In this document: in pieces, positions 1 through 64,000 of the stretch | How positions within the stretch are numbered: position 1 is the first letter of the stretch | Layout of the letters: the number at the start of each line of letters is the position of its first letter | DNA from: Syntrophus gentianae | Lineage (GTDB): Bacteria; Desulfobacterota; Syntrophia; Syntrophales; Syntrophaceae | Length of the DNA stretch: 64,000 bases | Assembly (NCBI RefSeq): GCF_900109885.1 | Contig: NZ_FOBS01000005.1 | Location: 62,001-126,000 of the forward strand | Reading direction: 5' to 3' | Notes under the pieces: model-generated | What the model saw: only the letters and a program-made list of their open reading frames with translations | Database searches by the model: none | Told to the model about the DNA's origin: nothing | Translations under genes and position numbers: made by a program

Positions 1-221
1 AGTCGACCATAGGTTTCAACCACGCGGGCGACATCGTCCGGTTCGACCGTCCACCATCCCCGCGTCCGCTGCAGGAGCTCCTTCCCCTTTAATTTCCTCG
101 GGGTCACCAGCTCAATATCCCGAAACCACGCAGTCCACCCGATCTGTGCAGGCTCCCGCAGGACCGGACTGACCGGATCGTGGTAAATACGGCACCTCCC
201 AAAGAGACGCAGACGAATCAT
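1..221 (-). CDS. Unrecognised protein, cut by left window edge
   Basis: An open frame of 73 codons begins at ATG (221-219) and runs off the left edge. Its ATG overlaps the TGA of the upstream gene in an ATGA junction, the usual sign of translational coupling, which is the main reason for calling it a gene. The visible part is basic and tryptophan-rich (MIRLRLFGRCRIYHDPV... RTRGWWTVEPDDV) with no signal peptide or membrane segment. I do not recognise the family, and the C-terminal part is missing. Confidence 0.55.
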   Translation of the reverse strand, partial: MIRLRLFGRCRIYHDPVSPVLREPAQIGWTAWFRDIELVTPRKLKGKELLQRTRGWWTVEPDDVARVVETYGR

Positions 222-565
222 GGCACCAACTCCGAAATTTCAAGGATCCGCGCATCCTGTCTCCCGGAAAGGACAAGGTTCTCAGGAGGGATGCCGTCCC
301 GCATCATTAAGCGCTGCAAGGCAAATCCGTACAGGATTCCCGCCTCGTCTTCCGTCAAGGATAAGTTCCTCTGCGCCGCCTTGGCCCATCCCCGTTCAAA
401 GAGTTCCCGGGCCGCCTCCCGCCACCGGCGAAGGCGCGGATCGAAGGGAGAAATCCCCGAACTTTTGATAAGCTCCTTCGAGACCGTCTCCATCCGGGAA
501 AAAACCCGCCTCAGCCGCCGGATGGAAGGATCGTGACCGAATTCATCGAATTGTGCATTATTCAC
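218..565 (-). CDS. Unrecognised small charged protein (115 aa)
   Basis: A cytoplasmic-looking, Arg/Glu-rich, probably mostly helical protein of 115 residues with no cysteine motif, signal peptide or membrane segment. The likely start is GTG at 565-563, with AGGTGA on the minus strand about seven bases upstream. Its stop overlaps the start of the next gene (ATGA), so the two are probably co-translated and may act together. I do not recognise the family and assign no function. The ribosome-binding region lies in a perfect 15-bp tandem duplication (574-603). Confidence 0.55.
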   Translation of the reverse strand: MNNAQFDEFGHDPSIRRLRRVFSRMETVSKELIKSSGISPFDPRLRRWREAARELFERGWAKAAQRNLSLTEDEAGILYGFALQRLMMRDGIPPENLVLSGRQDARILEISELVP

Positions 566-573
566 TTTGTTTT

Positions 574-603
574 CACCTGCCTGTCATTCACCTGCCTGTC
601 ATT
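574..603. repeat. Perfect tandem repeat, 2 x 15 bp, over a ribosome-binding site
   Basis: CACCTGCCTGTCATT occurs twice head to tail. On the minus strand each copy carries AGGTG, so the Shine-Dalgarno-like sequence of the gene starting at 565 is duplicated. The distal copy is followed by ATG ACA GGC AGG TGA, a four-codon mini-frame ending in the proximal site. Confidence 0.8.
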
Positions 604-856
604 TAACGAGGAAAATAACAGAGCCCCTTCAAGGTGTCAATATCCTTGCCGTGGCAGGACCTGATTATCTTCGAGAGGATGTGACAGATGGAATGAGATC
701 TTATGAATTCGCTATCGTTTTGGACGGTGATTCTCGACAAACAATGTCAAAGAGTTCCATGAAGCTATGTACAAATTGTTTGAAATCCTTATTAAAACAT
801 CATCCTTCTCTAAAGGCGTAGGTTTTTTGGAAGAATAAAAATCAGAGTATGCCAGA

Positions 857-896
857 TTGCATATTTTTTCATTATTGCCTAAGTTCAAATATGCAA
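857..896. promoter_or_regulatory. 10-bp inverted repeat upstream of PEP-CTERM gene
   Basis: The perfect arms TTGCATATTT and AAATATGCAA are centred 30 bp apart, about 40-75 bp before the ATG at 934. This could be an operator or an RNA hairpin in the leader. The role is inferred from position only. Confidence 0.35.
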
Positions 897-933
897 GCTG
901 ATTATAATAATTTTTTACAAGGAGGTATCTGCC

Positions 934-1575
934 ATGAAAGGTAAAGCTGTTCGGAAGTATGTTTTTTCAGCTTTCGTTTTGTGTGTTCTTCTGATGAGCG
1001 TGCCTGCCTACGCAACATTGCAGTACACGTTTGATGCGGACACACAGGGGTGGACGACGGTTAATGATGCTAACTTCAACGGATGGCAGAGTTCCGGAGG
1101 TAATCCTGACGGTTATATCAAGGCAACAGATAAGGGCTATGGAAGCACCTGGTATTTTGTCTCTCCTTCACTTGGCGATATGAGTTCTTATAAAGGCGGA
1201 ACTCTTTCCTACGACATCAATTTAATGTACAAATCCGGAAGCTATTTCGACAACGATGAAGTGATCATCAAGAGCGGATCATCATCAATGAGCTGGGCTC
1301 CTACGACTGCCCATGAACCTGGCACGAACACCTGGACAACTTACAGCGTCGATCTGACTTCGGCAAATTTTGTCGTTTCATCAGGGACCTTTGATGGGAT
1401 TTTAAGCAATGTAACCGCCATCTGTATCCGGGGAGAATATATCAGCGGCGGTGACATCGAAGGCCTTGATAATGTTAAAATGACCTCGGCCCCGGTGCCG
1501 CTTCCCTTGCCGATTCTGTTTTTGGGTTCAGGTCTTGCCGGCCTGGCGGCTTTGAGAACAAGAATGTTGAAATAG
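934..1575 (+). CDS. PEP-CTERM sorted exported protein, laminin-B-like domain
   Basis: A secreted protein of 213 aa. Residues 1-27 form a signal peptide ending in AYA. The body has the FDADTQGW ... SPSLGDMSSYKGGTLSYD pattern typical of laminin-IV-type/carbohydrate-binding-like beta domains. Residues 188-213 form a PEP-CTERM-type sorting tail: a VPLPLP motif, a hydrophobic stretch (ILFLGSGLAGLAAL) and a basic end (RTRMLK). Such tails are processed by an exosortase (EpsH family) during export linked to exopolysaccharide; no exosortase is in this window. Start: ATG with AAGGAGGT upstream. The specific function of the protein is unknown. Confidence 0.85.
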   Translation: MKGKAVRKYVFSAFVLCVLLMSVPAYATLQYTFDADTQGWTTVNDANFNGWQSSGGNPDGYIKATDKGYGSTWYFVSPSLGDMSSYKGGTLSYDINLMYKSGSYFDNDEVIIKSGSSSMSWAPTTAHEPGTNTWTTYSVDLTSANFVVSSGTFDGILSNVTAICIRGEYISGGDIEGLDNVKMTSAPVPLPLPILFLGSGLAGLAALRTRMLK

Positions 1576-1592
1576 GCGTAAACCGGCAGTGC

Positions 1593-1626
1593 TTTCCTGA
1601 TCGGTACGGGGACAAAAATCAGGAAA
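1593..1626. repeat. 9-bp inverted repeat after the PEP-CTERM gene
   Basis: TTTCCTGAT (1593-1601) and ATCAGGAAA (1618-1626) can form a hairpin 17 bp after the stop codon. There is no T-run, so it is either a non-canonical terminator or an mRNA 3' stabilising stem. Confidence 0.35.
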
Positions 1627-1722
1627 ATGAAGGGCCGTCACCAAGAGGCTGGTCTGCAGCGTCTTGGTCTGACCCTTGCCGGAATAAGGCCCGTGAGATA
1701 CGGCGATGTTTTTTGAATGAAG

Positions 1723-1770
1723 AGAAAACGGTGTACCGGCTGAAGCTGGTGTGCCGTTTTCTTATTTTTG
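1723..1770. terminator. Hairpin terminator between convergent genes
   Basis: GAAAACGGTGTACCGGC pairs, allowing a few mismatches or wobble pairs, with GCTGGTGTGCCGTTTTC across a TGAA loop, and CTTATTTTTG follows on the plus strand. It lies between the PEP-CTERM gene and the 3' end of recD and may serve either direction. Confidence 0.5.
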
Positions 1771-1823
1771 AAAGGCTTTTTTGCAAAAGCATCGTTGTCG
1801 ACAGATTTTTTAACACGGAGAAA

Positions 1824-3770
1824 TCAGGTCGTTTCCTTGCAACCGAACTGCCGGAGGGCACTCCGAAGTCCGGAGATTCTCTCAGTGCGCCGGGATATGG
1901 CTTTTCTGAGGGAGTCCTCCCTTCCCCACAGGGAAAGGCGTTTCTTCGCCCTGGTCACCCCTGTATAGACCAGTTCGCGCGTCAACAGCGGCGTTTCACG
2001 GTCGGAGAGAAGCATCAGAACCTCGTCGAATTCCGAACCCTGACTCTTGTGGATCGTCATCGCGTATACTGATTCATGTTCCGGCAGCCGGAAGGGGGCA
2101 AAATGGCGGAATCCCTTCTCCGGATCGCGGAAAAAGACGGAGAGCCCCCCGTCGGTGCGATCCGGCAGGGTCAAGCCAACATCCCCGTTGAAGAGTTCCA
2201 ATGCATAATCATTTTGCGTGATCATCACGGGACGCCCCGGATACCACCTGCCGTCGCCGTAAATCAGCCCTTCGGATCGCAACAGATTCTCCAGCAGCAC
2301 ATTGACAGCCAGGACCCCGAAAGATCCCCGGCGAAAGGCGCAGAGGATCCGGAATCGCTCAAAAAGGGTAAAAAGCCTTTCCAGATCTTCCGAATTTCTT
2401 ACCGCTTGCAGATATTCCTTGAAGTAAGACAGAACGGCATTCTTTAGGCCCAGGCCAAGATTTTGGGATTCCGGGAGAACCTGCCAGCCGATGTCGGCAA
2501 AGTGTGCGGATTTCAAGATAGAAAGGGCACCTTCGAAATTCCCTTGATTAACGGCTGAACTCAGTTGGCCAATTCCGCTTTCTTTGTCGAAACGGTAGTT
2601 CTTCCGCAGGAAGATGATACTGTCGGCCAACGGCGATTGAGGTCCGGCCGTTTTGGGAAAAACGAAAGGCACACCCGCTATTTTCCCGATATTCTCCAGA
2701 AAGGCCGGCGAATAGGAATTTTCACCCTCGACCAATCCACAGAGGTCGCCCAGAACGGCGCCGGCCTCCACCGAGGCCAGTTGATCCCGGTCCCCCAGCA
2801 GAAGAAGCCTCGATGTCGGGTAAAGGGCCGAAACCAGTTTGGCCATGAGGGGAAGGTCCACCATGGAGGCCTCATCCACAACCACCAGATCATATGGCAG
2901 GGGATTGTCCGGATTGTGGCGAAAATAGGGAGAACCCGGAATGACTCCCAGAAGCCGGTGAAGCGTCATGGCCTTCTCCGGCTGGAATTCGGGGCTGAAC
3001 GACCCACAGGCTTTCTTCATGGCCTCTTCCAGCCGGATCGCGGCCTTACCGGTAGGGGCCGCCAGGGCGATGCGCAAATTTGATCCTCTTTTTAACCGCT
3101 GCAGCAGGGCGAGAATCCGTGCCGCCGCCGTGGTCTTCCCCGTTCCGGGACTGCCGGAAATCACGACAAACCGTTTTCTCAGAACCGCCAGGGCAGCAAT
3201 CCTCTGCATATCGGGAAAGGGTTCTTCAAATTTTTTCCCGATATATTCGCTGGTTGGCCAATCTCCCGGAAAAACCCGATGCAGGCTTTCTTCCAGCTCC
3301 GGCCAGTTGAATACCGGTTCCTCCGCCTCTCGGAAATCCGTTTCCGTATGGGAATCGGCACACCCTTCAAGGAAGCGGATGAGAAGATCTTCATAAAACC
3401 AGTAGCGGTATAAATAGAGCCGTCCGTCATCGTCCAGGATAAGGGGTTTGTACTCTCCGGGCCGACCCACAACCGGACTGGCCCGCAGGATCTCTTGCCA
3501 TGAGGAAAGAGACGGGCAGACGGGAAGAAGGCCCTCCGGAATGTCCGGGATAAAATCGGCCGGGCCATCCTCCTGAACTTCCGCAATGACCGGCTTACCC
3601 GCACACCCGGGCAGATCCAGGCAGACATGCCCTTTTCGACAACTTCGGCTCGTCAGTGCGGCGGCCAGAAAGACCGCAGGGTTGTTTCTCCCGGAAAACT
3701 TTTCCATAAGCCGTCCGAAGTGCCGATCCAGATCTGAGAATACTTGAAGGAAGCGCTCATCGGATTCCAT
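1824..3770 (-). CDS. recD: Exodeoxyribonuclease V alpha subunit RecD
   Basis: The 5'-3' DNA helicase subunit of RecBCD, which processes double-strand ends for recombination and degrades foreign linear DNA. It has 648 residues, close to the usual length. Walker A is GSPGTGKTT (about residues 206-214), Walker B-like VVVDEASMVD follows, and the C-terminal superfamily 1 motifs include AMTIHKSQGSEFDEV and VTRAKKRL. I chose ATG at 3770 because GGGAGG lies eight bases upstream and the protein then begins MESDERFLQV; a longer frame reaches 3803 without such a site. The start overlaps the 3' end of recB by 14 bp, implying coupling. Last gene of recC-recB-recD. Confidence 0.93.
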   Translation of the reverse strand: MESDERFLQVFSDLDRHFGRLMEKFSGRNNPAVFLAAALTSRSCRKGHVCLDLPGCAGKPVIAEVQEDGPADFIPDIPEGLLPVCPSLSSWQEILRASPVVGRPGEYKPLILDDDGRLYLYRYWFYEDLLIRFLEGCADSHTETDFREAEEPVFNWPELEESLHRVFPGDWPTSEYIGKKFEEPFPDMQRIAALAVLRKRFVVISGSPGTGKTTAAARILALLQRLKRGSNLRIALAAPTGKAAIRLEEAMKKACGSFSPEFQPEKAMTLHRLLGVIPGSPYFRHNPDNPLPYDLVVVDEASMVDLPLMAKLVSALYPTSRLLLLGDRDQLASVEAGAVLGDLCGLVEGENSYSPAFLENIGKIAGVPFVFPKTAGPQSPLADSIIFLRKNYRFDKESGIGQLSSAVNQGNFEGALSILKSAHFADIGWQVLPESQNLGLGLKNAVLSYFKEYLQAVRNSEDLERLFTLFERFRILCAFRRGSFGVLAVNVLLENLLRSEGLIYGDGRWYPGRPVMITQNDYALELFNGDVGLTLPDRTDGGLSVFFRDPEKGFRHFAPFRLPEHESVYAMTIHKSQGSEFDEVLMLLSDRETPLLTRELVYTGVTRAKKRLSLWGREDSLRKAISRRTERISGLRSALRQFGCKETT

Positions 3771-6700
3771 CGGCAGACCTCCCTTCCGCGGAATTCGTCT
3801 CAATCAGGGCGTTGTACAGGGCGGTCAGCCGCACCTCCGAGGGGCGGTCGAAGTAGATCCCCGAACCAGCCCCTGAGTTTGGATCGATTCCCCTCAGGAA
3901 TAGGTAATAGACCCCGCCGAAGTGACTCTCCGCCTGGTATCCGGGCAGACGCCGCTTCAGATAGGCATGGAGGGCCAGGGCATAGAGATGGTACTGCAGG
4001 ATATAATGTTTCCGGACCATGACCGACTTCAGATCTGCGAGGGAATAGGATGCTGAATCGGGACCCAGATAGTTGGTTTTCCAGTCCACAAGATAGTATC
4101 GCCCATCGACGGAAAAGACGAGATCAATGAAGCCCCGCAGCCACCCCTGGACGGGGCTGAAAGAGAGGCGACCCATTTCGACCTCCCAGGAATCAGGAAT
4201 ACACCCTGGATCCTGTCTCGCAATGTCCCGAAAAAGGCCATGAAGTTTTTCCCTGGTCAACCTCTTCAAGGGGAAATAAAATCCCAGTTCGCTGACCCGG
4301 TTCTCCCCGGCGATGTCTGCCAGGCGAAAGGTTGTTCTTTTCTCGCCTCCGCTCAGGGGGACGGACAGGACATTTCTGGCGGAATCCAGCATGGCCCGTT
4401 CCCACCGGGGATCAAAGCCGTGTGCGGATAATGTCTCAGCCGCCTGCCGGTGGAGGACGTCCTCGTTTTGTTCGGCAAAATCCAGGTGCTCCAGAAAGTC
4501 ATGGAGGAGATTTCCCGTTGACGTCCCGGCAGGGAGCTTCTTCCAGTCGGTGTCTGCCTCTGCCCTTGTCTCCTCTTCCCATTCCCGCTCTCCCTTTTCA
4601 GGAAGGGGATAGCTGCCGAAAACCAGGGAGGAAAAGCTCGTAAATCTCCAATTCCGATCCAGTTCGCGGGTAAACTTCCGGCAGGAGAGTTCCCTTTCCG
4701 GAAGCGTTTCTTCAACAGGGCGGGTGAGTGGAGAAACAGGAAGGTTTTCAACGGAGATCGATCCGTCAGCAGAGGCGGACAGTTGTTCCAGGTCCCGCAA
4801 AAAGGCATCGGAATTCAACTCCCGATAAGTCCTCCCGGCTGCAGCGCCAGTAAAATCCATTCCTTCCCCATCGTTCTCATCCCAGGTTGAACTCCGGTCA
4901 TGAAGAAGATAGGCGGGGGCGGAACCCTCCGCCTTGTTGAAATGGCCCCAGACCAGATAGCAGCGGTGTTTGGCCCGGGTCAGGGCGACGTAAAGAAGCC
5001 GGACCCGCTCCGCAAGGCCCTCCCGGTAAGCCTGTCGTTGTGAAAGGGGTTGAGGAGGCGAGCCGATATCACAGATCAGAAGCTCATGATCCCGCCCCCC
5101 ATGATAGATGAGGCTTCCATGCCGCTGTTCTCCTTTTGCCCCTTCCCAGGCAAAGGGACAGAACACCACGGGGTATTCCAGGCCTTTGCTCCTGTGGATG
5201 GTGACGATTTTCACGGCATGGGCATCGCTTTCCAGCCGAAGCTGATGCTCGTCCGATCTTCCCTTTGCCGGATTGCGCTGCTCTGCCAGCCAGTGGACGA
5301 GGCCTCGCATGCCCCGGTTTTTTCCCAGGCTCTCAGAATGCAGAACCTCCACAAGGTGGAGGACATTGGTGAGACGCCGCTCCCCGTCCTGCCGAGCCAG
5401 GAGGCGCGCCCGGACGTCTTCCTGCCGGAGGAGGGAACGCATCATCCGCATAAATCCTTCCTCCTGCCAGAGGGCATTGTAAGCTCGAAAGTCCCGGAGC
5501 CGGTGCTCCCACTGCCGTTCATCGCTCTTCAGGCGATATAGATCGCCGATCGTCAGCCCGAAAAACGGCGTTAAAAGGGCGGCCGCCAGACGGCGCTCAT
5601 CGCCTGGCAACTCCAGTGCCCACAGCAGGAGCTCCATGTCTTCCGCATCGGGGGAATCAAAGAGATTGTCGCGGCTGTGCAGGACTGCGGGGATATTGGT
5701 CTGCGAAAGGACCTGCTTTACCAGGCGCGCCTCCCGGTTGGAGCGAACCAGGACCGCCATATCCCCGGCTTCGATGCCCCGGTCGTCAATCCGCGCCTCC
5801 CCTTTCCTTCCTGCCTCGAGCAATCGGGCGATCTCCTGCGAGAGGGCCGAAAGTATCCGCGGGGTCGCCCTGCCCTTCGCCAGCGGTTTTCCCGAACCGT
5901 CTCTTTCGTCTGCAGAAACGATCCAGAGTTGCAGGGGCGCTCTCTTTCCTCCCCCTTCCCCATCCAGAGCCAGCTTTTCTCTTAGTGCGACTGGCGCCGC
6001 AGCTGTTTCGGAAAAAGAGATGTCTTCATAGACAAAGGGATTCGGTCGGCGGGAAAAGAGCGCATTGACTGCGACAATAAGCCCGGGGGCGGAACGCCAG
6101 TTTTCCGTGAGGGTGTAAGTGACGTCCGCCTGCTTCGCCGCCGTCATGTAGGCAAAGATGTCCGCCCCGCGGAAACTGTAGATCGCCTGCTTCGGATCTC
6201 CGATAAGAAAGACCGGGGGCCTTTGCGCTTCGTCCTGCGGACCTTGAAGAAATACCGTCCGCAGGATTTCATACTGCACGGGATCGGTATCCTGGAATTC
6301 ATCAACCAAGGCGGCCTGGTATTTTCTCCGAATGGCGTCCGCCAGAAGAACGCCTGAAGGTTTTCGAAGGGCTTCCCGCAGACGAAGGAGAAGGTCATCA
6401 AAGAAAAGGACATTCCGGCTGGCCTTGTGGGCCGGAAGTTCGGTGCGGACCGTCTCCAGCAGCTCCTTTTTCAAGGCAAGGAAAAACCGGTTGAATCTTT
6501 CACCGAGGTCTGTCCCTAGTTCTATTGCCTGCTGGCAGGCGGCAAAAAAGGGATGTTCCGGAGGAGATGCACCCTTTTTGCAGGAAAGGGCCAGTTTGCC
6601 GGCGGTAAAGTTCTCAAAAACATCCGGCAGGGGGAACCATGGGGACCCGCTGTCCAGGAAGGCATCCAGTTCTTCCCGGTAACGATCCGTTTTGGCGGCG

Positions 6701-7452
6701 CTGTAAACCGTGGCCTTGAGAGCGCCGTTACAGAGCAGAGAAACAATGGTTTCCCGTGAGGTTTCCCAGCCCTCCCGCACAAGATTCATCGCCTGCCGAA
6801 AGCGCTCGATTTCCCCATCGAGTTGCCGGCGATCCGGCACTTCCAGATCCGGGATGATTTGGATATCCGGAAAATTGGCGATCGAACGCAGAAAGTCACG
6901 ATATCTGTCGAGATCGTTCCCCGTTTTTAACGCATACGCCGCCAGTTCAGGCTGGGCTTCATAGAAGTGTCGTCTCCAGAAATCCTGGAGAAGCCGGTCC
7001 GTGATTTTCTCTGAATCTGCGAGCAATTCGGCATCGAAGGTGACCGAGCTTTCAAAGGCGTTTTCCTGAAGGGTGCGCTGACAGAAACTGTGAATCGTAA
7101 AAATGGATGCCTCATCGAAATCGCGGAGGGCGTTTGTCAGTCGCCGTCTTGCAAGGTCCGCCCTGCCTTCCGAAATTAAACGCTCCCGCCAGGAAGAAAG
7201 AAAGGGGTCATCGGCCCCACCTTGCCGCAGCGCATCGAGGGCCTTGCGGAGAATCTTCCGGATCCGGTCTTTCAGTTCATCCGTCGCAGCTACGGTATAG
7301 GTGAGGACGAGAATTTCGCTGACCGGAAGGGCGTGTTCCACAACAAGGCGCAGAAAGAGTCCGCTGATGGCATAGGTCTTTCCCGTGCCCGCATTGGCTT
7401 CAATAAGATTTCGCCCCGAAAGGGGGGCATGAAGAAGGTCAAAGGGTTTCAA
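3757..7452 (-). CDS. recB: Exodeoxyribonuclease V beta subunit RecB
   Basis: UvrD-like 3'-5' helicase plus nuclease of RecBCD, 1231 residues. Walker A (NAGTGKTYA) is at about residues 20-28, the UvrD motifs include LVDEFQDTDPVQYEIL and IGDPKQAIYSFRGAD, and VTIHRSKGLEYPVVF is near the middle. The C-terminal nuclease motif is intact (GFIDLVF ... YYLVDWKTNYLG, catalytic D and K near residues 1123-1125), so this is an active-type RecB. The probable start is TTG at 7452, 16 bp after the recC stop, with AAGGA about 13 bases upstream; the start is less certain than the gene. Confidence 0.93.
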   Translation of the reverse strand: MKPFDLLHAPLSGRNLIEANAGTGKTYAISGLFLRLVVEHALPVSEILVLTYTVAATDELKDRIRKILRKALDALRQGGADDPFLSSWRERLISEGRADLARRRLTNALRDFDEASIFTIHSFCQRTLQENAFESSVTFDAELLADSEKITDRLLQDFWRRHFYEAQPELAAYALKTGNDLDRYRDFLRSIANFPDIQIIPDLEVPDRRQLDGEIERFRQAMNLVREGWETSRETIVSLLCNGALKATVYSAAKTDRYREELDAFLDSGSPWFPLPDVFENFTAGKLALSCKKGASPPEHPFFAACQQAIELGTDLGERFNRFFLALKKELLETVRTELPAHKASRNVLFFDDLLLRLREALRKPSGVLLADAIRRKYQAALVDEFQDTDPVQYEILRTVFLQGPQDEAQRPPVFLIGDPKQAIYSFRGADIFAYMTAAKQADVTYTLTENWRSAPGLIVAVNALFSRRPNPFVYEDISFSETAAAPVALREKLALDGEGGGKRAPLQLWIVSADERDGSGKPLAKGRATPRILSALSQEIARLLEAGRKGEARIDDRGIEAGDMAVLVRSNREARLVKQVLSQTNIPAVLHSRDNLFDSPDAEDMELLLWALELPGDERRLAAALLTPFFGLTIGDLYRLKSDERQWEHRLRDFRAYNALWQEEGFMRMMRSLLRQEDVRARLLARQDGERRLTNVLHLVEVLHSESLGKNRGMRGLVHWLAEQRNPAKGRSDEHQLRLESDAHAVKIVTIHRSKGLEYPVVFCPFAWEGAKGEQRHGSLIYHGGRDHELLICDIGSPPQPLSQRQAYREGLAERVRLLYVALTRAKHRCYLVWGHFNKAEGSAPAYLLHDRSSTWDENDGEGMDFTGAAAGRTYRELNSDAFLRDLEQLSASADGSISVENLPVSPLTRPVEETLPERELSCRKFTRELDRNWRFTSFSSLVFGSYPLPEKGEREWEEETRAEADTDWKKLPAGTSTGNLLHDFLEHLDFAEQNEDVLHRQAAETLSAHGFDPRWERAMLDSARNVLSVPLSGGEKRTTFRLADIAGENRVSELGFYFPLKRLTREKLHGLFRDIARQDPGCIPDSWEVEMGRLSFSPVQGWLRGFIDLVFSVDGRYYLVDWKTNYLGPDSASYSLADLKSVMVRKHYILQYHLYALALHAYLKRRLPGYQAESHFGGVYYLFLRGIDPNSGAGSGIYFDRPSEVRLTALYNALIETNSAEGRSADGIR

Positions 7453-7468
7453 AACGTTTGATCAATCC

Positions 7469-10400
7469 TTACTTGTTCTTTCGCTGTGCATTGAGCAGCG
7501 GCTCGAAAACGGCAAGGGAAAAATCCTGAAATTCCCGGTTTAGAGGATTCGAATCTCGATAAAGGAGACGGTTATAGCCATCGGTCCCTTCTCCCGGCAG
7601 AAAATCGTTGCCCGCCCAGACCATTCGGGCGGCTTCAAAAGCCGCATCTTCTACTCTCACCGAAGTGCCGCCGTTTCGGGTTTTTCTGGCCGCATAGGCC
7701 CAGGAGGCTTCCGGAAAGAAGGGCAGAGGTCGGCGGAGACCTTCCCGATAGAGATTCAGGAGTGTTTCCAGTCGAGCATGGGCATCCTCGACGGGGACCA
7801 AAGTCCATGAGCCGTCCTTGCCATATTCGTCCTTTCCCAGGAGCAGGCTCTCCGGCCACGACCCGTCGGAACCGGAGGCGGCCTGCAGCAGGAGATGCAT
7901 GATCCACAGCTTCAGGTGATCCTTCGCCTTTATTCTCGAATACCGGTAGTGAACCAAGCCTCTCGGATGAAGCCCCTCGAACTGCCCGGAAATTCGTAAA
8001 CCGGCCACTTCAAGATTCAGATCGGGAGACGGGATGGGTTTTTCGCGCAGGACATCGGAATAATGGCGGACAAAGGTCCGGACATTGCGGCTGACGCCAT
8101 GAAGGCTGCACTGTCCGATCCGTCCGTGAGGAAGACGGCCTGAAGCGGTCAGGGCGGGATACAATTCTTCGAGATCCCCGGTCTCGATTTCATGGGCCAT
8201 CAGCCGCTGTTCCACGCCGTAGCGGTCAAGGCCCTTCAGAGCAAAGGGCTCGTTTTCATCTTCCTCTGCGCCTGTTTCCGTCAGAGTTACCCCCAGTCGC
8301 CGTTCCAGAAAAAACCTGGAGGGATGGCGGAAGAAGGCGATCAGATCCCGGAGGGTCGCCTGCCCTCCCCTTTCCGGGTCTTCCAGAAGTCGATCGGATT
8401 CCCTTTCCCTGACCGGACCTTCCAGGGTACGGTTTCGCAGAGCCGTTGCTGCTCTGCAATTCTCTTCGGAAAAGCTGAACAAGCGGGGGGATTCCCCTGT
8501 GAAACAGGCAGGATCGAAGGCCTGAAGGGGATGAATGGTCACAAGAGTTCCGGCAGGATCAGGGACGCCTTCCTGAGCAGCAAATCCCTGCCGGATATAG
8601 TCCAGAAGTTCACTGACCACCGGAGAGGGCGGGATTCTGCTGTTGTCCACGAGACTCTGTCCGATATAGCTGATATAGAGCGTTTCCCGGGCGGAAAGCA
8701 GGGCTTCGAGAAAGAGATACCGATCGTCATTTCTCCGGGAGCGGTCGCCCCGCCGGGGATGCCGGGCCATCAAATCGAACCCGGGGGTCTGGGGCCTTCT
8801 CGGATAGTCTCCGTTGTTCATCCCCAGAAGACAGAGGACCTTGAAAGGGATGCTTCTCATGGGAAGAAGGGAGCAGAAGGTGATTCCCTGACTGAGAAAC
8901 CCGGAATCGGATCCTGACCCTCGCAGTCGTTCATCGAGAAAGGAACGCACCACGGCAAGACTGATTCTGTCGATAAAGCCCGTTCTTCCGTCAAGAATCT
9001 TCAGATCTTGGCAAATTTGGCGAAGAGCGGAAACATCGGGCTCAAAATTCTCATCCACCGAAAAAAACCGATCCACGATCTCAACGAGAAGCTCGCCCCA
9101 TTCCCCAAGCGACCTGTCCGAAGTCAGACTGTCCGCCGTCGCAAAAAGCCGGTCTGCAAAGGTCGCCAGAATACCGAGAAGCTGGACATCACTCCCTTCA
9201 CCGGGTTCACAGGGCAGAATGCCGGAAAAGAGTTCCTTCTCTCTCGCAGGCAGGGCATATCCGAGCAGGAGGCGCTCCAACCCCCAACGCCATGAATTCT
9301 CCGAAATTTCCGGCAACCCCTCCTGCGAGCGGCTCCGTCCGTCAATTCCCCAGCGGATGCCGCACTCGGTCACCCAGGAGGAAATACGTTCAAAATCCTT
9401 TTCGGTCAGCCCGAACTTTCTTCGAACAGCGTTAATTTCGAGAAGAGAAAGCACCTCGCCGGCGGTAAAGCGTCCCTGGGGAAGATCCATAATCGCCAGC
9501 AAACCCTGTAGAATCGGACTTCCGACAAGTGGAGCGCGGTCGGCGATAGAATGGGGGATGCTTCCTGCCTCCGAATCGAAAACGGCCGAAATAAAGGGGG
9601 CGTAGGGCTCGATGTCCGGGGCCATGACGCAGATGTCGGAAGGCATCAGGGACGGATCGGCTTCCAGAAGGTCCAGTAGCGCATCATAGAGCACTTCCAC
9701 TTCACGCAGAGGGCTGTGGCAGGCATGAAAAGAAAGAGAGGCATCCGCAGCTTTTATTTCGGTACGGACGGCAGGTTCGCCCTCCCCTCCCCGCTCCCGC
9801 AGATTCAGGATGTCGGACTGGATCGCAGCGAGGAGCGAATCCTCTCCCGGTTCGGCATAGAGTTCCTCCTCCCGGCCCGAAGACTCGCTCAGGAAGGACC
9901 AGAACTCCCGCCCCAGCGTGCCCAGGGAGGCCAGCAGGCTGTTCCCCTCTTCCAGATAAAGGGGATGATCGGTTGATTCGGCCTCGCCGATGACCCGGTC
10001 GGCAGTGTTTTTCACCCGCATCATCTCCCGGCTGATCTCCCGGGAAGAACGGATGTCGAACCAGAACTCCCGGGAAGGATTTAAAAGAAAGAGGTTGACC
10101 TCCAGGAAAGACGAGACAGCCAGGAATATCTCCAGATAAAAGGGCGGAAGATAGGAAATGCCGAAGAGGGAGAGGCGTTCCGGCAAATGGGGAAAATCCG
10201 GGCTCTTTTTTCGAAGGGCCTCATAAAAGGCCGAACGGAGCGCCGCGGAATGGAGAATCCTGTTCTTCCCCTTGAATCTTCGCCACAGTTCAGCCTGCCA
10301 GAATTCCTCCTTTTCCCTGGAAATTCCCCCCTCCCAGTCCAGGACCATCTCCGGACGGAAAATCAGGTACGAATCGTAGAGTTGGGCGATCTTCCGTGAC

Positions 10401-10783
10401 AGTTGATAACGCTTCAATCCTTGAGGATCGTCGCTCAGGTAGGCCCCCAGGGGTTCAAAGCCCGGATGGGGCGAACAGGAAGGCAGCAGAGAAAAAATCC
10501 GCCAGGCGGTCGCCTCCGGATCAAAATAGTGCGTTGCCTGCTCCTCCGGCAGAATGCTTTGAAACAGTTCTGCAATACAGTTCCGGGGAAAGGGAAAGCG
10601 GACATTGGCGCAGATCCCATGGAAAGCGGCCAGTTGCATGGAGACCCACCGTTCCATTCCCCTGCTCTGCACGATGATGAGCTCCTCTGCAAGCGGTGAG
10701 GCAAGGGTGTTCTCCAGAACATCAGCCAGTTTCTCCGCAAGGATTTCCATGCGGTTGCTTACAAAGAGATTCAATCCGGGCAT
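7469..10783 (-). CDS. recC: Exodeoxyribonuclease V gamma subunit RecC
   Basis: The Chi-recognition/scaffold subunit of RecBCD, an inactivated helicase relative; 1104 residues from the chosen start. The beginning (LFVSNRMEILAEKLADVL ... IIVQSRGMERWVSMQL) matches the conserved RecC N-terminus, which is why I use ATG at 10783 although the frame stays open to 10909 without a family-like sequence. FKVLCLLGMNNGDYPR, typical of RecC, is present. First gene of the recC-recB-recD run. An unrelated small gene ends 28 bp upstream, so transcription may begin further up. Confidence 0.92.
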   Translation of the reverse strand: MPGLNLFVSNRMEILAEKLADVLENTLASPLAEELIIVQSRGMERWVSMQLAAFHGICANVRFPFPRNCIAELFQSILPEEQATHYFDPEATAWRIFSLLPSCSPHPGFEPLGAYLSDDPQGLKRYQLSRKIAQLYDSYLIFRPEMVLDWEGGISREKEEFWQAELWRRFKGKNRILHSAALRSAFYEALRKKSPDFPHLPERLSLFGISYLPPFYLEIFLAVSSFLEVNLFLLNPSREFWFDIRSSREISREMMRVKNTADRVIGEAESTDHPLYLEEGNSLLASLGTLGREFWSFLSESSGREEELYAEPGEDSLLAAIQSDILNLRERGGEGEPAVRTEIKAADASLSFHACHSPLREVEVLYDALLDLLEADPSLMPSDICVMAPDIEPYAPFISAVFDSEAGSIPHSIADRAPLVGSPILQGLLAIMDLPQGRFTAGEVLSLLEINAVRRKFGLTEKDFERISSWVTECGIRWGIDGRSRSQEGLPEISENSWRWGLERLLLGYALPAREKELFSGILPCEPGEGSDVQLLGILATFADRLFATADSLTSDRSLGEWGELLVEIVDRFFSVDENFEPDVSALRQICQDLKILDGRTGFIDRISLAVVRSFLDERLRGSGSDSGFLSQGITFCSLLPMRSIPFKVLCLLGMNNGDYPRRPQTPGFDLMARHPRRGDRSRRNDDRYLFLEALLSARETLYISYIGQSLVDNSRIPPSPVVSELLDYIRQGFAAQEGVPDPAGTLVTIHPLQAFDPACFTGESPRLFSFSEENCRAATALRNRTLEGPVRERESDRLLEDPERGGQATLRDLIAFFRHPSRFFLERRLGVTLTETGAEEDENEPFALKGLDRYGVEQRLMAHEIETGDLEELYPALTASGRLPHGRIGQCSLHGVSRNVRTFVRHYSDVLREKPIPSPDLNLEVAGLRISGQFEGLHPRGLVHYRYSRIKAKDHLKLWIMHLLLQAASGSDGSWPESLLLGKDEYGKDGSWTLVPVEDAHARLETLLNLYREGLRRPLPFFPEASWAYAARKTRNGGTSVRVEDAAFEAARMVWAGNDFLPGEGTDGYNRLLYRDSNPLNREFQDFSLAVFEPLLNAQRKNK

Positions 10784-10811
10784 GGATTTCGACGCTCTTT
10801 TCGGACTTCCT

Positions 10812-11000
10812 TCATTTCTCCCCGCCTTCCTCAGATTCCCCGGCGGAATCCTCACTTTCAAAAAGAGCGGACAGATCGCTGAGAAACCGGCACAGGGGAA
10901 TGCGTTCAAACAACTCTTCTTCCGGAACGTAGCGGACCATCTGCAGATGACTTTCCGCAGGGCTGCTTTCCGGTTTTTCGAAGTCGAATTTTTCTGCCAT
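10812..11000 (-). CDS. Unrecognised acidic small protein (62 aa)
   Basis: A small acidic protein (MAEKFDFEKPESSPAES... ending SEDSAGESEEGGEK). I accept it because ATG at 11000-10998 is preceded by AGGAGGG with a seven-base gap and it sits co-directionally between the radical SAM gene and recC. There are no membrane segments and a single cysteine (PLCRFL). It may be a soluble partner or a short regulatory protein; nothing identifies its role. The upstream enzyme's reading frame ends only 23 bp before it. Confidence 0.55.
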   Translation of the reverse strand: MAEKFDFEKPESSPAESHLQMVRYVPEEELFERIPLCRFLSDLSALFESEDSAGESEEGGEK

Positions 11001-11023
11001 GCCTTTGCCCTCCTGCGGCATTC

Positions 11024-12001
11024 TCACTTCAAAAAGATCGACCAGCCCGCCTTCAACGATCCGAGCAGAAGGTCCAGGGCGCCTGAAGCCTCCGAGACAG
11101 GGGAAAAACCGCACTCCTGACAGTTGATCCGGCCCCGGCTCTTGACATAGCAGCCCCGGGTAATGGCGCCGTCGGGATCGACATTGATGAGGATGTCGTC
11201 ATGGCAGCGCCAGTCGTTTTGTATCATGGCCCTCAGGCGTCCGGTGGAGTTGAGGATTGGAAGACCCTGCTTCTTCATTTCGATAACCTCCTCCAGGACG
11301 TCCCTTCGTTCCCTTTCGGACAAGGCCAGGGGCGCCTCTCCCTGCCCATAGGGGTAAAAGAGCTGAACCGTCATGCCACGGAATGCCGGTATTTCTTGAA
11401 GTTGTTTCAGGAGCGGCCGGATATCCCGCCGATTCTCACGGTTGATCGTGAAGTGGACAAAAAGGCGTCGATGCCGCGATGCACGCAGATTCGCCCAGAC
11501 TTTGTCGAAAGAACCGGAGCGGAGTCGGTTGTGGACTTCCCTCAAGCCGTCCAGACTGACCCAGAGGACATCTGCCGGAACATCCAAAGGAAAGGTCCCG
11601 TTGGTGGTTACGGCAACGCGGGGGAAGAGCCGCCTGGCGTAATCGATCAAGTCACGGAGATCGTGGCGTCCATCCCGCCACAGAAACGGCTCCCCGCCTT
11701 CAAAAACGACAATCAGGGCGCCGGCATGCTTCAGGACATCCAGGGAAGCCCTGGCCATGGACCAGCTCATGTGGGCGCGCTCTTCTTCGGCCCGGCGATG
11801 AAAGGGACAGGCAAGGCAGGAAAGATTACAGCGGTAAGTCAGTTTGAAACTCGCCAGAAGGGGAATTTTCTGGCCAAAGAGTTTGCGCCGGAAAAAAAAA
11901 ACAGGAAAGGGAGCCGCGCGGCGGATGGTCATCCCGAAGAAACGTCCCCACCGCGGCTCTGCCATCTGGACGTTGGAGAACTTGACAAGACTTCTATTCA
12001 T
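11024..12001 (-). CDS. Radical SAM protein with C-terminal cysteine cluster (SPASM/twitch-like)
   Basis: A radical S-adenosylmethionine enzyme. From ATG at 12001 the protein has 325 residues with the cluster motif CNLSCLAC at residues 58-65, then EGGEPFLW (the SAM-binding GGE) and a TIM-barrel-like body. Near the end, RCHDDILINVDPDG, RGCYV and NCQECGF provide at least four more cysteines, as in enzymes with an auxiliary Fe-S cluster that modify peptides or proteins. The start is uncertain: the frame stays open to a GTG at 12124, inside the preceding small gene, and no start has a strong Shine-Dalgarno sequence. Small proteins are encoded on both sides, so a peptide substrate is conceivable but unproven. 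Confidence 0.8.
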   Translation of the reverse strand: MNRSLVKFSNVQMAEPRWGRFFGMTIRRAAPFPVFFFRRKLFGQKIPLLASFKLTYRCNLSCLACPFHRRAEEERAHMSWSMARASLDVLKHAGALIVVFEGGEPFLWRDGRHDLRDLIDYARRLFPRVAVTTNGTFPLDVPADVLWVSLDGLREVHNRLRSGSFDKVWANLRASRHRRLFVHFTINRENRRDIRPLLKQLQEIPAFRGMTVQLFYPYGQGEAPLALSERERRDVLEEVIEMKKQGLPILNSTGRLRAMIQNDWRCHDDILINVDPDGAITRGCYVKSRGRINCQECGFSPVSEASGALDLLLGSLKAGWSIFLK

Positions 12002-12098
12002 TTGTGTAAAGAGGTTACCGCTTTTCCTGAAAGGCTGTGAAAAGGGGGTCAGAATCTTCCTGCCCCCATAATTCCCGCCGACGAGTTTCAAAGGGTTT

Positions 12099-12284
12099 TC
12101 AATGGCGCACCTTGATGCAGTCACTCTTCCAGAGACAATTGTTTTCGCATTCCTCTCTGGTGTGAAAGCAGGGGCTGTTTCCTTCCCTGACCTGGATATC
12201 CCAGATCAGATCCTGCTTGGAACGTCCGATTCTTGTGTCGATTCCCCAATGTTTGGCTATCTTTCTTATTTCCTGAATTTTCAT
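12099..12284 (-). CDS. Small SAP-like protein with four-cysteine tail (61 aa)
   Basis: The N-terminal 35 residues (MKIQEIRKIAKHWGIDTR... KQDLIWDIQ) resemble a SAP/Rho-N-type helical nucleic-acid-binding motif. The C-terminal part is cysteine-rich, CFHTREEC-ENNC-LWKSDC (spacings 7, 4 and 6), which suggests a metal site or disulfides. The start is secure: ATG with AAGGAGGAATGACCG upstream. I believe such proteins are frequent in deltaproteobacteria, usually annotated as SAP-domain hypotheticals. It lies directly before, and possibly overlaps, a radical SAM gene. Confidence 0.8.
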   Translation of the reverse strand: MKIQEIRKIAKHWGIDTRIGRSKQDLIWDIQVREGNSPCFHTREECENNCLWKSDCIKVRH

Positions 12285-12916
12285 CGGTCATTCCTCCTTA
12301 AAATGAATGAATTTTTCAATCCGGAAATCCAAATTCCCCTTCTTTTCCGGAAACAAAGACAAACAGCTTTTTCAGCTTATTTCAATTACTATGTAACGTA
12401 GCGGATTTACGGTGAACTGTCAATAGCCCATTTTCTCGTCGGGTTATGCCGGATCTCCAGGCCGTTATTTTGCATGCCCCTCTTTCCGTCTAGTTAGATT
12501 GTTCCAGGCAATAAAACAAGCTTAATTCGGGTTATATTTTCTTATAAGGGTTTTCCCGTAGTATTCAGGCTTAAATAAAAATTGCAGAAAAACCTTACTT
12601 TACAGAAATTATTACTTGAAATATTAGGCATTATAGAGATAAGAAGGAAACGGAGTTCAGCCAGACACTTACGGCTTCCTTAAACGCCTTAACCTGTTCC
12701 CCCCCGAAGAAAACCAGCCTTTTTAACCAATGGCGGCGATTTCTTGACTTCGGATGGTACGGCATTTGTCTTTTAGAATGTCAATAGCTTCTTAGTCGGC
12801 AGATTGTGGGTGAGCGAAATTTTCTCTTGAGCAATCGGATTGCTCTTCGCAACGGACAAAACAACCAACTCGCAATATTTTAAGTTCCGGGACAAGCGGT
12901 CTAAAGGGAGAGAATA
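12285..12916. other. Long intergenic region between divergent genes
   Basis: 632 bp with no convincing gene on either strand. It is AT-rich in the middle (12500-12640). It should hold promoters for the small SAP-like gene (leftward) and the redox operon (rightward). The clearest structured element is the palindrome at 12829-12845. Confidence 0.6.
12829..12845. promoter_or_regulatory. 17-bp palindrome upstream of redox operon
   Basis: GAGCAATCGGATTGCTC has seven-base perfect arms around CGG and lies 72 bp before the ATG at 12917. The symmetry and position fit an operator for a dimeric regulator. No regulator gene is adjacent. Confidence 0.45.
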
Positions 12917-14527
12917 ATGGGGAATTCCAAACCGGTTGAATTATTTCTTGACTCGTTGAAAAAGCACATCGGCGCCGAGGAACTGCTGGCGATGGATGCC
13001 TGTCTTGACTGCCAAAACTGCGGCAGCGGCTGCGCCTGGTATCTGGCTACCGGTGACGCCACCCTCCACCCAAAATATAAGAAAGACTTCATTCGCAAGG
13101 TTTATTATTCCCACATTCACCCCATTGGGCGAATGGCCACATCCCTGGGACTGCGCTCTCCCCTGACCGAAGAGACCCTGCGCCAATACATGCCCTATTT
13201 CTGGAAGTGCACGTCCTGTGGACGCTGTACGCTATCCTGCCCTCTTGGGCTCTCCAATCGAAGTGTTGTGCGTCTGGCACGCACCGCCTTTTGCGATTCG
13301 GGACTGATCAAGGAAAATCCGGTTTTAAACGAAGTGGTTGAAGGCAGCCGTCATTTCCGCCATTCTTTTTCCATCCCCAAAGAGAAAATCATGCTCAGGT
13401 ATGGTCTCTTTCTGTCGCACGAAAAGACCCTGGTTCCCATAGACACGCCCGATGTTGATTATCTCTTTGCTCCCTCGGCTGTGGAAAATGCAAAATTTCC
13501 TGATTTTGCCATCAAAATTCCCCAGATTCTCAATGCCGCAGGGGTAAGCTATACCTTCTCCTCAAGACTGACGGATACAGGTACGGACGCGGAGCATCTC
13601 GTGGTGGACCGTAATCTTTCCAGGGAGATGCTGGAAGAGGTCGAGCAGGAAGCGCAGCGGCTCTCGGCTCGCCGGGTCCTGGTTTCCGAATGCGGCTGTG
13701 ATGTCCGGACGTTCTATATCGAGGCGGAAACCATTCTGGGACGTCCCTTCAAGTTTCCCGTACAGAGCATCGATTCCCTGATGCTTGAGCTGATCCAATC
13801 CGGCGCGTTGCCGGTTGAGAAAGTGCCGGGTCCCGTTACATTCCATGATCCCTGCAAGGTCGTCCGACTTTCGGGTATGAGTCAGCTCGAACGGGAACTG
13901 CTGAACCGGGTGGCTGCGGACATCATCGAGATGTCCCCCAAAGGGGAATACAATTATTGCTGCAACGGCGGAACAGGCCCGCTCCGTTTACCTGAAAACT
14001 CGAAGCTGCGGCGGGAGATCTCCCAGATCAAGGCAAACCAGATATCGGCCACCACGGCCGAAAAAGTGGTAACTCCTTGCGCCGTATGCATGCTGACGCT
14101 GGAAGACATCTGCCAGACTTACAAGCTGTCAACGCCGGATCAGCGGATGTCTTTTATGACCTACGAGCTGGTTCATGAAGCGATGCAACGAGCCCTTGAG
14201 CGCACCGGCCAATCTTATCGGACTCAGATGCCCGCCGTCTTTCGGCAGCAAACGTCCGAATTTATCTTTAATCACAGCATGGCCGGTTTGTTCGAGAAGA
14301 TTTCCGCAAGCTCGGATATGCCAGCACTGTTTCAGTGGCTGGCCGATGATCCGGTAACATCTCGTTATTTCAAGGACCATCCTGACATGAAAGCCTATTC
14401 CGACTTCAAGACGTATCTTTTTCTCAAGCTTCAGCCGGGGTTCAATATCCATCCCGATGCTTACGAAGTCCTGGAGCTTTCGCGGGAAATGTTCAGCCAA
14501 TACGAAACCCTTTTGATTGCTGTGTAG
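12917..14527 (+). CDS. DsrK/HdrD-like iron-sulfur redox subunit
   Basis: A cytoplasmic-side electron-transfer subunit, 536 aa. Two 4Fe-4S motifs lie near the N-terminus: CLDCQNCGSGC (about residues 32-42) and CTSCGRCTLSCP (about 97-108). The C-terminal half has CCG-type heterodisulfide-reductase features: SECGCDVR, then HDPCKVVR ... YCCNGGTGP ... TPCAVC; the CCNGG form is like that of DsrK. Such proteins pass electrons between a membrane quinone/cytochrome partner and a thiol or disulfide carrier. The partner is the next gene, two bases after this stop. The physiological substrate cannot be read from sequence. Start: ATG with AAAGGGAGAG upstream. Confidence 0.85.
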   Translation: MGNSKPVELFLDSLKKHIGAEELLAMDACLDCQNCGSGCAWYLATGDATLHPKYKKDFIRKVYYSHIHPIGRMATSLGLRSPLTEETLRQYMPYFWKCTSCGRCTLSCPLGLSNRSVVRLARTAFCDSGLIKENPVLNEVVEGSRHFRHSFSIPKEKIMLRYGLFLSHEKTLVPIDTPDVDYLFAPSAVENAKFPDFAIKIPQILNAAGVSYTFSSRLTDTGTDAEHLVVDRNLSREMLEEVEQEAQRLSARRVLVSECGCDVRTFYIEAETILGRPFKFPVQSIDSLMLELIQSGALPVEKVPGPVTFHDPCKVVRLSGMSQLERELLNRVAADIIEMSPKGEYNYCCNGGTGPLRLPENSKLRREISQIKANQISATTAEKVVTPCAVCMLTLEDICQTYKLSTPDQRMSFMTYELVHEAMQRALERTGQSYRTQMPAVFRQQTSEFIFNHSMAGLFEKISASSDMPALFQWLADDPVTSRYFKDHPDMKAYSDFKTYLFLKLQPGFNIHPDAYEVLELSREMFSQYETLLIAV

Positions 14528-14529
14528 TC

Positions 14530-15348
14530 ATGAATGTCGAGCTGCTCCTCACATGCTACTTCTATACTGCCATGGGATTATGCGGGTTCGGGCTTCTGGA
14601 TCGATTCGTGCGCTTGATCATGGTAGGCCTGCCCCGGCACACCCGGGCGGCGATTGAACTGGTCGACGCCCCATCACCGCCATCGTTCGGGACGATCGCA
14701 AAAAGACTGCTGCTCGGACCTGCCCTGCATTTTCATTATAAAGCCAACCGTATCTGGACTCTTGGCTGTACCTTGTATCACCTGGCCATCCTCTTAACGG
14801 TCACCGGCTATGTCGTTGCAACAGGAATTCTGTTGTCCAAAATCGCCGGCGGAGTCGCGATCCCGGATTTTCATCGTCCTATGCCCGGAGGAAACAGTCT
14901 GGCGATCTCCAATCTCCTTGCTTTCATATTCGGCAATGCCGAGAAGTTTCCCAGTCAGTTTCTTTTCGGATCATGGGCGGCCTTCTTCCAGGCCATTGCG
15001 TGGTTCGATCTCCCCCTGGCCGTGATGGGAAACGGCTGCCTGCTGTACACGGTCCTGCGACGGCAGGTCGGCTCAATCCGCCATCGTCTCGATGATGCGA
15101 TGATCGAGAAGCAGCTTAGAGGCCAGTTTTCCGGACAACGTCTCTTTGTGCGCCTCATGATTTTTTCCATTATTCTTGCGGAATTTATCGGCCGGATGGG
15201 ATGGATGCCGAATATCGCCTATTATCATGCAGTGCTGGCCTTGAGCCTGATTGCCGCCCTTCCCTTCACCTATCTGGTCCATATCCCCTTAAGCCCCCTG
15301 GCTGCCTGGCTGGCCATCTGGCGCCGAAGACGGAACGCCATCGCTTAA
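14530..15348 (+). CDS. DsrM/HdrE/NarI-like membrane subunit
   Basis: An integral membrane protein of 272 aa with about five to six hydrophobic segments, including ones near residues 5-30, 75-105, 150-185, 212-232 and 238-262. Several histidines lie in or near membrane segments (for example LGCTLYHLAI and YYHAVLAL), as expected for a cytochrome b-type quinone-interacting subunit of DsrMK, TmcBC or HdrDE complexes. It starts two bases after the iron-sulfur subunit gene, so the two are co-translated and should form one complex at the inner membrane. Heme ligation is an inference from family resemblance. Confidence 0.8.
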   Translation: MNVELLLTCYFYTAMGLCGFGLLDRFVRLIMVGLPRHTRAAIELVDAPSPPSFGTIAKRLLLGPALHFHYKANRIWTLGCTLYHLAILLTVTGYVVATGILLSKIAGGVAIPDFHRPMPGGNSLAISNLLAFIFGNAEKFPSQFLFGSWAAFFQAIAWFDLPLAVMGNGCLLYTVLRRQVGSIRHRLDDAMIEKQLRGQFSGQRLFVRLMIFSIILAEFIGRMGWMPNIAYYHAVLALSLIAALPFTYLVHIPLSPLAAWLAIWRRRRNAIA

Positions 15349-15460
15349 ATCGTCCCATCCCTTGAAACAAAACGGATCTCAGCCTGAGGTAAAGCGCTTT
15401 TCAAAATCAGAGCGATTGCGGAGAACGGACAGGGGCTCGCCGGCAATTTTCATCTATATC

Positions 15461-15994
15461 TCATTCGCTCACGGGTAGGATGATATTGCTGAGTTTCCAT
15501 GACAAACCATTCCGCGTCAGGATAAACCGGATTTCCCGGTTTTTGTCGTCTTTCGTCCTTACGGAGAACTTGCTGAGACTATCGTAATGAAAAGAGGCAT
15601 TCTGCAAAAATCTGCTTTTCCCTTCGCCTGATGAGGACGATGCATCCGGTTTCGAACTTTGTTTCCGCTGTTCCCCTTCGACGAGTTTTGTTAAACCGTC
15701 GGGGGTTACCAGAGCGTCCACCATGCCATCAGCCATTTTGGACACCAGTCTTTTTGAGGCTCGAGCGACGGGGTTGTCTTCCGAATCCAGTGCTTTGCCG
15801 CTCAGAATACGGGAATGGAGCTGCTCCTTGAGGTTGGCGCGCAGCACGGGAAAATCGACGTATCGTGAAATCTTCTCGGGATCCGATTTCTCAACCCCGG
15901 TTTTTATCGAATACATCGCAATGTATGGGCCGGCGGCGGCATAAAGACCGACGGCAATCAACACCAATAGGATCAAACCGGCAATTTTCTTCAT
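15461..15994 (-). CDS. DUF2939-family exported or anchored protein
   Basis: 177 residues. An N-terminal hydrophobic segment (MKKIAGLILLVLIAVGLYAAAG) is a signal peptide or membrane anchor. It is followed by the DUF2939 pattern AMYSIKTGVEKSDPEKISRYVDFPVLRANLKEQL and a second half that looks like a small beta domain with a Ser/Lys-rich linker. The function of the family is unknown. ATG at 15994 is chosen because AGGAGGAAGG lies directly upstream; the frame extends to 16045. It is divergent from amtB and appears monocistronic. Confidence 0.75.
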   Translation of the reverse strand: MKKIAGLILLVLIAVGLYAAAGPYIAMYSIKTGVEKSDPEKISRYVDFPVLRANLKEQLHSRILSGKALDSEDNPVARASKRLVSKMADGMVDALVTPDGLTKLVEGEQRKQSSKPDASSSSGEGKSRFLQNASFHYDSLSKFSVRTKDDKNREIRFILTRNGLSWKLSNIILPVSE

Positions 15995-16206
15995 TTCTTC
16001 CTTCCTCCTGATCCCCGGCTGGGAATATCCGGGTTTTATCCGCATTCTTCATGGCGTGGGATAATCTTCCCCGGGTTGTTCGCCTAAATTTCAAATACCA
16101 TAGGAATAACTGCGGCAAGATGCAACGACAAAACGCATCCCCGGGTCAGGGAGAATTGCCCTTGCGGAACAGCGTCAACATAATCAGACAATTATGTGTC
16201 AATATC

Positions 16207-16219
16207 GTACATTGTGTAC
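16207..16219. promoter_or_regulatory. Palindrome, possible enhancer-binding site for amtB
   Basis: GTACATTGTGTAC (arms GTACA/TGTAC) lies about 75-90 bp upstream of the sigma-54 site, a normal position for a bacterial enhancer-binding protein such as NtrC. It does not match the classic enterobacterial NtrC consensus, so the assignment is tentative. Confidence 0.35.
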
Positions 16220-16283
16220 ATTTCTGTAAATTCACTCTAAGGCAGAGAACACTTATCTTATTGATATCTTGATAGTATTCCCA

Positions 16284-16299
16284 TGGCAGGATAATTGCC
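16284..16299 (+). promoter_or_regulatory. Sigma-54 promoter of amtB-PII operon
   Basis: TGGCAGGATAATTGCC matches the -24/-12 sigma-54 consensus: GG at 16285-16286 and GC at 16297-16298 have the required spacing. Transcription would start near 16310, leaving a leader of about 28 bases before the amtB ATG at 16338. Sigma-54 control of amtB-PII operons under nitrogen limitation is common. Confidence 0.85.
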
Positions 16300-16337
16300 C
16301 TTATCAGAGCGCATTTAAACTATTCGGGAGGTCAAAT

Positions 16338-17564
16338 ATGGTCAATACGATCAATGCGGGCGACACGGCCTGGATGCTCGTTTGTTGTTCCCTGGTGCTG
16401 CTGATGACGCCGGCCCTTGGGTTTTTTTACGGAGGGATGGTCCGCAGGAAAAATGTTCTGTCTACACTGACTCTCAGTTACATCTTCCTTTCCCTGATCG
16501 GGTTGCAATGGGTTGTTTTCGGGTATTCCCTTGCCTTCGGTCCTGATATCAGCGGTTTAATCGGAGGGTTGAATTTTGTGGGATTTCAGGGGGTAGACGC
16601 CCTGCCGAACGGCGACTACTCTAAGACCATCCCGCATGGACTCTTTGCCGCCTTTCAGATGATGTTTGCCGTGATTACCCCGGCATTGATTACCGGCGCC
16701 TTCGTGGAAAGAATCAAGTTTAAAAGTTTTCTTCTGTTCAGTCTGCTGTGGGCCACTCTCGTGTATGATCCTCTCTGTCACTGGGTCTGGGGTCAGGGCG
16801 GCTGGTTGAGGGCGTTGGGCGTGCTGGACTTTGCCGGGGGAACGGTGGTTCATATTGCCGCGGGTTTCTCGGCTCTGGCCTTTGCCATCGTCATCGGACC
16901 CCGCAAGGGCTACGGCAACGGCACCATGGAACCCAACAACATCCCCTTGACGGTCTTGGGGGCCGGCCTGTTGTGGGTGGGCTGGTTCGGTTTCAACGCC
17001 GGCAGCGCCCTGGCTGCCAACGGCGTGGCAGTCAACGCCCTGCTGACAACCAATACGTCGGCCGCAACCGCCGGCCTCGTCTGGATGCTCCTTTCCTGGC
17101 TCGATGGACGGCCAAGCACCCTGGGAATCGTAACCGGGATGGTCGTCGGCCTTGCGGCGGTCACCCCGGCTTCGGGTTATATTACGCCCCTGGCATCCAT
17201 CTGCGTAGGGGCCGTGGCCGCACCGCTGTCTTATTATGCCATGCGTTTCCGGGAACGGCGCAAACTGGATGAGTCCCTGGATGTATGGGCCTGTCACGGC
17301 ATGGCCAGCACCTGGGGCATGGTCGCCACGGGGCTCTTCGCCACCGTCGCCGTGAACGGCGATGGCAGGAACGGCCTGTTTTTCGGAAATCCCGAACAGA
17401 TCGGCGTTCAGCTTCTGGCTATTGTTGTGACCATCGTCTTTTCCTTCGGAATGACCTACCTGCTGGCGAAGATCCTGAATGGGAGCATCGGCCTGCGGGT
17501 ATCCCCCATGGCGGAGGAAGTCGGTCTGGATATCAGTTCCCACGGGGAACGGTCCTATTCATAG
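16338..17564 (+). CDS. amtB: Ammonium transporter AmtB
   Basis: An inner-membrane ammonium channel of 408 residues with the eleven-helix Amt pattern. Family signatures are ALGFFYGGMVRRKNVLS near the N-terminus, the twin pore histidines in GGTVVHIAAG and WACHGMASTWG, and LLWVGWFGFNAGSALAANG. ATG at 16338 follows GGGAGGT with a short spacer; the frame is open upstream to 16269, but that start would lie before the sigma-54 promoter. It is followed after 75 bp by its PII partner gene, and the pair is the standard amtB-glnK arrangement for nitrogen-limited growth. Confidence 0.95.
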   Translation: MVNTINAGDTAWMLVCCSLVLLMTPALGFFYGGMVRRKNVLSTLTLSYIFLSLIGLQWVVFGYSLAFGPDISGLIGGLNFVGFQGVDALPNGDYSKTIPHGLFAAFQMMFAVITPALITGAFVERIKFKSFLLFSLLWATLVYDPLCHWVWGQGGWLRALGVLDFAGGTVVHIAAGFSALAFAIVIGPRKGYGNGTMEPNNIPLTVLGAGLLWVGWFGFNAGSALAANGVAVNALLTTNTSAATAGLVWMLLSWLDGRPSTLGIVTGMVVGLAAVTPASGYITPLASICVGAVAAPLSYYAMRFRERRKLDESLDVWACHGMASTWGMVATGLFATVAVNGDGRNGLFFGNPEQIGVQLLAIVVTIVFSFGMTYLLAKILNGSIGLRVSPMAEEVGLDISSHGERSYS

Positions 17565-17639
17565 GGGTTGATTCGACATTCCAATCCCGGATCGAAAAAG
17601 AGACGCCATAACGTTTTCATTGAATTTGGAGATTATGCC

Positions 17640-18026
17640 ATGCTGAAAAAAATCGAAGCGATTATCCGTGAAGATAAAGTGAATGATGTCAAGGATGCCC
17701 TGTATGAAATCGGCATCATGGGATTGAACATGTTTGAAGTCCGGGGACATGGCCGCCAGGGCGGAATCAAACTGGTCGGCCGCGCCGGGACTTATCAGAT
17801 CAATATGCTTCCCAAGATCCAGATCAACATCGTTTTAAGTGATCATAATCTGGAGGCGGCAATTGAAGCCATCCTCGATTCGGCGCATACGGGCGAACCG
17901 GGGGACGGCTTGATCTTTGTCTATCCCGTCGATGAGGCGATCCGCGTCCGGACCCGCGAACGGGGTCAGGACGCCATGGTCTACCCCGGCGACATCGATT
18001 CCAGAAAAGACAAGGCAAAGGTCTGA
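17640..18026 (+). CDS. Nitrogen regulatory PII protein (GlnB/GlnK family), lacks Tyr51
   Basis: 128 residues. MLKKIEAIIREDKVNDVKDAL, GHGRQGG and the C-terminal GDGLIFVYPVDEAIRVRT are PII signatures for ATP and 2-oxoglutarate binding. It probably gates AmtB and other nitrogen targets. In the T-loop the position equivalent to E. coli Tyr51 is glycine (GRQGGIKLVGRAGTY against GRQKGHTELYRGAEY), so uridylylation at that site is not possible. ATG at 17640 has GGAG eight bases upstream. Regulation is likely purely allosteric or through another modification. Confidence 0.92.
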   Translation: MLKKIEAIIREDKVNDVKDALYEIGIMGLNMFEVRGHGRQGGIKLVGRAGTYQINMLPKIQINIVLSDHNLEAAIEAILDSAHTGEPGDGLIFVYPVDEAIRVRTRERGQDAMVYPGDIDSRKDKAKV

Positions 18027-18075
18027 AGCGTTTCAGGTAAAAGAGCAAATGCAGGGGCTCGGTTTCATGGCGATC

Positions 18076-20445
18076 TTATCCCCGGCGTCCGCTCCGTAGC
18101 AGTCTCATGCCGTTCATGGTCACCAGGAGGGAACTGCCCATGTCGCCCACCACGGCCAGCCAGAGTGTCAGCCATCCGGGAATGACCAGCAGGAGGATCA
18201 ACCCCTTGATGACCAGGGCGGCGAAAATATTCTCTTTAATGATGCGGAGGGTCCGGCGGCTCAAGTCCACCGTATAGGACAGTTTTGTCAGATCATCCGC
18301 CATCAGAGCGATGTCTGCCGTTTCCAGGGCGGCATCCGTCCCGGCCGTCCCCATGGCAATGCCCACCGTTGAGATGGCCATGGCAGGCGCGTCGTTCACC
18401 CCGTCCCCGACCATGGCCACTTTATGATATCGGGTCAAAAGCTCATTCATGGCCGCCATCTTGTCGGCGGGAAGCAGATCGGCTCGAAATTCATCCACTC
18501 CCACCTGGGCGGCAATGGCCCGGGCTGTACTGTCATTGTCTCCCGTCAGCATGACCATTTTTTTGATTCCGATCTTCCGAAGCTCCGCCAACGCCTGGCG
18601 GCTTTCCTTTCGCAAAACGTCCGCCACGGCGATCAGCCCCAGGACTTTCTCCGCCCCGCCAAGGATCATGACGGTCTTTCCTTCATTCTGCAGTGCGGAA
18701 ATCGTCTCTTCCATTTTCCCGAGGTTCCACCCTCTCTCCAGAAAAAACCGGGCATTTCCGATGGAATAGGATTGACCTTCAATCTTCCCCAGGGCGCCCT
18801 TCCCGGGAAGAGAATCGAAATCGGAAATTGGGGGAATCTTGAGGCCTTTTTCCTGGGCGCCCCGCAAAATCGCCTCTCCCAGAGGATGTTCGGAGCGGGA
18901 TTCAATGGCGGCTGCGATAACAAGAAGATCTTCTTCGGAAATGTCCATGACCGGAAGGACATCCGTCACTTTCGGCTTGCCGACGGTCAAGGTGCCGGTT
19001 TTGTCGAAAGCGATGACCGACAGGGCCCCCGCCTCCTCAAGATAAACGCCTCCCTTGATCAGCACGCCCTTTCTTGCCGCGCTGCCGATGGCGGAGACGA
19101 TGGAGACGGGCGTTGAGATCACCAGTGCACAGGGACAGGCGACCAGCAGCATCGCCATGGCCTCATAGAACCATTTGGAAAAGGGTTGCCCGAAAATCAG
19201 GGTCGGCAGGGTTGCGACAAGAAAGGCGCCGGCAATGACGGCAGGGGTATAATACCGGGCGAAACGGTCGATAAACTGCTGGGAAGGAGCCCGCTGTCCC
19301 TGAGCTTCCTCAACCATCTCGATGATCCGCGACAGGGTATTTTCCTTTGCCGACCTGGAAACCTGAACTTCCAGAAAGCCGCGTTCATTGATGGTTCCGG
19401 CAAAGACCTCATCGCCGATTCTTTTTTCCACAGGCAGAGACTCGCCGGTGATGGATGCCTGGTTTACGGAGGAGGATCCCGCCACCACGTTCCCATCCAT
19501 GGCGATTCGTCCTCCAGGGCGGACAACGATCAAATCCCCGATCCGGATTTCCTCCACGGGGAGGGTCATTTCCACACCATGACGTCTGACCAGCGCCTCT
19601 GCAGGGGATAGGCCCATTAAGGCACGGATGGAGTTTCGAGTCTTGTCCAGAGTATATCCCTGCAGGGCATTCCCCAGGGAAAAGAGGAAGACGACCGACG
19701 CCGCTTCCTCAAACTGGCGGATTGCCGCAGCACCGATGACGGCGATGGCCATCAGGATGTTCATATCCAGTTCACGGGCATTGATGAGCACGGAGATGCC
19801 GTTTCGCGCCGGGAGAAATCCACCCAGGACGATCCCGGCGGCAAAGAAGGCCGTAGAGATTCCGTCCGGCGCCTCCATTCTTGCCGAGAGGAGCCCCAAT
19901 GCCAGCATGATAAAAGAAATAGCCGTCGGCAGGGCATAGGGATTGGTCTTCCAAAAGGGTGCCGCCACTTTCCCCTTTTCCGGCCTGTCAATGGCGCCCG
20001 AATATCCCATCTTCTCGATGGTGGCCAGGATTTCGGAAACAGGCCCGGAATGAGAAACGATCATTTTTTCAGCGGCAAAATTCACCTGCGCCTTTTCCAC
20101 ACCGGGGATTCTGCCGATCCCCTTTTCCAATCTCGCGGCGCAATCCACACAATCGAGTCCCTCGATGCGAAAGGTCGATGCCCTGTTTTCAATGCCGCCT
20201 TTTTCGTCCGCCGTGGCGTCGTACCCCAACGCCCTCACTTTATCGATGACCGGCTCATCCCCAATGTCATCCTTCTCAAAATCAACGCTGAGCCTGCCCA
20301 AGGGAAAAGAGACCGTGGCGGACGCGACACCGGGAATTCTCCTGACCGCCTTTTCCAGTTTGGCGGCGCAATTTATGCAGTCCAACCCCGAAACCTGAAA
20401 GGTCCGGGAAGCCTTTAAATCCTTTCTCTCGTAACTTCCACTCAT
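18076..20445 (-). CDS. Zn/Cd/Pb-transporting P-type ATPase (ZntA-like)
   Basis: A P1B-type ATPase exporting divalent soft metals, about 789 residues. Two N-terminal heavy-metal-associated domains carry GLDCINC (C23, C26) and GLDCVDC (C99, C102). The transport motif ACPCALVISTPVSIVSAIG, phosphorylation site FDKTGTLT, SEHPLGEAI and GDGVNDAPAM are all present. CPC followed by STPVSIVSAI is the Zn/Cd/Pb rather than Cu subgroup signature. I prefer ATG at 20445; an in-frame TTG at 20466 has TGGA five bases upstream and is also possible. It is convergent with the PII gene, 50 bp apart. Confidence 0.92.
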   Translation of the reverse strand: MSGSYERKDLKASRTFQVSGLDCINCAAKLEKAVRRIPGVASATVSFPLGRLSVDFEKDDIGDEPVIDKVRALGYDATADEKGGIENRASTFRIEGLDCVDCAARLEKGIGRIPGVEKAQVNFAAEKMIVSHSGPVSEILATIEKMGYSGAIDRPEKGKVAAPFWKTNPYALPTAISFIMLALGLLSARMEAPDGISTAFFAAGIVLGGFLPARNGISVLINARELDMNILMAIAVIGAAAIRQFEEAASVVFLFSLGNALQGYTLDKTRNSIRALMGLSPAEALVRRHGVEMTLPVEEIRIGDLIVVRPGGRIAMDGNVVAGSSSVNQASITGESLPVEKRIGDEVFAGTINERGFLEVQVSRSAKENTLSRIIEMVEEAQGQRAPSQQFIDRFARYYTPAVIAGAFLVATLPTLIFGQPFSKWFYEAMAMLLVACPCALVISTPVSIVSAIGSAARKGVLIKGGVYLEEAGALSVIAFDKTGTLTVGKPKVTDVLPVMDISEEDLLVIAAAIESRSEHPLGEAILRGAQEKGLKIPPISDFDSLPGKGALGKIEGQSYSIGNARFFLERGWNLGKMEETISALQNEGKTVMILGGAEKVLGLIAVADVLRKESRQALAELRKIGIKKMVMLTGDNDSTARAIAAQVGVDEFRADLLPADKMAAMNELLTRYHKVAMVGDGVNDAPAMAISTVGIAMGTAGTDAALETADIALMADDLTKLSYTVDLSRRTLRIIKENIFAALVIKGLILLLVIPGWLTLWLAVVGDMGSSLLVTMNGMRLLRSGRRG

Positions 20446-20883
20446 GTAATGTTCTTTATCCCACAAACGAATCCATCAATCCGATTGTCTACACTCCTCC
20501 ATCGAGACCCATCCCGCCTCGTCTGGCGTCTTTCCTTGCCTATGGGTTCCGTCATACAGATCCAATCCGGTTTACAGTATCAATGTTTTTAAAATCCTTG
20601 TCAATGCCGGCATCAAGTCGTGACCTTTTTCATGAAGCAAATATTTTCCCCCATAAAATATCCTTGATAAGTCTTGACGCTGACGGAAACTTGTGCAACA
20701 ACAGTCGCAAATGCAGAGATGTTGGGAGGCGCTCTGTCTGTTCCTGATCATAATAACTCCTCGGATGGGAAGTTAACCATCCGTGATGCCCTGGTGTTCT
20801 CAAGAAGCAACGTCATCGTGTTTCGGAAAGCGATTCTTCATGGTTATCCCCTGTCCGGGAAAAATCGGTCTAAGGAGAGAACT
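20446..20883. other. Intergenic region between divergent metal ATPase and YkgJ-like gene
   Basis: About 440 bp with no supported gene. ATATTTT...AAAATAT (20641-20647 and 20655-20661) is a small AT-rich inverted repeat in the promoter zone. I found no clear MerR- or ArsR-type operator. Confidence 0.5.
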
Positions 20884-21216
20884 ATGGAATCGACAGTCCA
20901 AATCGCCTGCCAACAGTGCGGCACCTGCTGCCTGGCCAACGTGAACTGCTATGTGACGGACGAGGATCTCGAACGATGGAAAAGGGAGGGTCGGGATGAC
21001 ATCCTCCACATCATCGAGCATGAGCATGCCATGTGGGTGGGAGATCACCTGGTTTCGTCACTGGATGGACATTACCTTCACGGGTGTTCCTTTCTGACCT
21101 GGGAAGGCACTCACTATGCCTGCTCCATCTATGCGACAAGACCTTCGGTGTGCCGGGATTACCAGCCGGGATCATCGGAGATCTGCACGCAGTTTAACCA
21201 GAATCACCATTTTTGA
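20884..21216 (+). CDS. YkgJ-family cysteine cluster protein
   Basis: A small putative Zn- or Fe-S-chelating protein of 110 residues. The family pattern is clear: CQQCGTCC near the N-terminus, a central cysteine (HGCSFL), then CSIYATRPSVCRDYQPGSSEIC. ATG at 20884 follows TAAGGAGAGAACT, a good ribosome-binding site; an open frame reaches 20674 but has no family-like sequence there. The biochemical role of the family is not established. It may be transcribed alone. Confidence 0.85.
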   Translation: MESTVQIACQQCGTCCLANVNCYVTDEDLERWKREGRDDILHIIEHEHAMWVGDHLVSSLDGHYLHGCSFLTWEGTHYACSIYATRPSVCRDYQPGSSEICTQFNQNHHF

Positions 21217-21420
21217 TCCGTCTCGACTTCCGCATTTCTGTCGCCTCAAAATTCGACCCCGTCGTACAGAGGGGGAAACTGGCATTTTTTCCAGAGAAGA
21301 AACATTTCTTGCTTGTAACTTTCCTTCCTTATGTGTAGTTCAATAAAAGTTGGTCCGCCTGCGGTCCTGGACTGGTTTTAATCCAAGAATATCCAATCCG
21401 ATCTTGATGGGACGAGTAAA

Positions 21421-22695
21421 ATGATCCGAAGAAAATTGTTGATTTTTTTTGTCTGCCTGATTCCGTTATTCCCCTACGTCGTGTCCTGCTCTGTCGCGAC
21501 AAGCACTGGCAAGCCTCCTGCGAACTCTTCTCCTGCGGTTATTCAGTCCGTGCCGTTGAAGCCGAAGCAGGTGCAGACACAGATAAGAGAAGCGACTGGA
21601 AGAGAGGCATCAGAACTGCAAAAGACAACCGTTATAGAACCGCCGGCAAAAGAGGCGCCCAGACCGGCCGCCGTCCCTGCGCCGAGCCCCAACCCCAAAC
21701 CGGACAGAGCGCTGCTCAGGCTGGAAGGAGAAATAAAACGCCTCGCTGCCATGGCAGGAGGAACCGTCGGCGTCAGCGCCCTTCATATTGAATCGGGGCA
21801 ACTCTTTTCCTTTCATGGGGGGGTGCGATTTCCCATGGCCAGCGCTTACAAAATCCCCATCGCCGTTCAACTGCTCCGCCGGGTGGACCAAGGAGAGATC
21901 CGCCTGAATTCAATCGTCACCCTTACCAGCCACGACATCCATCCCGGCAGTGGCAAGCTCATCAAAACCTTCAAAAAGAAGGAGGCGAATTATTCGGTTC
22001 GGGAACTGCTGGAGCTGATGCTCCTGGTGAGCGACAACTCGGCCAGCGACGCCATCCTGAAGCTTGCCGGCGGACCGGAAGCCGTGACCAGAGCCATGAA
22101 AGACCTGGGCATAGAGGATATTACCGTCAGCCGCTCGACACTGAACATGCTGGCGGATTGGCGCGGCATTTCGAAGCTTCCCGCACCGGAGGCCTTTTGT
22201 CTAGAGAAGTATAACCGCCTGCGCGACACCGTCCCGGCAGACGCCCTTGAAAAGGCGCAGAACCGCTTCTATACCGATCTCCGCGATACGGCGACACCCG
22301 ATGCCATGACGAGCCTGCTGGCCATGATCTACGATGGAACGGTCCTTCAGCCGGAAACCACCTCCGTGCTTTTGAAGATCATGGAGCGCTGCCAGACTGG
22401 AAATTCCAGGATAAAGGGGCTGATGCCCCCCGGAATGACGGTTGCCAACAAGACCGGTACGATTGGGCCGGGCATGGTGAATGATGTCGCGATCCTGACC
22501 CTGCCCGAAGGAGCCGGTCATGTGGCCCTGACGATTTTCATCAAAATTTCCAACCGGAGCGTTGCCCGGCAGGAACTGGCCATGGCGCAGATGGCGCGCT
22601 ATCTGTACGACTATTATTTTTTTCAGAGTGAGGACCTTTTCGGAGCCGCCGCAAATGACACATGCTCTGCCTCTGACCCTCCCTGCTCCCGATAG
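21421..22695 (+). CDS. Class A beta-lactamase-like serine hydrolase, lipoprotein
   Basis: A 424-residue exported serine hydrolase. The N-terminus is a signal sequence with a lipobox (VVSC, C23), then a long Pro/Ala-rich linker (about 28-95), so the enzyme is probably tethered to a membrane. All class A elements are visible: S141-A-Y-K144, S204-D205-N206, a probable omega loop E277-xxx-N281 followed by RDTATP, and K344-T345-G346. It could be a penicillinase or a penicillin-interacting relative; the long insertion before E277 is unusual. The ribosome-binding site is weak. A deaminase gene follows 29 bp later. Confidence 0.85.
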   Translation: MIRRKLLIFFVCLIPLFPYVVSCSVATSTGKPPANSSPAVIQSVPLKPKQVQTQIREATGREASELQKTTVIEPPAKEAPRPAAVPAPSPNPKPDRALLRLEGEIKRLAAMAGGTVGVSALHIESGQLFSFHGGVRFPMASAYKIPIAVQLLRRVDQGEIRLNSIVTLTSHDIHPGSGKLIKTFKKKEANYSVRELLELMLLVSDNSASDAILKLAGGPEAVTRAMKDLGIEDITVSRSTLNMLADWRGISKLPAPEAFCLEKYNRLRDTVPADALEKAQNRFYTDLRDTATPDAMTSLLAMIYDGTVLQPETTSVLLKIMERCQTGNSRIKGLMPPGMTVANKTGTIGPGMVNDVAILTLPEGAGHVALTIFIKISNRSVARQELAMAQMARYLYDYYFFQSEDLFGAAANDTCSASDPPCSR

Positions 22696-22724
22696 GACCC
22701 GAATTTAATGGAGTAAATCGAAAA

Positions 22725-24056
22725 ATGAAAACGGTCGATACGTTGATTCTGGGGGGAACAATCCTCTGCCTTGACGAGTCCATGACTCTGATCGAGGATG
22801 GCGCCTTGGCGATCAAGGGTGACACGATTGCCGCTCTGGGAAGGGCGAATGAATTTCGGCAGAAGTTTACCAGTCAAAACATTCTTGACGGGACAAACTC
22901 TCTGATCATGCCGGGATTGATCAACAGCCATACCCACGCGGCTATGACCTGTTTCCGGGGAATTGCCGACGACATGCACCTGATGGAGTGGCTGACCAAG
23001 TACATCTTTCCCGCGGAGGCGAGAAACGTGGACCCGGAGCTGGCTTACTGGGGGAGCCTCCTGGCCTGCGCGGAAATGATCAGATCGGGAACGACCATGT
23101 TCTGCAACATGTATATCTTTGAAGCGGAAACGGCTCAGGCGGCCCGGAAGGCCGGGATGCGCTGCCTGCTGGGAGAGGTGCTTTTTGATTTTCCCTCTCC
23201 CAATGTCAAAACGCCGAAAGAAGGCCTGGCCTATACCCGGAAGCTCCTGGACACCTGGTCCGGCGATCCGCTGATCCGCATTGCCGTGGAGCCGCATTCC
23301 CTGTACACCTGCTCCCGCCCACTTCTTGTTGAAGCCGGGAAGCTGGCGGAAGAATATCAGGTTCCCCTGGCCCTTCATCTCCTGGAAACCCGTTCCGAAA
23401 AGGAGCAGCTTCGAGAAAAGCTCGGCCAGGAAGCCGTGCCTTATCTGGATGAACTCGGCTTACTCAACGAACGGCTGATCGCCTTTCACTGTGTCTGTCT
23501 TGACGATGAAGAGATTCGACTTTTCAGCGAAAAGGGGTGCAAGGTTGTCTATAATCCGGAGAGCAACATGAAGCTCGCTTCCGGTTTCGCACCCGTTTCC
23601 AGGATGATCAGGGAAGGCGTCTGCGTTGGGCTGGGAACGGATGGGTGTGCGAGCAACAACAGTCTGGACATGTTCCAGGAAATGGATACGGCGGCAAAGC
23701 TCGAAAAGGTGCGGCATCTCGATCCGACCTTGATGCCCGCGGAAACCGTCGTGGCGATGGCCACCCGTCAGGGAGCCCGCGTCCTGGGAATGGAAGAGAT
23801 CACCGGGGTCCTGAAAGAGGGGAAAAAAGCGGACCTCATCCTGATCGATCTGAACCGCCCCCATCTGACCCCCATGTACAATCCCTATTCACACCTGGTC
23901 TATGCCGTCAACGGCTCCGATGTGAAGACGGTTTTCATTTCCGGGAAAATGGTCATGAAAGACCGGAATCTCCTCACCCTGGATGAAGAGGAGATCATGC
24001 AGCGGGTCTGCCGGATTGCGGAACGGATCCGGGACTCCCTTAAAGAACCTTCTTAA
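22725..24056 (+). CDS. Amidohydrolase, SAH/MTA/guanine-type deaminase (MtaD/SsnA family)
   Basis: A metal-dependent deaminase of 443 residues. Family motifs are the SHTH metal site in PGLINSHTHAAMTCFRG, VEPHSLYTCS, the later FHCVCLDD, and GLGTDGCASNNSLDM with the metal-binding aspartate. The closest functional guess is 5-methylthioadenosine/S-adenosylhomocysteine deaminase, a purine-salvage step, but chlorohydrolase and cytosine deaminase relatives share the fold. It is probably co-transcribed with the lipoprotein upstream; a strong terminator follows at 24136. Confidence 0.87.
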   Translation: MKTVDTLILGGTILCLDESMTLIEDGALAIKGDTIAALGRANEFRQKFTSQNILDGTNSLIMPGLINSHTHAAMTCFRGIADDMHLMEWLTKYIFPAEARNVDPELAYWGSLLACAEMIRSGTTMFCNMYIFEAETAQAARKAGMRCLLGEVLFDFPSPNVKTPKEGLAYTRKLLDTWSGDPLIRIAVEPHSLYTCSRPLLVEAGKLAEEYQVPLALHLLETRSEKEQLREKLGQEAVPYLDELGLLNERLIAFHCVCLDDEEIRLFSEKGCKVVYNPESNMKLASGFAPVSRMIREGVCVGLGTDGCASNNSLDMFQEMDTAAKLEKVRHLDPTLMPAETVVAMATRQGARVLGMEEITGVLKEGKKADLILIDLNRPHLTPMYNPYSHLVYAVNGSDVKTVFISGKMVMKDRNLLTLDEEEIMQRVCRIAERIRDSLKEPS

Positions 24057-24135
24057 TGTATACCGGCGCTTTTACAGCGGTCACAAACAGGGGGATCATC
24101 TGTCCCGCCCAAATGGGCCGGGGCTTTTCCAAAAC

Positions 24136-24167
24136 AAAAAGGCAGGATCCGAAGATTCTGCCTTTTT
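24136..24167. terminator. Rho-independent terminator after the deaminase gene
   Basis: AAAAAGGCAGGATCC and GATTCTGCCTTTTT form a stem with a T-run on the plus strand and an equivalent run on the minus strand, so it can terminate both this operon and the convergent IscA-like gene. Confidence 0.85.
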
Positions 24168-24199
24168 AAAATTTCGTATTTTCGTTTGAACAGCCCTTT

Positions 24200-24505
24200 T
24201 CACCGTCTTCTAAAGCCGACCATCGGCAGACGGGAGGTGATTTGGAATCCCGCTTGGTCCTCGTCGATTTCGGCATATTCGATTCGAATCGGTTTGGCTA
24301 TTTCCAGGAGTTCCCGGTCGATCGAAAAGGTAATACCCTGTTCCGTGATGATTGTATCCACTTCTCCGGGTTCAGCGAAAAACATGCGGAGGAAGGGCCT
24401 TTTACTGCCTTTGTCCTGTAAAAGAATCCGGATGTTGCCGGGTCCCGCCTGGCTCTGTAAATACTCTTTGATTTTTTCGGCCGCCTTTTCCGTGACTTCG
24501 ATCAT
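24200..24505 (-). CDS. IscA/HesB-like protein without cysteines
   Basis: 101 residues starting MIEVTEKAAEKIKEYLQSQ, the typical beginning of the IscA/HesB/ErpA fold. The rest (IRILLQDKGS... FFAEPGEVDTII... FSIDRELLEIAKPIRIEY) follows the fold, but there is no cysteine anywhere, whereas Fe-S carriers of this family need three. It is therefore probably not an Fe-S scaffold. ATG at 24505 has GAGG eight bases upstream; the frame extends to 24535. It is followed by a bidirectional terminator. Confidence 0.75.
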   Translation of the reverse strand: MIEVTEKAAEKIKEYLQSQAGPGNIRILLQDKGSKRPFLRMFFAEPGEVDTIITEQGITFSIDRELLEIAKPIRIEYAEIDEDQAGFQITSRLPMVGFRRR

Positions 24506-24591
24506 AGTTTCAACCTCATGAAATAAAATCGCCACATTTATTGGCCCGCCTGCCGGAAATCGTACTCACAAATGGGAGCAGAGATCGTCTC

Positions 24592-25362
24592 TTAGACAAC
24601 CTTTTTGACGGAATCCTGCGCCTTTTCTGCCGTTACGAGGAGAGAAACCGGATCCATCTGCATTCTCCAGGATTTCAGGCTATCCGTCATATCCTTCAGC
24701 GGGTCAAGAAGAATTTCCTGCCCACGATCTTCCATTTGCATGAGAATGTCAAACATTTCTTCTGATTCTTTCAAAAATACTGGGAAGGTATCGCCTGCTT
24801 CGGAATCCTGACGATGAACGGAAACAGACAGCCAGACCTGCAAATTGTGCGTCTTGGCAAAGGTTTTCAGTTCCAGCATCTCTTTCTTAGCGATGCGGTT
24901 GGTCTGCCATCCGTCAATGAGCAGGATCCTGGGGGAAAAGATCCCCTGGACAATCAGATCGCTGAGGCGTTCCTCCAGGTTGGGGATAGAGAAACGGTCC
25001 ACCCGGAAAGTCATGATGAACCGGTGAGGAAGGAGCGCTTCCCAACGCATGCGAGAATCTTGAAGCGGTTGATGGAAAAATTTCTTTTCAAAGAGCTCCC
25101 GGTACCAAAGTGTCACCTTGGCGATAGGCTCATGGAGACTGACATGGAGGACATCCACTCCTCCCAGCATTGAACTGAGGGCCATCTGCACCAGGAAAGC
25201 GGTCTTTCCCATTCCCGCCCTGGCCAGAACCGCACCAAAGGCGCCGGCCTCCAGTCGACTTGAAATTTCCTGCTCCCAAAGCTCCCGACAGGGCTCTGAT
25301 TCCCTTTGCATCATCCTTTCGCTCAAAAGACGTTCCTTTCTTTTTATCAGATCAATAATCAT
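24592..25362 (-). CDS. Unrecognised P-loop ATPase downstream of EF-G
   Basis: A cytoplasmic protein of 256 residues. Walker A is ARAGMGKTAFLVQMAL (about residues 47-62) and a Walker B-like strand is SPRILLIDGWQ (about 142-152), the layout of RecA/KaiC/DnaB-like or STAND-type ATPases. The region after Walker A (GGVDVLHVSLHEPIAKVTLWYRELFEKKF) resembles KaiC/RecA-type switch segments. I know no characterised homologue. It starts 17 bp after fusA with AAGG nine bases upstream of ATG, so it is probably co-transcribed with EF-G. Confidence 0.75.
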   Translation of the reverse strand: MIIDLIKRKERLLSERMMQRESEPCRELWEQEISSRLEAGAFGAVLARAGMGKTAFLVQMALSSMLGGVDVLHVSLHEPIAKVTLWYRELFEKKFFHQPLQDSRMRWEALLPHRFIMTFRVDRFSIPNLEERLSDLIVQGIFSPRILLIDGWQTNRIAKKEMLELKTFAKTHNLQVWLSVSVHRQDSEAGDTFPVFLKESEEMFDILMQMEDRGQEILLDPLKDMTDSLKSWRMQMDPVSLLVTAEKAQDSVKKVV

Positions 25363-25379
25363 GCGGTTTGACCTTATCC

Positions 25380-27467
25380 CTACGCTGCGCTTTTCTTACG
25401 TTTGGCCACCTCTTCCGCTATCTTCTCTGCAATGCCTTGAGGCACCTGTTTGTAGGCGGAAAACTCCATGGTAAACTGAGCCTTTCCCTGCGTCGCGGAA
25501 CGGATGATCGTGGAAAAACCGAACATTTCGGCCAAAGGCGTCTGGGCCTCGATGACGCTGGCCAATCCCTCATCCTGGGTGCCCACGATCATTCCCCGAC
25601 GCTGGTTTAAAAGTCCCATGACCGCCCCCTGGTACTCCGTCGGGGTTTCCACAACAACCTTCATGATCGGTTCAAGAATGATCGGCTTTGCCCGCGAATA
25701 GGCCTCGCGGAAAGCGCCTCGCGCCGCAGCCTGAAAGGCCATATCAGAGGAATCCACTGCATGGAAAGCGCCGTCATCGATCACTACTTTTATGCCCGTT
25801 ATGGGAAATTCCATTTTCGGGCCTTTGGCCAGGCTCATCCGGAATCCCTTTTCACAGGCGGGAATGAACTGTGTTGGAATGGCCCCTCCGGTTATTTTAT
25901 TCTCGAATAGGAACTCCTCTTCCGGCAGAGGTTCAAGATACCCAGCCACCCGGCCGTATTGACCGGAACCTCCTGTCTGCTTGCGATGGGTGTAATTGAA
26001 CGCCGCCTTCTGGGTAATGGTTTCCCGATAGGCAACCCTTGGATTGCCCGTGGTGACTTCTGCGGAGTATTCGCGGCGGATTCTTTCCACATAGACCTCC
26101 AGATGGAGTTCCCCCATTCCCTCAATAATCGTTTCCGAGGTCTCCGGATCCAGATGGGTTCGAAAGGTCGGATCTTCCTTGGTGAAACGATTCAGGGCCT
26201 TGGACATGTTCACCATGGATTTTTTATCTTTGGGAACAATGGCCAGAGAAATGACCGGTTCCGGAACGAACATGGAGGTCATGGCCACATTCAACCCCGG
26301 TGCAACAAAGGTGTCACCCGACTGGCATTCCAGACCGAAGAGGGCTCCGATATAGCCGGCAGGGATGGACTCGATGTCTTCCATCTGATCGGCATGCATA
26401 CGGACCAGCCGACCGATCCGAACTTTTTTCCCATCCCGGGCGTTAAGGACCGTTTCCCCGCGAGTCAGCGTTCCCTGATAGACGCGGATGTAAGTCAACT
26501 GACCATAGTGGCCGTCTTCCAGTTTGAAGGCCAGAGCGACCACGGGATCGTCGGGATTGCTTGTCAGCCGGACCGGCGCCTCTTCCTTCGCCAGATCGAG
26601 GGCCGTGTTTTCGACATCCGCTGGACAGGACAGATACTGCGTCACGGCATCCAGGAGAAGTTGAACCCCTTTGTTCTTATAGGCCGACCCCACGAAAACA
26701 GGGGTGATTTTCCGTTCCAGCGTTCCTTGACGCACGGCATCCCGAATCATTTCCGGGGAAATTTCCGCTCCTTCCAGCACTGCCTCCGTCAGAGAATCGG
26801 AGAAAAGAGAAACGGCGTCAATCAATTCTTCCCTTCTGCCCGTCGCCTCATCCAGGAGTGCATCGGGAACTGCTTCCTCCCGGACAATTTCTCCTCCGGC
26901 TCCGTCAAAGTAATAAGCCTTCAAGGAAATTAGATCGACCACACCCTGGAAATCCGCTTCCAGACCGATGGGCAGCTGCATGAGGATGGCGGAATGTCCG
27001 AGACGGGTTCTTAACTGTTCCACGACACGGGTTGGATTGGCCCCGCTCCGGTCACACTTGTTGATGAAGGCTACACAGGGGACTTTATAGCGTTTCATCT
27101 GGGCATCCACCGTAATGGACTGGGATTGGACGCCGCCAACGGCACAGAGGACAAGGATCGCTCCGTCAAGAACACGGAGGGCACGTTCCACCTCGATGGT
27201 GAAATCCACATGACCGGGCGTATCGATAATGTTGATTTCATGATTTTTCCAGGTGCAGAATGTTGCCGCGGAAGAAATGGTAATGCCGCGTTCCCTTTCC
27301 AGTTCCATGGAATCCATGGTGGCTCCCACCCCGTCTTTTCCCTTTACATCATGCATGGCATGAATGCGCTTCGTGTAAAAGAGAATCCTCTCGGTCAGGG
27401 TTGTTTTTCCGGAATCAATATGGGCACTGATTCCGATATTCCTTACTTGCCGGATGTCGTTCTTCAT
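25380..27467 (-). CDS. fusA: Elongation factor G (mtEFG1/spdEFG-like type)
   Basis: A translational GTPase for ribosome translocation, 695 residues. G1 is [18 protein letters not shown] (residues 15-32), switch region [13 protein letters not shown]3 DTPGHVDF and G4 [10 protein letters not shown]; domains II-V follow at normal length. Serine in AHIDSGKTT and the [15 protein letters not shown] stretch set it apart from the usual str-operon EF-G and resemble the mitochondrial EF-G1/spdEFG branch, so a second fusA probably exists elsewhere. It is not linked to rpsL, rpsG or tuf here. Start: ATG with AAGGATTTAAA. Confidence 0.92.
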
Positions 27468-27522
27468 TTTAAATCCTTCTTACTGATATCTCTTTCTTTT
27501 TAGTGAATTTTGGGGACATATA

Positions 27523-27570
27523 AAAACAAAAACCCCCTTATTTGAGTGATGCGAGTTTCAAATAAGGGAG
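27523..27570 (-). terminator. Terminator of cspA
   Basis: Perfect 11-bp arms (CCCTTATTTGA at 27535-27545, TCAAATAAGGG at 27558-27568). On the minus strand the stem is followed by GGTTTTTGTTTTTATA, a classic Rho-independent terminator for the cold-shock gene. Confidence 0.85.
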
Positions 27571-27704
27571 CTGTGCAATGCCCTGCTGATTTGAAAAAAC
27601 GAAAACGCACTTCTATCTCTTTAGAGATATCCTGTCAAGCACTAAATTTTCATTCGTTCTATTTTTGATTGATAATGACTATTTACGCTTTTACCTTGGC
27701 CGAT

Positions 27705-27905
27705 TTACAGCAGTTCCACATTTACCGCACTGGGTCCTTTCTGACCCTGCTGGATCTCAAAGCGAACCCGCTGGCTTTCGGACAACGTTTTCCAGCCCGC
27801 GCCTTGAATTGCGCTGAAGTGGACGAAGATATCGCCTCCTTCATCATTTTCGATAAAACCAAATCCCTTTTTGTCATTGAACCACTTAACTTTTCCTTCT
27901 GCCAA
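27705..27905 (-). CDS. Cold-shock protein (CspA family)
   Basis: An OB-fold RNA/DNA-binding protein of 66 residues. RNP1 (KGFGFI) and RNP2 (DIFVHF) are intact, the first tryptophan is in KVKWFN and the sequence ends SAVNVELL. The start is TTG at 27905-27903 with AGGAGG eight bases upstream; no ATG precedes the conserved N-terminus. It is monocistronic, bounded by terminators on both sides, with a long AT-rich leader region that could carry temperature-dependent control. Confidence 0.93.
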
Positions 27906-27950
27906 AGCTGTACCCTCCTTTTTTTATTTCACTAATCATATTGAGGCAGT

Positions 27951-28007
27951 AAAAGAAAAAACCACCTCGGCTTCCTGACCATGTCAAGAGCCATAGGTGG
28001 TTTCTTT
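27951..28007 (-). terminator. Hairpin downstream of fhs / upstream of cspA
   Basis: AAACCACCT...AGGTGGTTT with an inner GGCT/AGCC pair forms a long stem. On the minus strand it is followed by TTTTTTCTTTT, as in an intrinsic terminator for the fhs transcript 170 bp upstream. Because it also lies before cspA and contains TTGACA, a role in the cspA promoter or leader is possible. Confidence 0.6.
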
Positions 28008-28171
28008 TCAAATCTGCGACAATACGTTCTTATTCAACTCCGGCCTACCCCGCCTGTATGAGTTAAACAAAGACATTCCTGAAAATTTCAATAAAAAAGC
28101 GGGTTAATTGCACCTAGCATTTAATAAAAATATTTTCAAGTATTATTTGATAAAGTTAAAAAGAGAGACTT

Positions 28172-29869
28172 TCAGGTGAGAGGCGTGATTTCACCAGGAT
28201 TGCTTACACCGGTAATGTTTCCCGAGTCGTCGATGTCAATCTGATAGGCGGCAGGGTTCTTCGACAATCCGGGCATACGAAGAATCTCACCGGTAATCGG
28301 GATAAGAAATCCGGCCCCGGATGCGATCTTGATCTCTCGGACAGTGACGATAAAGTCGCGGGGCAATCCCAGGAGGTTGGGGTTGTCAGAGAGCGATTGC
28401 TGTGTTTTGGCAATACATACGGGAAGTTTATCGAAGCCGTATTGGTTGATCAGCTCCAGATTCCGCCGGGCCAGAGGCTGGTAATCGATCGAAACGGCGC
28501 CATAGATCTCGCTGGCCACCGTGAAGATTTTATCTTCAACAGGGGAACTCCAATTGTAGAGCGGACGATAATGCCCGGGTGATCCGGCAAGAATTGCGAC
28601 CGTTTTTTCTGCCAGCTCCAGGCCGCCTTCACCGCCCAGGCGGAAGATGTCGCAGGGAGCGATGTTCATTCCCTGGTCTTCAGCCGCTTGAATAACAGCC
28701 GAAATTTCTTCATCCGAATCTGAAGAAAAGCGGTTCAGAGCAATAATGCAGGGGACGTGAAACTTGTCGATATTCTGGTAATGCTTCCTGAGATTCGCCA
28801 TGCCGAGAACCGCCGCCCGGGGGTTGGATCGGTCGAGGTCCTCTCTGGCGACGCCTGCATGGTATTTCAGGGCCCGAACCGTTGCCACAAGCACGACGAT
28901 TTGCGGATTCAATCCTCCGTAAGGGGCAACAATGTCAAAATACTTTTCCGCTCCCAGGTCGAATCCGAAACCCGCCTCGGTGACAACATAATCGGCAAGG
29001 CGGAGCGCCAGATCGGTGCTGATGATGCTGTTCGTCCCCTGGGCTATGTTGGCAAAAGGTCCGCCATGAACGATGGCCGGAACATTCTCCGTGGTCTGAA
29101 CCAGATTCGGGAGAAGGGCGTATTTCAGCAGGGCCGTGACGGCGCCTTCAACTTTCAGATCAGCGGTCATTACCGGCCGGTTATCATGGGTAAATCCAAC
29201 CAGTATCTTCCGGATTTTTTCTTTCAATTCCGTATAGGACCGTGAAAGACACAGGATCGCCATGATCTCGCTGGAGGGGACGATATCGAATCCCGTCTCC
29301 CGGGGAACGCCGTTGATGGAGCCGCCGAGGCCGATGACGATGTCCCGGAGAAAGCGGTCATTCATGTCGAGAACACGGCGCCAGGTGATTTTGCGCGGAT
29401 CAAGATTCAGGGGATTGTCATGAAAAACCGAATTGTCCACCAGAGAAGACAGGAGATTGTGGGCGCTCTCCACCGCATGAAAATCATTGGTGAAATGAAG
29501 GTTGATATCATCCACGGGATGAATCCGGGAGAGTCCTCCTCCCGTTGCACCGCCCTTCATTCCGAAAACGGGCCCAAGAGAGGGCTCACGAAGCGCGGCA
29601 ATGGTGGACTTCCCCAGTTTGGCGAGGGCCTGGGCGAGCCCGATGGAAACAGTTGTCTTTCCTTCGCCGGCCGGCGTGGGAGTCATGGCGGAAACGAGAA
29701 TCAGGGCGGCATCAGAGCGCCTTGAAAAACGGGAGATGGCTTCCAGCCTGATCTTGGCCTTATATCGGCCATAGGTTTCCAGATCTTCTTCCCCAAGACC
29801 AATAGACGCCGCAATGTCCGCAATGGGTTTTTGTACCGGCGACTCTTGTTGAATCTTCTGATAGGCCAT
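28172..29869 (-). CDS. fhs: Formate-tetrahydrofolate ligase
   Basis: ATP-dependent formation of 10-formyl-tetrahydrofolate from formate, the entry of formate into one-carbon metabolism and the Wood-Ljungdahl methyl branch. 565 residues. The P-loop TPTPAGEGKTT, EPSLGPVFGMKGGATGGG and FHAVESAHNLLSS are family signatures. It starts four bases after the stop of a double-ACT protein. In anaerobes it can also run backwards to make ATP from formyl-THF. Start: ATG. Confidence 0.95.
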   Translation of the reverse strand: MAYQKIQQESPVQKPIADIAASIGLGEEDLETYGRYKAKIRLEAISRFSRRSDAALILVSAMTPTPAGEGKTTVSIGLAQALAKLGKSTIAALREPSLGPVFGMKGGATGGGLSRIHPVDDINLHFTNDFHAVESAHNLLSSLVDNSVFHDNPLNLDPRKITWRRVLDMNDRFLRDIVIGLGGSINGVPRETGFDIVPSSEIMAILCLSRSYTELKEKIRKILVGFTHDNRPVMTADLKVEGAVTALLKYALLPNLVQTTENVPAIVHGGPFANIAQGTNSIISTDLALRLADYVVTEAGFGFDLGAEKYFDIVAPYGGLNPQIVVLVATVRALKYHAGVAREDLDRSNPRAAVLGMANLRKHYQNIDKFHVPCIIALNRFSSDSDEEISAVIQAAEDQGMNIAPCDIFRLGGEGGLELAEKTVAILAGSPGHYRPLYNWSSPVEDKIFTVASEIYGAVSIDYQPLARRNLELINQYGFDKLPVCIAKTQQSLSDNPNLLGLPRDFIVTVREIKIASGAGFLIPITGEILRMPGLSKNPAAYQIDIDDSGNITGVSNPGEITPLT

Positions 29870-29873
29870 AATA

Positions 29874-30413
29874 CTACCTGCAAATCACCGCTTCAAAACG
29901 GATGTCGATGTTGGATTCATCTCCGATGCGGTTGAGATCGTTTTTCAAATCCAGAATTTTCACAGCCGGCGACAGGGAGAAATAGCAGACCATTTGAAAG
30001 ACATTGGCGCCGGTCACAGGATTATTATCCACATTGGTTGCGATATCGTCGATATTGATCCCTCGGCCATGGAGAATCTTGCAGATCTGATGAAGGATAC
30101 CCGGACGATCGATCGAGGTGGCGATGAGCTTGTAGGGAATGGACGGAGCAACATCCCGATGGAGCGGCGCCTTGGTCTTCCAGACATGGATGTCCAGATC
30201 CGTCTTTTCTCGAAGTCTGTCAAGATCCTTGATCAGTCTTTCGATATCGTCGGTGCTCCCTGAGGTAAGGATGATCATGCCGAACTCCCCCCCCAGGACA
30301 CAGCCACGGGATCGTTCGATGTTGATGCCCCGCGCCGTGAAAAATTCCGCGATCTGCCTTGCCAGGCCCGAACGATCCGGCCCCATGAATGAAAAAACAA
30401 CGTAGGATCTCAT
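29874..30413 (-). CDS. Tandem ACT-domain regulatory protein (GcvR-like)
   Basis: 179 residues with two ACT domains, about residues 1-80 (YVVFSFMGPDRSGLARQIAEF) and 93-175 (LIATSIDRPGILHQICKIL). This is the layout of GcvR-like proteins that sense amino acids such as glycine. The tight coupling to fhs (four-base gap) suggests an amino-acid or one-carbon sensor for folate metabolism; that link is inference. There is no DNA-binding domain. Start: ATG with GGAGTTGACC upstream. Confidence 0.85.
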   Translation of the reverse strand: MRSYVVFSFMGPDRSGLARQIAEFFTARGINIERSRGCVLGGEFGMIILTSGSTDDIERLIKDLDRLREKTDLDIHVWKTKAPLHRDVAPSIPYKLIATSIDRPGILHQICKILHGRGINIDDIATNVDNNPVTGANVFQMVCYFSLSPAVKILDLKNDLNRIGDESNIDIRFEAVICR

Positions 30414-30583
30414 TGGTCAACTCCGCAGGTTTCCTCTGTTTGAACGCCTCAAACGGCCATGTCCTGGCCGTATCCTTTTCTACAGGAAAGATTTCATCTA
30501 TTTTCTTAGCCGCCCTGGATAGCCCTGTCAAGAAAAAGTGAAAAATATCAGATTTATTTCATGGATACGTTCGATTCTATCCG

Positions 30584-30621
30584 AAAAAAAAGGCAGGGCC
30601 ATTGCTAACCCTGCCTTTTTC
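30584..30621. terminator. Bidirectional Rho-independent terminator
   Basis: AAAAAGGCAGGG (30587-30598) and CCCTGCCTTTTT (30609-30620) form a 12-bp stem. On the minus strand it is followed by eight T and ends the GntR gene, whose stop is 28 bp away. Confidence 0.88.
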
Positions 30622-30648
30622 GGAAGACGTTAATCTATCGATATTTCT

Positions 30649-31350
30649 TTAAAACTCCGATCTTTCCTGCTCTTCAAGGATCTTCTTGATACTGGTCATC
30701 ACCTGTATTTTCACGTTGGTCAGATGATTTTTGAGCACGGATTGCGCCCTTTCCAGGCTGCGTAACGCAACGGCATCATAAATCTCCTGATGGGCCTGAT
30801 CCGTGGACGACAATGATGAAATGGGGAAGTAGTTTCCTCCGTATTTTAAAAACAGCATATCAAAGACGTTCTGAAGGATGCGGACCTGGGTGGTTTTACC
30901 GGAAAGATACGCGAGGGTCATATGGAATTCCCTGTTTTTGAACAGCCTTTCTTTCAGGTAGGATTCCCTTTCCGCGGCAAGATGGGCCTCAAGCGCTTCT
31001 TTAAGTTCGGAAAGACCGTTTTTATCGATCTTCTCTATCGCAGCAGGAACCAGGGAAGGTTCAATCAATTCCCGAATCTCGTAGAGTTCTTCTATCTCTT
31101 TAAGGCTGAAAGGCGCCATGGAATAACCGCGGTGCGGTTCATGTTCAACAAAGCCTTGCAATTCCAGCCACTTCAAGGCTTGAATAACAGGTGTGGGGCT
31201 TAGTTTAAGCTTTTCTGCAAGGTCCCTGTAGAGAATCCGCTGTCCCGGAACGAGTTCCTTGGTGTAAAGCATATGCCTGATGCCCTGATAAGCAATCTGG
31301 GCACTGTCTTCTGCTTGTTTTTTGGGTGTTTGTTTCTTGTCTTTCATCAT
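30649..31350 (-). CDS. GntR-family transcriptional regulator (FadR/FCD type)
   Basis: A DNA-binding regulator of 233 residues. The N-terminal winged helix (about 17-80: QIAYQGIRHMLYTKELVPGQRILYRDLAEKL... ALKWLELQGFVEHEPHRGYS) is followed by an all-helical FCD ligand domain with the metal-type residues D/N-x-x-FH (KNREFHMTL) and a late histidine (DQAHQEIYDAV). It is divergent from a SucCD-like pair across 195 bp, so it probably controls that pair in response to an organic acid or acyl-CoA. The start is one of two adjacent ATG codons. Confidence 0.88.
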   Translation of the reverse strand: MMKDKKQTPKKQAEDSAQIAYQGIRHMLYTKELVPGQRILYRDLAEKLKLSPTPVIQALKWLELQGFVEHEPHRGYSMAPFSLKEIEELYEIRELIEPSLVPAAIEKIDKNGLSELKEALEAHLAAERESYLKERLFKNREFHMTLAYLSGKTTQVRILQNVFDMLFLKYGGNYFPISSLSSTDQAHQEIYDAVALRSLERAQSVLKNHLTNVKIQVMTSIKKILEEQERSEF

Positions 31351-31392
31351 GGGGCTTATTTAGCTTAATCAAATCAATTATGCAATCAAATT

Positions 31393-31420
31393 TTTATTTT
31401 TATTTAACCTTAAAAATAAA
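31393..31420. promoter_or_regulatory. AT-rich palindrome, possible GntR operator
   Basis: TTTATTTTTA and TAAAAATAAA are perfect 10-bp arms around an 8-bp spacer, midway between the divergent GntR and SucCD-like genes. Several AATCAAAT/TGATTAAA repeats flank it (31366-31440). GntR-family dimers bind such AT-rich symmetric sites, but the specific site is not established. Confidence 0.4.
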
Positions 31421-31454
31421 TCAATAAATGTGATTAAATATGCAGTTATTTCCA

Positions 31455-31483
31455 TTGACATATCAACGCATCAATTTTATGTT
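31455..31483 (+). promoter_or_regulatory. Sigma-70-type promoter of SucCD-like operon
   Basis: TTGACA at 31455-31460 and TATGTT at 31478-31483 are separated by exactly 17 bp. The predicted start of transcription, about 31490, gives a leader of roughly 55 bases before ATG 31546. Confidence 0.65.
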
Positions 31484-31545
31484 GGCGCACCGTGGATGAA
31501 GCATCCCTTCCTCCTCGACTATTTATTTAAAGGATGTTAACGGTT

Positions 31546-32685
31546 ATGAGACTTCATGAATACGAGGCTTTGGATATTTTTGAGCAGAACGGCATCCCCG
31601 TTCCCCGCCGCGGCGTCGCTTCCACCATGCACGAAGCTCTTCATGTGGCGGGCGAGATAGGATACCCCGTCATCCTGAAGGCACAGGTCCTTGTCGGAGG
31701 CCGCGGTCTCGCAGGCGGCATCAAGACGGCCAGCTCGCCGGATGAATTAAAGGAGGTCGCCGACACCATCCTGGCTTCTGATGTCAAGGGACTGCCTGTT
31801 CTCAAGCTTCTCGTCTGCGAGAAGGTTGAGATCGCAAGGGAACTTTATGTGGGGATTACAATAGACGGATACTCCGGTAAACCGGTTATTGTGGTGAGCA
31901 CTGAAGGCGGCATGCTGATCGAAGAGACGGCAAGGACCTCGCCAGATAAGATTGCCTCTTTCCATGTCGATTCATCCCTGGAATTTTACCCCTATCAGGC
32001 CCGCACCCTGCTGTCGAGAATCGGGGTCAGCCAGCAGCTCCTAACCTCCTGGACGGATGTCATCGGCCAGTTGTACAATGTCGTGATGCGCTACGAGTCC
32101 CTGATTTGTGAAATCAATCCCCTTGTCGTCCTGCCGAACGGCGGATTGATCGCTGTCGATGCTGTGCTGGAGGTAGACGATTCGGCCTTGTCCAGGATTC
32201 GCTTCCCCCTGCCCGACCGTGTCGAACGGATAGAAAATCCCCTTGAGCGCAGGGGCAGAGAAATAGGGGTCACCTATGTAGACCTCGACGGGGATATCGG
32301 GATTATTTCCTCGGGAGCCGGACTGGGAATGGCCTCTATGGACATCATCGGCGAAAAGATGAAGCCTGCCAACTTTCTTGAAACAGGCGGCGGTATCACC
32401 GCCGATCTTCTCTATCGCTGCATGGAGCTCATCATGATGAAACCAGGGCTCCGGGCCATATTCATCAACGTGTACGGAGGCATCAACCCCATCCACGAAG
32501 GCGCCAAAGGCGTCGTGCGTTACATACAGGAACATAACGTGAAGATACCCATTGTCGCCAAGGCTCTCGGAAACCGCCAGGAGGAAACATGGGAGATATT
32601 CCGCTCCGCCGGCGTCCATGTGGTTACGGAAGCGGCAACTGAAAAAGCGATCGATCGGTTATTTGAACTGGTAGGAAGAGGTTAG
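31546..32685 (+). CDS. Succinyl-CoA synthetase beta-like, ADP-forming acyl-CoA ligase
   Basis: 379 residues. An ATP-grasp domain (N-terminal MRLHEYEALDIFEQNGIPVP; KAQVLVGGRGLAGGIK) and a C-terminal CoA-ligase flavodoxin-like domain (ETGGGITADLLYRCMELIM; INVYGGINPIHEGAKGVV) match SucC. With the next gene it would form an acid + CoA + ATP ligase usable for substrate-level ATP synthesis. The substrate could be succinate, malate or another acid. ATG at 31546 is preferred over ATG 31534 because AAAGGA is correctly placed only for the former and the family begins with this residue. Confidence 0.88.
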   Translation: MRLHEYEALDIFEQNGIPVPRRGVASTMHEALHVAGEIGYPVILKAQVLVGGRGLAGGIKTASSPDELKEVADTILASDVKGLPVLKLLVCEKVEIARELYVGITIDGYSGKPVIVVSTEGGMLIEETARTSPDKIASFHVDSSLEFYPYQARTLLSRIGVSQQLLTSWTDVIGQLYNVVMRYESLICEINPLVVLPNGGLIAVDAVLEVDDSALSRIRFPLPDRVERIENPLERRGREIGVTYVDLDGDIGIISSGAGLGMASMDIIGEKMKPANFLETGGGITADLLYRCMELIMMKPGLRAIFINVYGGINPIHEGAKGVVRYIQEHNVKIPIVAKALGNRQEETWEIFRSAGVHVVTEAATEKAIDRLFELVGRG

Positions 32686-32687
32686 CA

Positions 32688-33560
32688 ATGAGCATACTGA
32701 TAAACGATTCAACACGTGTTCTTGTGCAGGGCATTACGGGACGCATCGGAAAAGCGCAGGCACACTGGATGCTGGAATACGACACGAAGGTTGTCGGCGG
32801 CGTCACGCCTGGCAAAGGTGGGACTACGGTCGAGGGGCTCCCCGTCTTTAACAGCGTACAGGAGGCCGTGAAGGAAACAGGGGCCAATGCCTCGGTATTC
32901 TTCGTCCCTGCCGCCTTTGTCCTCGATGCCTTCATGGAAACCATCGATGCCGGAGTCAAGCTGATTGTCATCGTTCCGGAGCACATCCCTGTCCGGGATG
33001 TGATGAAGATGCGCAGCTATGCCCTTGAGAAGGGCGTCTTTGCCCTTGGTCCGACAACCCCGGGAATTCTCGTTCCGGGCAAAGGGAAAATGGGCATCAT
33101 GCCCGCCTCCATGTTTGCCCCAGGTCGGGTCGGCATTATCTCTCGAAGCGGGACGCTTTCCTATGAATTCGCCGGCATCCTTTCAGAAAGCAACGTCGGA
33201 CAAAGCACTGTCGTCGGCATGGGCGCAGACCCCGTCGTACTGAGAAACCTGGCGGATATCCTCGAACTCTTTGAAGAGGATGACGGAACGGACGCCGTGA
33301 TCGTGGTCGGAGAGGTAGGCGGCGAACAGGAAGAGAAGGCCGCCGGATTCATCGCAAGAAGAATGACCAAACCCGTTGCGACCTACATCGCAGGCCGGCA
33401 GTCGCCGCAGGGAAAGAGAATGGGTCATGCAGGCGCCATCGTCCGCGGGGCTTCGGGAACCGTTGCAGGCAAACAGTCGGCATTGAAGGATGCAGGCGTC
33501 ACCGTCCTTGAAAGCCCGATAGACGTTGTCGCCTGGGCTGCACACCACAAGTTGAGTTAG
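32688..33560 (+). CDS. Succinyl-CoA synthetase alpha-like subunit
   Basis: 290 residues, the size of SucD. The N-terminal CoA-binding Rossmann domain (VLVQGITGRIGKAQAHWMLEYDTKVVGGVTPGKGG), GIISRSGTLSYE, and the phosphorylated histidine in KRMGHAGAIVRG are intact. It starts two bases after the beta-subunit stop, so the two are co-translated. Control is probably by the divergent GntR regulator. A perfect 18-bp-stem hairpin lies 85 bp after its stop. Confidence 0.9.
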   Translation: MSILINDSTRVLVQGITGRIGKAQAHWMLEYDTKVVGGVTPGKGGTTVEGLPVFNSVQEAVKETGANASVFFVPAAFVLDAFMETIDAGVKLIVIVPEHIPVRDVMKMRSYALEKGVFALGPTTPGILVPGKGKMGIMPASMFAPGRVGIISRSGTLSYEFAGILSESNVGQSTVVGMGADPVVLRNLADILELFEEDDGTDAVIVVGEVGGEQEEKAAGFIARRMTKPVATYIAGRQSPQGKRMGHAGAIVRGASGTVAGKQSALKDAGVTVLESPIDVVAWAAHHKLS

Positions 33561-33644
33561 TGATCCACCATAAAGGTTAACGAAAAACGATTTGCCCGTG
33601 ACGACGGATCCGATGCTCCAGGCTCGAATTCAATCAGGCACATT

Positions 33645-33696
33645 CATAAAGGAAGAGGGTTTACAGACAGAAAGCTGCAAACCCTCTTCCTTTATG
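33645..33696 (+). terminator. Long perfect hairpin after SucCD-like operon
   Basis: CATAAAGGAAGAGGGTTT and AAACCCTCTTCCTTTATG are perfect 18-bp arms with a 16-nt loop. There is no strong T-run (ATTTCCCTTTT follows), but position and stability fit a terminator or mRNA-protecting stem separating the CoA ligase genes from the porin gene. Confidence 0.65.
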
Positions 33697-33750
33697 ATTT
33701 CCCTTTTGAAATCCCTGTCATCCGCCGCTTTTTTCAGCGGAGACAGAATT

Positions 33751-33788
33751 GTGGCAAGGAATTTACATTATAGTGGCATAGGAATTGA
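33751..33788 (+). promoter_or_regulatory. 22-bp-spaced direct repeats upstream of the FadL-like gene
   Basis: GTGGCAAGGAATT (33751) and GTGGCATAGGAATT (33773) repeat exactly two helical turns apart, 50-75 bp before the porin ATG. Each also resembles a sigma-54 promoter (TGGCA ... TT), but both lack the conserved GC at -12, so they fit protein-binding direct repeats better. Confidence 0.4.
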
Positions 33789-33825
33789 TAGTTTATTGAA
33801 AATTCTCTTGGAACGGAAGCTGACA

Positions 33826-35055
33826 ATGAACAAACAAAAATTATCCCCACGTACTTTTCTGTGCCTCATGACTGTTTTTTTAATCTGTCTGCCATCCTTA
33901 TCGTTTGGATCCGGCTTTGGCATCTTTACACAGGGGGCATCCTCTCTCGGGCAGGGGGCTGCCGTTGTTGCCCATAATGATTCGCCAGACGCGATATTCT
34001 ATAATCCGGCGCTCATAAACGGCCTTCCGGGAACGCAGGTCGAGGTCGGAACCACTCTGATTTTTGCGGATCGGAAGTACAAGAGCGCTTCTTCAACGGG
34101 AAAAGCAGCGGAAACAGAGGATGATGTCTTCTATCCCAGCACCTTCTATCTCACCCATGCATTGAATGAGTCCGTCAGCCTCGGTCTTGGCGTTTTCAAT
34201 CCCTTCGGCCTTGCCACGACATGGCCTGACGATTGGGATGGTAAGTATATCGCCACCAAATCTGAACTCACCACCTTCAACATCAATCCGGTTGTGTCCT
34301 GGCGGGTCATTCCCCAATTTACAGTGGCAGTTGGCTTGGATTTCGTCCTTCTGGATTCAACGCTGGAAAGCAAATTCCCAGCGGGGGGAAGCGATGGTCA
34401 TACAAAATTCGAAGGTGATGGTCACGGTCTCGGGTTTAATTTTGGATTCCTGATGAAGCCAACAGACACCCTCTCCATTGGGATATCCTATCGCAGTAAA
34501 GTAAAGGTTGATGTCAATGGTGATATTTCGCAGAGTGCACCGGCCATTCCATACCACTACCACGCAAGCGGAAGCACCTCGATTACTCTACCTCAACAGG
34601 TTTTCGCCGGTATTGCCTATAAACCAACGGACAAGCTGGTCATGGAAATGGGGATACGCTGGGAAGACTGGTCATCTTTCGACGAACTTAACGTAAAATA
34701 TGACGGTCAGTCGGCCACAACATTGAGAGATTGGCGCAGCACTTTTGCCTTCAATGTTGGTGGGAAATACCGGATTAACGACAGATACGCTGTTTCGGCG
34801 GGTTATCTTTACGGTCAAAATCCGATCCCTGACAGCACCTTTGACCCTTCAATCCCGGATTCCGACGTCCATCTGTTCTGTATTGGGGGCGAAGCCCAGT
34901 TCGGCAATTTTGGTGCGACACTCTCCTATGCCTATCAGCTTCAGGAAGACCGGACCAAAACATCAAATAATTCCGATCGTTTCGGAGAGACTGCCAACGG
35001 CGAATACGATTCCGACATCCACTTACTCGCCCTGAGTCTCCGTTACAAGTTTTGA
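33826..35055 (+). CDS. FadL/OmpP1/TodX-family outer-membrane transporter
   Basis: An outer-membrane beta-barrel channel for hydrophobic substrates such as long-chain fatty acids or aromatics, 409 residues. A signal peptide (MNKQKLSPRTFLCLMTVFLI... LSFG) precedes the hatch-domain pattern GFGIFTQGASSLGQGAAVVAHNDSPDAIFYNPAL. Alternating strands follow, and the protein ends in the aromatic-type barrel terminus SLRYKF. ATG at 33826 is preferred because it gives a proper signal peptide; the frame is open back to 33592 across the hairpin. In a syntroph this could import fatty or aromatic acids. Confidence 0.9.
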   Translation: MNKQKLSPRTFLCLMTVFLICLPSLSFGSGFGIFTQGASSLGQGAAVVAHNDSPDAIFYNPALINGLPGTQVEVGTTLIFADRKYKSASSTGKAAETEDDVFYPSTFYLTHALNESVSLGLGVFNPFGLATTWPDDWDGKYIATKSELTTFNINPVVSWRVIPQFTVAVGLDFVLLDSTLESKFPAGGSDGHTKFEGDGHGLGFNFGFLMKPTDTLSIGISYRSKVKVDVNGDISQSAPAIPYHYHASGSTSITLPQQVFAGIAYKPTDKLVMEMGIRWEDWSSFDELNVKYDGQSATTLRDWRSTFAFNVGGKYRINDRYAVSAGYLYGQNPIPDSTFDPSIPDSDVHLFCIGGEAQFGNFGATLSYAYQLQEDRTKTSNNSDRFGETANGEYDSDIHLLALSLRYKF

Positions 35056-35152
35056 TTTCCCGGGTAAGTTTCTTTAGAGAAAAAGTAACTCATCCTATCG
35101 AACCGTGCAGAAGAGGTTCTTTGATCCTTAATGTATAACAGGAGGTGAAAAT

Positions 35153-35980
35153 TTGAAACAAACTCAGGCTTATCTCATGGAGAGCAATGAAGAAGCCTTT
35201 CGCCTGGAACTGAAAACCGATGTCGAAGCGGTGCGGAAACAGGCCCTCTGGTGCGGGGTAAAGGCCGGTTTACGTGTCCTGGATTTGGGATGCGGCCCCG
35301 GTAAAACCACGGAAATTCTTCATTCCATGGTGTCCCCCGCGGGAAGCGTCGTCGGCGCTGATTATTCCGCCGAACGGATTGCCTACGCTCAAGAGCATCA
35401 CGGCGGAAAGCCCGGGATTGAGTTTGTTCAGTGCGACCTGACCAAGCCCATCGAAGGGCTGGGTTTGTTTGATGTGATCTGGGTTCGATTTGTTCTTGAA
35501 TATTTTCGCAAGGAAAGTCCGGAGATTGTGAAACGGCTGCGAACACTGCTGAAGCCAGGGGGGTATCTGTGTCTCATCGATCTCGATAATAATTGTCTTG
35601 GTCATTATGAAATGCCCGAGCCCATGAACACCCTTTTGCCAAAACTGATGTCCTGTATCGATGAAGAATTCAATTTTGATACCTATGCCGGCCGCAAACT
35701 CTATTCATACCTCTATGATCAGAATTATGAAAATATTCAGGTAGAACTGATGGCCCATCACCTGATCTATGGCGAAGCCCGCCAGTCTGATGTTTTCAAC
35801 TGGTTGAAAAAGCTGGAAATCGGAACGGGGAAAATGCATTCCTTCTTCAAGGAATATCCAGGAGGGGCAGAAACCTTTCTGGAGGACTTCCGGAAGTTCT
35901 TCCTCAATCCACGACGCTTTACCTACACCCCCTTAATACTATGCAAGGGGATGCGACCTTATGACGAGGGCGTTTCCTGA
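35153..35980 (+). CDS. Class I SAM-dependent methyltransferase
   Basis: 275 residues. The SAM-binding motif VLDLGCGPG is at residues 42-50, the acidic post-II residue is in VGADYSAERIAYAQ, and motif II-like FDVIWVRFVLEYF follows, as in Methyltransf_25/UbiE-type enzymes. The substrate is unknown. The start is TTG at 35153 with AGGAGGTGAAAAT immediately upstream; the next ATG, eight codons on, has no such site. The last 22 bp overlap, tail to tail, the end of the sensor kinase gene on the other strand. Confidence 0.85.
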   Translation: MKQTQAYLMESNEEAFRLELKTDVEAVRKQALWCGVKAGLRVLDLGCGPGKTTEILHSMVSPAGSVVGADYSAERIAYAQEHHGGKPGIEFVQCDLTKPIEGLGLFDVIWVRFVLEYFRKESPEIVKRLRTLLKPGGYLCLIDLDNNCLGHYEMPEPMNTLLPKLMSCIDEEFNFDTYAGRKLYSYLYDQNYENIQVELMAHHLIYGEARQSDVFNWLKKLEIGTGKMHSFFKEYPGGAETFLEDFRKFFLNPRRFTYTPLILCKGMRPYDEGVS

Positions 35981-38817
35981 TCCAGAACGGCTCTGATTCT
36001 CTTGCTCAAAAAGTCAATTTGATAGGGTTTTTGAATAAAATCGACGGCACCGGCGCGGAGGATATCCTGCTGGCTGGTGCTGGCTGCAAAACCACTGGCG
36101 ACGATCACCTTCATAGCAGGTTCGATTTTCATTATTTCCGCAAGACATTTTTCACCCCCCATGCCGGGCATCATGAGATCCAGAATGACCAGGGCGATTT
36201 TCTCTTTTTCCCGTTGAATCACACTCAACGCCTTTTCTCCGGAATTCGCAGTCAGAACAGAATAACCCAACAGGGAAAGCAATTCATTCCCAATATCGAG
36301 AAGTGCCGGTTCGTCATCCACCAAGAGAATTGTTTCCTGTCCCTGGGATAAAACGGTTTTTTTGACCGGTTCCTGCTTTTGTTCAAGAATCTCAAGATTC
36401 GTTGCAGGAAAATAGATCTCGTAAGTCGTCCCGAGTCCAAGCTCGCTGTCGCAGAAAATGAATCCGTTATGGTTTTTGATAATGCCGTAAACAACGGACA
36501 GCCCGATTCCCGTTCCCTTGCCGGCCTCCTTCGTCGTGAAAAAGGGTTCAAAGATGTGATCGAGATTCTCCTTGGCGATACCGCATCCCGTATCGGTAAT
36601 CGTAAACAGGGCATATCGGCCGGCATCGATCTTCGCACTGCTCCGATGCTGCGTCGTCGAAAATTCTGCGTTCCTTGTTTCGATCCGGATTCTTCCCCCC
36701 TTGGGCATGGCATCTTTCGCATTGACCGTAAGATTCATGATAACCTGGCCCAATTGTGCAGCATCTCCATTGATAATATAGAGAGGTTCTGCAAGATCCA
36801 ATTCCAGTTCGATCGTTTTGGGAAGCGTGCTGATGAGAAGCTCGTAAAATTTTCGAATTTCTGCATTGATGTCGATGGGTTCAAGCTTGCTGTCGGCCTT
36901 TCTACTGAAAATGAGGAGCTGGCTGACCAGATCCGTTGCCCTCTTGATTAACTCCTTGATGGTCATGAGGTATTTCAAGTCAGGGTCGTCGTTGCTCTTG
37001 TTCATGGTCAAACGCTCGTTGTATGCGTTAATCGCTTGCAGGATATTATTGAAATCATGAGCGATACCTCCTGTCAAGCGACCGATGGCATTCATTCTCG
37101 ACGCGTGGTGAAGCTGTTGTTCCAGCTTGCGTTGCTCGGTAAAATCTTTCAGAATTCCAACAACACCCATTATTTCGCCCATCGCATTGAAATTGGGCGC
37201 ACCGCTCATATAAAACAATCGTTCTGTGCCGTCTTTGGCCAGGAGCTTGGCTTCCGTATCCTTTATTGTTTCTTTTCCCTGCTTCACGCGGTTGAATAGC
37301 CGCATGAAGGTTTCTCCATCCCCGGCCTTTGTAAATTCCGAAAAATAGCGGCCGATCATTTCTTCTGTCGAGTATCCCAGTATCTCTTCCGCAACAGGGT
37401 TTAAATACGTAATAACGCCACTATTGTCCGTGGTGTAGATAATATCGGGAGAGTTTTCACTGAGGTTTCGGAATCTTTCTTCACTTTCCGTAATCTTGCG
37501 GAGAGATTTTGCATTGTTGATACTGATCGCGATCTGCGGTGCAATGCCCATGAGCAGATTTACCTCGCTTTGGCTGTGAGGTCTGCGGGAACGGTAATTA
37601 TCAACAGCCAGGACACCTTCCGATTTTCCCTCGTAAATAATGGGAACACAGATGAAGGAATTCACAGCCAATGCATCGACGAAATCCCGGCTTCGCGCGG
37701 AGATTTCATCTTTTATATCATCAATGTCGTTCACAAAAATCGGTTTTTGCTGCCTGAAGGCAACGACGAAGGGGCCCTTGGAGTCCGGTTTGTCCAGATG
37801 AAACTGTGTTTCCTGCAATACTTTTTCAATTTCAGGGCTATAGCCGTAGCCGCTCACATAGACAAGCCTCTTTCTGTCCGGACTTGCCAGCATGATCATG
37901 CCACGGTCGAAATTGAGCCTCTTTTGCAGAGTCTCCGTGACATATTTCAAGAGGCTGTCGACATCCAGGATGTTGGATACGGCTTGACCGATCTCCTGCA
38001 CCAGGAGGGCGTTGTTATAGCTGATGGTGATCTGATCGAGAAGACGGTTGGCGGCGTCACCCTGTCTTTCTATCCTTTCATAAATGTCCTTTTTTTCCAG
38101 ATACTGGGAATAGAAGGCGATACCGACAATGACGGCGATCGCCGGCAGGGAGATGAAAGCAGCCACTTTAACGGAGGGAAACAGAAAAGTGCATATTGCG
38201 ATGACGAGGATGGAAAAAATCGCGAGATAATTTCTTCCCCGCCACCATTTCATATAGCGGGGCTCTTGCCAGCTTACGACGTACCGGCACTGCTTGTCCC
38301 CTCGATGCAGGCAGGCCGAATGCTCCAGGACCGGCAATTTACCCGTGAAGATCTCTGCGACAGCTTCGAGGCTGCCCATGCGGTTTTCACACTGGTAAGG
38401 CTTTTCACAAACGCCTTCATTTTGAGAGGTAATGATTTCTACGGCATTTCGCCGGATCTTTTTGATATGAAAGGTGGTGCCACGGTTGAGATAAGATGCG
38501 ATCTTGCCAAGCATGAAATAGGCTTGGATCGGGGAGAGAAAGGCCAGGATGAACTGTCGGATCGCCTTGGCGGACTTGGAGGACGACATAAAGCGCCCGG
38601 CTTCGCGGAATATTGTTGCATCATGCGTCCTTTCCATAAGGGCGTCATGAAATCCATCCACCTGCTTTTGCGTCAGCCAGTGTCCTTCATCCTCCAATTC
38701 ATAAGAAGAAATTCCGGAATCCTTCAGAATGCCTTCAATATCAACATCGGGCCGTTTCTGCTTCAGATATTCGAGAAACGTGATAATGACTCGGCTGTTG
38801 TACAGGTTTGCGTCCAT
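35959..38817 (-). CDS. Hybrid sensor histidine kinase (V4R-like, 2 TM, GAF, PAS, HisKA, HATPase, REC)
   Basis: 952 residues. Residues 1-185 form a sensory region ending in a V4R-like cysteine pattern (HSACLHRGDKQCRYVVSW). Two membrane segments lie at about 196-240, GAF at about 280-435, PAS at 445-565, the phospho-acceptor H587 in GGIAHDFNNIL, the N box NLTVNAKDAM (696-705), DTGCGIA (742-748), GKGTGIGLS, and a C-terminal receiver with LLVDDEP and D880 (VILDLMMPG). It resembles kinases that phosphorylate their own receiver; no output regulator is adjacent. It starts six bases after the PilZ-like gene, so the two form an operon. The V4R assignment is tentative. Confidence 0.9.
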   Translation of the reverse strand: MDANLYNSRVIITFLEYLKQKRPDVDIEGILKDSGISSYELEDEGHWLTQKQVDGFHDALMERTHDATIFREAGRFMSSSKSAKAIRQFILAFLSPIQAYFMLGKIASYLNRGTTFHIKKIRRNAVEIITSQNEGVCEKPYQCENRMGSLEAVAEIFTGKLPVLEHSACLHRGDKQCRYVVSWQEPRYMKWWRGRNYLAIFSILVIAICTFLFPSVKVAAFISLPAIAVIVGIAFYSQYLEKKDIYERIERQGDAANRLLDQITISYNNALLVQEIGQAVSNILDVDSLLKYVTETLQKRLNFDRGMIMLASPDRKRLVYVSGYGYSPEIEKVLQETQFHLDKPDSKGPFVVAFRQQKPIFVNDIDDIKDEISARSRDFVDALAVNSFICVPIIYEGKSEGVLAVDNYRSRRPHSQSEVNLLMGIAPQIAISINNAKSLRKITESEERFRNLSENSPDIIYTTDNSGVITYLNPVAEEILGYSTEEMIGRYFSEFTKAGDGETFMRLFNRVKQGKETIKDTEAKLLAKDGTERLFYMSGAPNFNAMGEIMGVVGILKDFTEQRKLEQQLHHASRMNAIGRLTGGIAHDFNNILQAINAYNERLTMNKSNDDPDLKYLMTIKELIKRATDLVSQLLIFSRKADSKLEPIDINAEIRKFYELLISTLPKTIELELDLAEPLYIINGDAAQLGQVIMNLTVNAKDAMPKGGRIRIETRNAEFSTTQHRSSAKIDAGRYALFTITDTGCGIAKENLDHIFEPFFTTKEAGKGTGIGLSVVYGIIKNHNGFIFCDSELGLGTTYEIYFPATNLEILEQKQEPVKKTVLSQGQETILLVDDEPALLDIGNELLSLLGYSVLTANSGEKALSVIQREKEKIALVILDLMMPGMGGEKCLAEIMKIEPAMKVIVASGFAASTSQQDILRAGAVDFIQKPYQIDFLSKRIRAVLDQETPSS

Positions 38818-38823
38818 CGGCCC

Positions 38824-40905
38824 CTAGGTGATGTTCATCCGGAATCTTTTCATGATATATTCTATGAATTCATTTGCATGCTGAGCATTAAGAATCCACA
38901 TGATGTAATCCTTCTCAGCATCCACATCTTTATCTTTTGTATACTCTGCAGGATAAATCAACAACGGATACGATTCCGTCGATTTGACTCGGGTAATGTT
39001 TTCAACAGCAGCCAGAATGGCATCCATCGGGGTCTCGGGATCGATCACAAAGACTTTAAAGCCATTGAGAAGATCTGACAAATTAATACCCGCATCGGAT
39101 TCTTCCTTAATGACAACAGCCTTCAGTTCGCCGGAAAAGTGCAATGCCATTGCCTGCCACTTTCTGTGCAAGCCCTGTTGCGCATAGATGTCTGCAAGAG
39201 TATGTCGCTCATGATTCTTCATATCCAGCACATCCCACAACAGTCCACCGGAATGATGCATGTAAAATTGTTCCAATTCCCACAGGTCGGAATTGGAACA
39301 TTCCTGAAGCGACCAACCTTCGGGCAACTGCGACGGCGCATCTTTTACCGTATGCGTGATATAGGAGAAAAGATCAAGGGAGCATACCCGGGGATTGGAT
39401 TTTCCCTTTGCAAAGCCTGTATATATCCTATCGGTAAACTTATTTCCAGGACGGAAATAACAAATAAAATAGTCCAGCATCGCTGACGGAAAGCGACGCA
39501 AATCATACAGATAAGAGATCATCTTTTTAAGAACGATCAGGCCGGTTGGACTTCCTTCCATGCTCCTTGCCGCATGGTGGTGAACCATCCAGGCTCTTTC
39601 ATAGGCCCGAAGCAGTGAAATATGACTGTAGATGCGCCCATCCTTCTGATAGGTGAAATGTTTGGCGATTGCAGGACAATCATTATAGAGTTTTTTATAC
39701 GTCGTCTGGAAATCTTCCCGAAAGGCCTGGATATGCTTGTATTTTGCGGGATAAATGAAATTGCTGTCAAACAGCAGGTCCCATAATTGTTCCGTGTCGA
39801 CTTCATTAATCATATCCTCATCGTCCGTGGGAACATTGTTCAATAGCTGATTCAATTTGTTGTAGTCTTCGATCCCCATATCCAGAATCGCAATTCCAAA
39901 GCGAATGGAGGATTCGTCTTTGCGGTAAACGACCTGGGCCTTGCAGGAAATCTTGAGAAGCCCGGCATAGGTAACGGTCATTTTGGGGATGATCATGCCC
40001 GGCACGAGAACCGCCGAATCGGATTTATCGCTGATGGAGAACCCGGATGTGGAAATATCGATAATTTTGCGCTGAAATGTTTTTTCCATGAAGGGATGTT
40101 CGAATATCGCCGAGAGAGACTGTAATTTCTCTTTGCGAGGATTGCGTATCATCTGCTCTTTATGCTGAGTTCCTTGAACCTGCGCAGGGCTTAAGACAAT
40201 CTCAACGCCTGACCCATTTTGCTGCTGATATATGTGCCGGCAGTTTCCTACATAAAAGACGTTATCCCCCTTAAACAGCCGGATGGTAACCGGTAAGTCG
40301 GGTTTGAACCAGTAAAAAAGAGCAGAGGATGCTGCCGCCTGAAGGCGAACTCGAAAGGCATGGGCATTGAAATTAACCAACTCGCCGCTGGCCTGAAAAC
40401 CATTTTGCATCAATTCGGCCTTTACATGATTGCATTGAAAACGTGGAACCTGTCGTTTACTGGTAACAGGACTGGATTCCGGCAACTGCATGGTTAAACC
40501 ATCATCGTTCAACGTCAGAATTCGGGGTTGAGCAAGGATGATCGACTGATCATGATTGATGACCAGATATTCAAAACGATACTTCTCCAGCTTATATCCT
40601 CGATAGGCAGGATCCCAGCGGCATACCAGTTCTTCACCCAGGCACGGCTCCGGATGGACTTTCGCCAGGATCTCTTCATCATATTGGGGATGTTTCAGGA
40701 GTGCGTAGAGAGGATCTCCCTTAAAATGGATATGGTTGAGGATGTTCGTCAGTTTTCGTTTTTTTATATACTCCCCAGACATCATGTCTCGAATCAGATC
40801 ATTATGCCTGAACAACCAGGATGGCCGATTTTCTTCCACAGGGACTCGACTTTCACATAATGCTGTATCGTTACAAATGCCTCTTTCCCCTAAATTTTCG
40901 ATCAT
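38824..40905 (-). CDS. Large PilZ-like protein with possible acyltransferase-like C-terminus
   Basis: 693 residues, no signal or membrane segments. RQVPR at residues 151-155 fits the PilZ RxxxR motif but is followed only by a degenerate partner (NFNAHAF, 178-184). A second segment carries DISTSGFSI (283-291), a proper D-x-S-x-x-G motif. The arrangement suggests two PilZ-type barrels with split or shared c-di-GMP motifs. Residues 370-693 (HIQAFREDFQTTYKKLYN... GELKAVVIKEESD) look like a GNAT-type acyltransferase fold; this is a weak inference. ATG at 40905 has GGAG upstream; the frame extends to 41001. It precedes the sensor kinase gene in the same operon. Confidence 0.6.
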   Translation of the reverse strand: MIENLGERGICNDTALCESRVPVEENRPSWLFRHNDLIRDMMSGEYIKKRKLTNILNHIHFKGDPLYALLKHPQYDEEILAKVHPEPCLGEELVCRWDPAYRGYKLEKYRFEYLVINHDQSIILAQPRILTLNDDGLTMQLPESSPVTSKRQVPRFQCNHVKAELMQNGFQASGELVNFNAHAFRVRLQAAASSALFYWFKPDLPVTIRLFKGDNVFYVGNCRHIYQQQNGSGVEIVLSPAQVQGTQHKEQMIRNPRKEKLQSLSAIFEHPFMEKTFQRKIIDISTSGFSISDKSDSAVLVPGMIIPKMTVTYAGLLKISCKAQVVYRKDESSIRFGIAILDMGIEDYNKLNQLLNNVPTDDEDMINEVDTEQLWDLLFDSNFIYPAKYKHIQAFREDFQTTYKKLYNDCPAIAKHFTYQKDGRIYSHISLLRAYERAWMVHHHAARSMEGSPTGLIVLKKMISYLYDLRRFPSAMLDYFICYFRPGNKFTDRIYTGFAKGKSNPRVCSLDLFSYITHTVKDAPSQLPEGWSLQECSNSDLWELEQFYMHHSGGLLWDVLDMKNHERHTLADIYAQQGLHRKWQAMALHFSGELKAVVIKEESDAGINLSDLLNGFKVFVIDPETPMDAILAAVENITRVKSTESYPLLIYPAEYTKDKDVDAEKDYIMWILNAQHANEFIEYIMKRFRMNIT

Positions 40906-41291
40906 TTTTACGTATCTCCGGTCAGTTTTTAATACGTATGGACAGAATTCATTGCAACAAATAGTGGCCAAAAGGTTTATGATGTTTCCAAGAGCTTGCA
41001 ATTATAATTCCAGCACTTTCAGGTTAGTTCTGAGCTAATCGGATCTATGAATTACCTGATATTTCAGAAGGGAAAAAGGATCCTTCCAATATGGAGTATT
41101 GGAAGTAAAAATATAGACTTTGACATTCCAGCTTTTGAATTGCTTCGGATCCGGACTGGTGAGGTGAAGAAAAAAATGTGCTCTACGATCTTATGAGGCG
41201 TACTTGGGAAGCGGACGGTCCTGATTTGCACGCCTGTGGTTTTTCGGAAATCGAACTTTGCTGCAAAAATGAATATTGCCTGTTATATTCA
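40906..41291. other. Intergenic region with short frames around an A7 run
   Basis: AT-rich spacer holding the promoter for the PilZ-like/kinase operon. On the plus strand a 49-codon frame (41047-41196) abuts a -1-frame continuation (to 41318, ending inside the hydrolase gene) across seven A residues (41170-41176). This could be decayed coding sequence, but no family is recognisable. Confidence 0.4.
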
Positions 41292-41912
41292 CTATTTTTC
41301 AAGTATTTTAACATTTAAATAGGCGTTGAGAAGAGCGGTCAGTTCTGATTCTCTTCCGAAAAAGAAGTGATCCGCGTTAGGAAGGAACTCGAAATGAGAG
41401 CCTATCTGGCGGGCGATATCCTTCATCCGCTCATGGGCACAGTAGGGGTCTCTTCCACCACAGACGACAAGACCTATTTTTCCGGCCAGGGGAGAAAAAT
41501 CGAAATCCATCACATTGATGGGGGGAGCGATAAGAATGGCGGGATGTTCGTTCTGATGATCTTGAAGCCATTTTGCAGACACCCAGGCCCCAAAGGAATA
41601 TCCCGCTGTCAGCACATGAAATTTCCCTTTTTGCTTCAGCCAGGATATGGCGGCTCCGATATCTTCCTGTTCGCCAACCCCATTATCATAGGTCCCCTCG
41701 CTTCGGTCCACGCCACGGAAATTAAATCGCAGAGTTGAAAACCCATGGATGAACAGCGCCGAAATCAAGGCTTCCACGACATTGTTCTCCATGGTGCCGC
41801 CCATTTGAGGATGGGGATGACAAACAATGCTCCCCTCGTCTCCGGCATTTTCTGCATACAAACCTTCCAGCTGCAACATTCCGGACTGAAAAACAATCGC
41901 TTCTTCTCTCAT
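41292..41912 (-). CDS. Alpha/beta hydrolase (dienelactone hydrolase-like)
   Basis: A cytoplasmic serine hydrolase of 206 residues. The nucleophile elbow is GYSFGAW, the acid residue GGRDPYC and the late histidine NADHFFFGR; CHPHPQMGGTMENNVV and FNFRGVDRSEGTYDNG are typical of the YfhR/DUF-type small alpha/beta hydrolase group. The substrate is unknown. It lies 24 bp after the oppF stop in the same direction, so it may be the last gene of the oppD-oppF unit. Start: ATG. Confidence 0.87.
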   Translation of the reverse strand: MREEAIVFQSGMLQLEGLYAENAGDEGSIVCHPHPQMGGTMENNVVEALISALFIHGFSTLRFNFRGVDRSEGTYDNGVGEQEDIGAAISWLKQKGKFHVLTAGYSFGAWVSAKWLQDHQNEHPAILIAPPINVMDFDFSPLAGKIGLVVCGGRDPYCAHERMKDIARQIGSHFEFLPNADHFFFGRESELTALLNAYLNVKILEK

Positions 41913-41936
41913 AAAAATTCATGACCTCGTTTGAAA

Positions 41937-42935
41937 TTACAAATTTAAATGACAGGCTACCAGATGACCAGGAAACCGTTCAAGCAGTTCAGGATTTTCA
42001 TGTCGACAGCGGTCCATTCGTTCAGGGCATCTCGGGTAAAAGGAACATCCCCTGAAGGCGTCGAAAGGATTGGAGAGGTCCTCTCGAAGAATTCTTCGTT
42101 TTGTCTGCCCTGGAGAGAGTCCAGGAATGGCGGCGAATAGAGCCAGCGTGTAAGGATGGACCGGACGATCGTACAGTTCCCGATTTTCCGCCAGCTCAAC
42201 AATTTTCCCCAGATACATGACGGCGATCCGGTCGCTCATGTGCCGGACCACAGCAAGATCATGGGTGATGAAGAGATAGGTCAATCCGAAGGACTGCTGC
42301 AGCTCTTTCAACAGGTTCAGTATCTGGGCCTGCACGGATACATCAAGGGCGGATACGGGTTCATCGGCGATAATCAACTCCGGTTGAAGGGAAATGGCCC
42401 GGGCTATGCCGATGCGTTGACGTTGTCCCCCGCTGAATTCATGCGGATATCGGTCGATAGAATCTTGAGACAACCCGACCGTTTCCAGAAGCTTGGCAAC
42501 TCTCGATTGAACTTCCGCCCCAGGTACGATCCGGTGAACCAGCAGGGGCTCTCCAATGGCGTCTCCCGCTGTCTTGCGAGGATTGAGCGAGGCCTGCGGG
42601 TCCTGAAAAATAAGCTGAACCTTCCGGAAATACCCCTTAAGCGCCTGCCGATCATAGGCGAAGATATCCTGTCCTTGAAATAAAATCCGGCCTTCCGTCG
42701 GTTTGTCCAGGTGAAGAATCAGTCGTCCGAGGGTTGATTTGCCGCAGCCGCTCTCGCCAACCAGGCCCAAGGTCTCCCCCTTGTAGAGTGTCAGGCTCAC
42801 CCCATTGAGAGCATGGATCTTGATCGGTTCCCTGCTGAAAATTTCCCTCTGAACGGTAAAGATTTTACGGGCCTCGATTATTTCCAGTATAGCCCCGCTT
42901 TGATTCGAATTTCCGGACTGATCCGTATTTTCCAT
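41937..42935 (-). CDS. Oligopeptide/dipeptide ABC transporter ATP-binding protein (OppF/DppF)
   Basis: 332 residues. Walker [13 protein letters not shown], signature FSGGQRQRIGIARA, Walker B LIIADEPVSALD, and the C-terminal oligo_HPY region with CSFYPRCPERMDRC, which often binds an Fe-S cluster in this family. It powers uptake of peptides or nickel together with OppD. The start shows no strong ribosome-binding site, so the N-terminus may be slightly misplaced. No permease or binding protein is encoded nearby. Confidence 0.88.
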   Translation of the reverse strand: MENTDQSGNSNQSGAILEIIEARKIFTVQREIFSREPIKIHALNGVSLTLYKGETLGLVGESGCGKSTLGRLILHLDKPTEGRILFQGQDIFAYDRQALKGYFRKVQLIFQDPQASLNPRKTAGDAIGEPLLVHRIVPGAEVQSRVAKLLETVGLSQDSIDRYPHEFSGGQRQRIGIARAISLQPELIIADEPVSALDVSVQAQILNLLKELQQSFGLTYLFITHDLAVVRHMSDRIAVMYLGKIVELAENRELYDRPVHPYTLALFAAIPGLSPGQTKRRILREDLSNPFDAFRGCSFYPRCPERMDRCRHENPELLERFPGHLVACHLNL

Positions 42936-42986
42936 AATGAAAGACTGTATTTCCCGTTTCGTTTCTCTTTTTCAACGTTTAATACG

Positions 42987-44012
42987 TTACGTTATCCGTT
43001 GTTCCTTTTCACTCTCCCTTGATCCTGTTGAAGCCTCCTTGCCATAAAGCCAGCAACGGGCGGCGTGGCCTGCATCAACGTCCAGCAGCTGAGGTTCCAC
43101 CTCACGGCAGATCTTCATGACCCGGTTGCATCGGTCCTGAAAACGGCATCCCCGGGGAAGATGGTATAGATCGGGGACGGTGCCGGGAATGACGGGAAGA
43201 AAGGACGTCCGGTCATAATCCTTCTCAGGATTGGGAAGGGAGCGCATGAGCCCTTGCGTATAGGGATGCAGGGGAGAAGAAAACAGGTCAGTGACAGGCG
43301 CCTTTTCCACCACCCATCCGGCATACATGACAACGGCCTGCTGTGCCGTCTCCGCAACAATGCCCAGATTGTGGGTAATCATGATGACGGACATCTCGAT
43401 TTCCGATTTCAGGCGTTCGATGAGGTCAAGAATCTGGGCCTGAATCGTCACATCCAGAGCAGTTGTCGGTTCATCGGCAATCAGCAGCCGGGGATTGCAG
43501 GTCATGGCTATGGCAATCATGACGCGTTGCCGCATTCCCCCGCTTAATTGATGAGGATAGTCCCGAATACGTTTTTCCGGATCGGAAATACCCACCATGC
43601 GCAGCATTTCCACGGCGTGATCCAGCGATTCCTTTTTTGTCCATTTCCGGTGAAGTCGGGTTACCTCCGCAATTTGATCCCCTACCCGGAGGACAGGATT
43701 CAGCGAGGTCATCGGTTCCTGAAAAATCATGCTGATGTCCCTTCCGCGGACCTGGCGCATCTCCTCGTTGTTGAGGAGCAGAAGATCGCGTCCGGCAAAA
43801 AGGACCGATCCGGAAAGGATCCTTCCGGGAGGTGAGGGAAGAAGGCGCATAATCGACAGGGCCAGGGCACTTTTTCCACAACCGGATTCACCCACGATGC
43901 CGAGCGTTTCCCCCTTTTGGATTTCAATCTCTGCCCCGTCAACGGCGTAAATGACCCCTTCGGAGGTTTCAAAAATCGTCGATAAATTTTCAACCTTTAA
44001 AACCTGAGACAT
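42987..44012 (-). CDS. Oligopeptide/dipeptide ABC transporter ATP-binding protein (OppD/DppD)
   Basis: 341 residues, the partner of the downstream OppF-type gene. Walker [13 protein letters not shown], signature LSGGMRQRV, Walker [17 protein letters not shown] and the C-terminal [16 protein letters not shown] cysteine region are intact. The start is ATG with AAAGGGAGACAGGGG upstream. The genes for membrane and solute-binding subunits are not within 5 kb on either side, so this ATPase pair is separated from its transporter or serves one encoded elsewhere. Confidence 0.9.
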
Positions 44013-44109
44013 CCCCTGTCTCCCTTTCTTCCTTCTTCATGCCAGCCATGGACCATACTGTCGCCTTCAAAGGGCAGGCTCTTTCTCCCCGCTGTGAACA
44101 AAAGCAGCA

Positions 44110-45627
44110 TCAGGCCGTTCCTGTTCGGCGCCTTAGCCAGGAAATGAGCAGACGGACACCGATTCCGGAGGCTCCTTTCGGGACATAGGGACGGTCTTTG
44201 TCCAGCCAGGCAGGACCGGCGATATCGAGATGAACCCAGGGGTACTCCCCGACAAATTTGCTGAGAAAAGCCGCCGCGGTAATGGCGCCGCCATAGCGTC
44301 CTCCTGTGTTTTTATAATCGGCGATGTCGCTTTTAATCAGCTCGAAGTAATCGTCCCAGAGCGGCATTTCCCAGACCTTTTCGCCTGTGTTCTCCCCTGC
44401 AGCAACCAGTTCCTCCTTAAGAGAAGAATCCTTTCCAAACATCCCGATCGCAACCTTTCCCAAGGCGATCACGCAGGCGCCGGTTAACGTGGCGACGTCA
44501 ACAATAGCCTGCGGCTGGAATCTTCCGGCATAGGTAAGGGCATCGGCCAGAATCAGCCGCCCTTCCGCATCCGTGGAGATCACTTCAATCGTCTGCCCGG
44601 AAAGGGATTTCAGGACATCGCCGGGTTTGTAAGCGCAGCCACCGGGAATATTCTCCGTGGCGGGAACGAGGCCGATGATATTCACCGGCAAGTACAGATC
44701 CGCCGCAGCCTGTACCGTAGCGATCACCGCTGCGGCTCCGGCCATGTCGGATTTCATTTCTCCCATATTTTCAGAAGGCTTGAGACTGATTCCGCCGCTG
44801 TCAAAGGTAATTCCTTTTCCGACCAGAACGATCTTTTCATCACTGTTTTCCTGGCCATCATAACTTAAAATGATAAAGCGGGGCGGTTCATCGCTGCCCC
44901 TGGCGACGGCAAGAAGTGCGTGCATGCCCAGTTCTTCCATCTGCGCCTTATCGAGAGTTGTTGCTTTGATCTTATGTCGGGTAGACGCCATTTCCAGGAC
45001 TTTTTCAGCCAGCATCGTCGGCGTCATGACGTTCCCCGGCGAGGAAACGAGATCACGGGCGAAATAAACTGCCCGGGCGATTCCCTCGGCCTTCCGGGCT
45101 GCCTCAAGAACAACTGGAAGTTTTTCCTCCTCTTCCTCAACGAGAACAAGGGTGTTCAATTCCTTGATCTTATCCCGTTCTACGGTTTTGAAAGGGGTAA
45201 ATTGATAAAGGCCCAGCTGTACGCCTTCAACAACGGCTTCGACAAGCTCCGAAAGAGAAAACCGGTCGCCCGACCACTTCTGAAAATCCACAAAGGAAGT
45301 CAGAACTTTCATATTGATATTGCGAAGATGGAGGGCAGCTTTGGCAAAAGCCCCGCGCAATTTCTCCAGATCGAAGACTGTTTGCACACCCAATCCTAAG
45401 AGGACAATTCGTTGAATCGGCGATTGTTCCCCTGGATAGATCATGGAGAGTTGATGGAGGCGCCCTTCAAAATCTTTTTCCCGGATCATACGACGGATGA
45501 TGCCGCCGCAGACCTCATCGAGAATGCCGGCATCCCCACTCGGCCCTTCCTCGCCTTCAAAAAAAGTCAGCACCATCACTTCGCTTTGTGTTTCGGATAT
45601 TTTTCCCGCTCTGACAACAACCTCCAT
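44110..45627 (-). CDS. pepA: Leucyl aminopeptidase (M17, PepA)
   Basis: A dinuclear-zinc cytosolic aminopeptidase, 505 residues. The M17 catalytic core is complete: VGKGITFDSGGISLKPS, MKSDMAGAAAV, and the signature STDAEGRLILADAL (serine replaces the usual asparagine at its first position). It removes N-terminal residues from peptides, which fits the adjacent peptide-transport ATPases. Start: ATG with AAGGAGTTTGGG. It is separated by about 100 bp from the oppD gene in the same direction. Confidence 0.94.
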   Translation of the reverse strand: MEVVVRAGKISETQSEVMVLTFFEGEEGPSGDAGILDEVCGGIIRRMIREKDFEGRLHQLSMIYPGEQSPIQRIVLLGLGVQTVFDLEKLRGAFAKAALHLRNINMKVLTSFVDFQKWSGDRFSLSELVEAVVEGVQLGLYQFTPFKTVERDKIKELNTLVLVEEEEEKLPVVLEAARKAEGIARAVYFARDLVSSPGNVMTPTMLAEKVLEMASTRHKIKATTLDKAQMEELGMHALLAVARGSDEPPRFIILSYDGQENSDEKIVLVGKGITFDSGGISLKPSENMGEMKSDMAGAAAVIATVQAAADLYLPVNIIGLVPATENIPGGCAYKPGDVLKSLSGQTIEVISTDAEGRLILADALTYAGRFQPQAIVDVATLTGACVIALGKVAIGMFGKDSSLKEELVAAGENTGEKVWEMPLWDDYFELIKSDIADYKNTGGRYGGAITAAAFLSKFVGEYPWVHLDIAGPAWLDKDRPYVPKGASGIGVRLLISWLRRRTGTA

Positions 45628-46014
45628 CCCAAACTCCTTTCCCGGGGAAAGATACAGATCCCCTGGTTCCTTCTAATGAAGTCCTTTAATACCTTTCTCC
45701 TGCCGAGCTTGTCAAACTCCTTTATTTTCTCAGCGCGAGAAACAGCCGTGTTTTTATTTCAATCGCTCCGATGTCCTGCAGATCACAAAGCCGGTAGGAT
45801 GGGGAAATGCAGGACATCGGCATTTCGTCATGGAATTGACAATAAGGGAGCAGTACTTATTTAGCTGCAGATTCAAAGAGGTACGTGAGGTGACAAGGCA
45901 TAGCATTCGAAATCGTCAAAGCGGATCGTCGAAAAACCGATATCCAAGTCAAAAAAGATTACATTTGAATAGGGGGGGGATCGAAACAAAGGCAGGATTT
46001 TCTTCGAAGGATCA
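45628..46014. other. Intergenic region upstream of pepA, downstream of the tRNA operon
   Basis: 387 bp without a supported gene. It contains a perfect 13-bp inverted repeat (45768-45820) and a G7 run near 45972. It should hold the pepA promoter. The short open frames have no gene-like composition or ribosome-binding sites. Confidence 0.55.
45768..45820. repeat. 13-bp perfect inverted repeat upstream of pepA
   Basis: CCGATGTCCTGCA (45768-45780) and TGCAGGACATCGG (45808-45820) are exact complements around a 27-bp loop, about 140-190 bp before the pepA start. It could be an operator pair, an RNA hairpin or the remnant of a small element. Confidence 0.55.
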
Positions 46015-46045
46015 ACAAAAAAGGCGTGTTTCTTCAACACGCCTT
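46015..46045 (-). terminator. Terminator of the long leftward operon and tRNAs
   Basis: AAGGCGTGTT and AACACGCCTT form a 10-bp stem; on the minus strand TTTTTTGTTG follows. It lies 15 bp after tRNA-Cys. Confidence 0.88.
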
Positions 46046-46059
46046 ATCTCTCTATAAAA

Positions 46060-46134
46060 TGGAGGCGGCATCCGGATTTGAACCGGAGTATAACGGTTTT
46101 GCAGACCGCTGCCTTACCACTTGGCTATGCCGCC
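46060..46134 (-). tRNA. tRNA-Cys (GCA)
   Basis: A 75-nt cloverleaf on the minus strand: acceptor GGCGGCA/TGCCGCC, anticodon loop CTGCAAA (GCA), T loop TTCAAAT and an encoded TCCA end. It is the last gene before the terminator and 11 bp after tRNA-Gly. Confidence 0.97.
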
Positions 46135-46145
46135 ACATAAAAAAA

Positions 46146-46220
46146 TGGAGCGGGCGAACGGATTCGAACCGTCGACGTCCACCTTGGCAAGGTGGCACTC
46201 TACCGCTGAGTTACGCCCGC
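46146..46220 (-). tRNA. tRNA-Gly (GCC)
   Basis: A 75-nt cloverleaf on the minus strand: acceptor GCGGGCG/CGCCCGC, anticodon loop TTGCCAA (GCC), T loop TTCGAAT and an encoded TCCA end. It lies 74 bp after the pgsA stop and is probably co-transcribed with tRNA-Cys. Confidence 0.97.
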
Positions 46221-46294
46221 TTCCTCAACCCCAGCAATGGTGGCCTGAATATAATAGATGGACTTTTTTGTCAACAGAAATCTTAACGGATGCC

Positions 46295-46879
46295 TTATTC
46301 TTTACTTCTGAGAGTACTCCGATAAAATTTGGCAAAGTAATCCAATCCAGAATAGACCGTAAAAAAAAGAGCGATATAGAGGGTCACCATACCCACCGCG
46401 TGAGCATCTATCCCCCAAAATGGATAGTGGATAATCAATGCGATCACGGCCATGGTCTGGCAGAGGGTCTTTTTCTTTCCTAAAGCGCTGGCATCGATCA
46501 CTCGCCCTTCCCCCGATGCAATGCTCCGCATGCCGTCTACGGCAATATCCCGAATAATCGTAATCGCCACGACCCACGCCGGGATGCGGCCAATGGGAAT
46601 CATGAGAATCATTGCCGTATTCACGATGAGTTTGTCCGCGATCGGATCCAGAAACTGGCCCATTTTCGTGATGATTTCATATTTACGCGCAATATAACCA
46701 TCCAGGAAATCCGTCAACGCCGCGGCAAGAAACAAGAAGGCAATCACCAGACTCCACGTCAGATCCGGTGAAGTCAACAGGAAAAAAAGAATCGGAATGA
46801 CCCCAATCCTCACCATGGTGATAATGTTGGGAAGATTGAAGATTTTCTCGCCAGACGAGATCAGTGGATGTCGATTCAT
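46295..46879 (-). CDS. pgsA: CDP-diacylglycerol-glycerol-3-phosphate 3-phosphatidyltransferase
   Basis: An inner-membrane phospholipid enzyme making phosphatidylglycerophosphate, 194 residues. The CDP-alcohol phosphotransferase motif is complete: DFLDGYIARKYEIITKMGQF continuing LDPIADK. Several membrane helices surround it, and the GKKKTLCQT segment is typical of PgsA. Start: ATG with AAGGGAAAA. It follows the transaldolase-family gene and precedes two tRNAs. Confidence 0.94.
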   Translation of the reverse strand: MNRHPLISSGEKIFNLPNIITMVRIGVIPILFFLLTSPDLTWSLVIAFLFLAAALTDFLDGYIARKYEIITKMGQFLDPIADKLIVNTAMILMIPIGRIPAWVVAITIIRDIAVDGMRSIASGEGRVIDASALGKKKTLCQTMAVIALIIHYPFWGIDAHAVGMVTLYIALFFTVYSGLDYFAKFYRSTLRSKE

Positions 46880-46934
46880 TTTTCCCTTCGAGATGTTAGA
46901 GGGTCAACGCGCTGGTAAGTGTCGTCTTCATTAT

Positions 46935-47588
46935 TTATTTTTCCAATTTCAGGACTTTCTTCCAATCCGCGAGAAAAAGTTCGATGCCCTTATCGGTCAA
47001 AGGATGTTTTGCAAGTTGTTCGATGACTTTGAAGGGGATTGTAGCGATATCGGCTCCCATGAGCGCCCCTTCGAGAACATGGCGAGGATGGCGGATGCTG
47101 GCGACGATGACTTCTGTTTCAAAACCATAAGAATCATAAATCGTAAGAATCTGTTCCACGATATCCATGCCGTTGTGGGCCGCATCATCGAGCCTGCCGA
47201 CAAAGGGACTGACGTAGGCCGCACCGGCCTTGGCCGCCATGAGGGCTTGAACGGGCGAGAAGATGAGCGTCTGGTTCACGGAAATCCCCTCCCCAGACAG
47301 AATCTTGGTTGCCTTCAATCCCTCCGTGGTCATAGGCACCTTGATGACCACCTGCTCCCCAAGCTCGGCCAGTTTTTTCCCCTCTTCAACCATCTCGCCA
47401 GATTTCAGTCCTACCACCTCAAGACTGACCGGTCCGCTGACCCGTTCCAGAATATCCTTAACGACATCGTTAAAAGGCCGTTTCTCTTTGGCAATCAGCG
47501 ATGGATTTGTGGTCACGCCATCCACCATCCCCAGGCTCAGGCCTTCCTCAATTTCCTGGATGTTGGCTGTGTCGATAAAAAATTTCAT
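46935..47588 (-). CDS. Small transaldolase / fructose-6-phosphate aldolase family
   Basis: 217 residues, the size of the short (TalC/MipB/FSA) group. [28 protein letters not shown], the Schiff-base lysine in [27 protein letters not shown] and SPFVGRLDD are all present. It acts in the non-oxidative pentose phosphate pathway as transaldolase or splits fructose 6-phosphate; sequence alone does not separate the two. Start: ATG with AAAGGAAAG. Confidence 0.92.
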
Positions 47589-47599
47589 AGTCTTTCCTT

Positions 47600-47875
47600 T
47601 CAGGATTCTTTCTTCTGCAATCTCTCGTACTTTTTAAAACAGTCTTTACTGCAAAAATTCAAAGTTTCTCCATTCAGAAATCCTTTATAGGCATCCTTTT
47701 CAGGGATATAAATTTTGCAATAAGGATCCTGAACGAGATTGCCTCCTTGAATAACGCCTCCATTGACGGAATAGCGGACTTCAGGCTTCTTTCTGGACGA
47801 AACTTTTAAAAGTCCCTTCGTGATCCGGTAGAACAAATATAAGATGACGACAATAAAAAGAAAACGTAAAATCAT
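47600..47875 (-). CDS. Small membrane-anchored YHS-like protein
   Basis: 91 residues. One N-terminal membrane helix (residues 3-19), a basic linker, then a YHS-like segment [17 protein letters not shown]... [15 protein letters not shown] with three cysteines that could bind metal. Similar proteins are usually annotated only as PP0621-like or hypothetical. It sits between folK (15 bp) and the transaldolase-family gene (11 bp) in the same direction. Function unknown; possibly metal sensing or delivery at the membrane. Confidence 0.75.
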
Positions 47876-47890
47876 GATGTTACTTCTATC

Positions 47891-48415
47891 CTATACGATA
47901 CGCTCCACTCTGCTTTCGTCCTGAAGCCTCTGCATCAATCCCTGGATGGATACGCCGAAGGACGGATGGATGACATAGGATGCAAGCTCGTTGAGGGGAA
48001 CGAGGACAAACCGTCTCCTGTGGAGTTCTGGGTGGGGAATGACGAGATCGCCTTCCTGAACGACTTCCTGCCCGAAAAGGAGAATGTCCAAATCAATGAT
48101 CCGCGGTCCCCAACGGGTTGTCCGAACTCGCCCCATCTCCGTCTCAATCTGCTGAAGGGCTTGCAGGAGAGCCCGCGCGGTCAGTACGGTCCGCACCTCG
48201 GCAACGGCATTAACGAAATCCTCCTGATCCACAAAACCAACGGGCTCCGTCCTGTAGAATGAAGAACAGCGCAGAAGCGTCATGCTGCTCCCATCAGCAA
48301 TCCGTCGCACGGCCTCCCGACACTGATCAAGAGGCCGCTCCTGATTTGAACCGATACCGATATAACAGATGACACCACGGACCTGTTCCGATCGGAAATC
48401 TTCTGTTTGCCTCAA
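47891..48415 (-). CDS. folK: 2-amino-4-hydroxy-6-hydroxymethyldihydropteridine pyrophosphokinase
   Basis: The pterin pyrophosphokinase of folate synthesis, 174 residues. YIGIGSNQ, FYRTEPVGFVDQEDFVNAV, and the signature RWGPRIIDLDILLFG are intact. The only start codon available before the conserved N-terminus is TTG at 48415, directly after an in-frame stop, so a TTG start is likely. It follows dapB by 37 bp in the long leftward operon. Confidence 0.92.
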   Translation of the reverse strand: MRQTEDFRSEQVRGVICYIGIGSNQERPLDQCREAVRRIADGSSMTLLRCSSFYRTEPVGFVDQEDFVNAVAEVRTVLTARALLQALQQIETEMGRVRTTRWGPRIIDLDILLFGQEVVQEGDLVIPHPELHRRRFVLVPLNELASYVIHPSFGVSIQGLMQRLQDESRVERIV

Positions 48416-48452
48416 AGTTCAAATTCCAGAGGGTAAACCCTTCACGATTTTT

Positions 48453-49259
48453 TTAAGATCGAAGTCCGAGGACATCCTGCATGTCATACAGCCCGGGTTT
48501 CTGTTCAACCACCCACTTCGCCGCCCGAATGGCCCCTTTGGCGAAGTTGTCCCGGCTGTGAGCGCGATGAATCAGTTCCAGTCTCTCACCGACCGCACCG
48601 AAGAGGATCGTGTGTTCCCCCACAATATCCCCGGCCCGCAAAGTCTGGATGCCGATTTCCTTCCGCGAGCGTTCGCCGATGAGCCCTTTGCGCTCATAGA
48701 CCCCGACTTCGTCCAGATCCCGTCCCAGGGCCTCTGCGATTATCTGGGCCATTTTCATGGCTGTTCCGCTGGGCGCATCCTTTTTGAGATGATGATGGGC
48801 TTCCAGAATTTCCACATCATAGTCGTCACCCAGAATTTCCGCAACGATTTTGAGAATCTTGAACAGGACATTGACCCCCACGCTCATATTGGGGGCAAGA
48901 ACACAGGGCACGCTCTGCGCCAATCCCCGGATCTCCTCCAGCTCCTCTGGGGAAAATCCCGTACTGCCGATCACCATGGGCCGCCGGTGCTGTGCGGCAA
49001 TTTTCAGATTCTGCACCGAGGCGCTGTGACTCGTAAAATCAATGGCGACATCGCCTTTGGAAATGCAGGCGTTGAAATCTTTCTCAACAACGATCCCCCT
49101 TTTTTCCAATCCCAGAATTTCTCCCACATCCCGTCCGACGACAGGATGATCACCTCTTTCAACAGCCGCCGCCAGATCGATACCCTCATCGGCCTCCATC
49201 AGGCTGATGATACGGCCTCCCATTCTTCCACCGGCCCCGGTGACAATGGTTTTCACCAT
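48453..49259 (-). CDS. dapB: 4-hydroxy-tetrahydrodipicolinate reductase
   Basis: NAD(P)H-dependent step of lysine/diaminopimelate synthesis, 268 residues. VTGAGGRMG (dinucleotide binding), AIDFTSHSA, IGSTGFSPEE, and the catalytic signature EAHHHLKKDAPSGTA are present. Start: ATG with GGAGAACAGTTC. It lies 78 bp after dapA and acts on its product. Confidence 0.96.
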   Translation of the reverse strand: MVKTIVTGAGGRMGGRIISLMEADEGIDLAAAVERGDHPVVGRDVGEILGLEKRGIVVEKDFNACISKGDVAIDFTSHSASVQNLKIAAQHRRPMVIGSTGFSPEELEEIRGLAQSVPCVLAPNMSVGVNVLFKILKIVAEILGDDYDVEILEAHHHLKKDAPSGTAMKMAQIIAEALGRDLDEVGVYERKGLIGERSRKEIGIQTLRAGDIVGEHTILFGAVGERLELIHRAHSRDNFAKGAIRAAKWVVEQKPGLYDMQDVLGLRS

Positions 49260-49337
49260 GAACTGTTCTCCTTCGCCTGCCGATTCCTGTCAGAGAGACG
49301 GGAATCGGGAAAAATCATCTCCTCATTTTTTACACTG

Positions 49338-50213
49338 TTAACGAATAAGGCCATAGTCCTGCATAACCTGCCGCAGTTTGCCCAGATTGGCTTCCGACAT
49401 TTGATACAGAGGCAAACGGACGTCTGCGGACATCTTACCCATCATGGCCAGTGCCGCTTTAACCGGTGTTGGATTCGTTTCAATGAACAGGGCATCGATC
49501 AGGGGCACCATCTTATCATGCAGTTCCCGGGCTTTCTGAAGATTCCCGGCTTCAAAGGCATCGACAAGGCCGGCCATATCCGCCGGGGCAACATTGGAAA
49601 TCACGGAAATAATCCCTTTCCCCCCCAGAGTCAGCAGGGGCAGGGTAAAGAAATCGTCTCCCGAGAGAACGGAAAAACCGTTGTCACAAAGGCTGATCAC
49701 ATCATTCATCTGCTTCAGGGAACCGGAGGCTTCCTTTATTCCGACGATGTTCTCGATTTTTGCCAGTCGCGCCACGGTTTCCGGAAGGATATTCACGCCT
49801 GTACGGCTGGGGATGTTATAGGGAACGATGGGGATGGGAATGCTTTCGGCCAGGGTTTTATAATGCTGATAAAGCCCTTCCTGAGTAGGCCAGTTGTAAT
49901 AGGGCGCGACCACCAACACACCATCTGCGCCGGCCTGGTAGGCGTGTTCCGTCAATCTCAGGGCTTCCGCCGTGCTGTTGGAACCCGTCCCCGCGATCAC
50001 AGGAACCCGCTTTTTCACCGCATCGATGGTAATCTCGATAACCCGGTCATGCTCCTCATGAGACAGCGTTGGGGATTCTCCCGTCGTTCCACATGGGACA
50101 ATGCCATCCGTCCCCGATTCAATCTGAAACTCGATCAGTTCCCTCAAGGTCTGCTCATCTATACTGCCATTTTTAAATGGCGTCACAATCGCAACAATCG
50201 CTCCTTTAAACAT
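49338..50213 (-). CDS. dapA: 4-hydroxy-tetrahydrodipicolinate synthase
   Basis: The first committed step of lysine synthesis, condensing pyruvate with aspartate semialdehyde; 291 residues. GTTGESPTLSHEEH, the tyrosine in VPYNIPSRTG and the Schiff-base lysine in VGIKEASGSL are intact. Start: ATG with AGGAAAG upstream. It lies 33 bp after lysA in the same direction. Confidence 0.96.
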   Translation of the reverse strand: MFKGAIVAIVTPFKNGSIDEQTLRELIEFQIESGTDGIVPCGTTGESPTLSHEEHDRVIEITIDAVKKRVPVIAGTGSNSTAEALRLTEHAYQAGADGVLVVAPYYNWPTQEGLYQHYKTLAESIPIPIVPYNIPSRTGVNILPETVARLAKIENIVGIKEASGSLKQMNDVISLCDNGFSVLSGDDFFTLPLLTLGGKGIISVISNVAPADMAGLVDAFEAGNLQKARELHDKMVPLIDALFIETNPTPVKAALAMMGKMSADVRLPLYQMSEANLGKLRQVMQDYGLIR

Positions 50214-50246
50214 AACTTTCCTGTCCGCCTCCCATTTTTTTATCTT

Positions 50247-51521
50247 TCAGGATATGCTTTTCTCATTGTTCAGAAATGAGGGAATTTCCTCATGCGATAT
50301 CAAATCGGCATAGGTTTCCCGCTGCCGAATGACATAGTACCGATCATCCCTGACCATAATTTCCGGAATTCTCGGCCTTGAGTTGTAGTTGGAGGCCATG
50401 GTAAATCCGTAGGCCCCGGCGCTGAAGACAGCCATTAAATCTCCCCGTTCGAAGGAGGCCAATTTTCTGGCTTTTGCCAGATAATCTCCGGATTCACAGA
50501 TGGGACCGACCACATCGGCGACGATTTCTTTACGGCTACCCTCCAGGACCGGCCGAATCGCGTGAAAGGAATTATAGAGGCTGGGCCGGACGAGGTCATT
50601 CATTCCCGCATCGACGATAATGAAGTTTTTATTGTCCGTGCTTTTCGTATAAAGGACTTTGGTAACGAGGATCCCGGCATTGCCGACAATGACCCTTCCC
50701 GGTTCAAAGATAAAGGTGCAATCCAGATCCCGGGCCGCCGTTAAAATGGCTTCCGCGTATTCCGACGGGTGGGGCGGCGCTTCGGAATCGTAGGTAATGC
50801 CCAGCCCGCCACCCAGATCGACGTACCGGATGTCAAAGGCTTCCTCTTTCAGTTGGCGAACCAGCCTGGAGAGCCGATCCAGGGCTTCGAGGAAAGGGGA
50901 CAGGCGGGTCACCTGCGAACCGATGTGACAGCTCACTCCCTTGATATCGATATGGGAGAGAGACTTCGCCCGGCGATAGGTTTCCAGGGAACGTTCGATG
51001 TCGATTCCGAATTTGTTTTCTTTAAGGCCCGTGGAAATATGCGGGTGCGTCTTTGGATCTACATCAGGATTCACCCTCAGGGCGATCCCCGCCTTCAAGC
51101 CGAGGTTCTGCGCACAGAGATTGATGACCTCCAGCTCCTGCCAGGATTCCACATTGAACATCAGGATCTTCGTACGCAGGGCGTACTCGATCTCATCCAC
51201 GCGTTTTCCCACTCCCGAGTACACGACTTTTCCCGGATCCACACCGACTGCCAGAGCGCGGAACAATTCTCCCCCGGAGACGATATCGACCCCGCCCCCT
51301 TCGGCAATCATGGTCCGAAGAACGGCCAGATTCGAATTGGCCTTGACGGCGAAACAGATGATATGAGGCACCCTGGCAAAGGCTTCCGTAAAGACGCGGA
51401 AGTGATTCCTCAGGGTGGCGTAGCTGTAAAGATAGAAAGGTGTGCCCACTTCTTCCGCAATTCGGGCAACCGGGACCCTCTCACAGATCAACTGCTGATT
51501 TTCATAGATAAAGTCATTCAT
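50247..51521 (-). CDS. lysA: Diaminopimelate decarboxylase
   Basis: The last step of lysine synthesis, PLP-dependent, 424 residues. The PLP lysine is in FAVKANSNLAVL; HIGSQ, VDLGGGLGI, EPGRVIVGNAG and the active-site CESGDYLA are conserved. ATG at 51521 directly follows the stop of the lipoprotein gene (two-base gap) and lacks a strong ribosome-binding site of its own, so translational coupling is likely. Confidence 0.96.
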   Translation of the reverse strand: MNDFIYENQQLICERVPVARIAEEVGTPFYLYSYATLRNHFRVFTEAFARVPHIICFAVKANSNLAVLRTMIAEGGGVDIVSGGELFRALAVGVDPGKVVYSGVGKRVDEIEYALRTKILMFNVESWQELEVINLCAQNLGLKAGIALRVNPDVDPKTHPHISTGLKENKFGIDIERSLETYRRAKSLSHIDIKGVSCHIGSQVTRLSPFLEALDRLSRLVRQLKEEAFDIRYVDLGGGLGITYDSEAPPHPSEYAEAILTAARDLDCTFIFEPGRVIVGNAGILVTKVLYTKSTDNKNFIIVDAGMNDLVRPSLYNSFHAIRPVLEGSRKEIVADVVGPICESGDYLAKARKLASFERGDLMAVFSAGAYGFTMASNYNSRPRIPEIMVRDDRYYVIRQRETYADLISHEEIPSFLNNEKSIS

Positions 51522-51523
51522 TT

Positions 51524-52018
51524 TTATTTAACATCACTTCTTAGGTTTGCTGGTACCATTATGACGTTTGAAGGTTCGCTGCAGTATCCCGAGGCGTTGC
51601 ATACCACAATCCGATAAAAATAGCTGTTTTCAACTTTCACGGCGGGGTCGATCCAGGAATAAAGGTCCTTTTTCCTATCGTACCGCAGTTGGGACTCTCC
51701 GATGTTCATCTCCTGAACCACCACATAATTCCGAGGGCAATCCTGACAGACTTCCTCATCGGGAAATTGCTCGCTGCGCAGAATTTTAAACCTTCCTTCC
51801 TCGATCGCCGTACTCCAGCGCAGTTCAATTCCCCGGTCTTTTTTCTCGGCCCGCAGATCGGAAATGGCAGGAGGAACGACAATCCGGAGAGGAATCGGGT
51901 CCGCTTTTTTCCCGCAACCCGGAATCCATCCGAGGATCAAAACTCCAAAGAGGAGAAAAGAAAGACAACGTCTCCATAACAGCCCTTTTTCCATCGATAC
52001 CGATCGAAAAATCTTCAT
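51524..52018 (-). CDS. Lipoprotein with fibronectin-III-like region
   Basis: 164 residues. A signal sequence with a lipobox (GWIPGC, cysteine near residue 35) is followed by GKKADPIP, similar to the short lipoproteins often encoded next to lysA. The remainder (PPAISDLRAEKKDRGIELRWST... YFYRIVVCNASGYCSEPSNV) is fibronectin-type-III-like. Its ATG overlaps the argH stop as ATGA. The role is unknown; the position between argH and lysA is likely conserved in related bacteria. Confidence 0.82.
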   Translation of the reverse strand: MKIFRSVSMEKGLLWRRCLSFLLFGVLILGWIPGCGKKADPIPLRIVVPPAISDLRAEKKDRGIELRWSTAIEEGRFKILRSEQFPDEEVCQDCPRNYVVVQEMNIGESQLRYDRKKDLYSWIDPAVKVENSYFYRIVVCNASGYCSEPSNVIMVPANLRSDVK

Positions 52019-53430
52019 GATGTTTCTCTCCCGGGATGTGGACGGCCCTGGGCCTCAATTTGTCGTATCTGCTCCTGGACCTGTTCGCCTGCCGTTCCTC
52101 CATAGCTCTTTCTGCTCCGCACGGAATTCCGGAGGGAAAGGCAATCGTAAACATCCTCGCCGATCGCGGGGCAGAAAGATTCAAATTCAGTCACCGACAG
52201 GGAGGCCAGCTCCTTTTGAGATTCGATGCAGAAACGAACCAGCTTCCCGACGATTCCGTGGGCCTCTCGAAAGGGAATGCCTTTCATCACGAGATATTCG
52301 GCAAGATCCGTCGCCGTGGAAAATCCCCCTTGGGCCTCCTGCTCCATTTTCTCCCGGTGGAACTTCAAATGCCGACTCATTTCCGCAAGGACTTTCAGGC
52401 TGGCCTTGACCGTATCGACGGTGTCAAAGAGAGGCTCCTTATCTTCCTGAAGATCCCGGTTGTAGGACATGGGCAGCCCTTTCAGCAGGGTCAGCAGGGC
52501 CACCAGGTTGCCGTAGATCCGGCCTGTCTTCCCCCGGATCAGTTCCGCCACGTCGGGATTCTTTTTCTGCGGCATGATGCTGCTGCCCGTCGTAAAGGCA
52601 TCGGCAATCTCCACAAAATTGAATTCTCCCGTAGACCAGAGGATCAGGTCTTCGCAGAAACGGCTCAGGTGCATCATGATCAGAGAGGCGACAAAGAGGA
52701 ACTCCGCAATAAAATCACGGTCGGAAACCGTATCCATGCTGTTGCGGGATATTTCAGGGAACTTGAGCAGGCGGGCGACATAAGCCCGGTCAATGGGCAG
52801 AGAGGTACCCGCCAGGGCTGCCGCTCCCAGGGGGAGCACATTGACCCGGCGATAACAATCACGCAGGCGCGATTCGTCCCGATCCAGCATTTCCCGATAA
52901 GCCAGGAGATAATGAGCCAGGAGGACCGGCTGCGCCTTCTGCAGATGGGTGTAGCCCGGAAGGATGGTTTCGGCCTCCTCCCTGGCAAGCTCCAGAAAGA
53001 CCGCCTTGAGCGATAGAACCTCTTCAAGAATTTCCTGGATCTCCGCCCGAAGGTAGAGGCGGACGTCCAGAGCAACCTGGTCGTTGCGGCTCCGGCCGGT
53101 ATGGAGCTTTGCCCCTGCATCGCCGATGCGCTGAATCAGGGCCTTTTCAATCGCCATGTGAATATCTTCGTCCTTGGAAGAAAATTCAAAGGCGCCCCTT
53201 TCGATATCCTGCAGAATTCCTTGCAGAGCCTTGCCGATGGAACGGGCTTCACCGCGGCTGATAATTCCCTGTCGGGCCAGCATCTTGGCATGGGCGATAC
53301 TGCCCTCGATGTCATAGCGAAAAAGCCGTCGATCAAAAGAGATCGAAGCCGTAAATGCTTCGACAAGCTCGTGGGTCGGTTCCTGGAAACGTCCCCCCCA
53401 GGGTTTGCCCTGCTCTCCCCTATTCCTCAT
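52015..53430 (-). CDS. argH: Argininosuccinate lyase
   Basis: The final step of arginine synthesis, releasing fumarate; 471 residues. KPWGGRFQEPTHEL, TGRSRNDQVALD, PGYTHLQKAQP and the signature GSSIMPQKKNPDVAEL are complete. Start: ATG with AAGGAACGGG. It follows argG by 43 bp. Confidence 0.97.
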   Translation of the reverse strand: MRNRGEQGKPWGGRFQEPTHELVEAFTASISFDRRLFRYDIEGSIAHAKMLARQGIISRGEARSIGKALQGILQDIERGAFEFSSKDEDIHMAIEKALIQRIGDAGAKLHTGRSRNDQVALDVRLYLRAEIQEILEEVLSLKAVFLELAREEAETILPGYTHLQKAQPVLLAHYLLAYREMLDRDESRLRDCYRRVNVLPLGAAALAGTSLPIDRAYVARLLKFPEISRNSMDTVSDRDFIAEFLFVASLIMMHLSRFCEDLILWSTGEFNFVEIADAFTTGSSIMPQKKNPDVAELIRGKTGRIYGNLVALLTLLKGLPMSYNRDLQEDKEPLFDTVDTVKASLKVLAEMSRHLKFHREKMEQEAQGGFSTATDLAEYLVMKGIPFREAHGIVGKLVRFCIESQKELASLSVTEFESFCPAIGEDVYDCLSLRNSVRSRKSYGGTAGEQVQEQIRQIEAQGRPHPGRETS

Positions 53431-53473
53431 TCCCGTTCCTTGAGAATTCCATTCACTCTTTAATCTGGCCGCT

Positions 53474-54679
53474 CTATTTCTTCAGCGCCGCAATGCGCAA
53501 CCGCAGGGCATTGAGCCGGATGAAGCCCGTTGCATCCATCTGATTGTAGACCTCATCCTTTTCAAAGGTGGCAAAATCTTCGCTGTACAAGGAATAGGGA
53601 GACTTGCGACCGACGACGATACAGTTGCCCTTGTAAAGCTTCATCCGGGTGGTCCCCGTGACCTTTTTCTGGGTTTCGTCGATCAGGGCCTGAAGGGCTT
53701 CCATCTCGGGAGCAAACCAGAATCCGTTATAGGCCAGCTGGGCGTATTTCGGGATCAGGGAATCCCTCAAGAGCATCACTTCCCGGTCCATGGTAATCGA
53801 TTCCAGGGCTCGATGGGCAGCCCAGAGCACCGTTCCCCCCGGTGTTTCATAAACCCCTCGCGATTTCATCCCGACGAACCGGTTCTCCACCATATCGACG
53901 CGCCCGATGCCGTTGGCGCCGCCAATATCATTCAGTTTTTCCATGAGGGCCGCCGGGCTTAAAGGCACGCCATCGAGCGCCACGGGATTGCCCTGTTCAA
54001 AATCGATCTCCACATAGGTCGGTTTATCCGGAGCGGCTTCGGGAGAGACGGAGATCGTAAAGATGTCTTCCGGAGGCTCCGCCCAGGGATCTTCCAGAAT
54101 GGCGCCCTCGTGCGAGATATGGAGCAGATTCCGGTCGCTGCTGTAAGGCTTTTCCCGGGTCAATGGCAGGGGGATGTTGTGTTTGTCCGCAAAATCAAAC
54201 ATGTCCTCCCGGGATTTGAAACGCCAGTTGGGATCCTTCCAGGCCGATATGATCCGGATATTGGGTTCCAGGGCCATGTAGGTCAACTCAAACCGGACCT
54301 GGTCATTGCCTTTTCCCGTTGCCCCGTGACACACGGCATCGGCCCCCTCCGCCCGGGCAATTTCCACCTGACGCTTGGCAATCAGCGGCCTGGCCAGGGA
54401 GGTCCCGAGCAGATAGGTTCCCTCGTAGATGGCATTGGCCCGCAGCGCCGGGAAGACAAAATCCCGGGCAAATTCTTCACGGAGATCGTCAATATAGATT
54501 TTACTCGCCCCGGTTTGAATGGCCTTTTCCCGAAGCCCTTCCAGCTCTTCCTTCTGACCGACATCCGCGGCAAAGGCGATGACTTCGCAGCCATACGTTT
54601 CGATCAACCATTGGACGATGACGGAGGTATCCAACCCGCCTGAATAGGCCAGGACGACTTTTTTAATTTTAGTATTCAC
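53474..54679 (-). CDS. argG: Argininosuccinate synthase
   Basis: ATP-dependent ligation of citrulline and aspartate, 401 residues. The P-loop-like [28 protein letters not shown] and YETPGGTVL are conserved. The start is GTG at 54679 with AAGGAG seven bases upstream; it overlaps the argF stop by 11 bp. The frame is open further upstream but there lies within argF. Confidence 0.97.
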
Positions 54680-55604
54680 TGTATTTCTCCTTTCCCTGAA
54701 GCAAAATTTCCAATATCGCTTTTTGAACATGCAGCCGGTTTTCGGCCTGATCGACAACGACCGACTGGGTGCCGTCAAGAACTTCCGCGGTGATCTCTTC
54801 CCCCCGGTGGGCGGGAAGGCAATGCATCACGAGGGCTTTTTCCCTTGCCGAAGCAAGCAGGTTCCTGTCGATCTGATAAGGCTGGAACACCTTGGCCCGT
54901 TCCTCCTGTTCCTCCTCCTGCCCCATACTGGCCCAAACATCGGTATAGACCACGTCGGCATTTCTCACGGCCTCGAACGGATCCCGGTGCAGGACGACTC
55001 CTTCGCGCGCTTCCCTTACGCCCCTGGCGAGAATAGCGGCATCGGGGTCATAGCCTTCGGGACAGGCAAGGGCCAGATGAAAAGGAAGCCGAGCGGCTGC
55101 GTTGATCCATGAATTGGCTATGTTGTTTCCATCGCCGACATAGGCGATTTTCAGCCCCTGATACGTTCCTTTCTTCTCTATGATGGTGAAAAGATCACTC
55201 AGAATCTGACAGGGATGGAGAAGGTCCGTAAGTCCATTAATCACGGGGATAGCGGCAAAAGCGGCCAGTTCTTCAACGACCTGCTGGGAGAAGGTCCGAA
55301 TCATGATTCCATCAATATAACGGGACAGGATCTGTGCGGTGTCGCTGACCGATTCGCCCCGCCCGAGCTGTATATCGCGCCGGTTTAAAAAGAGGGCCAG
55401 ACCGCCGAGTTGATACATGCCGACTTCAAAGGAAACCCTCGTTCGCGTGGACGACTTGTCAAAAATCATCCCCAGGGTTTTCCCTTGGAGAGGGGTATAA
55501 ACCTTCCGTTCCCTGTGCAATTCCTTAAGGCGGCCGGCATTTTCAAAAATTGCCTGAAAATCCTCATATTCCAGTTCATAAACGCTTAAAAGATCCTTGT
55601 TCAT
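54669..55604 (-). CDS. argF: Ornithine carbamoyltransferase
   Basis: Makes citrulline from ornithine and carbamoyl phosphate, 311 residues. The carbamoyl-phosphate motif [18 protein letters not shown], and the ornithine-site [11 protein letters not shown] are intact. The ATG overlaps the argD stop as ATGA, and the 3' end overlaps argG. No regulatory subunit is nearby. Confidence 0.96.
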
Positions 55605-56791
55605 TGCTCTCCCATCGCCTTGCCCAGAATTTCGACCGCCCGGTCAATGTCGGATTTCGAAAGAATCAACGGGGGAACGAAGCGCAGCACATTTTCGTTC
55701 GTGCAATTGATCAGCAACCCCTTTTCCATGCAGGAACGGACAATATCGCTCCCCTGTATCGTCAGTTCCATTCCCTGAATCAATCCCCGTCCACGAATTT
55801 CCCTGACGAAAGGATATTTCTCTTTTAATTTTGTCAGGCATTCCTGAAGATAGGCCCCCTGCCGGCGGCAATTTTCCAGCACATCCGTTTTCAGCAGAGT
55901 ATCGAGCACCGCCAGACCTGCAGCCATGGCCAGGGGATTTCCGCCAAAGGTTGAGGCGTGAGTTCCCGGAACGAAGGCCGAAGCCACCTTCTCTGTCGCC
56001 AGGACTGCCCCCATGGGGAACCCGTTGCCAAGGCCCTTGGCCAGGGTCATGATATCCGGCGTCACCGAATCATGCTCATAGGCGAAGAGATGACCGGTCC
56101 GTCCCATGCCGACCTGCACCTCGTCGAGAATCATGAGGATGCCCTTCTCATTGCATAAAGAACGGACTTTTCGGAGATAGTCATCATCGGGCACTCGGAC
56201 TCCCCCTTCCCCCTGAATGGGTTCCAGAAGGACACCGCAGGTCCGCTCTGTCAAGGCGCCCTCGAGGGCCGTTATGTCGTTGAACGGCACATATTTGAAG
56301 CCTCCCGGCAGCGGGTCGAAGCCGACCTGGAATTTTTTCTGACCCGTGGCACTTATCGTGGCAAGGGTCCGACCATGGAAGGAATCCGTCATGGTGATCA
56401 GTTCCCGGCGCTCCGGCGCCATATGCTCGAAAGCGTACCGTCGCGCCAGTTTGATCGCCCCTTCATTGGCTTCCGCACCGCTGTTGCAGAAAAAAACCTT
56501 GTCCGCAAAGGAATGCTCCACAAGCTGGCTGGCAAAGGAAATCTGGGGCTCAATATAGTAAAGATTGGAGACATGCATGAGAATTTCGGCCTGCCGCTTG
56601 ATGGCCTCAACGACGGCAGGATGGCAATGCCCCAGAATGCAGACGGCAATGCCGGCCACGAAGTCGAGATATTCCTTCCCGTTGCTGTCCCAGACCCGGA
56701 CACCCTCTCCCCTGGTCATAACGACGGGAAACCGGCGATAGGTTCCCATGATGGTCTTTTCCGAAAGGGCAATCATTTCCTCAGTTGTCAT
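55601..56791 (-). CDS. argD: Acetylornithine aminotransferase
   Basis: A PLP-dependent class III aminotransferase, 396 residues. DSNGKEYLDFVAGIAVCILGH, FFCNSGAEANEGAIKLAR, LDEVQVGMGRTG and the PLP lysine in LAKGLGNGFPMGA are conserved. It may also act as succinyldiaminopimelate aminotransferase, which would suit the nearby lysine genes; that is inference. Start: ATG, 80 bp after argB. Confidence 0.95.
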   Translation of the reverse strand: MTTEEMIALSEKTIMGTYRRFPVVMTRGEGVRVWDSNGKEYLDFVAGIAVCILGHCHPAVVEAIKRQAEILMHVSNLYYIEPQISFASQLVEHSFADKVFFCNSGAEANEGAIKLARRYAFEHMAPERRELITMTDSFHGRTLATISATGQKKFQVGFDPLPGGFKYVPFNDITALEGALTERTCGVLLEPIQGEGGVRVPDDDYLRKVRSLCNEKGILMILDEVQVGMGRTGHLFAYEHDSVTPDIMTLAKGLGNGFPMGAVLATEKVASAFVPGTHASTFGGNPLAMAAGLAVLDTLLKTDVLENCRRQGAYLQECLTKLKEKYPFVREIRGRGLIQGMELTIQGSDIVRSCMEKGLLINCTNENVLRFVPPLILSKSDIDRAVEILGKAMGEQ

Positions 56792-56871
56792 TCTCTTTTC
56801 TCTTTCTATCGGCGTGCCTCGTTCCAGTCAGCTCGACCGTCCCATGAGTTCTCTTTGCCGAGAAATATTTA

Positions 56872-57774
<903 letters not shown>

Positions 57775-57844
57775 TTATTTGAAAATCGGTAAAACAATAA
57801 TTCCGCGGCGACCCCTCTTTCCCTGTCTCCCGTCAATCGGGGAA

Positions 57845-59227
57845 CTAGAGAATGTACCGGCTCAGATCTTCGTCTTCAATGATGTCGCCTAGCTTGTCTT
57901 CAACATACTGGGCATCAATGACCACTTCCTGACCGGATAATTCCGGGGCATCGAAGGAGATGTCCTCCAGGAGAATCTCCATAATGGTATAGAGCCTCCT
58001 TGCACCGATATTTTCCGTCCTCTCATTGACCACGGCTGCGACATCGGCAATCTCCGCAATGGAATCCTCTTTGAAAAGAAGCCGGACCCCTTCGGTCGCC
58101 AGCATCTCCGTATACTGTTTGATAAGGGCGTTGTTGGGTTCCGTCAGAATGCGGATAAATTCCTCTTTTCCCAGGGAATCCAGTTCCACCCGGATTGGAA
58201 ACCGCCCCTGAAGTTCCGGGATAAGATCCGAAGGCTTGGAAGAACTGAAGGCCCCTGCGGCGATGAAAAGGATATGGTCTGTACGGACCATGCCATAACG
58301 GCTGTTGACATTCGATCCTTCCACAATAGGCAGAAGATCACGCTGCACCCCTTCCCGGGAAACATCCGGCCCGGACGGCGTATCGCTCCCGACGACTTTG
58401 TCGATTTCATCCAGGAAAATGATTCCGGACTGTTCCACCCGCTCAATGGCGGTCCGGGTCACCTTGTCCATGTCCACCAGTCGCTGCGCCTCTTCTTCCT
58501 TCAGGATTTCCAATGCCTCAGAGACATTGACCCGGCTGATCTTTTTCTTCTGCGGCAGAAAATTGCCGAACATTTCCTTCAGGTTCAGCCCGAGATCTTC
58601 AATCCCCGATGCGGAAAAGACCTCGATCATCGGCCCGCTGCGCGATTCCGTCAGCTCCAGATCCACATGGCGACTATCCAGTTTCCCCTCGTGAAGGAGG
58701 CGTCGTAATTTTTCTCTCGTTGAATCAGGGGGCTGGGGTTTTTCATTCTCCTCGATCAACCGGGAATGATCTTCCATCATCTCTTCCACATTCCGTTCAA
58801 CCGGTTTTGGAGGAAGCAGAAGATCCAGAAGCCTTTCCTCGGCAATTTCAGCCGCTCTGGCACTCACCTTCTCCTGCTCTTCCGCCCGGACCATGTTCAC
58901 GGCCAGATCCACCAGGTCACGAATCATGGATTCCACGTCCCGGCCGACATATCCCACTTCCGTAAACTTCGAGGCTTCCACTTTGAGGAAAGGGGAATTG
59001 TCGATTTTCGCCAGTCTGCGGGCGATCTCCGTCTTCCCCACGCCCGTCGGTCCGATCATGATGATATTCTTGGGAGAGATTTCTTCGCGGAGCTCATCAG
59101 GCACGTTCTGACGTCGCCAGCGGTTCCTCAAGGCAATGGCTACCGCCCGTTTGGCATCGGCCTGTCCGATGATATGCTGATCCAGCTTTTCAACGATTTC
59201 CGCAGGTGTTAATGAATTTGATGACAT
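57845..59227 (-). CDS. hslU: ATP-dependent protease ATPase subunit HslU
   Basis: A AAA+ unfoldase of the HslUV protease, 460 residues. Walker [14 protein letters not shown], pore loop near [12 protein letters not shown], an intermediate domain (about 110-245), Walker [12 protein letters not shown] and the C-terminal tail LSRYIL that docks into HslV are present. Start: ATG with GGAGAGGTAG. It follows hslV by 22 bp. Confidence 0.97.
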
Positions 59228-59249
59228 CTACCTCTCCTTCCAGCGATTT

Positions 59250-59843
59250 TCAGCCCCGGGACCTTGTCTTGCGAACCTTCTTCTCTTCCGGTTCATCATC
59301 CTGTTCGATATCCAGCTCTTCCACTGTGATATGGTCGTTTGTATAAATGCAGATCTCCGAAGCGATCTTTACCGATTCTCTCGCAATGTCCGTCGCCGGC
59401 AAGTCGGAATACCTGATCATGGCACGGGCTGCGGCCAGGGCATAAGGCCCGCCGGATCCAATCGCCATGACATCGTCATCCGATTCAATGACATCGCCAT
59501 TTCCGGATATGATGAGAAAATGTTCCCTGCTCACGGCAATCATCAGGGCTTCGAGATGACGAAGCACCCGGTCCGTCCTCCAGTCCTTGGTGAGTTCCAC
59601 GGCTGCCCGCAGGAGATTTCCGTTGTACTGTTCCAGTTTGGAATCGAAACGGTCGAAAAGGGTGAAGGCATCGGCGGTTGTTCCGGCAAATCCGACAATC
59701 ACTTCATCATGGTACAGGCGCCTCACCTTCCTGGCGCCGTGTTTCATGACCGTTATGTCCAGCGTAACCTGCCCGTCACCGGCCACGGTCACTTTGCCCT
59801 TGTGCCGGACCGCCAGTATGGTGGTCCCTCTCATTTTGCTCAT
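59250..59843 (-). CDS. hslV: ATP-dependent protease peptidase subunit HslV
   Basis: A threonine protease of the proteasome-like family, about 197 residues before processing. The catalytic threonine follows a short pro-sequence ([18 protein letters not shown]), and [22 protein letters not shown] and [16 protein letters not shown] are conserved. ATG at 59843 starts seven bases after the xerC stop with GGAGAGG upstream; a longer frame overlaps xerC and is unlikely, and ATG 59834 is also possible. Confidence 0.95.
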
Positions 59844-59850
59844 TTTGTTT

Positions 59851-60783
59851 TCACTGACCTCTCCGGGCTTTTGGATGAGCCCTGTCATACACTGCCATCA
59901 GCTGATTCACGCTCACAGCCGTGTATTTCTGTGTTGTCGACAGACTTTCATGGCCAAGAAGTTCCTGAATGGAGCGTAGATCGGCCCCCGCATCCAGAAG
60001 ATGCGTGGCAAAACTGTGACGAAGCGTATGAGGGCTGACCCTTTTTTGTATGCCGCTTTGAGAGACATATTTGTCGAGGATCCTGGCGACGCTTCGTGCC
60101 GATAGCCGTCCATTTCTGGAGTTGACAAACACGGGAGCCATTAACGAAGCCGATCCCTCCTCCGCCGGCTCCCGACGATGTTTTTCCCTCAGGTAATTTT
60201 CCAGAGCTGCTTTCGCCGGCTCTCCGACAGGAACAATCCTCTCCTTCTTTCCCTTCCCACGGATTTTTATCAGCCCTTGAAGGAAGGAAATATCTTCCTC
60301 ATTGATCCCCGTCAGCTCGCTGAGACGAATGCCGCTGGAATAAAAGAGTTCCAGGATGGCGCGATCCCGCAGGCCAAAAAGATCCTCCTTGAAAGGGAGA
60401 TTCAGTAAAGCAAGGATTTCATCCACGGAAAGAACAGCAGGGATATATTTCTCCGTTCTAGGGGACGAAACCGCTTCCAAGGGATTGCTCCGGATTTCCT
60501 TCCGATGGATCAAGTAGTTGAAAAAAGCCCTCAGAGAGGCCAGTTTCCGAGCCATCGTCACCTTTTTCAGCTTTCTGCGGTAAAGCGTCCCCAGAAAGGA
60601 TCTCACCATCAAATAATCGACATGCTGCCATGGACTGACCGAAAAATCTTCCGTCGAACCATAGTTTTCCAAGAGATATCTTTTAAACTGCTCCAAATCA
60701 TCCAGGTAGTTCTTTCGCGTATGGGAGGAAAGGTTTCTCTCCAAATCCATATAGCGATCAAAGCCCCTGGTCAGTTCATCCAT
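59851..60783 (-). CDS. xerC: Tyrosine recombinase XerC
   Basis: A site-specific recombinase for dimer resolution, 310 residues. It has an N-terminal SAM-like DNA-binding domain, then the catalytic set R ([12 protein letters not shown]), K ([12 protein letters not shown]), [23 protein letters not shown] with the nucleophilic tyrosine. The position directly before hslVU is the standard chromosomal xerC context, so it is a housekeeping recombinase rather than an integrase. Start: ATG with GAGGCAC upstream. Confidence 0.93.
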
Positions 60784-60819
60784 TTTTGTGCCTCAAGGAA
60801 CATCCCTGATCGTCAAAAT

Positions 60820-61320
60820 CTACATCTTGTATTTGCCAAAATCATCATTGGAAAGATTCTCGAGGAATTCCTTCATCTTTTCCTGCTTGAGTTCATCCAC
60901 GTCACTGGCGTTCGGATCAAAATCAATATTCCGGGCTTTCTCAATCACCGTGTCATGGACAAAAATAGGCGCATTAGCCCGCAAAGCGAGGGCAATCGCG
61001 TCACTGGGCCGTGAATCGACGGTATAGTCCTGGTTGTCTCTGGTCACAACAATATTCGCATAAAAGGTATTGTTGCGAACATCATGAATTTCGACCCGGG
61101 TAACCATGGCTTCCAGAACCGTCAACATATCGCGGAGGAGATCGTGGGTCATGGGCCGGGAAAATTTGATTTTCTCCAGTTCCGTGGCAATCGCGCTGGC
61201 TTCGAATATGCCGATCCAGATGGGGATGGCCTTTTTTTCCTGAAAATCCTTTAAAATGACAATCGGTGTATTGGTTATTGGATCAATGGTTAATCCGGAT
61301 ACTTTCATTTCAATTTGCAC
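60820..61320 (-). CDS. Bifunctional nuclease family protein (BFN/DUF151)
   Basis: 166 residues. The BFN pattern is clear: PIVILKDFQEKKAIPIWIGIFEASAIA, the H in MTHDLLRDM, TFYANIVV and SRPSDAIALALRANAPIFV. A role as nuclease is known only for some plant and archaeal relatives. The likely start is GTG at 61320 with AAGGAG eight bases upstream, 14 bp after the miaB stop. A TTG at 61338 would give six more residues but has no such site. The acidic C-terminus is typical. Confidence 0.88.
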   Translation of the reverse strand: MQIEMKVSGLTIDPITNTPIVILKDFQEKKAIPIWIGIFEASAIATELEKIKFSRPMTHDLLRDMLTVLEAMVTRVEIHDVRNNTFYANIVVTRDNQDYTVDSRPSDAIALALRANAPIFVHDTVIEKARNIDFDPNASDVDELKQEKMKEFLENLSNDDFGKYKM

Positions 61321-61334
61321 GAAGGTATCTCCTT

Positions 61335-62654
61335 TCAAAGCATTTCTCCCCTGAGGGAATGCAGATAAGCTTCTTTTATATAGACTGGCACGATCTCTCC
61401 GATAAGATTCCCGTGACCAGCAAAATTAACGATTTTATTCGTACTCGTCCGTCCCATCACATCTTCCCGGCAATTTTTGCTGAACCCCTCCACGAGGACT
61501 TCTTCCCTGCGCCCTTCCAATGCTTTGTTTTTCTCCAGGGTGTGCTCTTCCTGAAGGGCTTGTAAGATCCGCAGTCTTTCCATTTTAACCGGCTCACTGA
61601 CTTTGCTGTTCATTTTCAGGGCTGCCGTTCCCTGCCGTTCCGAGTATTTAAAAGAAAAAAGATTATCAAATCTGATTTCGTTCATCATGTCAATTGTTTC
61701 TTGAAAATCCCCATCCGTCTCACCAGGAAATCCGACGATGACATCCGAAGTGATACTGATATCTGGACAGGATTTTCGCAGATTGGCCACTTTTGCCAGA
61801 TAGTCGAATTTCGTATATTTCCGGTTCATCAGGGAAAGGATGCGATCCGATCCTGATTGAACAGGTAAATGAATATGCTTGCACAACTTGCTTAGCCCGG
61901 CAAAACCCGCAATAAGGGATTCAGAAATATCCTTGGGGTGAGAGGTGGTAAAGCGTATTCGTTTTATTCCCTCGATCTTTTCAATTTCGTTCAGCAATCC
62001 GACAAAACCCGATGCCCCTTTCGTGGATCGGGCATAGGAGTTGACATTTTGTCCCAGCAGGGTGACTTCTTTTACGCCAATCCCTGCAAGATTCCTGATT
62101 TCATTAAGAATATCTTCCTGGGTGCGACTTTCCTCCCGCCCACGAAGATACGGAACGACACAATAGGCGCAGAAATTATTGCACCCCTGCATGATCGTCA
62201 CAAAGGCCGTTACCTGGCCAATCTGCGGTAAAGTTACAATCCCGAGGGATGGCGTTTCTTCGGAAAGCGACGTTTCTACGATTTTTGTTCCGGTTTTTTC
62301 TATTTCCGCAATAAATTCCGGAAGTCGGTGGATATTATGCGTGCCGAGAACCAGATCGAGATCCGGCACTTTCATCAGGAGTCGGTCCCCCAGCTGTTGC
62401 GCGACACAGCCGCTGACACCAATGATCAGGTTTGTCTTTTTTTCCTTCAGCCTCCGAAATCTCCCCAGCGAACTCATCACCTTCTGGGCCGCTTTTTCCC
62501 GGATACTGCAGGTATTGAGGATAATCAGGTCCGCCTGGTTTACATCTTTCGTCCCGACATATCCTTCTTTTTCCATCAATGCAGCCATCTGCTCAGAATC
62601 GTGAACATTCATCTGACAGCCGATCGTGGAGATATATAAATACTTCTTATCCAA
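61335..62654 (-). CDS. miaB: tRNA-2-methylthio-N6-dimethylallyladenosine synthase MiaB
   Basis: A radical SAM methylthiotransferase that modifies A37 of tRNAs, 439 residues. The N-terminal MTTase domain has cysteines in STIGCQMNVHDSE, LNTCSIREKA and GVSGCVAQQ; the radical SAM motif is GCNNFCAYCVVPYLRGREESR, and a TRAM-like C-terminus follows. The start is TTG at 62654, just before the conserved beginning. First gene of the long leftward block, with a plausible promoter 40-70 bp upstream. Confidence 0.95.
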   Translation of the reverse strand: MDKKYLYISTIGCQMNVHDSEQMAALMEKEGYVGTKDVNQADLIILNTCSIREKAAQKVMSSLGRFRRLKEKKTNLIIGVSGCVAQQLGDRLLMKVPDLDLVLGTHNIHRLPEFIAEIEKTGTKIVETSLSEETPSLGIVTLPQIGQVTAFVTIMQGCNNFCAYCVVPYLRGREESRTQEDILNEIRNLAGIGVKEVTLLGQNVNSYARSTKGASGFVGLLNEIEKIEGIKRIRFTTSHPKDISESLIAGFAGLSKLCKHIHLPVQSGSDRILSLMNRKYTKFDYLAKVANLRKSCPDISITSDVIVGFPGETDGDFQETIDMMNEIRFDNLFSFKYSERQGTAALKMNSKVSEPVKMERLRILQALQEEHTLEKNKALEGRREEVLVEGFSKNCREDVMGRTSTNKIVNFAGHGNLIGEIVPVYIKEAYLHSLRGEML

Positions 62655-62692
62655 TAGAACTCAAGTTCCTGAAAATTTATTAATACTTTTAA

Positions 62693-62721
62693 TTACTAAT
62701 ATGCCCATTTAGGTTAGTCAA
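62693..62721 (-). promoter_or_regulatory. Possible promoter of miaB operon
   Basis: On the minus strand TTGACT (62721-62716) and TAGTAA (62698-62693) are 17 bp apart. The -10 match is weak, but spacing and position, about 40 bp before the miaB start, are right. Confidence 0.4.
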
Positions 62722-62808
62722 CAAATATTTATCTGCGATGGATTTTAAGACCAGACCGTCTTGGAACGCTATTTCAAGGAAAAAGATTTTTCCGGCGGGG
62801 AGAACGTA

Positions 62809-62885
62809 TGGTACGCCCGGTAGGATTCGAACCTACGACCAACAGATTCGAAGTCTGCGACTCTATCCAGCTGAGCTACGGGCGC
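62809..62885 (-). tRNA. tRNA-Arg (UCG)
   Basis: A 77-nt cloverleaf on the minus strand: acceptor GCGCCCG/CGGGCGT (G1-U72 wobble), D arm GCTCAGCTGGATAGAGT, anticodon loop CTTCGAA with anticodon TCG, T loop TTCGAAT and an encoded ACCA end. Confidence 0.96.
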
Positions 62886-63331
62886 AAATCCAATTAAACC
62901 ATACGTCTTTATCTGGGGATGAGTGGAGGAAGTTTCGTCCGGCACTCACAACCTATCTATCAGATCTTATTTAATGTCAAACGACCTTGACACGAAATGG
63001 ACACATGACAAACACGAAGATGGCGTATATCTGAGGTTGCTTTTGTTGTCAAGAATGAAAATAAGAAACAAAGAACCAAGAAAAATTTGTCTCTTGACTT
63101 TCCAACGAATTAAGGGCAAAAAATAAACCATAAGAGGTTGTCGATCGTATGTAAACCATTTTGAACCCTGGTTAAAAAAGGTGACGCCTTGAAAAGATTA
63201 TGAAAACCCTGTTTCTCGAAAAAAAAGAGGCAGGGTTTTTTTATGTAATAAATGGCTTATTGGATAGGACTATGGGCGTTTTTTTAACATCGTGCAAATT
63301 CATTATTGTTTCAACGTAAGGAGGTTACCCT
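62886..63331. other. AT-rich intergenic region before flavoprotein gene
   Basis: 446 bp with no supported gene; a 67-codon frame (62923-63126) has no ribosome-binding site and gene-unlike composition. It contains the terminator at 63203-63242 and ends with a strong AAGGAGGT before GTG 63332. Confidence 0.55.
63203..63242. terminator. Rho-independent terminator
   Basis: AAAACCCTG...TCTC pairs with GAGG.CAGGGTTTT, followed by a T-run on the plus strand. No clear gene precedes it on the plus strand within 400 bp. It lies 90 bp before the flavoprotein start, so read-through or attenuation control is conceivable. Confidence 0.7.
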
Positions 63332-64000
63332 GTGAAAAAAGAAAAGGATGAAATGACGAAGAAGGGTGTAAGTAGACGCTCAATACTCAAAGGGGCCGTT
63401 GTCATGGGGGCTGCGGCAATGGGTGGCGGTCTTGCGCTCAACATGGCTACACCGGGTACAGCGGAGGCCATGGTCAAAAAGCTCCCCTCAAAATGGGATG
63501 AAACCTGGGATGTCGTGGTCGTCGGCTCCGGGTTTGCGGGACTCGCAGCGGCAGCGGAAGCGGCGGGAGGCGGAGCAAAAGTTCTCATCCTGGAAAAAAT
63601 GCCGACTTATGGAGGAAACTCCATCATCAATGGTGGGGAATACAATTCCTGGGATGATGAACTACACCTCCGGGAAAAATTGAACTTGGGTAATGACAGT
63701 GTCGAGCTGCACAAAAGTGACACATTGAAAGGTGGAGATTTCTATGGCTTCCCGGATCTGGTGGATGTTTTTGTCCAGGGGGCGACGCCTGCCCTGAATT
63801 GGATGATTGATGAGGGAGGTTGTAAATTAAGGAATATCCTGAATCGCACGGGCGGTCATACCGCCTATCGAACCCACACCAACGTCGAGGGTGTCGGCCG
63901 GGGCTATACAGACCCTCTTAAAAAGATCGCCGAGGGTCGTGGGGCCAAAATCCGTCTCAATACCAAATTAACCTGGATTTGGAGAAAAGATGCCGACCCC
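63332..64000 (+). CDS. Tat-exported flavocytochrome-c/fumarate-reductase-like flavoprotein, cut by right edge
   Basis: The first 223 residues are visible. A twin-arginine signal (SRRSILKGAVVMGAAAMGGG) is followed by an FAD-binding motif VVVVGSGFAGLAAAAEA, LILEKMPTYGGNS, and the FAD_binding_2 layout of periplasmic fumarate reductase/urocanate reductase-like subunits. There is no heme-binding CxxCH in the visible part, so electrons must come from a separate cytochrome. The start is GTG with AAGGAGGTTACCCT. Substrate and C-terminus are unknown. Confidence 0.88.
   Translation, partial: MKKEKDEMTKKGVSRRSILKGAVVMGAAAMGGGLALNMATPGTAEAMVKKLPSKWDETWDVVVVGSGFAGLAAAAEAAGGGAKVLILEKMPTYGGNSIINGGEYNSWDDELHLREKLNLGNDSVELHKSDTLKGGDFYGFPDLVDVFVQGATPALNWMIDEGGCKLRNILNRTGGHTAYRTHTNVEGVGRGYTDPLKKIAEGRGAKIRLNTKLTWIWRKDADP

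Follow-up and report, generated by a model that had tools for sequence, protein, structure and literature searches.

The K–M gene pair and its upstream sequence

The window, the whole 64,000-nucleotide stretch of Syntrophus gentianae contig NZ_FOBS01000005.1 that was analysed, carries two adjacent ORFs on its forward strand, both initiated by ATG. The first, K, codes for an iron-sulfur subunit of 536 amino acids (positions 12917–14527) and the second, M, for a probable NarI-like membrane cytochrome b subunit of 272 amino acids (14530–15348). ORF calling leaves a gap of two bases between them, and the presumed ribosome-binding region of K, proposed from direct reading of the letters, occupies positions 12902–12916 of the same strand. 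An earlier interpretation made without database searches (the sequence-only reading) had described two adjacent ORFs with this 2-bp spacing as a DsrMK/HdrDE-like pair. Both their exact coordinates and the make-up of the pair, an iron-sulfur subunit accompanied by a probable quinone-facing membrane subunit, were borne out. Its statement that dsrAB and hdrABC are missing nearby also holds for the ten proteins profile-scanned between positions 11024 and 24056, none of which was recognised as DsrAB or HdrABC. Neither linkage of K to dsrJOP or dsrAB nor a thiol-carrier or DsrC gene was found among these ten proteins, no etf gene was seen among the K–M neighbours scanned, and a profile search of the whole genome gave no dsrA match over the cut-off. 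The GC3 of K and M is within the range of the neighbouring genes.

A 17-bp palindrome (GAGCAATCGGATTGCTC, positions 12829–12845) is located 71 bases before the start codon of K, as had been reported, but its earlier interpretation as an operator did not stand. The window contains two perfect palindromes with 8-bp arms and a 1-base centre, and 30 dinucleotide shuffles gave 1.23 on average. The search for further copies, which had been proposed as a way to the regulon, found the exact sequence once in the 3.7-Mb genome and no copy at one or two mismatches; six other genomic places resemble it, each with three mismatches. In the 21 Chloroflexota loci that carry relatives of K (see below), the best match between 300 bases before and 150 bases after the start of the K ORF has 6–8 mismatches out of 17. 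Neither a terminator-like site nor an unusually stable RNA fold was found at the palindrome, and Rfam gave no match up to E 0.5 in the segment 11900–16400. The operator reading was rejected because the palindrome occurs at chance frequency and no closely similar copy exists elsewhere in the genome; the 17-bp sequence is best read as a chance occurrence.

Cluster motifs, profile matches and predicted folds

K carries two 4Fe-4S motifs (C29/C32/C35/C39 and C98/C101/C104/C108) and a complete second CCG motif (C313/C348-C349/C388/C391). Its first CCG site is degenerate, with only C259-G-C261 left; since this site is without the usual ligands, it is unlikely to hold an EtfD-like linear cluster. The protein also features C399 and a family-specific C-terminal extension that starts at about residue 425. 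All cluster-ligand cysteines are kept in the 22 members of the K family, which is composed of the window protein and its 21 Chloroflexota relatives, and the ligand residues of K are all retained although the closest relatives identified have diverged from it by about 50%. C261 is present in 22/22 family members, with a His at this position in all 98 other sequences compared. C399 is likewise found throughout the family (22/22) and in two of the 98 others, and H149 (22/22) is an Asn in 94 of them. Counted from C391 (included) to the end of the protein, family members have 117–156 residues; the same length is 29–63 residues in 67 of the 98 others, 97 in one and 174–197 in 30. The five longer-tailed relatives displayed have a response-regulator-like tail, an assignment that a profile confirms for one of them (L029).

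The Fer4_8 and CCG domains of K score above the Pfam cut-offs, with a single CCG match. The best NCBIfam match is DsrK (NF045796; 168.9 bits, E 1.5e-49, cut-off 400), and TmcB and HmcF (NF045724 and NF045711) match with 140.9 and 130.3 bits for cut-offs of 735 and 750. Seven DsrK/HmcF/TmcB-like relatives that were scanned miss the cut-offs too, their best DsrK score being 331.9 of 400. With scores far below these cut-offs K is not counted as a DsrK, TmcB or HmcF, and its position in trees is apart from such relatives (see below).

The AlphaFold model of K (pLDDT 85.9) is best matched by mycobacterial EtfD (Foldseek E 1.5e-13; Z 27.5 over 412 residues, 3.3 Å), and the next matches are LutA and HdrB (Z 19.5–21.9). 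A Helicobacter protein without known function also matches the model (Z 17.3). PMC13083937 gives C637/C672/C673/C709/C712 as the ligands of the non-cubane cluster of EtfD, and by spacing these are paralleled in K by C313/C348/C349/C388/C391. The model of M, of intermediate confidence (pLDDT 74.3), found no Foldseek match at E≤0.001. Its best structural matches are NarI chains (Z 9.4–10.4, where helical bundles can reach ~10 by chance), and the second is EtfD (Z 9.2, with unrelated helical bundles at about 6). HdrE and DsrM are not on the structural match list for M, and their absence from it is no evidence.

At the sequence level M matches the NarI family PF02665 with 21.7 bits, just below the Pfam cut-off of 22.9; two of its relatives score 16.6 and 16.4 bits and two more have no match up to E 0.001. 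H84, H233 and H251 are invariant in 17/17 sequences (the window protein and 16 of the 20 Chloroflexota M proteins found). In NarI, histidines are the heme ligands. In its last membrane helix M has an H-x17-H pair, within a motif also present in the EMO-type protein encoded by the same genome; alignment of the two proteins by hhalign is not significant (probability 1.1%). The five membrane genes compared that precede DsrK/HmcF-like genes code for one invariant His in the last helix, versus two in M.

Relatives, trees and genomic context

In a scan across 84,980 species genomes the best 80 of 572 relatives (588 stretches) were evaluated. Among the matches listed, three Chloroflexota loci align with K over residues 3–507 at 48–49% identity. 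The other 77 of the best 80 have 27–32% identity and their matches end by residue 448, with one archaeal exception whose match segments reach residue 491, although the protein itself stops shortly past the CCG motif. The best 80 do not include 18 of the 20 K-bearing genomes of our Chloroflexota sample, some of which are perhaps outside the collection. In that sample K was found at E≤1e-90 in 20 of 400 genomes, and the 21 loci identified by scan and sample together have K proteins with 47–51% identity to the window protein by BLAST and, for the 16 sequences compared, M proteins with 32–38% identity over the alignment. Chloroflexus islandicus and a Roseiflexus MAG are among the carriers of K, and presumably so is Chloroflexus aurantiacus.

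Within the phylum of the syntroph K was found in one of 395 sampled genomes. Four of the 395 have a match at E≤1e-50, namely the genome studied here and three with DsrK/TmcB/HmcF-like proteins of 30–33% identity. Among four genomes of the genus one has the pair, and none was found in the other three. In a sister genome (G036) the same flanks surround an alpha-amylase gene in place of K–M, which places the pair at a variable chromosomal spot. A viral scan with M gave no match, and none of the 16 records returned by a plasmid search with K covers 80% of it, the 10 listed having 22–26% identity.

Two trees were computed, both without HdrD and GlcF references. The first used 88 of 125 gathered sequences, thinned by locus number, and the second 35 hand-chosen ones. 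The K family forms a clade in both (SH-aLRT 100 for 22 members in the first; 100/100 for 13 members in the second), separate from 61 DsrK/HmcF/TmcB-like relatives in the first tree and from 22 of them in the second. A phylogeny against DsrK, TmcB, HdrD and GlcF had been suggested in the sequence-only reading. The trees computed place K apart from the DsrK/HmcF/TmcB-like relatives, with the qualification that the DsrK cut-off is not reached by any of the seven relatives scanned and that long branches are involved. In the second tree long branches converge where the K clade begins, so the position of the clade as a whole is uncertain. In the first tree the window protein branches as the sister of the 21 Chloroflexota K proteins taken together, and on this position the sampled Chloroflexus/Roseiflexus side was rejected as the source of a recent transfer. 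Constraining the window K to that side is mildly rejected by the AU test (p 0.038), for a group that was not named beforehand as the test assumes. The pair was probably gained horizontally, from a lineage sister to the sampled Chloroflexota copies.

The order K then M, on one strand, recurs at 20 of the 21 Chloroflexota loci; at the remaining one the contig stops 605 bases past K. Genes of the 3-hydroxypropionate bicycle are found near K–M in 10 of the 21 loci, some of the loci being on short contigs. Class III CoA transferases of the 3-hydroxypropionate-bicycle kind occur in 10 loci, a mesaconyl-C4-CoA hydratase-like gene in eight and a malyl-CoA lyase-like gene in five. These names were given on the basis of profile matches, of gene grouping and of the bicycle gene list in PMC3150298. 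Of the bicycle-type genes only the mesaconyl-CoA isomerase passes an NCBIfam cut-off. The lyase and the other two CoA transferases that were tested have Pfam family matches or match models below their equivalog cut-offs; for the hydratase there is only a Pfam match close to the threshold (22.4 versus 22 bits). Because bicycle genes were not recognised in the other 11 loci, a tie of K–M to the 3-hydroxypropionate bicycle is suggestive only, and the bicycle was dropped as the defining context, being seen at just 10 of the 21 loci. At 11 of the 21 loci K has a small HTH-like gene upstream of it, on its own strand; of two such genes tested, one matches the ISAzo13 transposase family weakly, with a score under the cut-off. 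Neither bicycle genes nor the upstream HTH-like gene were seen in the window.

Possible electron path and comparison with known systems

The entry and exit of electrons at the quinone pool of anaerobes and mycobacteria are controlled by CCG-domain proteins that pair with a cytochrome b (HdrDE, DsrMK, EtfD/EMO), and a group of Chloroflexota has conserved the K–M branch. We consider it probable that K–M is a split EtfD/HdrDE-like electron wire connecting a soluble partner (an ETF-kind flavoprotein or a dithiol carrier) with menaquinone, and the pair very likely uses the same electron path as EtfD/EMO. K and M would form a cytoplasm-facing membrane complex, like split EtfD/EMO or HdrDE, in which M, as a NarI-like cytochrome b, would exchange electrons with (methyl)menaquinone. 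The clusters predicted for K are two 4Fe-4S cubanes and a single non-cubane cluster, the latter in the second CCG domain; together these would provide the wire from the membrane to the cytosolic redox partner, which may meet the non-cubane cluster together with C259-G-C261/C399. The net flow would be from the partner to menaquinone in Chloroflexota and possibly in either direction in the syntroph. No recurrent partner gene was linked to K–M across the loci, in which few Chloroflexota neighbours were profile-scanned, and substrate and direction are for this reason guesses. A thiol partner is possible.

This last option bears on a second, tentative reading, which we hold to be possible though rather improbable: an HdrDE-kind menaquinol:disulfide (or thiol:menaquinone) oxidoreductase, in which the non-cubane cluster and C259-G-C261/C399 would cleave or form the disulfide of a small thiol or of a DsrC-like protein. 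The complete second CCG motif of K would suit such a reaction, as would the family-wide C261 (22/22 versus 0/98 relatives) and C399 (22/22 versus 2/98) and the rank of HdrB and LutA as next best folds after EtfD. However, this is the only complete CCG motif of the protein (Pfam finds one in K and two in the EMO-type protein), the ten window proteins scanned include no thiol-carrier/DsrC gene, and no such recurring neighbour was recognised among the few Chloroflexota neighbours profile-scanned. It is very improbable that K–M is a homologue of DsrMK or TmcBC/HmcEF that has left a sulfur-metabolism complex and kept its job: the top NCBIfam matches of K are DsrK, then TmcB and HmcF, but with scores far below the cut-offs (though the seven such relatives scanned miss them too), and K differs from those relatives by a long stem in the trees, by C261 where they have H261, by the K–M order where five compared loci place the membrane gene first, and by a partner with two invariant last-helix His instead of the one in those five, in a genome without dsrA over the cut-off. 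A recently acquired, unused pair, functionless here and at a variable chromosomal spot, would account for the three other genomes of the genus in which K–M was not found, for the alpha-amylase gene between the same flanks in G036 and for the single K among 395 phylum genomes, but it is likewise very improbable given two open frames, ligand residues all kept after about 50% divergence and a GC3 that matches the range of the neighbours.

A more far-reaching proposal, which we regard as speculative and unlikely, is that K–M represents an undescribed class of menaquinone-linked oxidoreductase with a catalytic C-G-C dithiol by the non-cubane cluster, tied to the 3-hydroxypropionate bicycle in Chloroflexus/Roseiflexus and acquired by the syntroph in parallel to EMO. 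The marks of the class would be C-G-C in place of C-G-H (found in 98/98 compared relatives), C399 and its own C-terminal extension. Its role in Chloroflexus/Roseiflexus could be an unrecognised redox step of the bicycle or of its organic substrates, and in the syntroph the pair might link substrate oxidation to the quinone pool.

For the electron wire to menaquinone that we favour, the place in the syntroph is most likely an accessory one, in addition to EMO. The genome codes for an EMO-type protein (Fer4 and two CCG domains) beside etfBA which, from its domains and neighbours, we infer to be the orthologue of EMO (ETF:menaquinone oxidoreductase). In Syntrophus aciditrophicus EMO is reported as the step of the reverse redox loop (PMC8805022). 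The accessory role is assigned because of this EMO-type protein and because the pair was not found in three other genomes of the genus; given the same two observations, the earlier suggestion that K–M is needed for syntrophic reverse electron transfer is unsupported. With K–M, one syntroph would have another point of entry to the menaquinone pool in addition to EMO.

EtfD/EMO resembles K–M by the predicted fold of the soluble part (Z 27.5 over 412 residues), by a probable NarI-like membrane part, and by two 4Fe-4S motifs together with a non-cubane CCG motif; the EMO-type protein of the genome shares with M the H-x17-H pair in the last membrane helix. In contrast, K–M is encoded by two genes, the soluble subunit first, where EtfD/EMO is one chain. 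K has lost the first CCG motif (one Pfam CCG match versus two) and adds the CGC, C399 and an extra C-terminal extension. K is without two defining traits of EtfD/EMO, the cluster ligands of both CCG sites and the single chain.

The DsrMK (of DsrMKJOP)/TmcB/HmcF-type relatives align with K over about 380–410 residues at 26–33% identity, and DsrK/TmcB/HmcF share with it a degenerate first CCG site, a complete second one and a separate membrane subunit. K differs by C261 for H261, by C399, by its C-terminal extension and by its own clade, and it precedes M, whereas in the five loci compared the membrane gene comes first, two of these five genes scoring over the Pfam NarI cut-off. HdrDE is described in PMC13083937 as composed, like K–M, of two subunits, an iron-sulfur CCG protein and a membrane subunit. 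HdrD, likened here by description, has two complete CCG motifs and K one. Coenzyme M/B metabolism, to which HdrDE belongs, is not expected in a bacterium. The Chloroflexota pairs (Chloroflexus, Roseiflexus and others) are true relatives with identical gene order; unlike the window, they have bicycle genes at 10/21 loci and an upstream HTH-like gene at 11/21. No name or description of the pair was found among the titles and abstract starts listed for open-licence papers. The parts of K–M are known; what is new is the combination of a CGC first site, C399, the extension and the K–M order, in Chloroflexota and one syntroph.

Chromosomal site of the K-M gene pair

The site that holds the genes of the iron-sulfur subunit (K) and of the probable NarI-like membrane subunit (M) spans window positions 12400-15460. 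The chromosomal spot is variable, because the same flanking genes that enclose K-M in the window hold an alpha-amylase gene in the sister genome of the genus, G036 (counterpart segment L135:6480-7994). On the 5′ side of K-M, a 61-amino-acid ORF (12099-12284, minus strand) has a weak match, below the cut-off, to Rho_N. Each of the genus's four genomes contains DNA resembling this ORF, and a second copy is present in the window's own genome, on contig C19.

Other genes of the window

A radical SAM protein is encoded on the minus strand at 11024-12124, its N-terminal boundary being provisional; among NCBIfam profiles its nearest family is PTO1314 (129.8 bits versus a cut-off of 306). This genome of an anaerobic syntroph also carries a class A beta-lactamase gene (21421-22695, plus strand; NCBIfam, 216.3 bits versus a cut-off of 200).

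Relatives of K and their neighborhoods

Upstream of K, and on the same strand, a gene for an HTH-like protein is found at 11 of the 21 Chloroflexota loci (L166:10483-10974, L174:10311-10868 and nine more). One of the two HTH-like proteins tested weakly matches the ISAzo13 transposase family. The HTH-like protein is possibly a domesticated regulator.

Two TfrB/HdrD-like CCG proteins encoded on separate contigs of genome G000 (C25:42318-43223 and C41:19088-19993) have identical tree rows, reflecting either a recent duplication or an assembly repeat. In the alignment, the HmcF-like proteins of loci L018, L020, L028, L029 and L030 display a response-regulator-like C-terminal tail, which is backed by a profile match for L029.

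Follow-up and report, generated by a model that had tools for sequence, protein, structure and literature searches.

A protein with two PilZ domains and a likely acyltransferase region forms a conserved, probable c-di-GMP effector module with an exchangeable sensor and a methyltransferase

We found that PZ, a Syntrophus gentianae effector gene encoding a 693-residue protein with two PilZ domains, belongs to a real and widely conserved module, probably a c-di-GMP effector module, together with a sensor and a methyltransferase. The PilZ anatomy of the protein, the conservation of the three genes and the repeated exchange of the output part of the sensor are what we observe. Our main reading, to which we assign a probability of roughly 0.6, is that PZ is a c-di-GMP-gated acyltransferase that is functionally tied to the methyltransferase and stands under a sensor acting via c-di-GMP breakdown or phosphorelay. 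The features of the window, by which we mean the whole stretch of 64,000 nucleotides analysed, are as follows.

35153..35980, plus strand: class I SAM methyltransferase, the convergent third gene of the module (Pfam Methyltransf_25, E 8.6e-18)
35959..38817, minus strand: sensor hybrid kinase of 952 aa, with a V4R-like N-terminus, two hydrophobic (probable transmembrane) segments, GAF, PAS, HisKA, HATPase_c and receiver
35959..37122, minus strand: exchangeable sensor output, consisting of HisKA-HATPase-receiver in the window and of HD-GYP or cyclase in relatives
38263..38817, minus strand: V4R-like N-terminal sensor domain, residues 1-185 (weak Pfam matches, invariant cysteines)
38824-40905, minus strand: effector gene PZ, 693 aa, an ORF from ATG, with YcgR-N-like domain, PilZ1, PilZ2 and GNAT-like acyltransferase region
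40462..40779, minus strand: YcgR-N-like domain of PZ, residues 43-148 (VIA-align and model)
40168..40458, minus strand: PilZ1, residues 150-246 (fold match), with RxxxR at 151-155 and a decayed second motif, NFNAHA, at 178-183
40441..40455, minus strand: RxxxR motif of PilZ1, R151-R155 (RQVPR; counted in 126 relatives)
39835..40158, minus strand: PilZ2, residues 250-357 (Pfam PilZ), with RxxR at 254-257 and DISTSG at 283-288
40042..40059, minus strand: DxSxxG motif of PilZ2, D283-G288 (counted in 126 relatives)
38827..39810, minus strand: likely C-terminal acyltransferase region, residues 366-693 (~330 aa), possibly tandem GNAT (Foldseek)
38836..39342, minus strand: GNAT-like half of that region, residues 522-690, with a conserved SDxGxNLSxLLN at 603-614 (VIA-align and conservation)

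Residues 265-355 of PZ match the Pfam PilZ model (PF07238) with an E-value of 6.3e-7 and 30.1 bits against a cut-off of 22.5, and the match is present in all 18 aligned homologs. Upstream of it, VIA-align superposed the PilZ domain of MapZ (5xly_B) on residues 153-245 (Z 9.8, 82 aligned, rmsd 2.9) and YcgR-N (5y6h) on residues ~41-150 (Z 9.3, 103 aligned, rmsd 3.4), while structural matches to VCA0042, YcgR and MrkH, spanning both domains of those proteins, cover the YcgR-N-like domain and PilZ1 of PZ. Since the fold matches run through both domains and Pfam identifies PilZ2, we conclude that the order is YcgR-N-like, PilZ1, PilZ2. The two barrels anticipated by a preceding sequence-only reading were thus both recovered when we checked for a missing one, PilZ1 by fold at a Z of about 10 and PilZ2 by Pfam. 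The full-length AlphaFold model of PZ, which like that of the C-terminus was built from 5 sequences only, is poor (mean pLDDT 44.6), with most of residues 43-246 at 60-82. Searching the PDB sequences with PZ, by phmmer and by profile, returned nothing credible; no PZ relatives were found in viral contigs and plasmids, nor did a plasmid search with one of the PixB-like relatives described below (L200) yield a match. One homolog (L187:3172-6111) is 979 aa long, its ~285 extra N-terminal residues resembling a nuclease-related domain, and in two loci (L073:1788-3868 and L081:2-2038) PZ is split into two frames, with an in-frame TGA; these may be pseudogenes or sequencing errors.

The sequence-only reading had placed an RxxxR motif at residues 151-155 and a D-x-S-x-x-G motif at 283-288 of the 693-residue protein, and both are found there, as R151-Q-V-P-R155 and D283-I-S-T-S-G288. 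It had also described their counterparts as degenerate or absent; degeneracy is indeed seen, and the wide spacing and the apparent gaps are explained by two PilZ domains, each with one modified half-motif. In PilZ1, all 126 aligned relatives keep R151 and 119 keep R155. In their second motif, Asp stands at position 178 in 109 and Ser at 180 in 80, with Ala (70) or Gly (24) at 183, so the family often has RxxxR with DxSxxA/G. The protein of the window has RxxxR with NxNxxA; having lost both Asp and Ser from its second motif (N178, N180), its PilZ1 is more degraded than is usual in the family. PilZ2 of the window combines an RxxR, shortened from RxxxR, with an intact DxSxxG; of the 126 relatives, 116 keep R254, 123 keep R257, 106 keep D283, 110 keep S285 and all keep G288. 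A complete bipartite c-di-GMP motif, that is RxxxR and (D/N)xSxxG in one barrel, is present in neither PilZ1 nor PilZ2 of this PZ. When the two domains were compared by hhalign, the DFSxxAF and DISxSGF segments were aligned at negligible probability.

Six bases (38818-38823) separate PZ from the start of the hybrid kinase at 38817, as the sequence-only reading had noted. The kinase motifs are all intact (H-box 586, N 695, G1 742, F 756, G2 768), the receiver Asp lies within LVILDLMMPG from residue 876, and the protein aligns with CckA over PAS-HisKA-HATPase-receiver at a score well below the CckA cut-off. The N-terminus had been called V4R-like, which finds weak support: Pfam V4R matched 9 of 12 homologs below threshold, with E 7e-4 at best, but the sensor of the window itself scores 14.4 bits against PF02830, below the cut-off of 31, and Arabinose_bd (AraC-type) is matched as well, in 7 of the 12 (best E 3.5e-7). 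Three cysteines of this domain, C143, C169 and C177, are invariant and could, judging from their conservation, mark a ligand or metal site.

Among 102 classed partners of PZ, the sensor ends in a kinase in 57 loci and in an HD-GYP domain in 45. In 46/46 HD-GYP partners HDxGK and HHExxxGxGYP are both intact, and Pfam HD_5 is matched with E-values down to 7e-43 (2e-42 in L048). On a FastTree tree of 126 PZ proteins, which has some long branches, the state changes between kinase and HD-GYP at least 8 times, and a PZ 60% identical to that of the window (L070) is accompanied by HD-GYP on a sensor 62% identical. Moreover, the identity of the sensor region tracks that of PZ with a Spearman coefficient of 0.78 for pairs with the same output and 0.82 for pairs with different outputs; as the identities follow one curve whatever the output, the pairing of the sensor with PZ persists through replacements of the output. 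The coupling to a phosphorelay with its own receiver, put forward earlier, finds no support as a general feature: with about 44% of classed partners carrying HD-GYP, it is lineage-specific. Individual loci add further arrangements. By sequence reading, one sensor (L162:6307-8400) ends in class III adenylate/guanylate (nucleotidyl) cyclase motifs, the only such case, and in L166 the partner combines kinase and receiver with a likely HPt. In L052:1148-8071, two paralogous sensors lie downstream of PZ on the same strand, one with kinase-receiver and one with HD-GYP, and this is possibly a locus caught carrying both outputs. The sensor of the window carries no c-di-GMP enzyme domain, and the genome of the organism has 8 GGDEF and 4 HD-GYP matches, so enzymes for c-di-GMP are present.

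These observations bear on whether the PilZ domains still read c-di-GMP, as our main reading holds, or have become a structural or protein-docking scaffold that no longer binds it, with the sensor controlling the acyltransferase by touching it directly. The decay of the second PilZ1 motif in the window, the limited retention of S180 and the RxxR of PilZ2 would suit such a scaffold, and co-variation of the sensor with PZ regardless of output fits direct contact. We nevertheless judge it unlikely, because R151, R155 and G288 are kept, 45 partners are intact-looking c-di-GMP phosphodiesterases, and, according to the available part of the report on it, the Myxococcus protein PixB still binds c-di-GMP with no Ser in either second motif (PMC8316039).

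The C-terminal region had been proposed to be acyltransferase-like, and our fold comparisons, made on a weak model, agree with this. Residues 366-693 are highly conserved among PZ homologs, with H443, S610 and N614 as near-invariant polar residues. The top of the Foldseek list, obtained with a low-confidence model, consists mostly of GNAT and tandem GNAT proteins at E-values of 1e-4 to 1e-2 (3frm, E 1e-4), and VIA-align of the C-terminal model returned almost exclusively GNATs over model residues 166-310 (best Z 7.0, rmsd 4.8, 118 aligned). The separate AlphaFold model of this region has a mean pLDDT of 44.3, its better parts falling within residues 521-650 and its first half (366-520) at about 30-40; because both AlphaFold models are poor, the GNAT assignment is based on roughly half of the region. 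As hhalign gave no alignment of the two halves, a tandem duplication stays only possible. No acyltransferase model of Pfam or NCBIfam matched among the PZ members scanned, and the conserved sequence blocks contain no obvious canonical acyl-CoA pyrophosphate loop (R/Q-x-x-G-x-G/A). In one locus (L201:4004-5809) a 331-aa protein related to the C-terminus stands alone, without PilZ, and its gene ends 3 bases before a methyltransferase gene; a second PilZ-less relative of this kind was not found in its order. From the modelled fold, we consider the C-terminus likely to be an acyltransferase. It could instead be a GNAT-like pseudoenzyme or another fold, in which case PZ would be a protein-binding effector of the YcgR kind, devoid of transferase activity, and the missing profile matches, the poorly modelled first half and a fold Z of at most 7, a range where common arrangements occur, are in keeping with this. 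Here too the chance seems small to us, for GNATs, tandem ones included, dominate both structural lists, the near-invariant H443, S610 and N614 are what an active site would be expected to show, and the C-terminus-only form stands directly before a methyltransferase gene.

Homologs of PZ occur in 30/60 near relatives, in 95/155 genomes of the class and in 45/395 genomes sampled over the phylum; with so many homologs in the class, and R151 and G288 kept in 126/126, the features of PZ are not a product of chance. The expected conservation of gene neighbours was borne out: among the 137 loci with a substantial match to PZ, 115 have a homolog of the sensor next to it, the commonest arrangement being a 4-base overlap of start and stop codons. 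Of the remaining 22, six have PZ reaching the contig edge with at most one base to spare, and in 13 the downstream sequence runs on for 1.9 kb or more without a sensor. The unit had been drawn at 35959-40905, and both of its genes are real, but the conserved unit extends to the methyltransferase at 35153-35980, which had been missed. In the window the 3' ends of the methyltransferase and kinase genes overlap by 22 bases (35959-35980). Of 86 loci with enough flanking sequence to show a methyltransferase, 60 have one nearby and 26 do not; it usually lies on the strand opposite PZ and the sensor. In eight loci (L062, L131-L135, L194 and L196) sensor, methyltransferase and PZ follow one another in this order on one strand, and in L168 and L179 PZ adjoins the methyltransferase without a sensor. 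Across the 60 relatives, the sensor is present in 30/30 PZ-positive vs 3/30 PZ-negative genomes and the methyltransferase in 23/30 vs 0/30, with Fisher p-values (9e-14 and 2e-10) that are nominal, the genomes not being independent. All three genes are missing from a single-contig genome of the same genus (G003). The other flanking genes of the window show no conservation beyond the genus, and thus the linkage of the module is not general synteny. The methyltransferase belongs to the unit of PZ and sensor. That the three are merely co-inherited neighbours, with sensor and PilZ protein in separate pathways, would accommodate the 13 loci lacking a sensor and the usual placement of the methyltransferase on the other strand, but is very improbable given that outer genes are not conserved beyond the genus, that sensor co-occurrence across genomes is near complete and that the three genes still share one strand where the locus is rearranged.

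As for how a c-di-GMP-gated acyltransferase of this kind may work, we infer c-di-GMP binding, catalysis, the substrate and the way in which control runs along the following lines. The YcgR-N-like domain and the two adjacent PilZ barrels would bind c-di-GMP, and movement induced by binding may turn the GNAT-type acyltransferase at the C-terminus on or off, as PixB and the cAMP-gated mycobacterial acetyltransferases suggest by analogy. The presumably membrane-anchored sensor would read a small molecule by its V4R-like, GAF and PAS domains. In the relatives with HD-GYP, it could set the switch directly by degrading c-di-GMP; in the lineage of the window, the phosphorelay would reach c-di-GMP or the effector indirectly, through further proteins. 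No receiver or HPt domain was matched in PZ, and therefore a direct phosphorelay from kinase to PZ is not visible; we ruled out direct phosphorylation of PZ on this ground. The methyltransferase, to judge from its linkage, may share a substrate or pathway with the acyltransferase. A role for PZ as a YcgR-type flagellar brake was also ruled out, no flagellar context being seen and an extra enzyme-like domain being present.

The methyltransferase link and the exchange of sensor outputs are new relative to the sequence-only reading, and neither was found described in the literature searched. Taken at its broadest, the picture is of one sensor that repeatedly swapped its output, between c-di-GMP phosphodiesterase, hybrid kinase and once nucleotidyl cyclase, yet stayed with the same c-di-GMP-reading acyltransferase and methyltransferase, forming an undescribed second-messenger-controlled system of acylation and methylation that is widely distributed among Syntrophales and also occurs in other Desulfobacterota; for this we would give about even odds. 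To our knowledge, few c-di-GMP effectors have enzymatic outputs beyond polysaccharide synthesis, and PixB was the only PilZ-acyltransferase found in the literature searched. With its conserved sensor and methyltransferase, the PZ family offers, in the natural swaps of phosphodiesterase and kinase, built-in experiments on effector control, and it would make directly testable whether c-di-GMP gates acyl transfer, and onto what.

Literature searches found no description combining PilZ, HD-GYP, acyltransferase and sensor in such a setting, nor V4R with HD-GYP or Syntrophus with c-di-GMP. YcgR, VCA0042 and MrkH share with PZ a YcgR-N-like (PilZN) barrel followed by a PilZ domain with an RxxxR linker; PZ goes beyond them with another PilZ and some 330 further residues, and no flagellar or DNA-binding context is seen. 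In the mycobacterial cAMP-gated acetyltransferases Rv0998/MSMEG_5458 the messenger is bound by a cyclic-nucleotide-binding domain, not by PilZ as proposed for PZ, and we know of no sensor or methyltransferase partner for them. Like PZ on our reading, they fuse a second-messenger domain to a GNAT, as set out in the available part of a report on PixB (PMC8316039). PixB (MXAN_2604) of Myxococcus xanthus, compared here by description only, is the closest known protein: in it a GNAT-type acyltransferase comes after two PilZ domains, and it has imperfect second PilZ motifs and a proposed gating by c-di-GMP; PZ shares the paired PilZ domains and the imperfect motifs, and probably also the GNAT part and the gating. 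According to that same part of the report, it binds c-di-GMP in vitro, all of its domains are required in development, and the authors suggest that acyl transfer is stimulated by c-di-GMP (PMC8316039). The RxxxR arginines are 210 residues apart in PixB as there described (R121, R331) vs about 100 in PZ (R151, R254/R257), and that portion of the text names no partner of the kinase, HD-GYP or methyltransferase kind for PixB (PMC8316039), whereas PZ has sensor and methyltransferase. Two distant PZ relatives (L199 and L200) combine a PixB-like PilZ spacing of 222 residues with a C-terminus related to that of PZ, which suggests, so far as sequence and the published description of PixB can tell, common descent of PixB and PZ. 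The genes for these long relatives (L199:2616-7215 and L200:1564-6133) adjoin genes resembling B12-binding radical SAM proteins. Finally, the outputs of the sensors are like those of CckA-type kinases and canonical HD_5/HD-GYP proteins, but here both are carried by the same V4R-like/GAF sensor beside the same effector.
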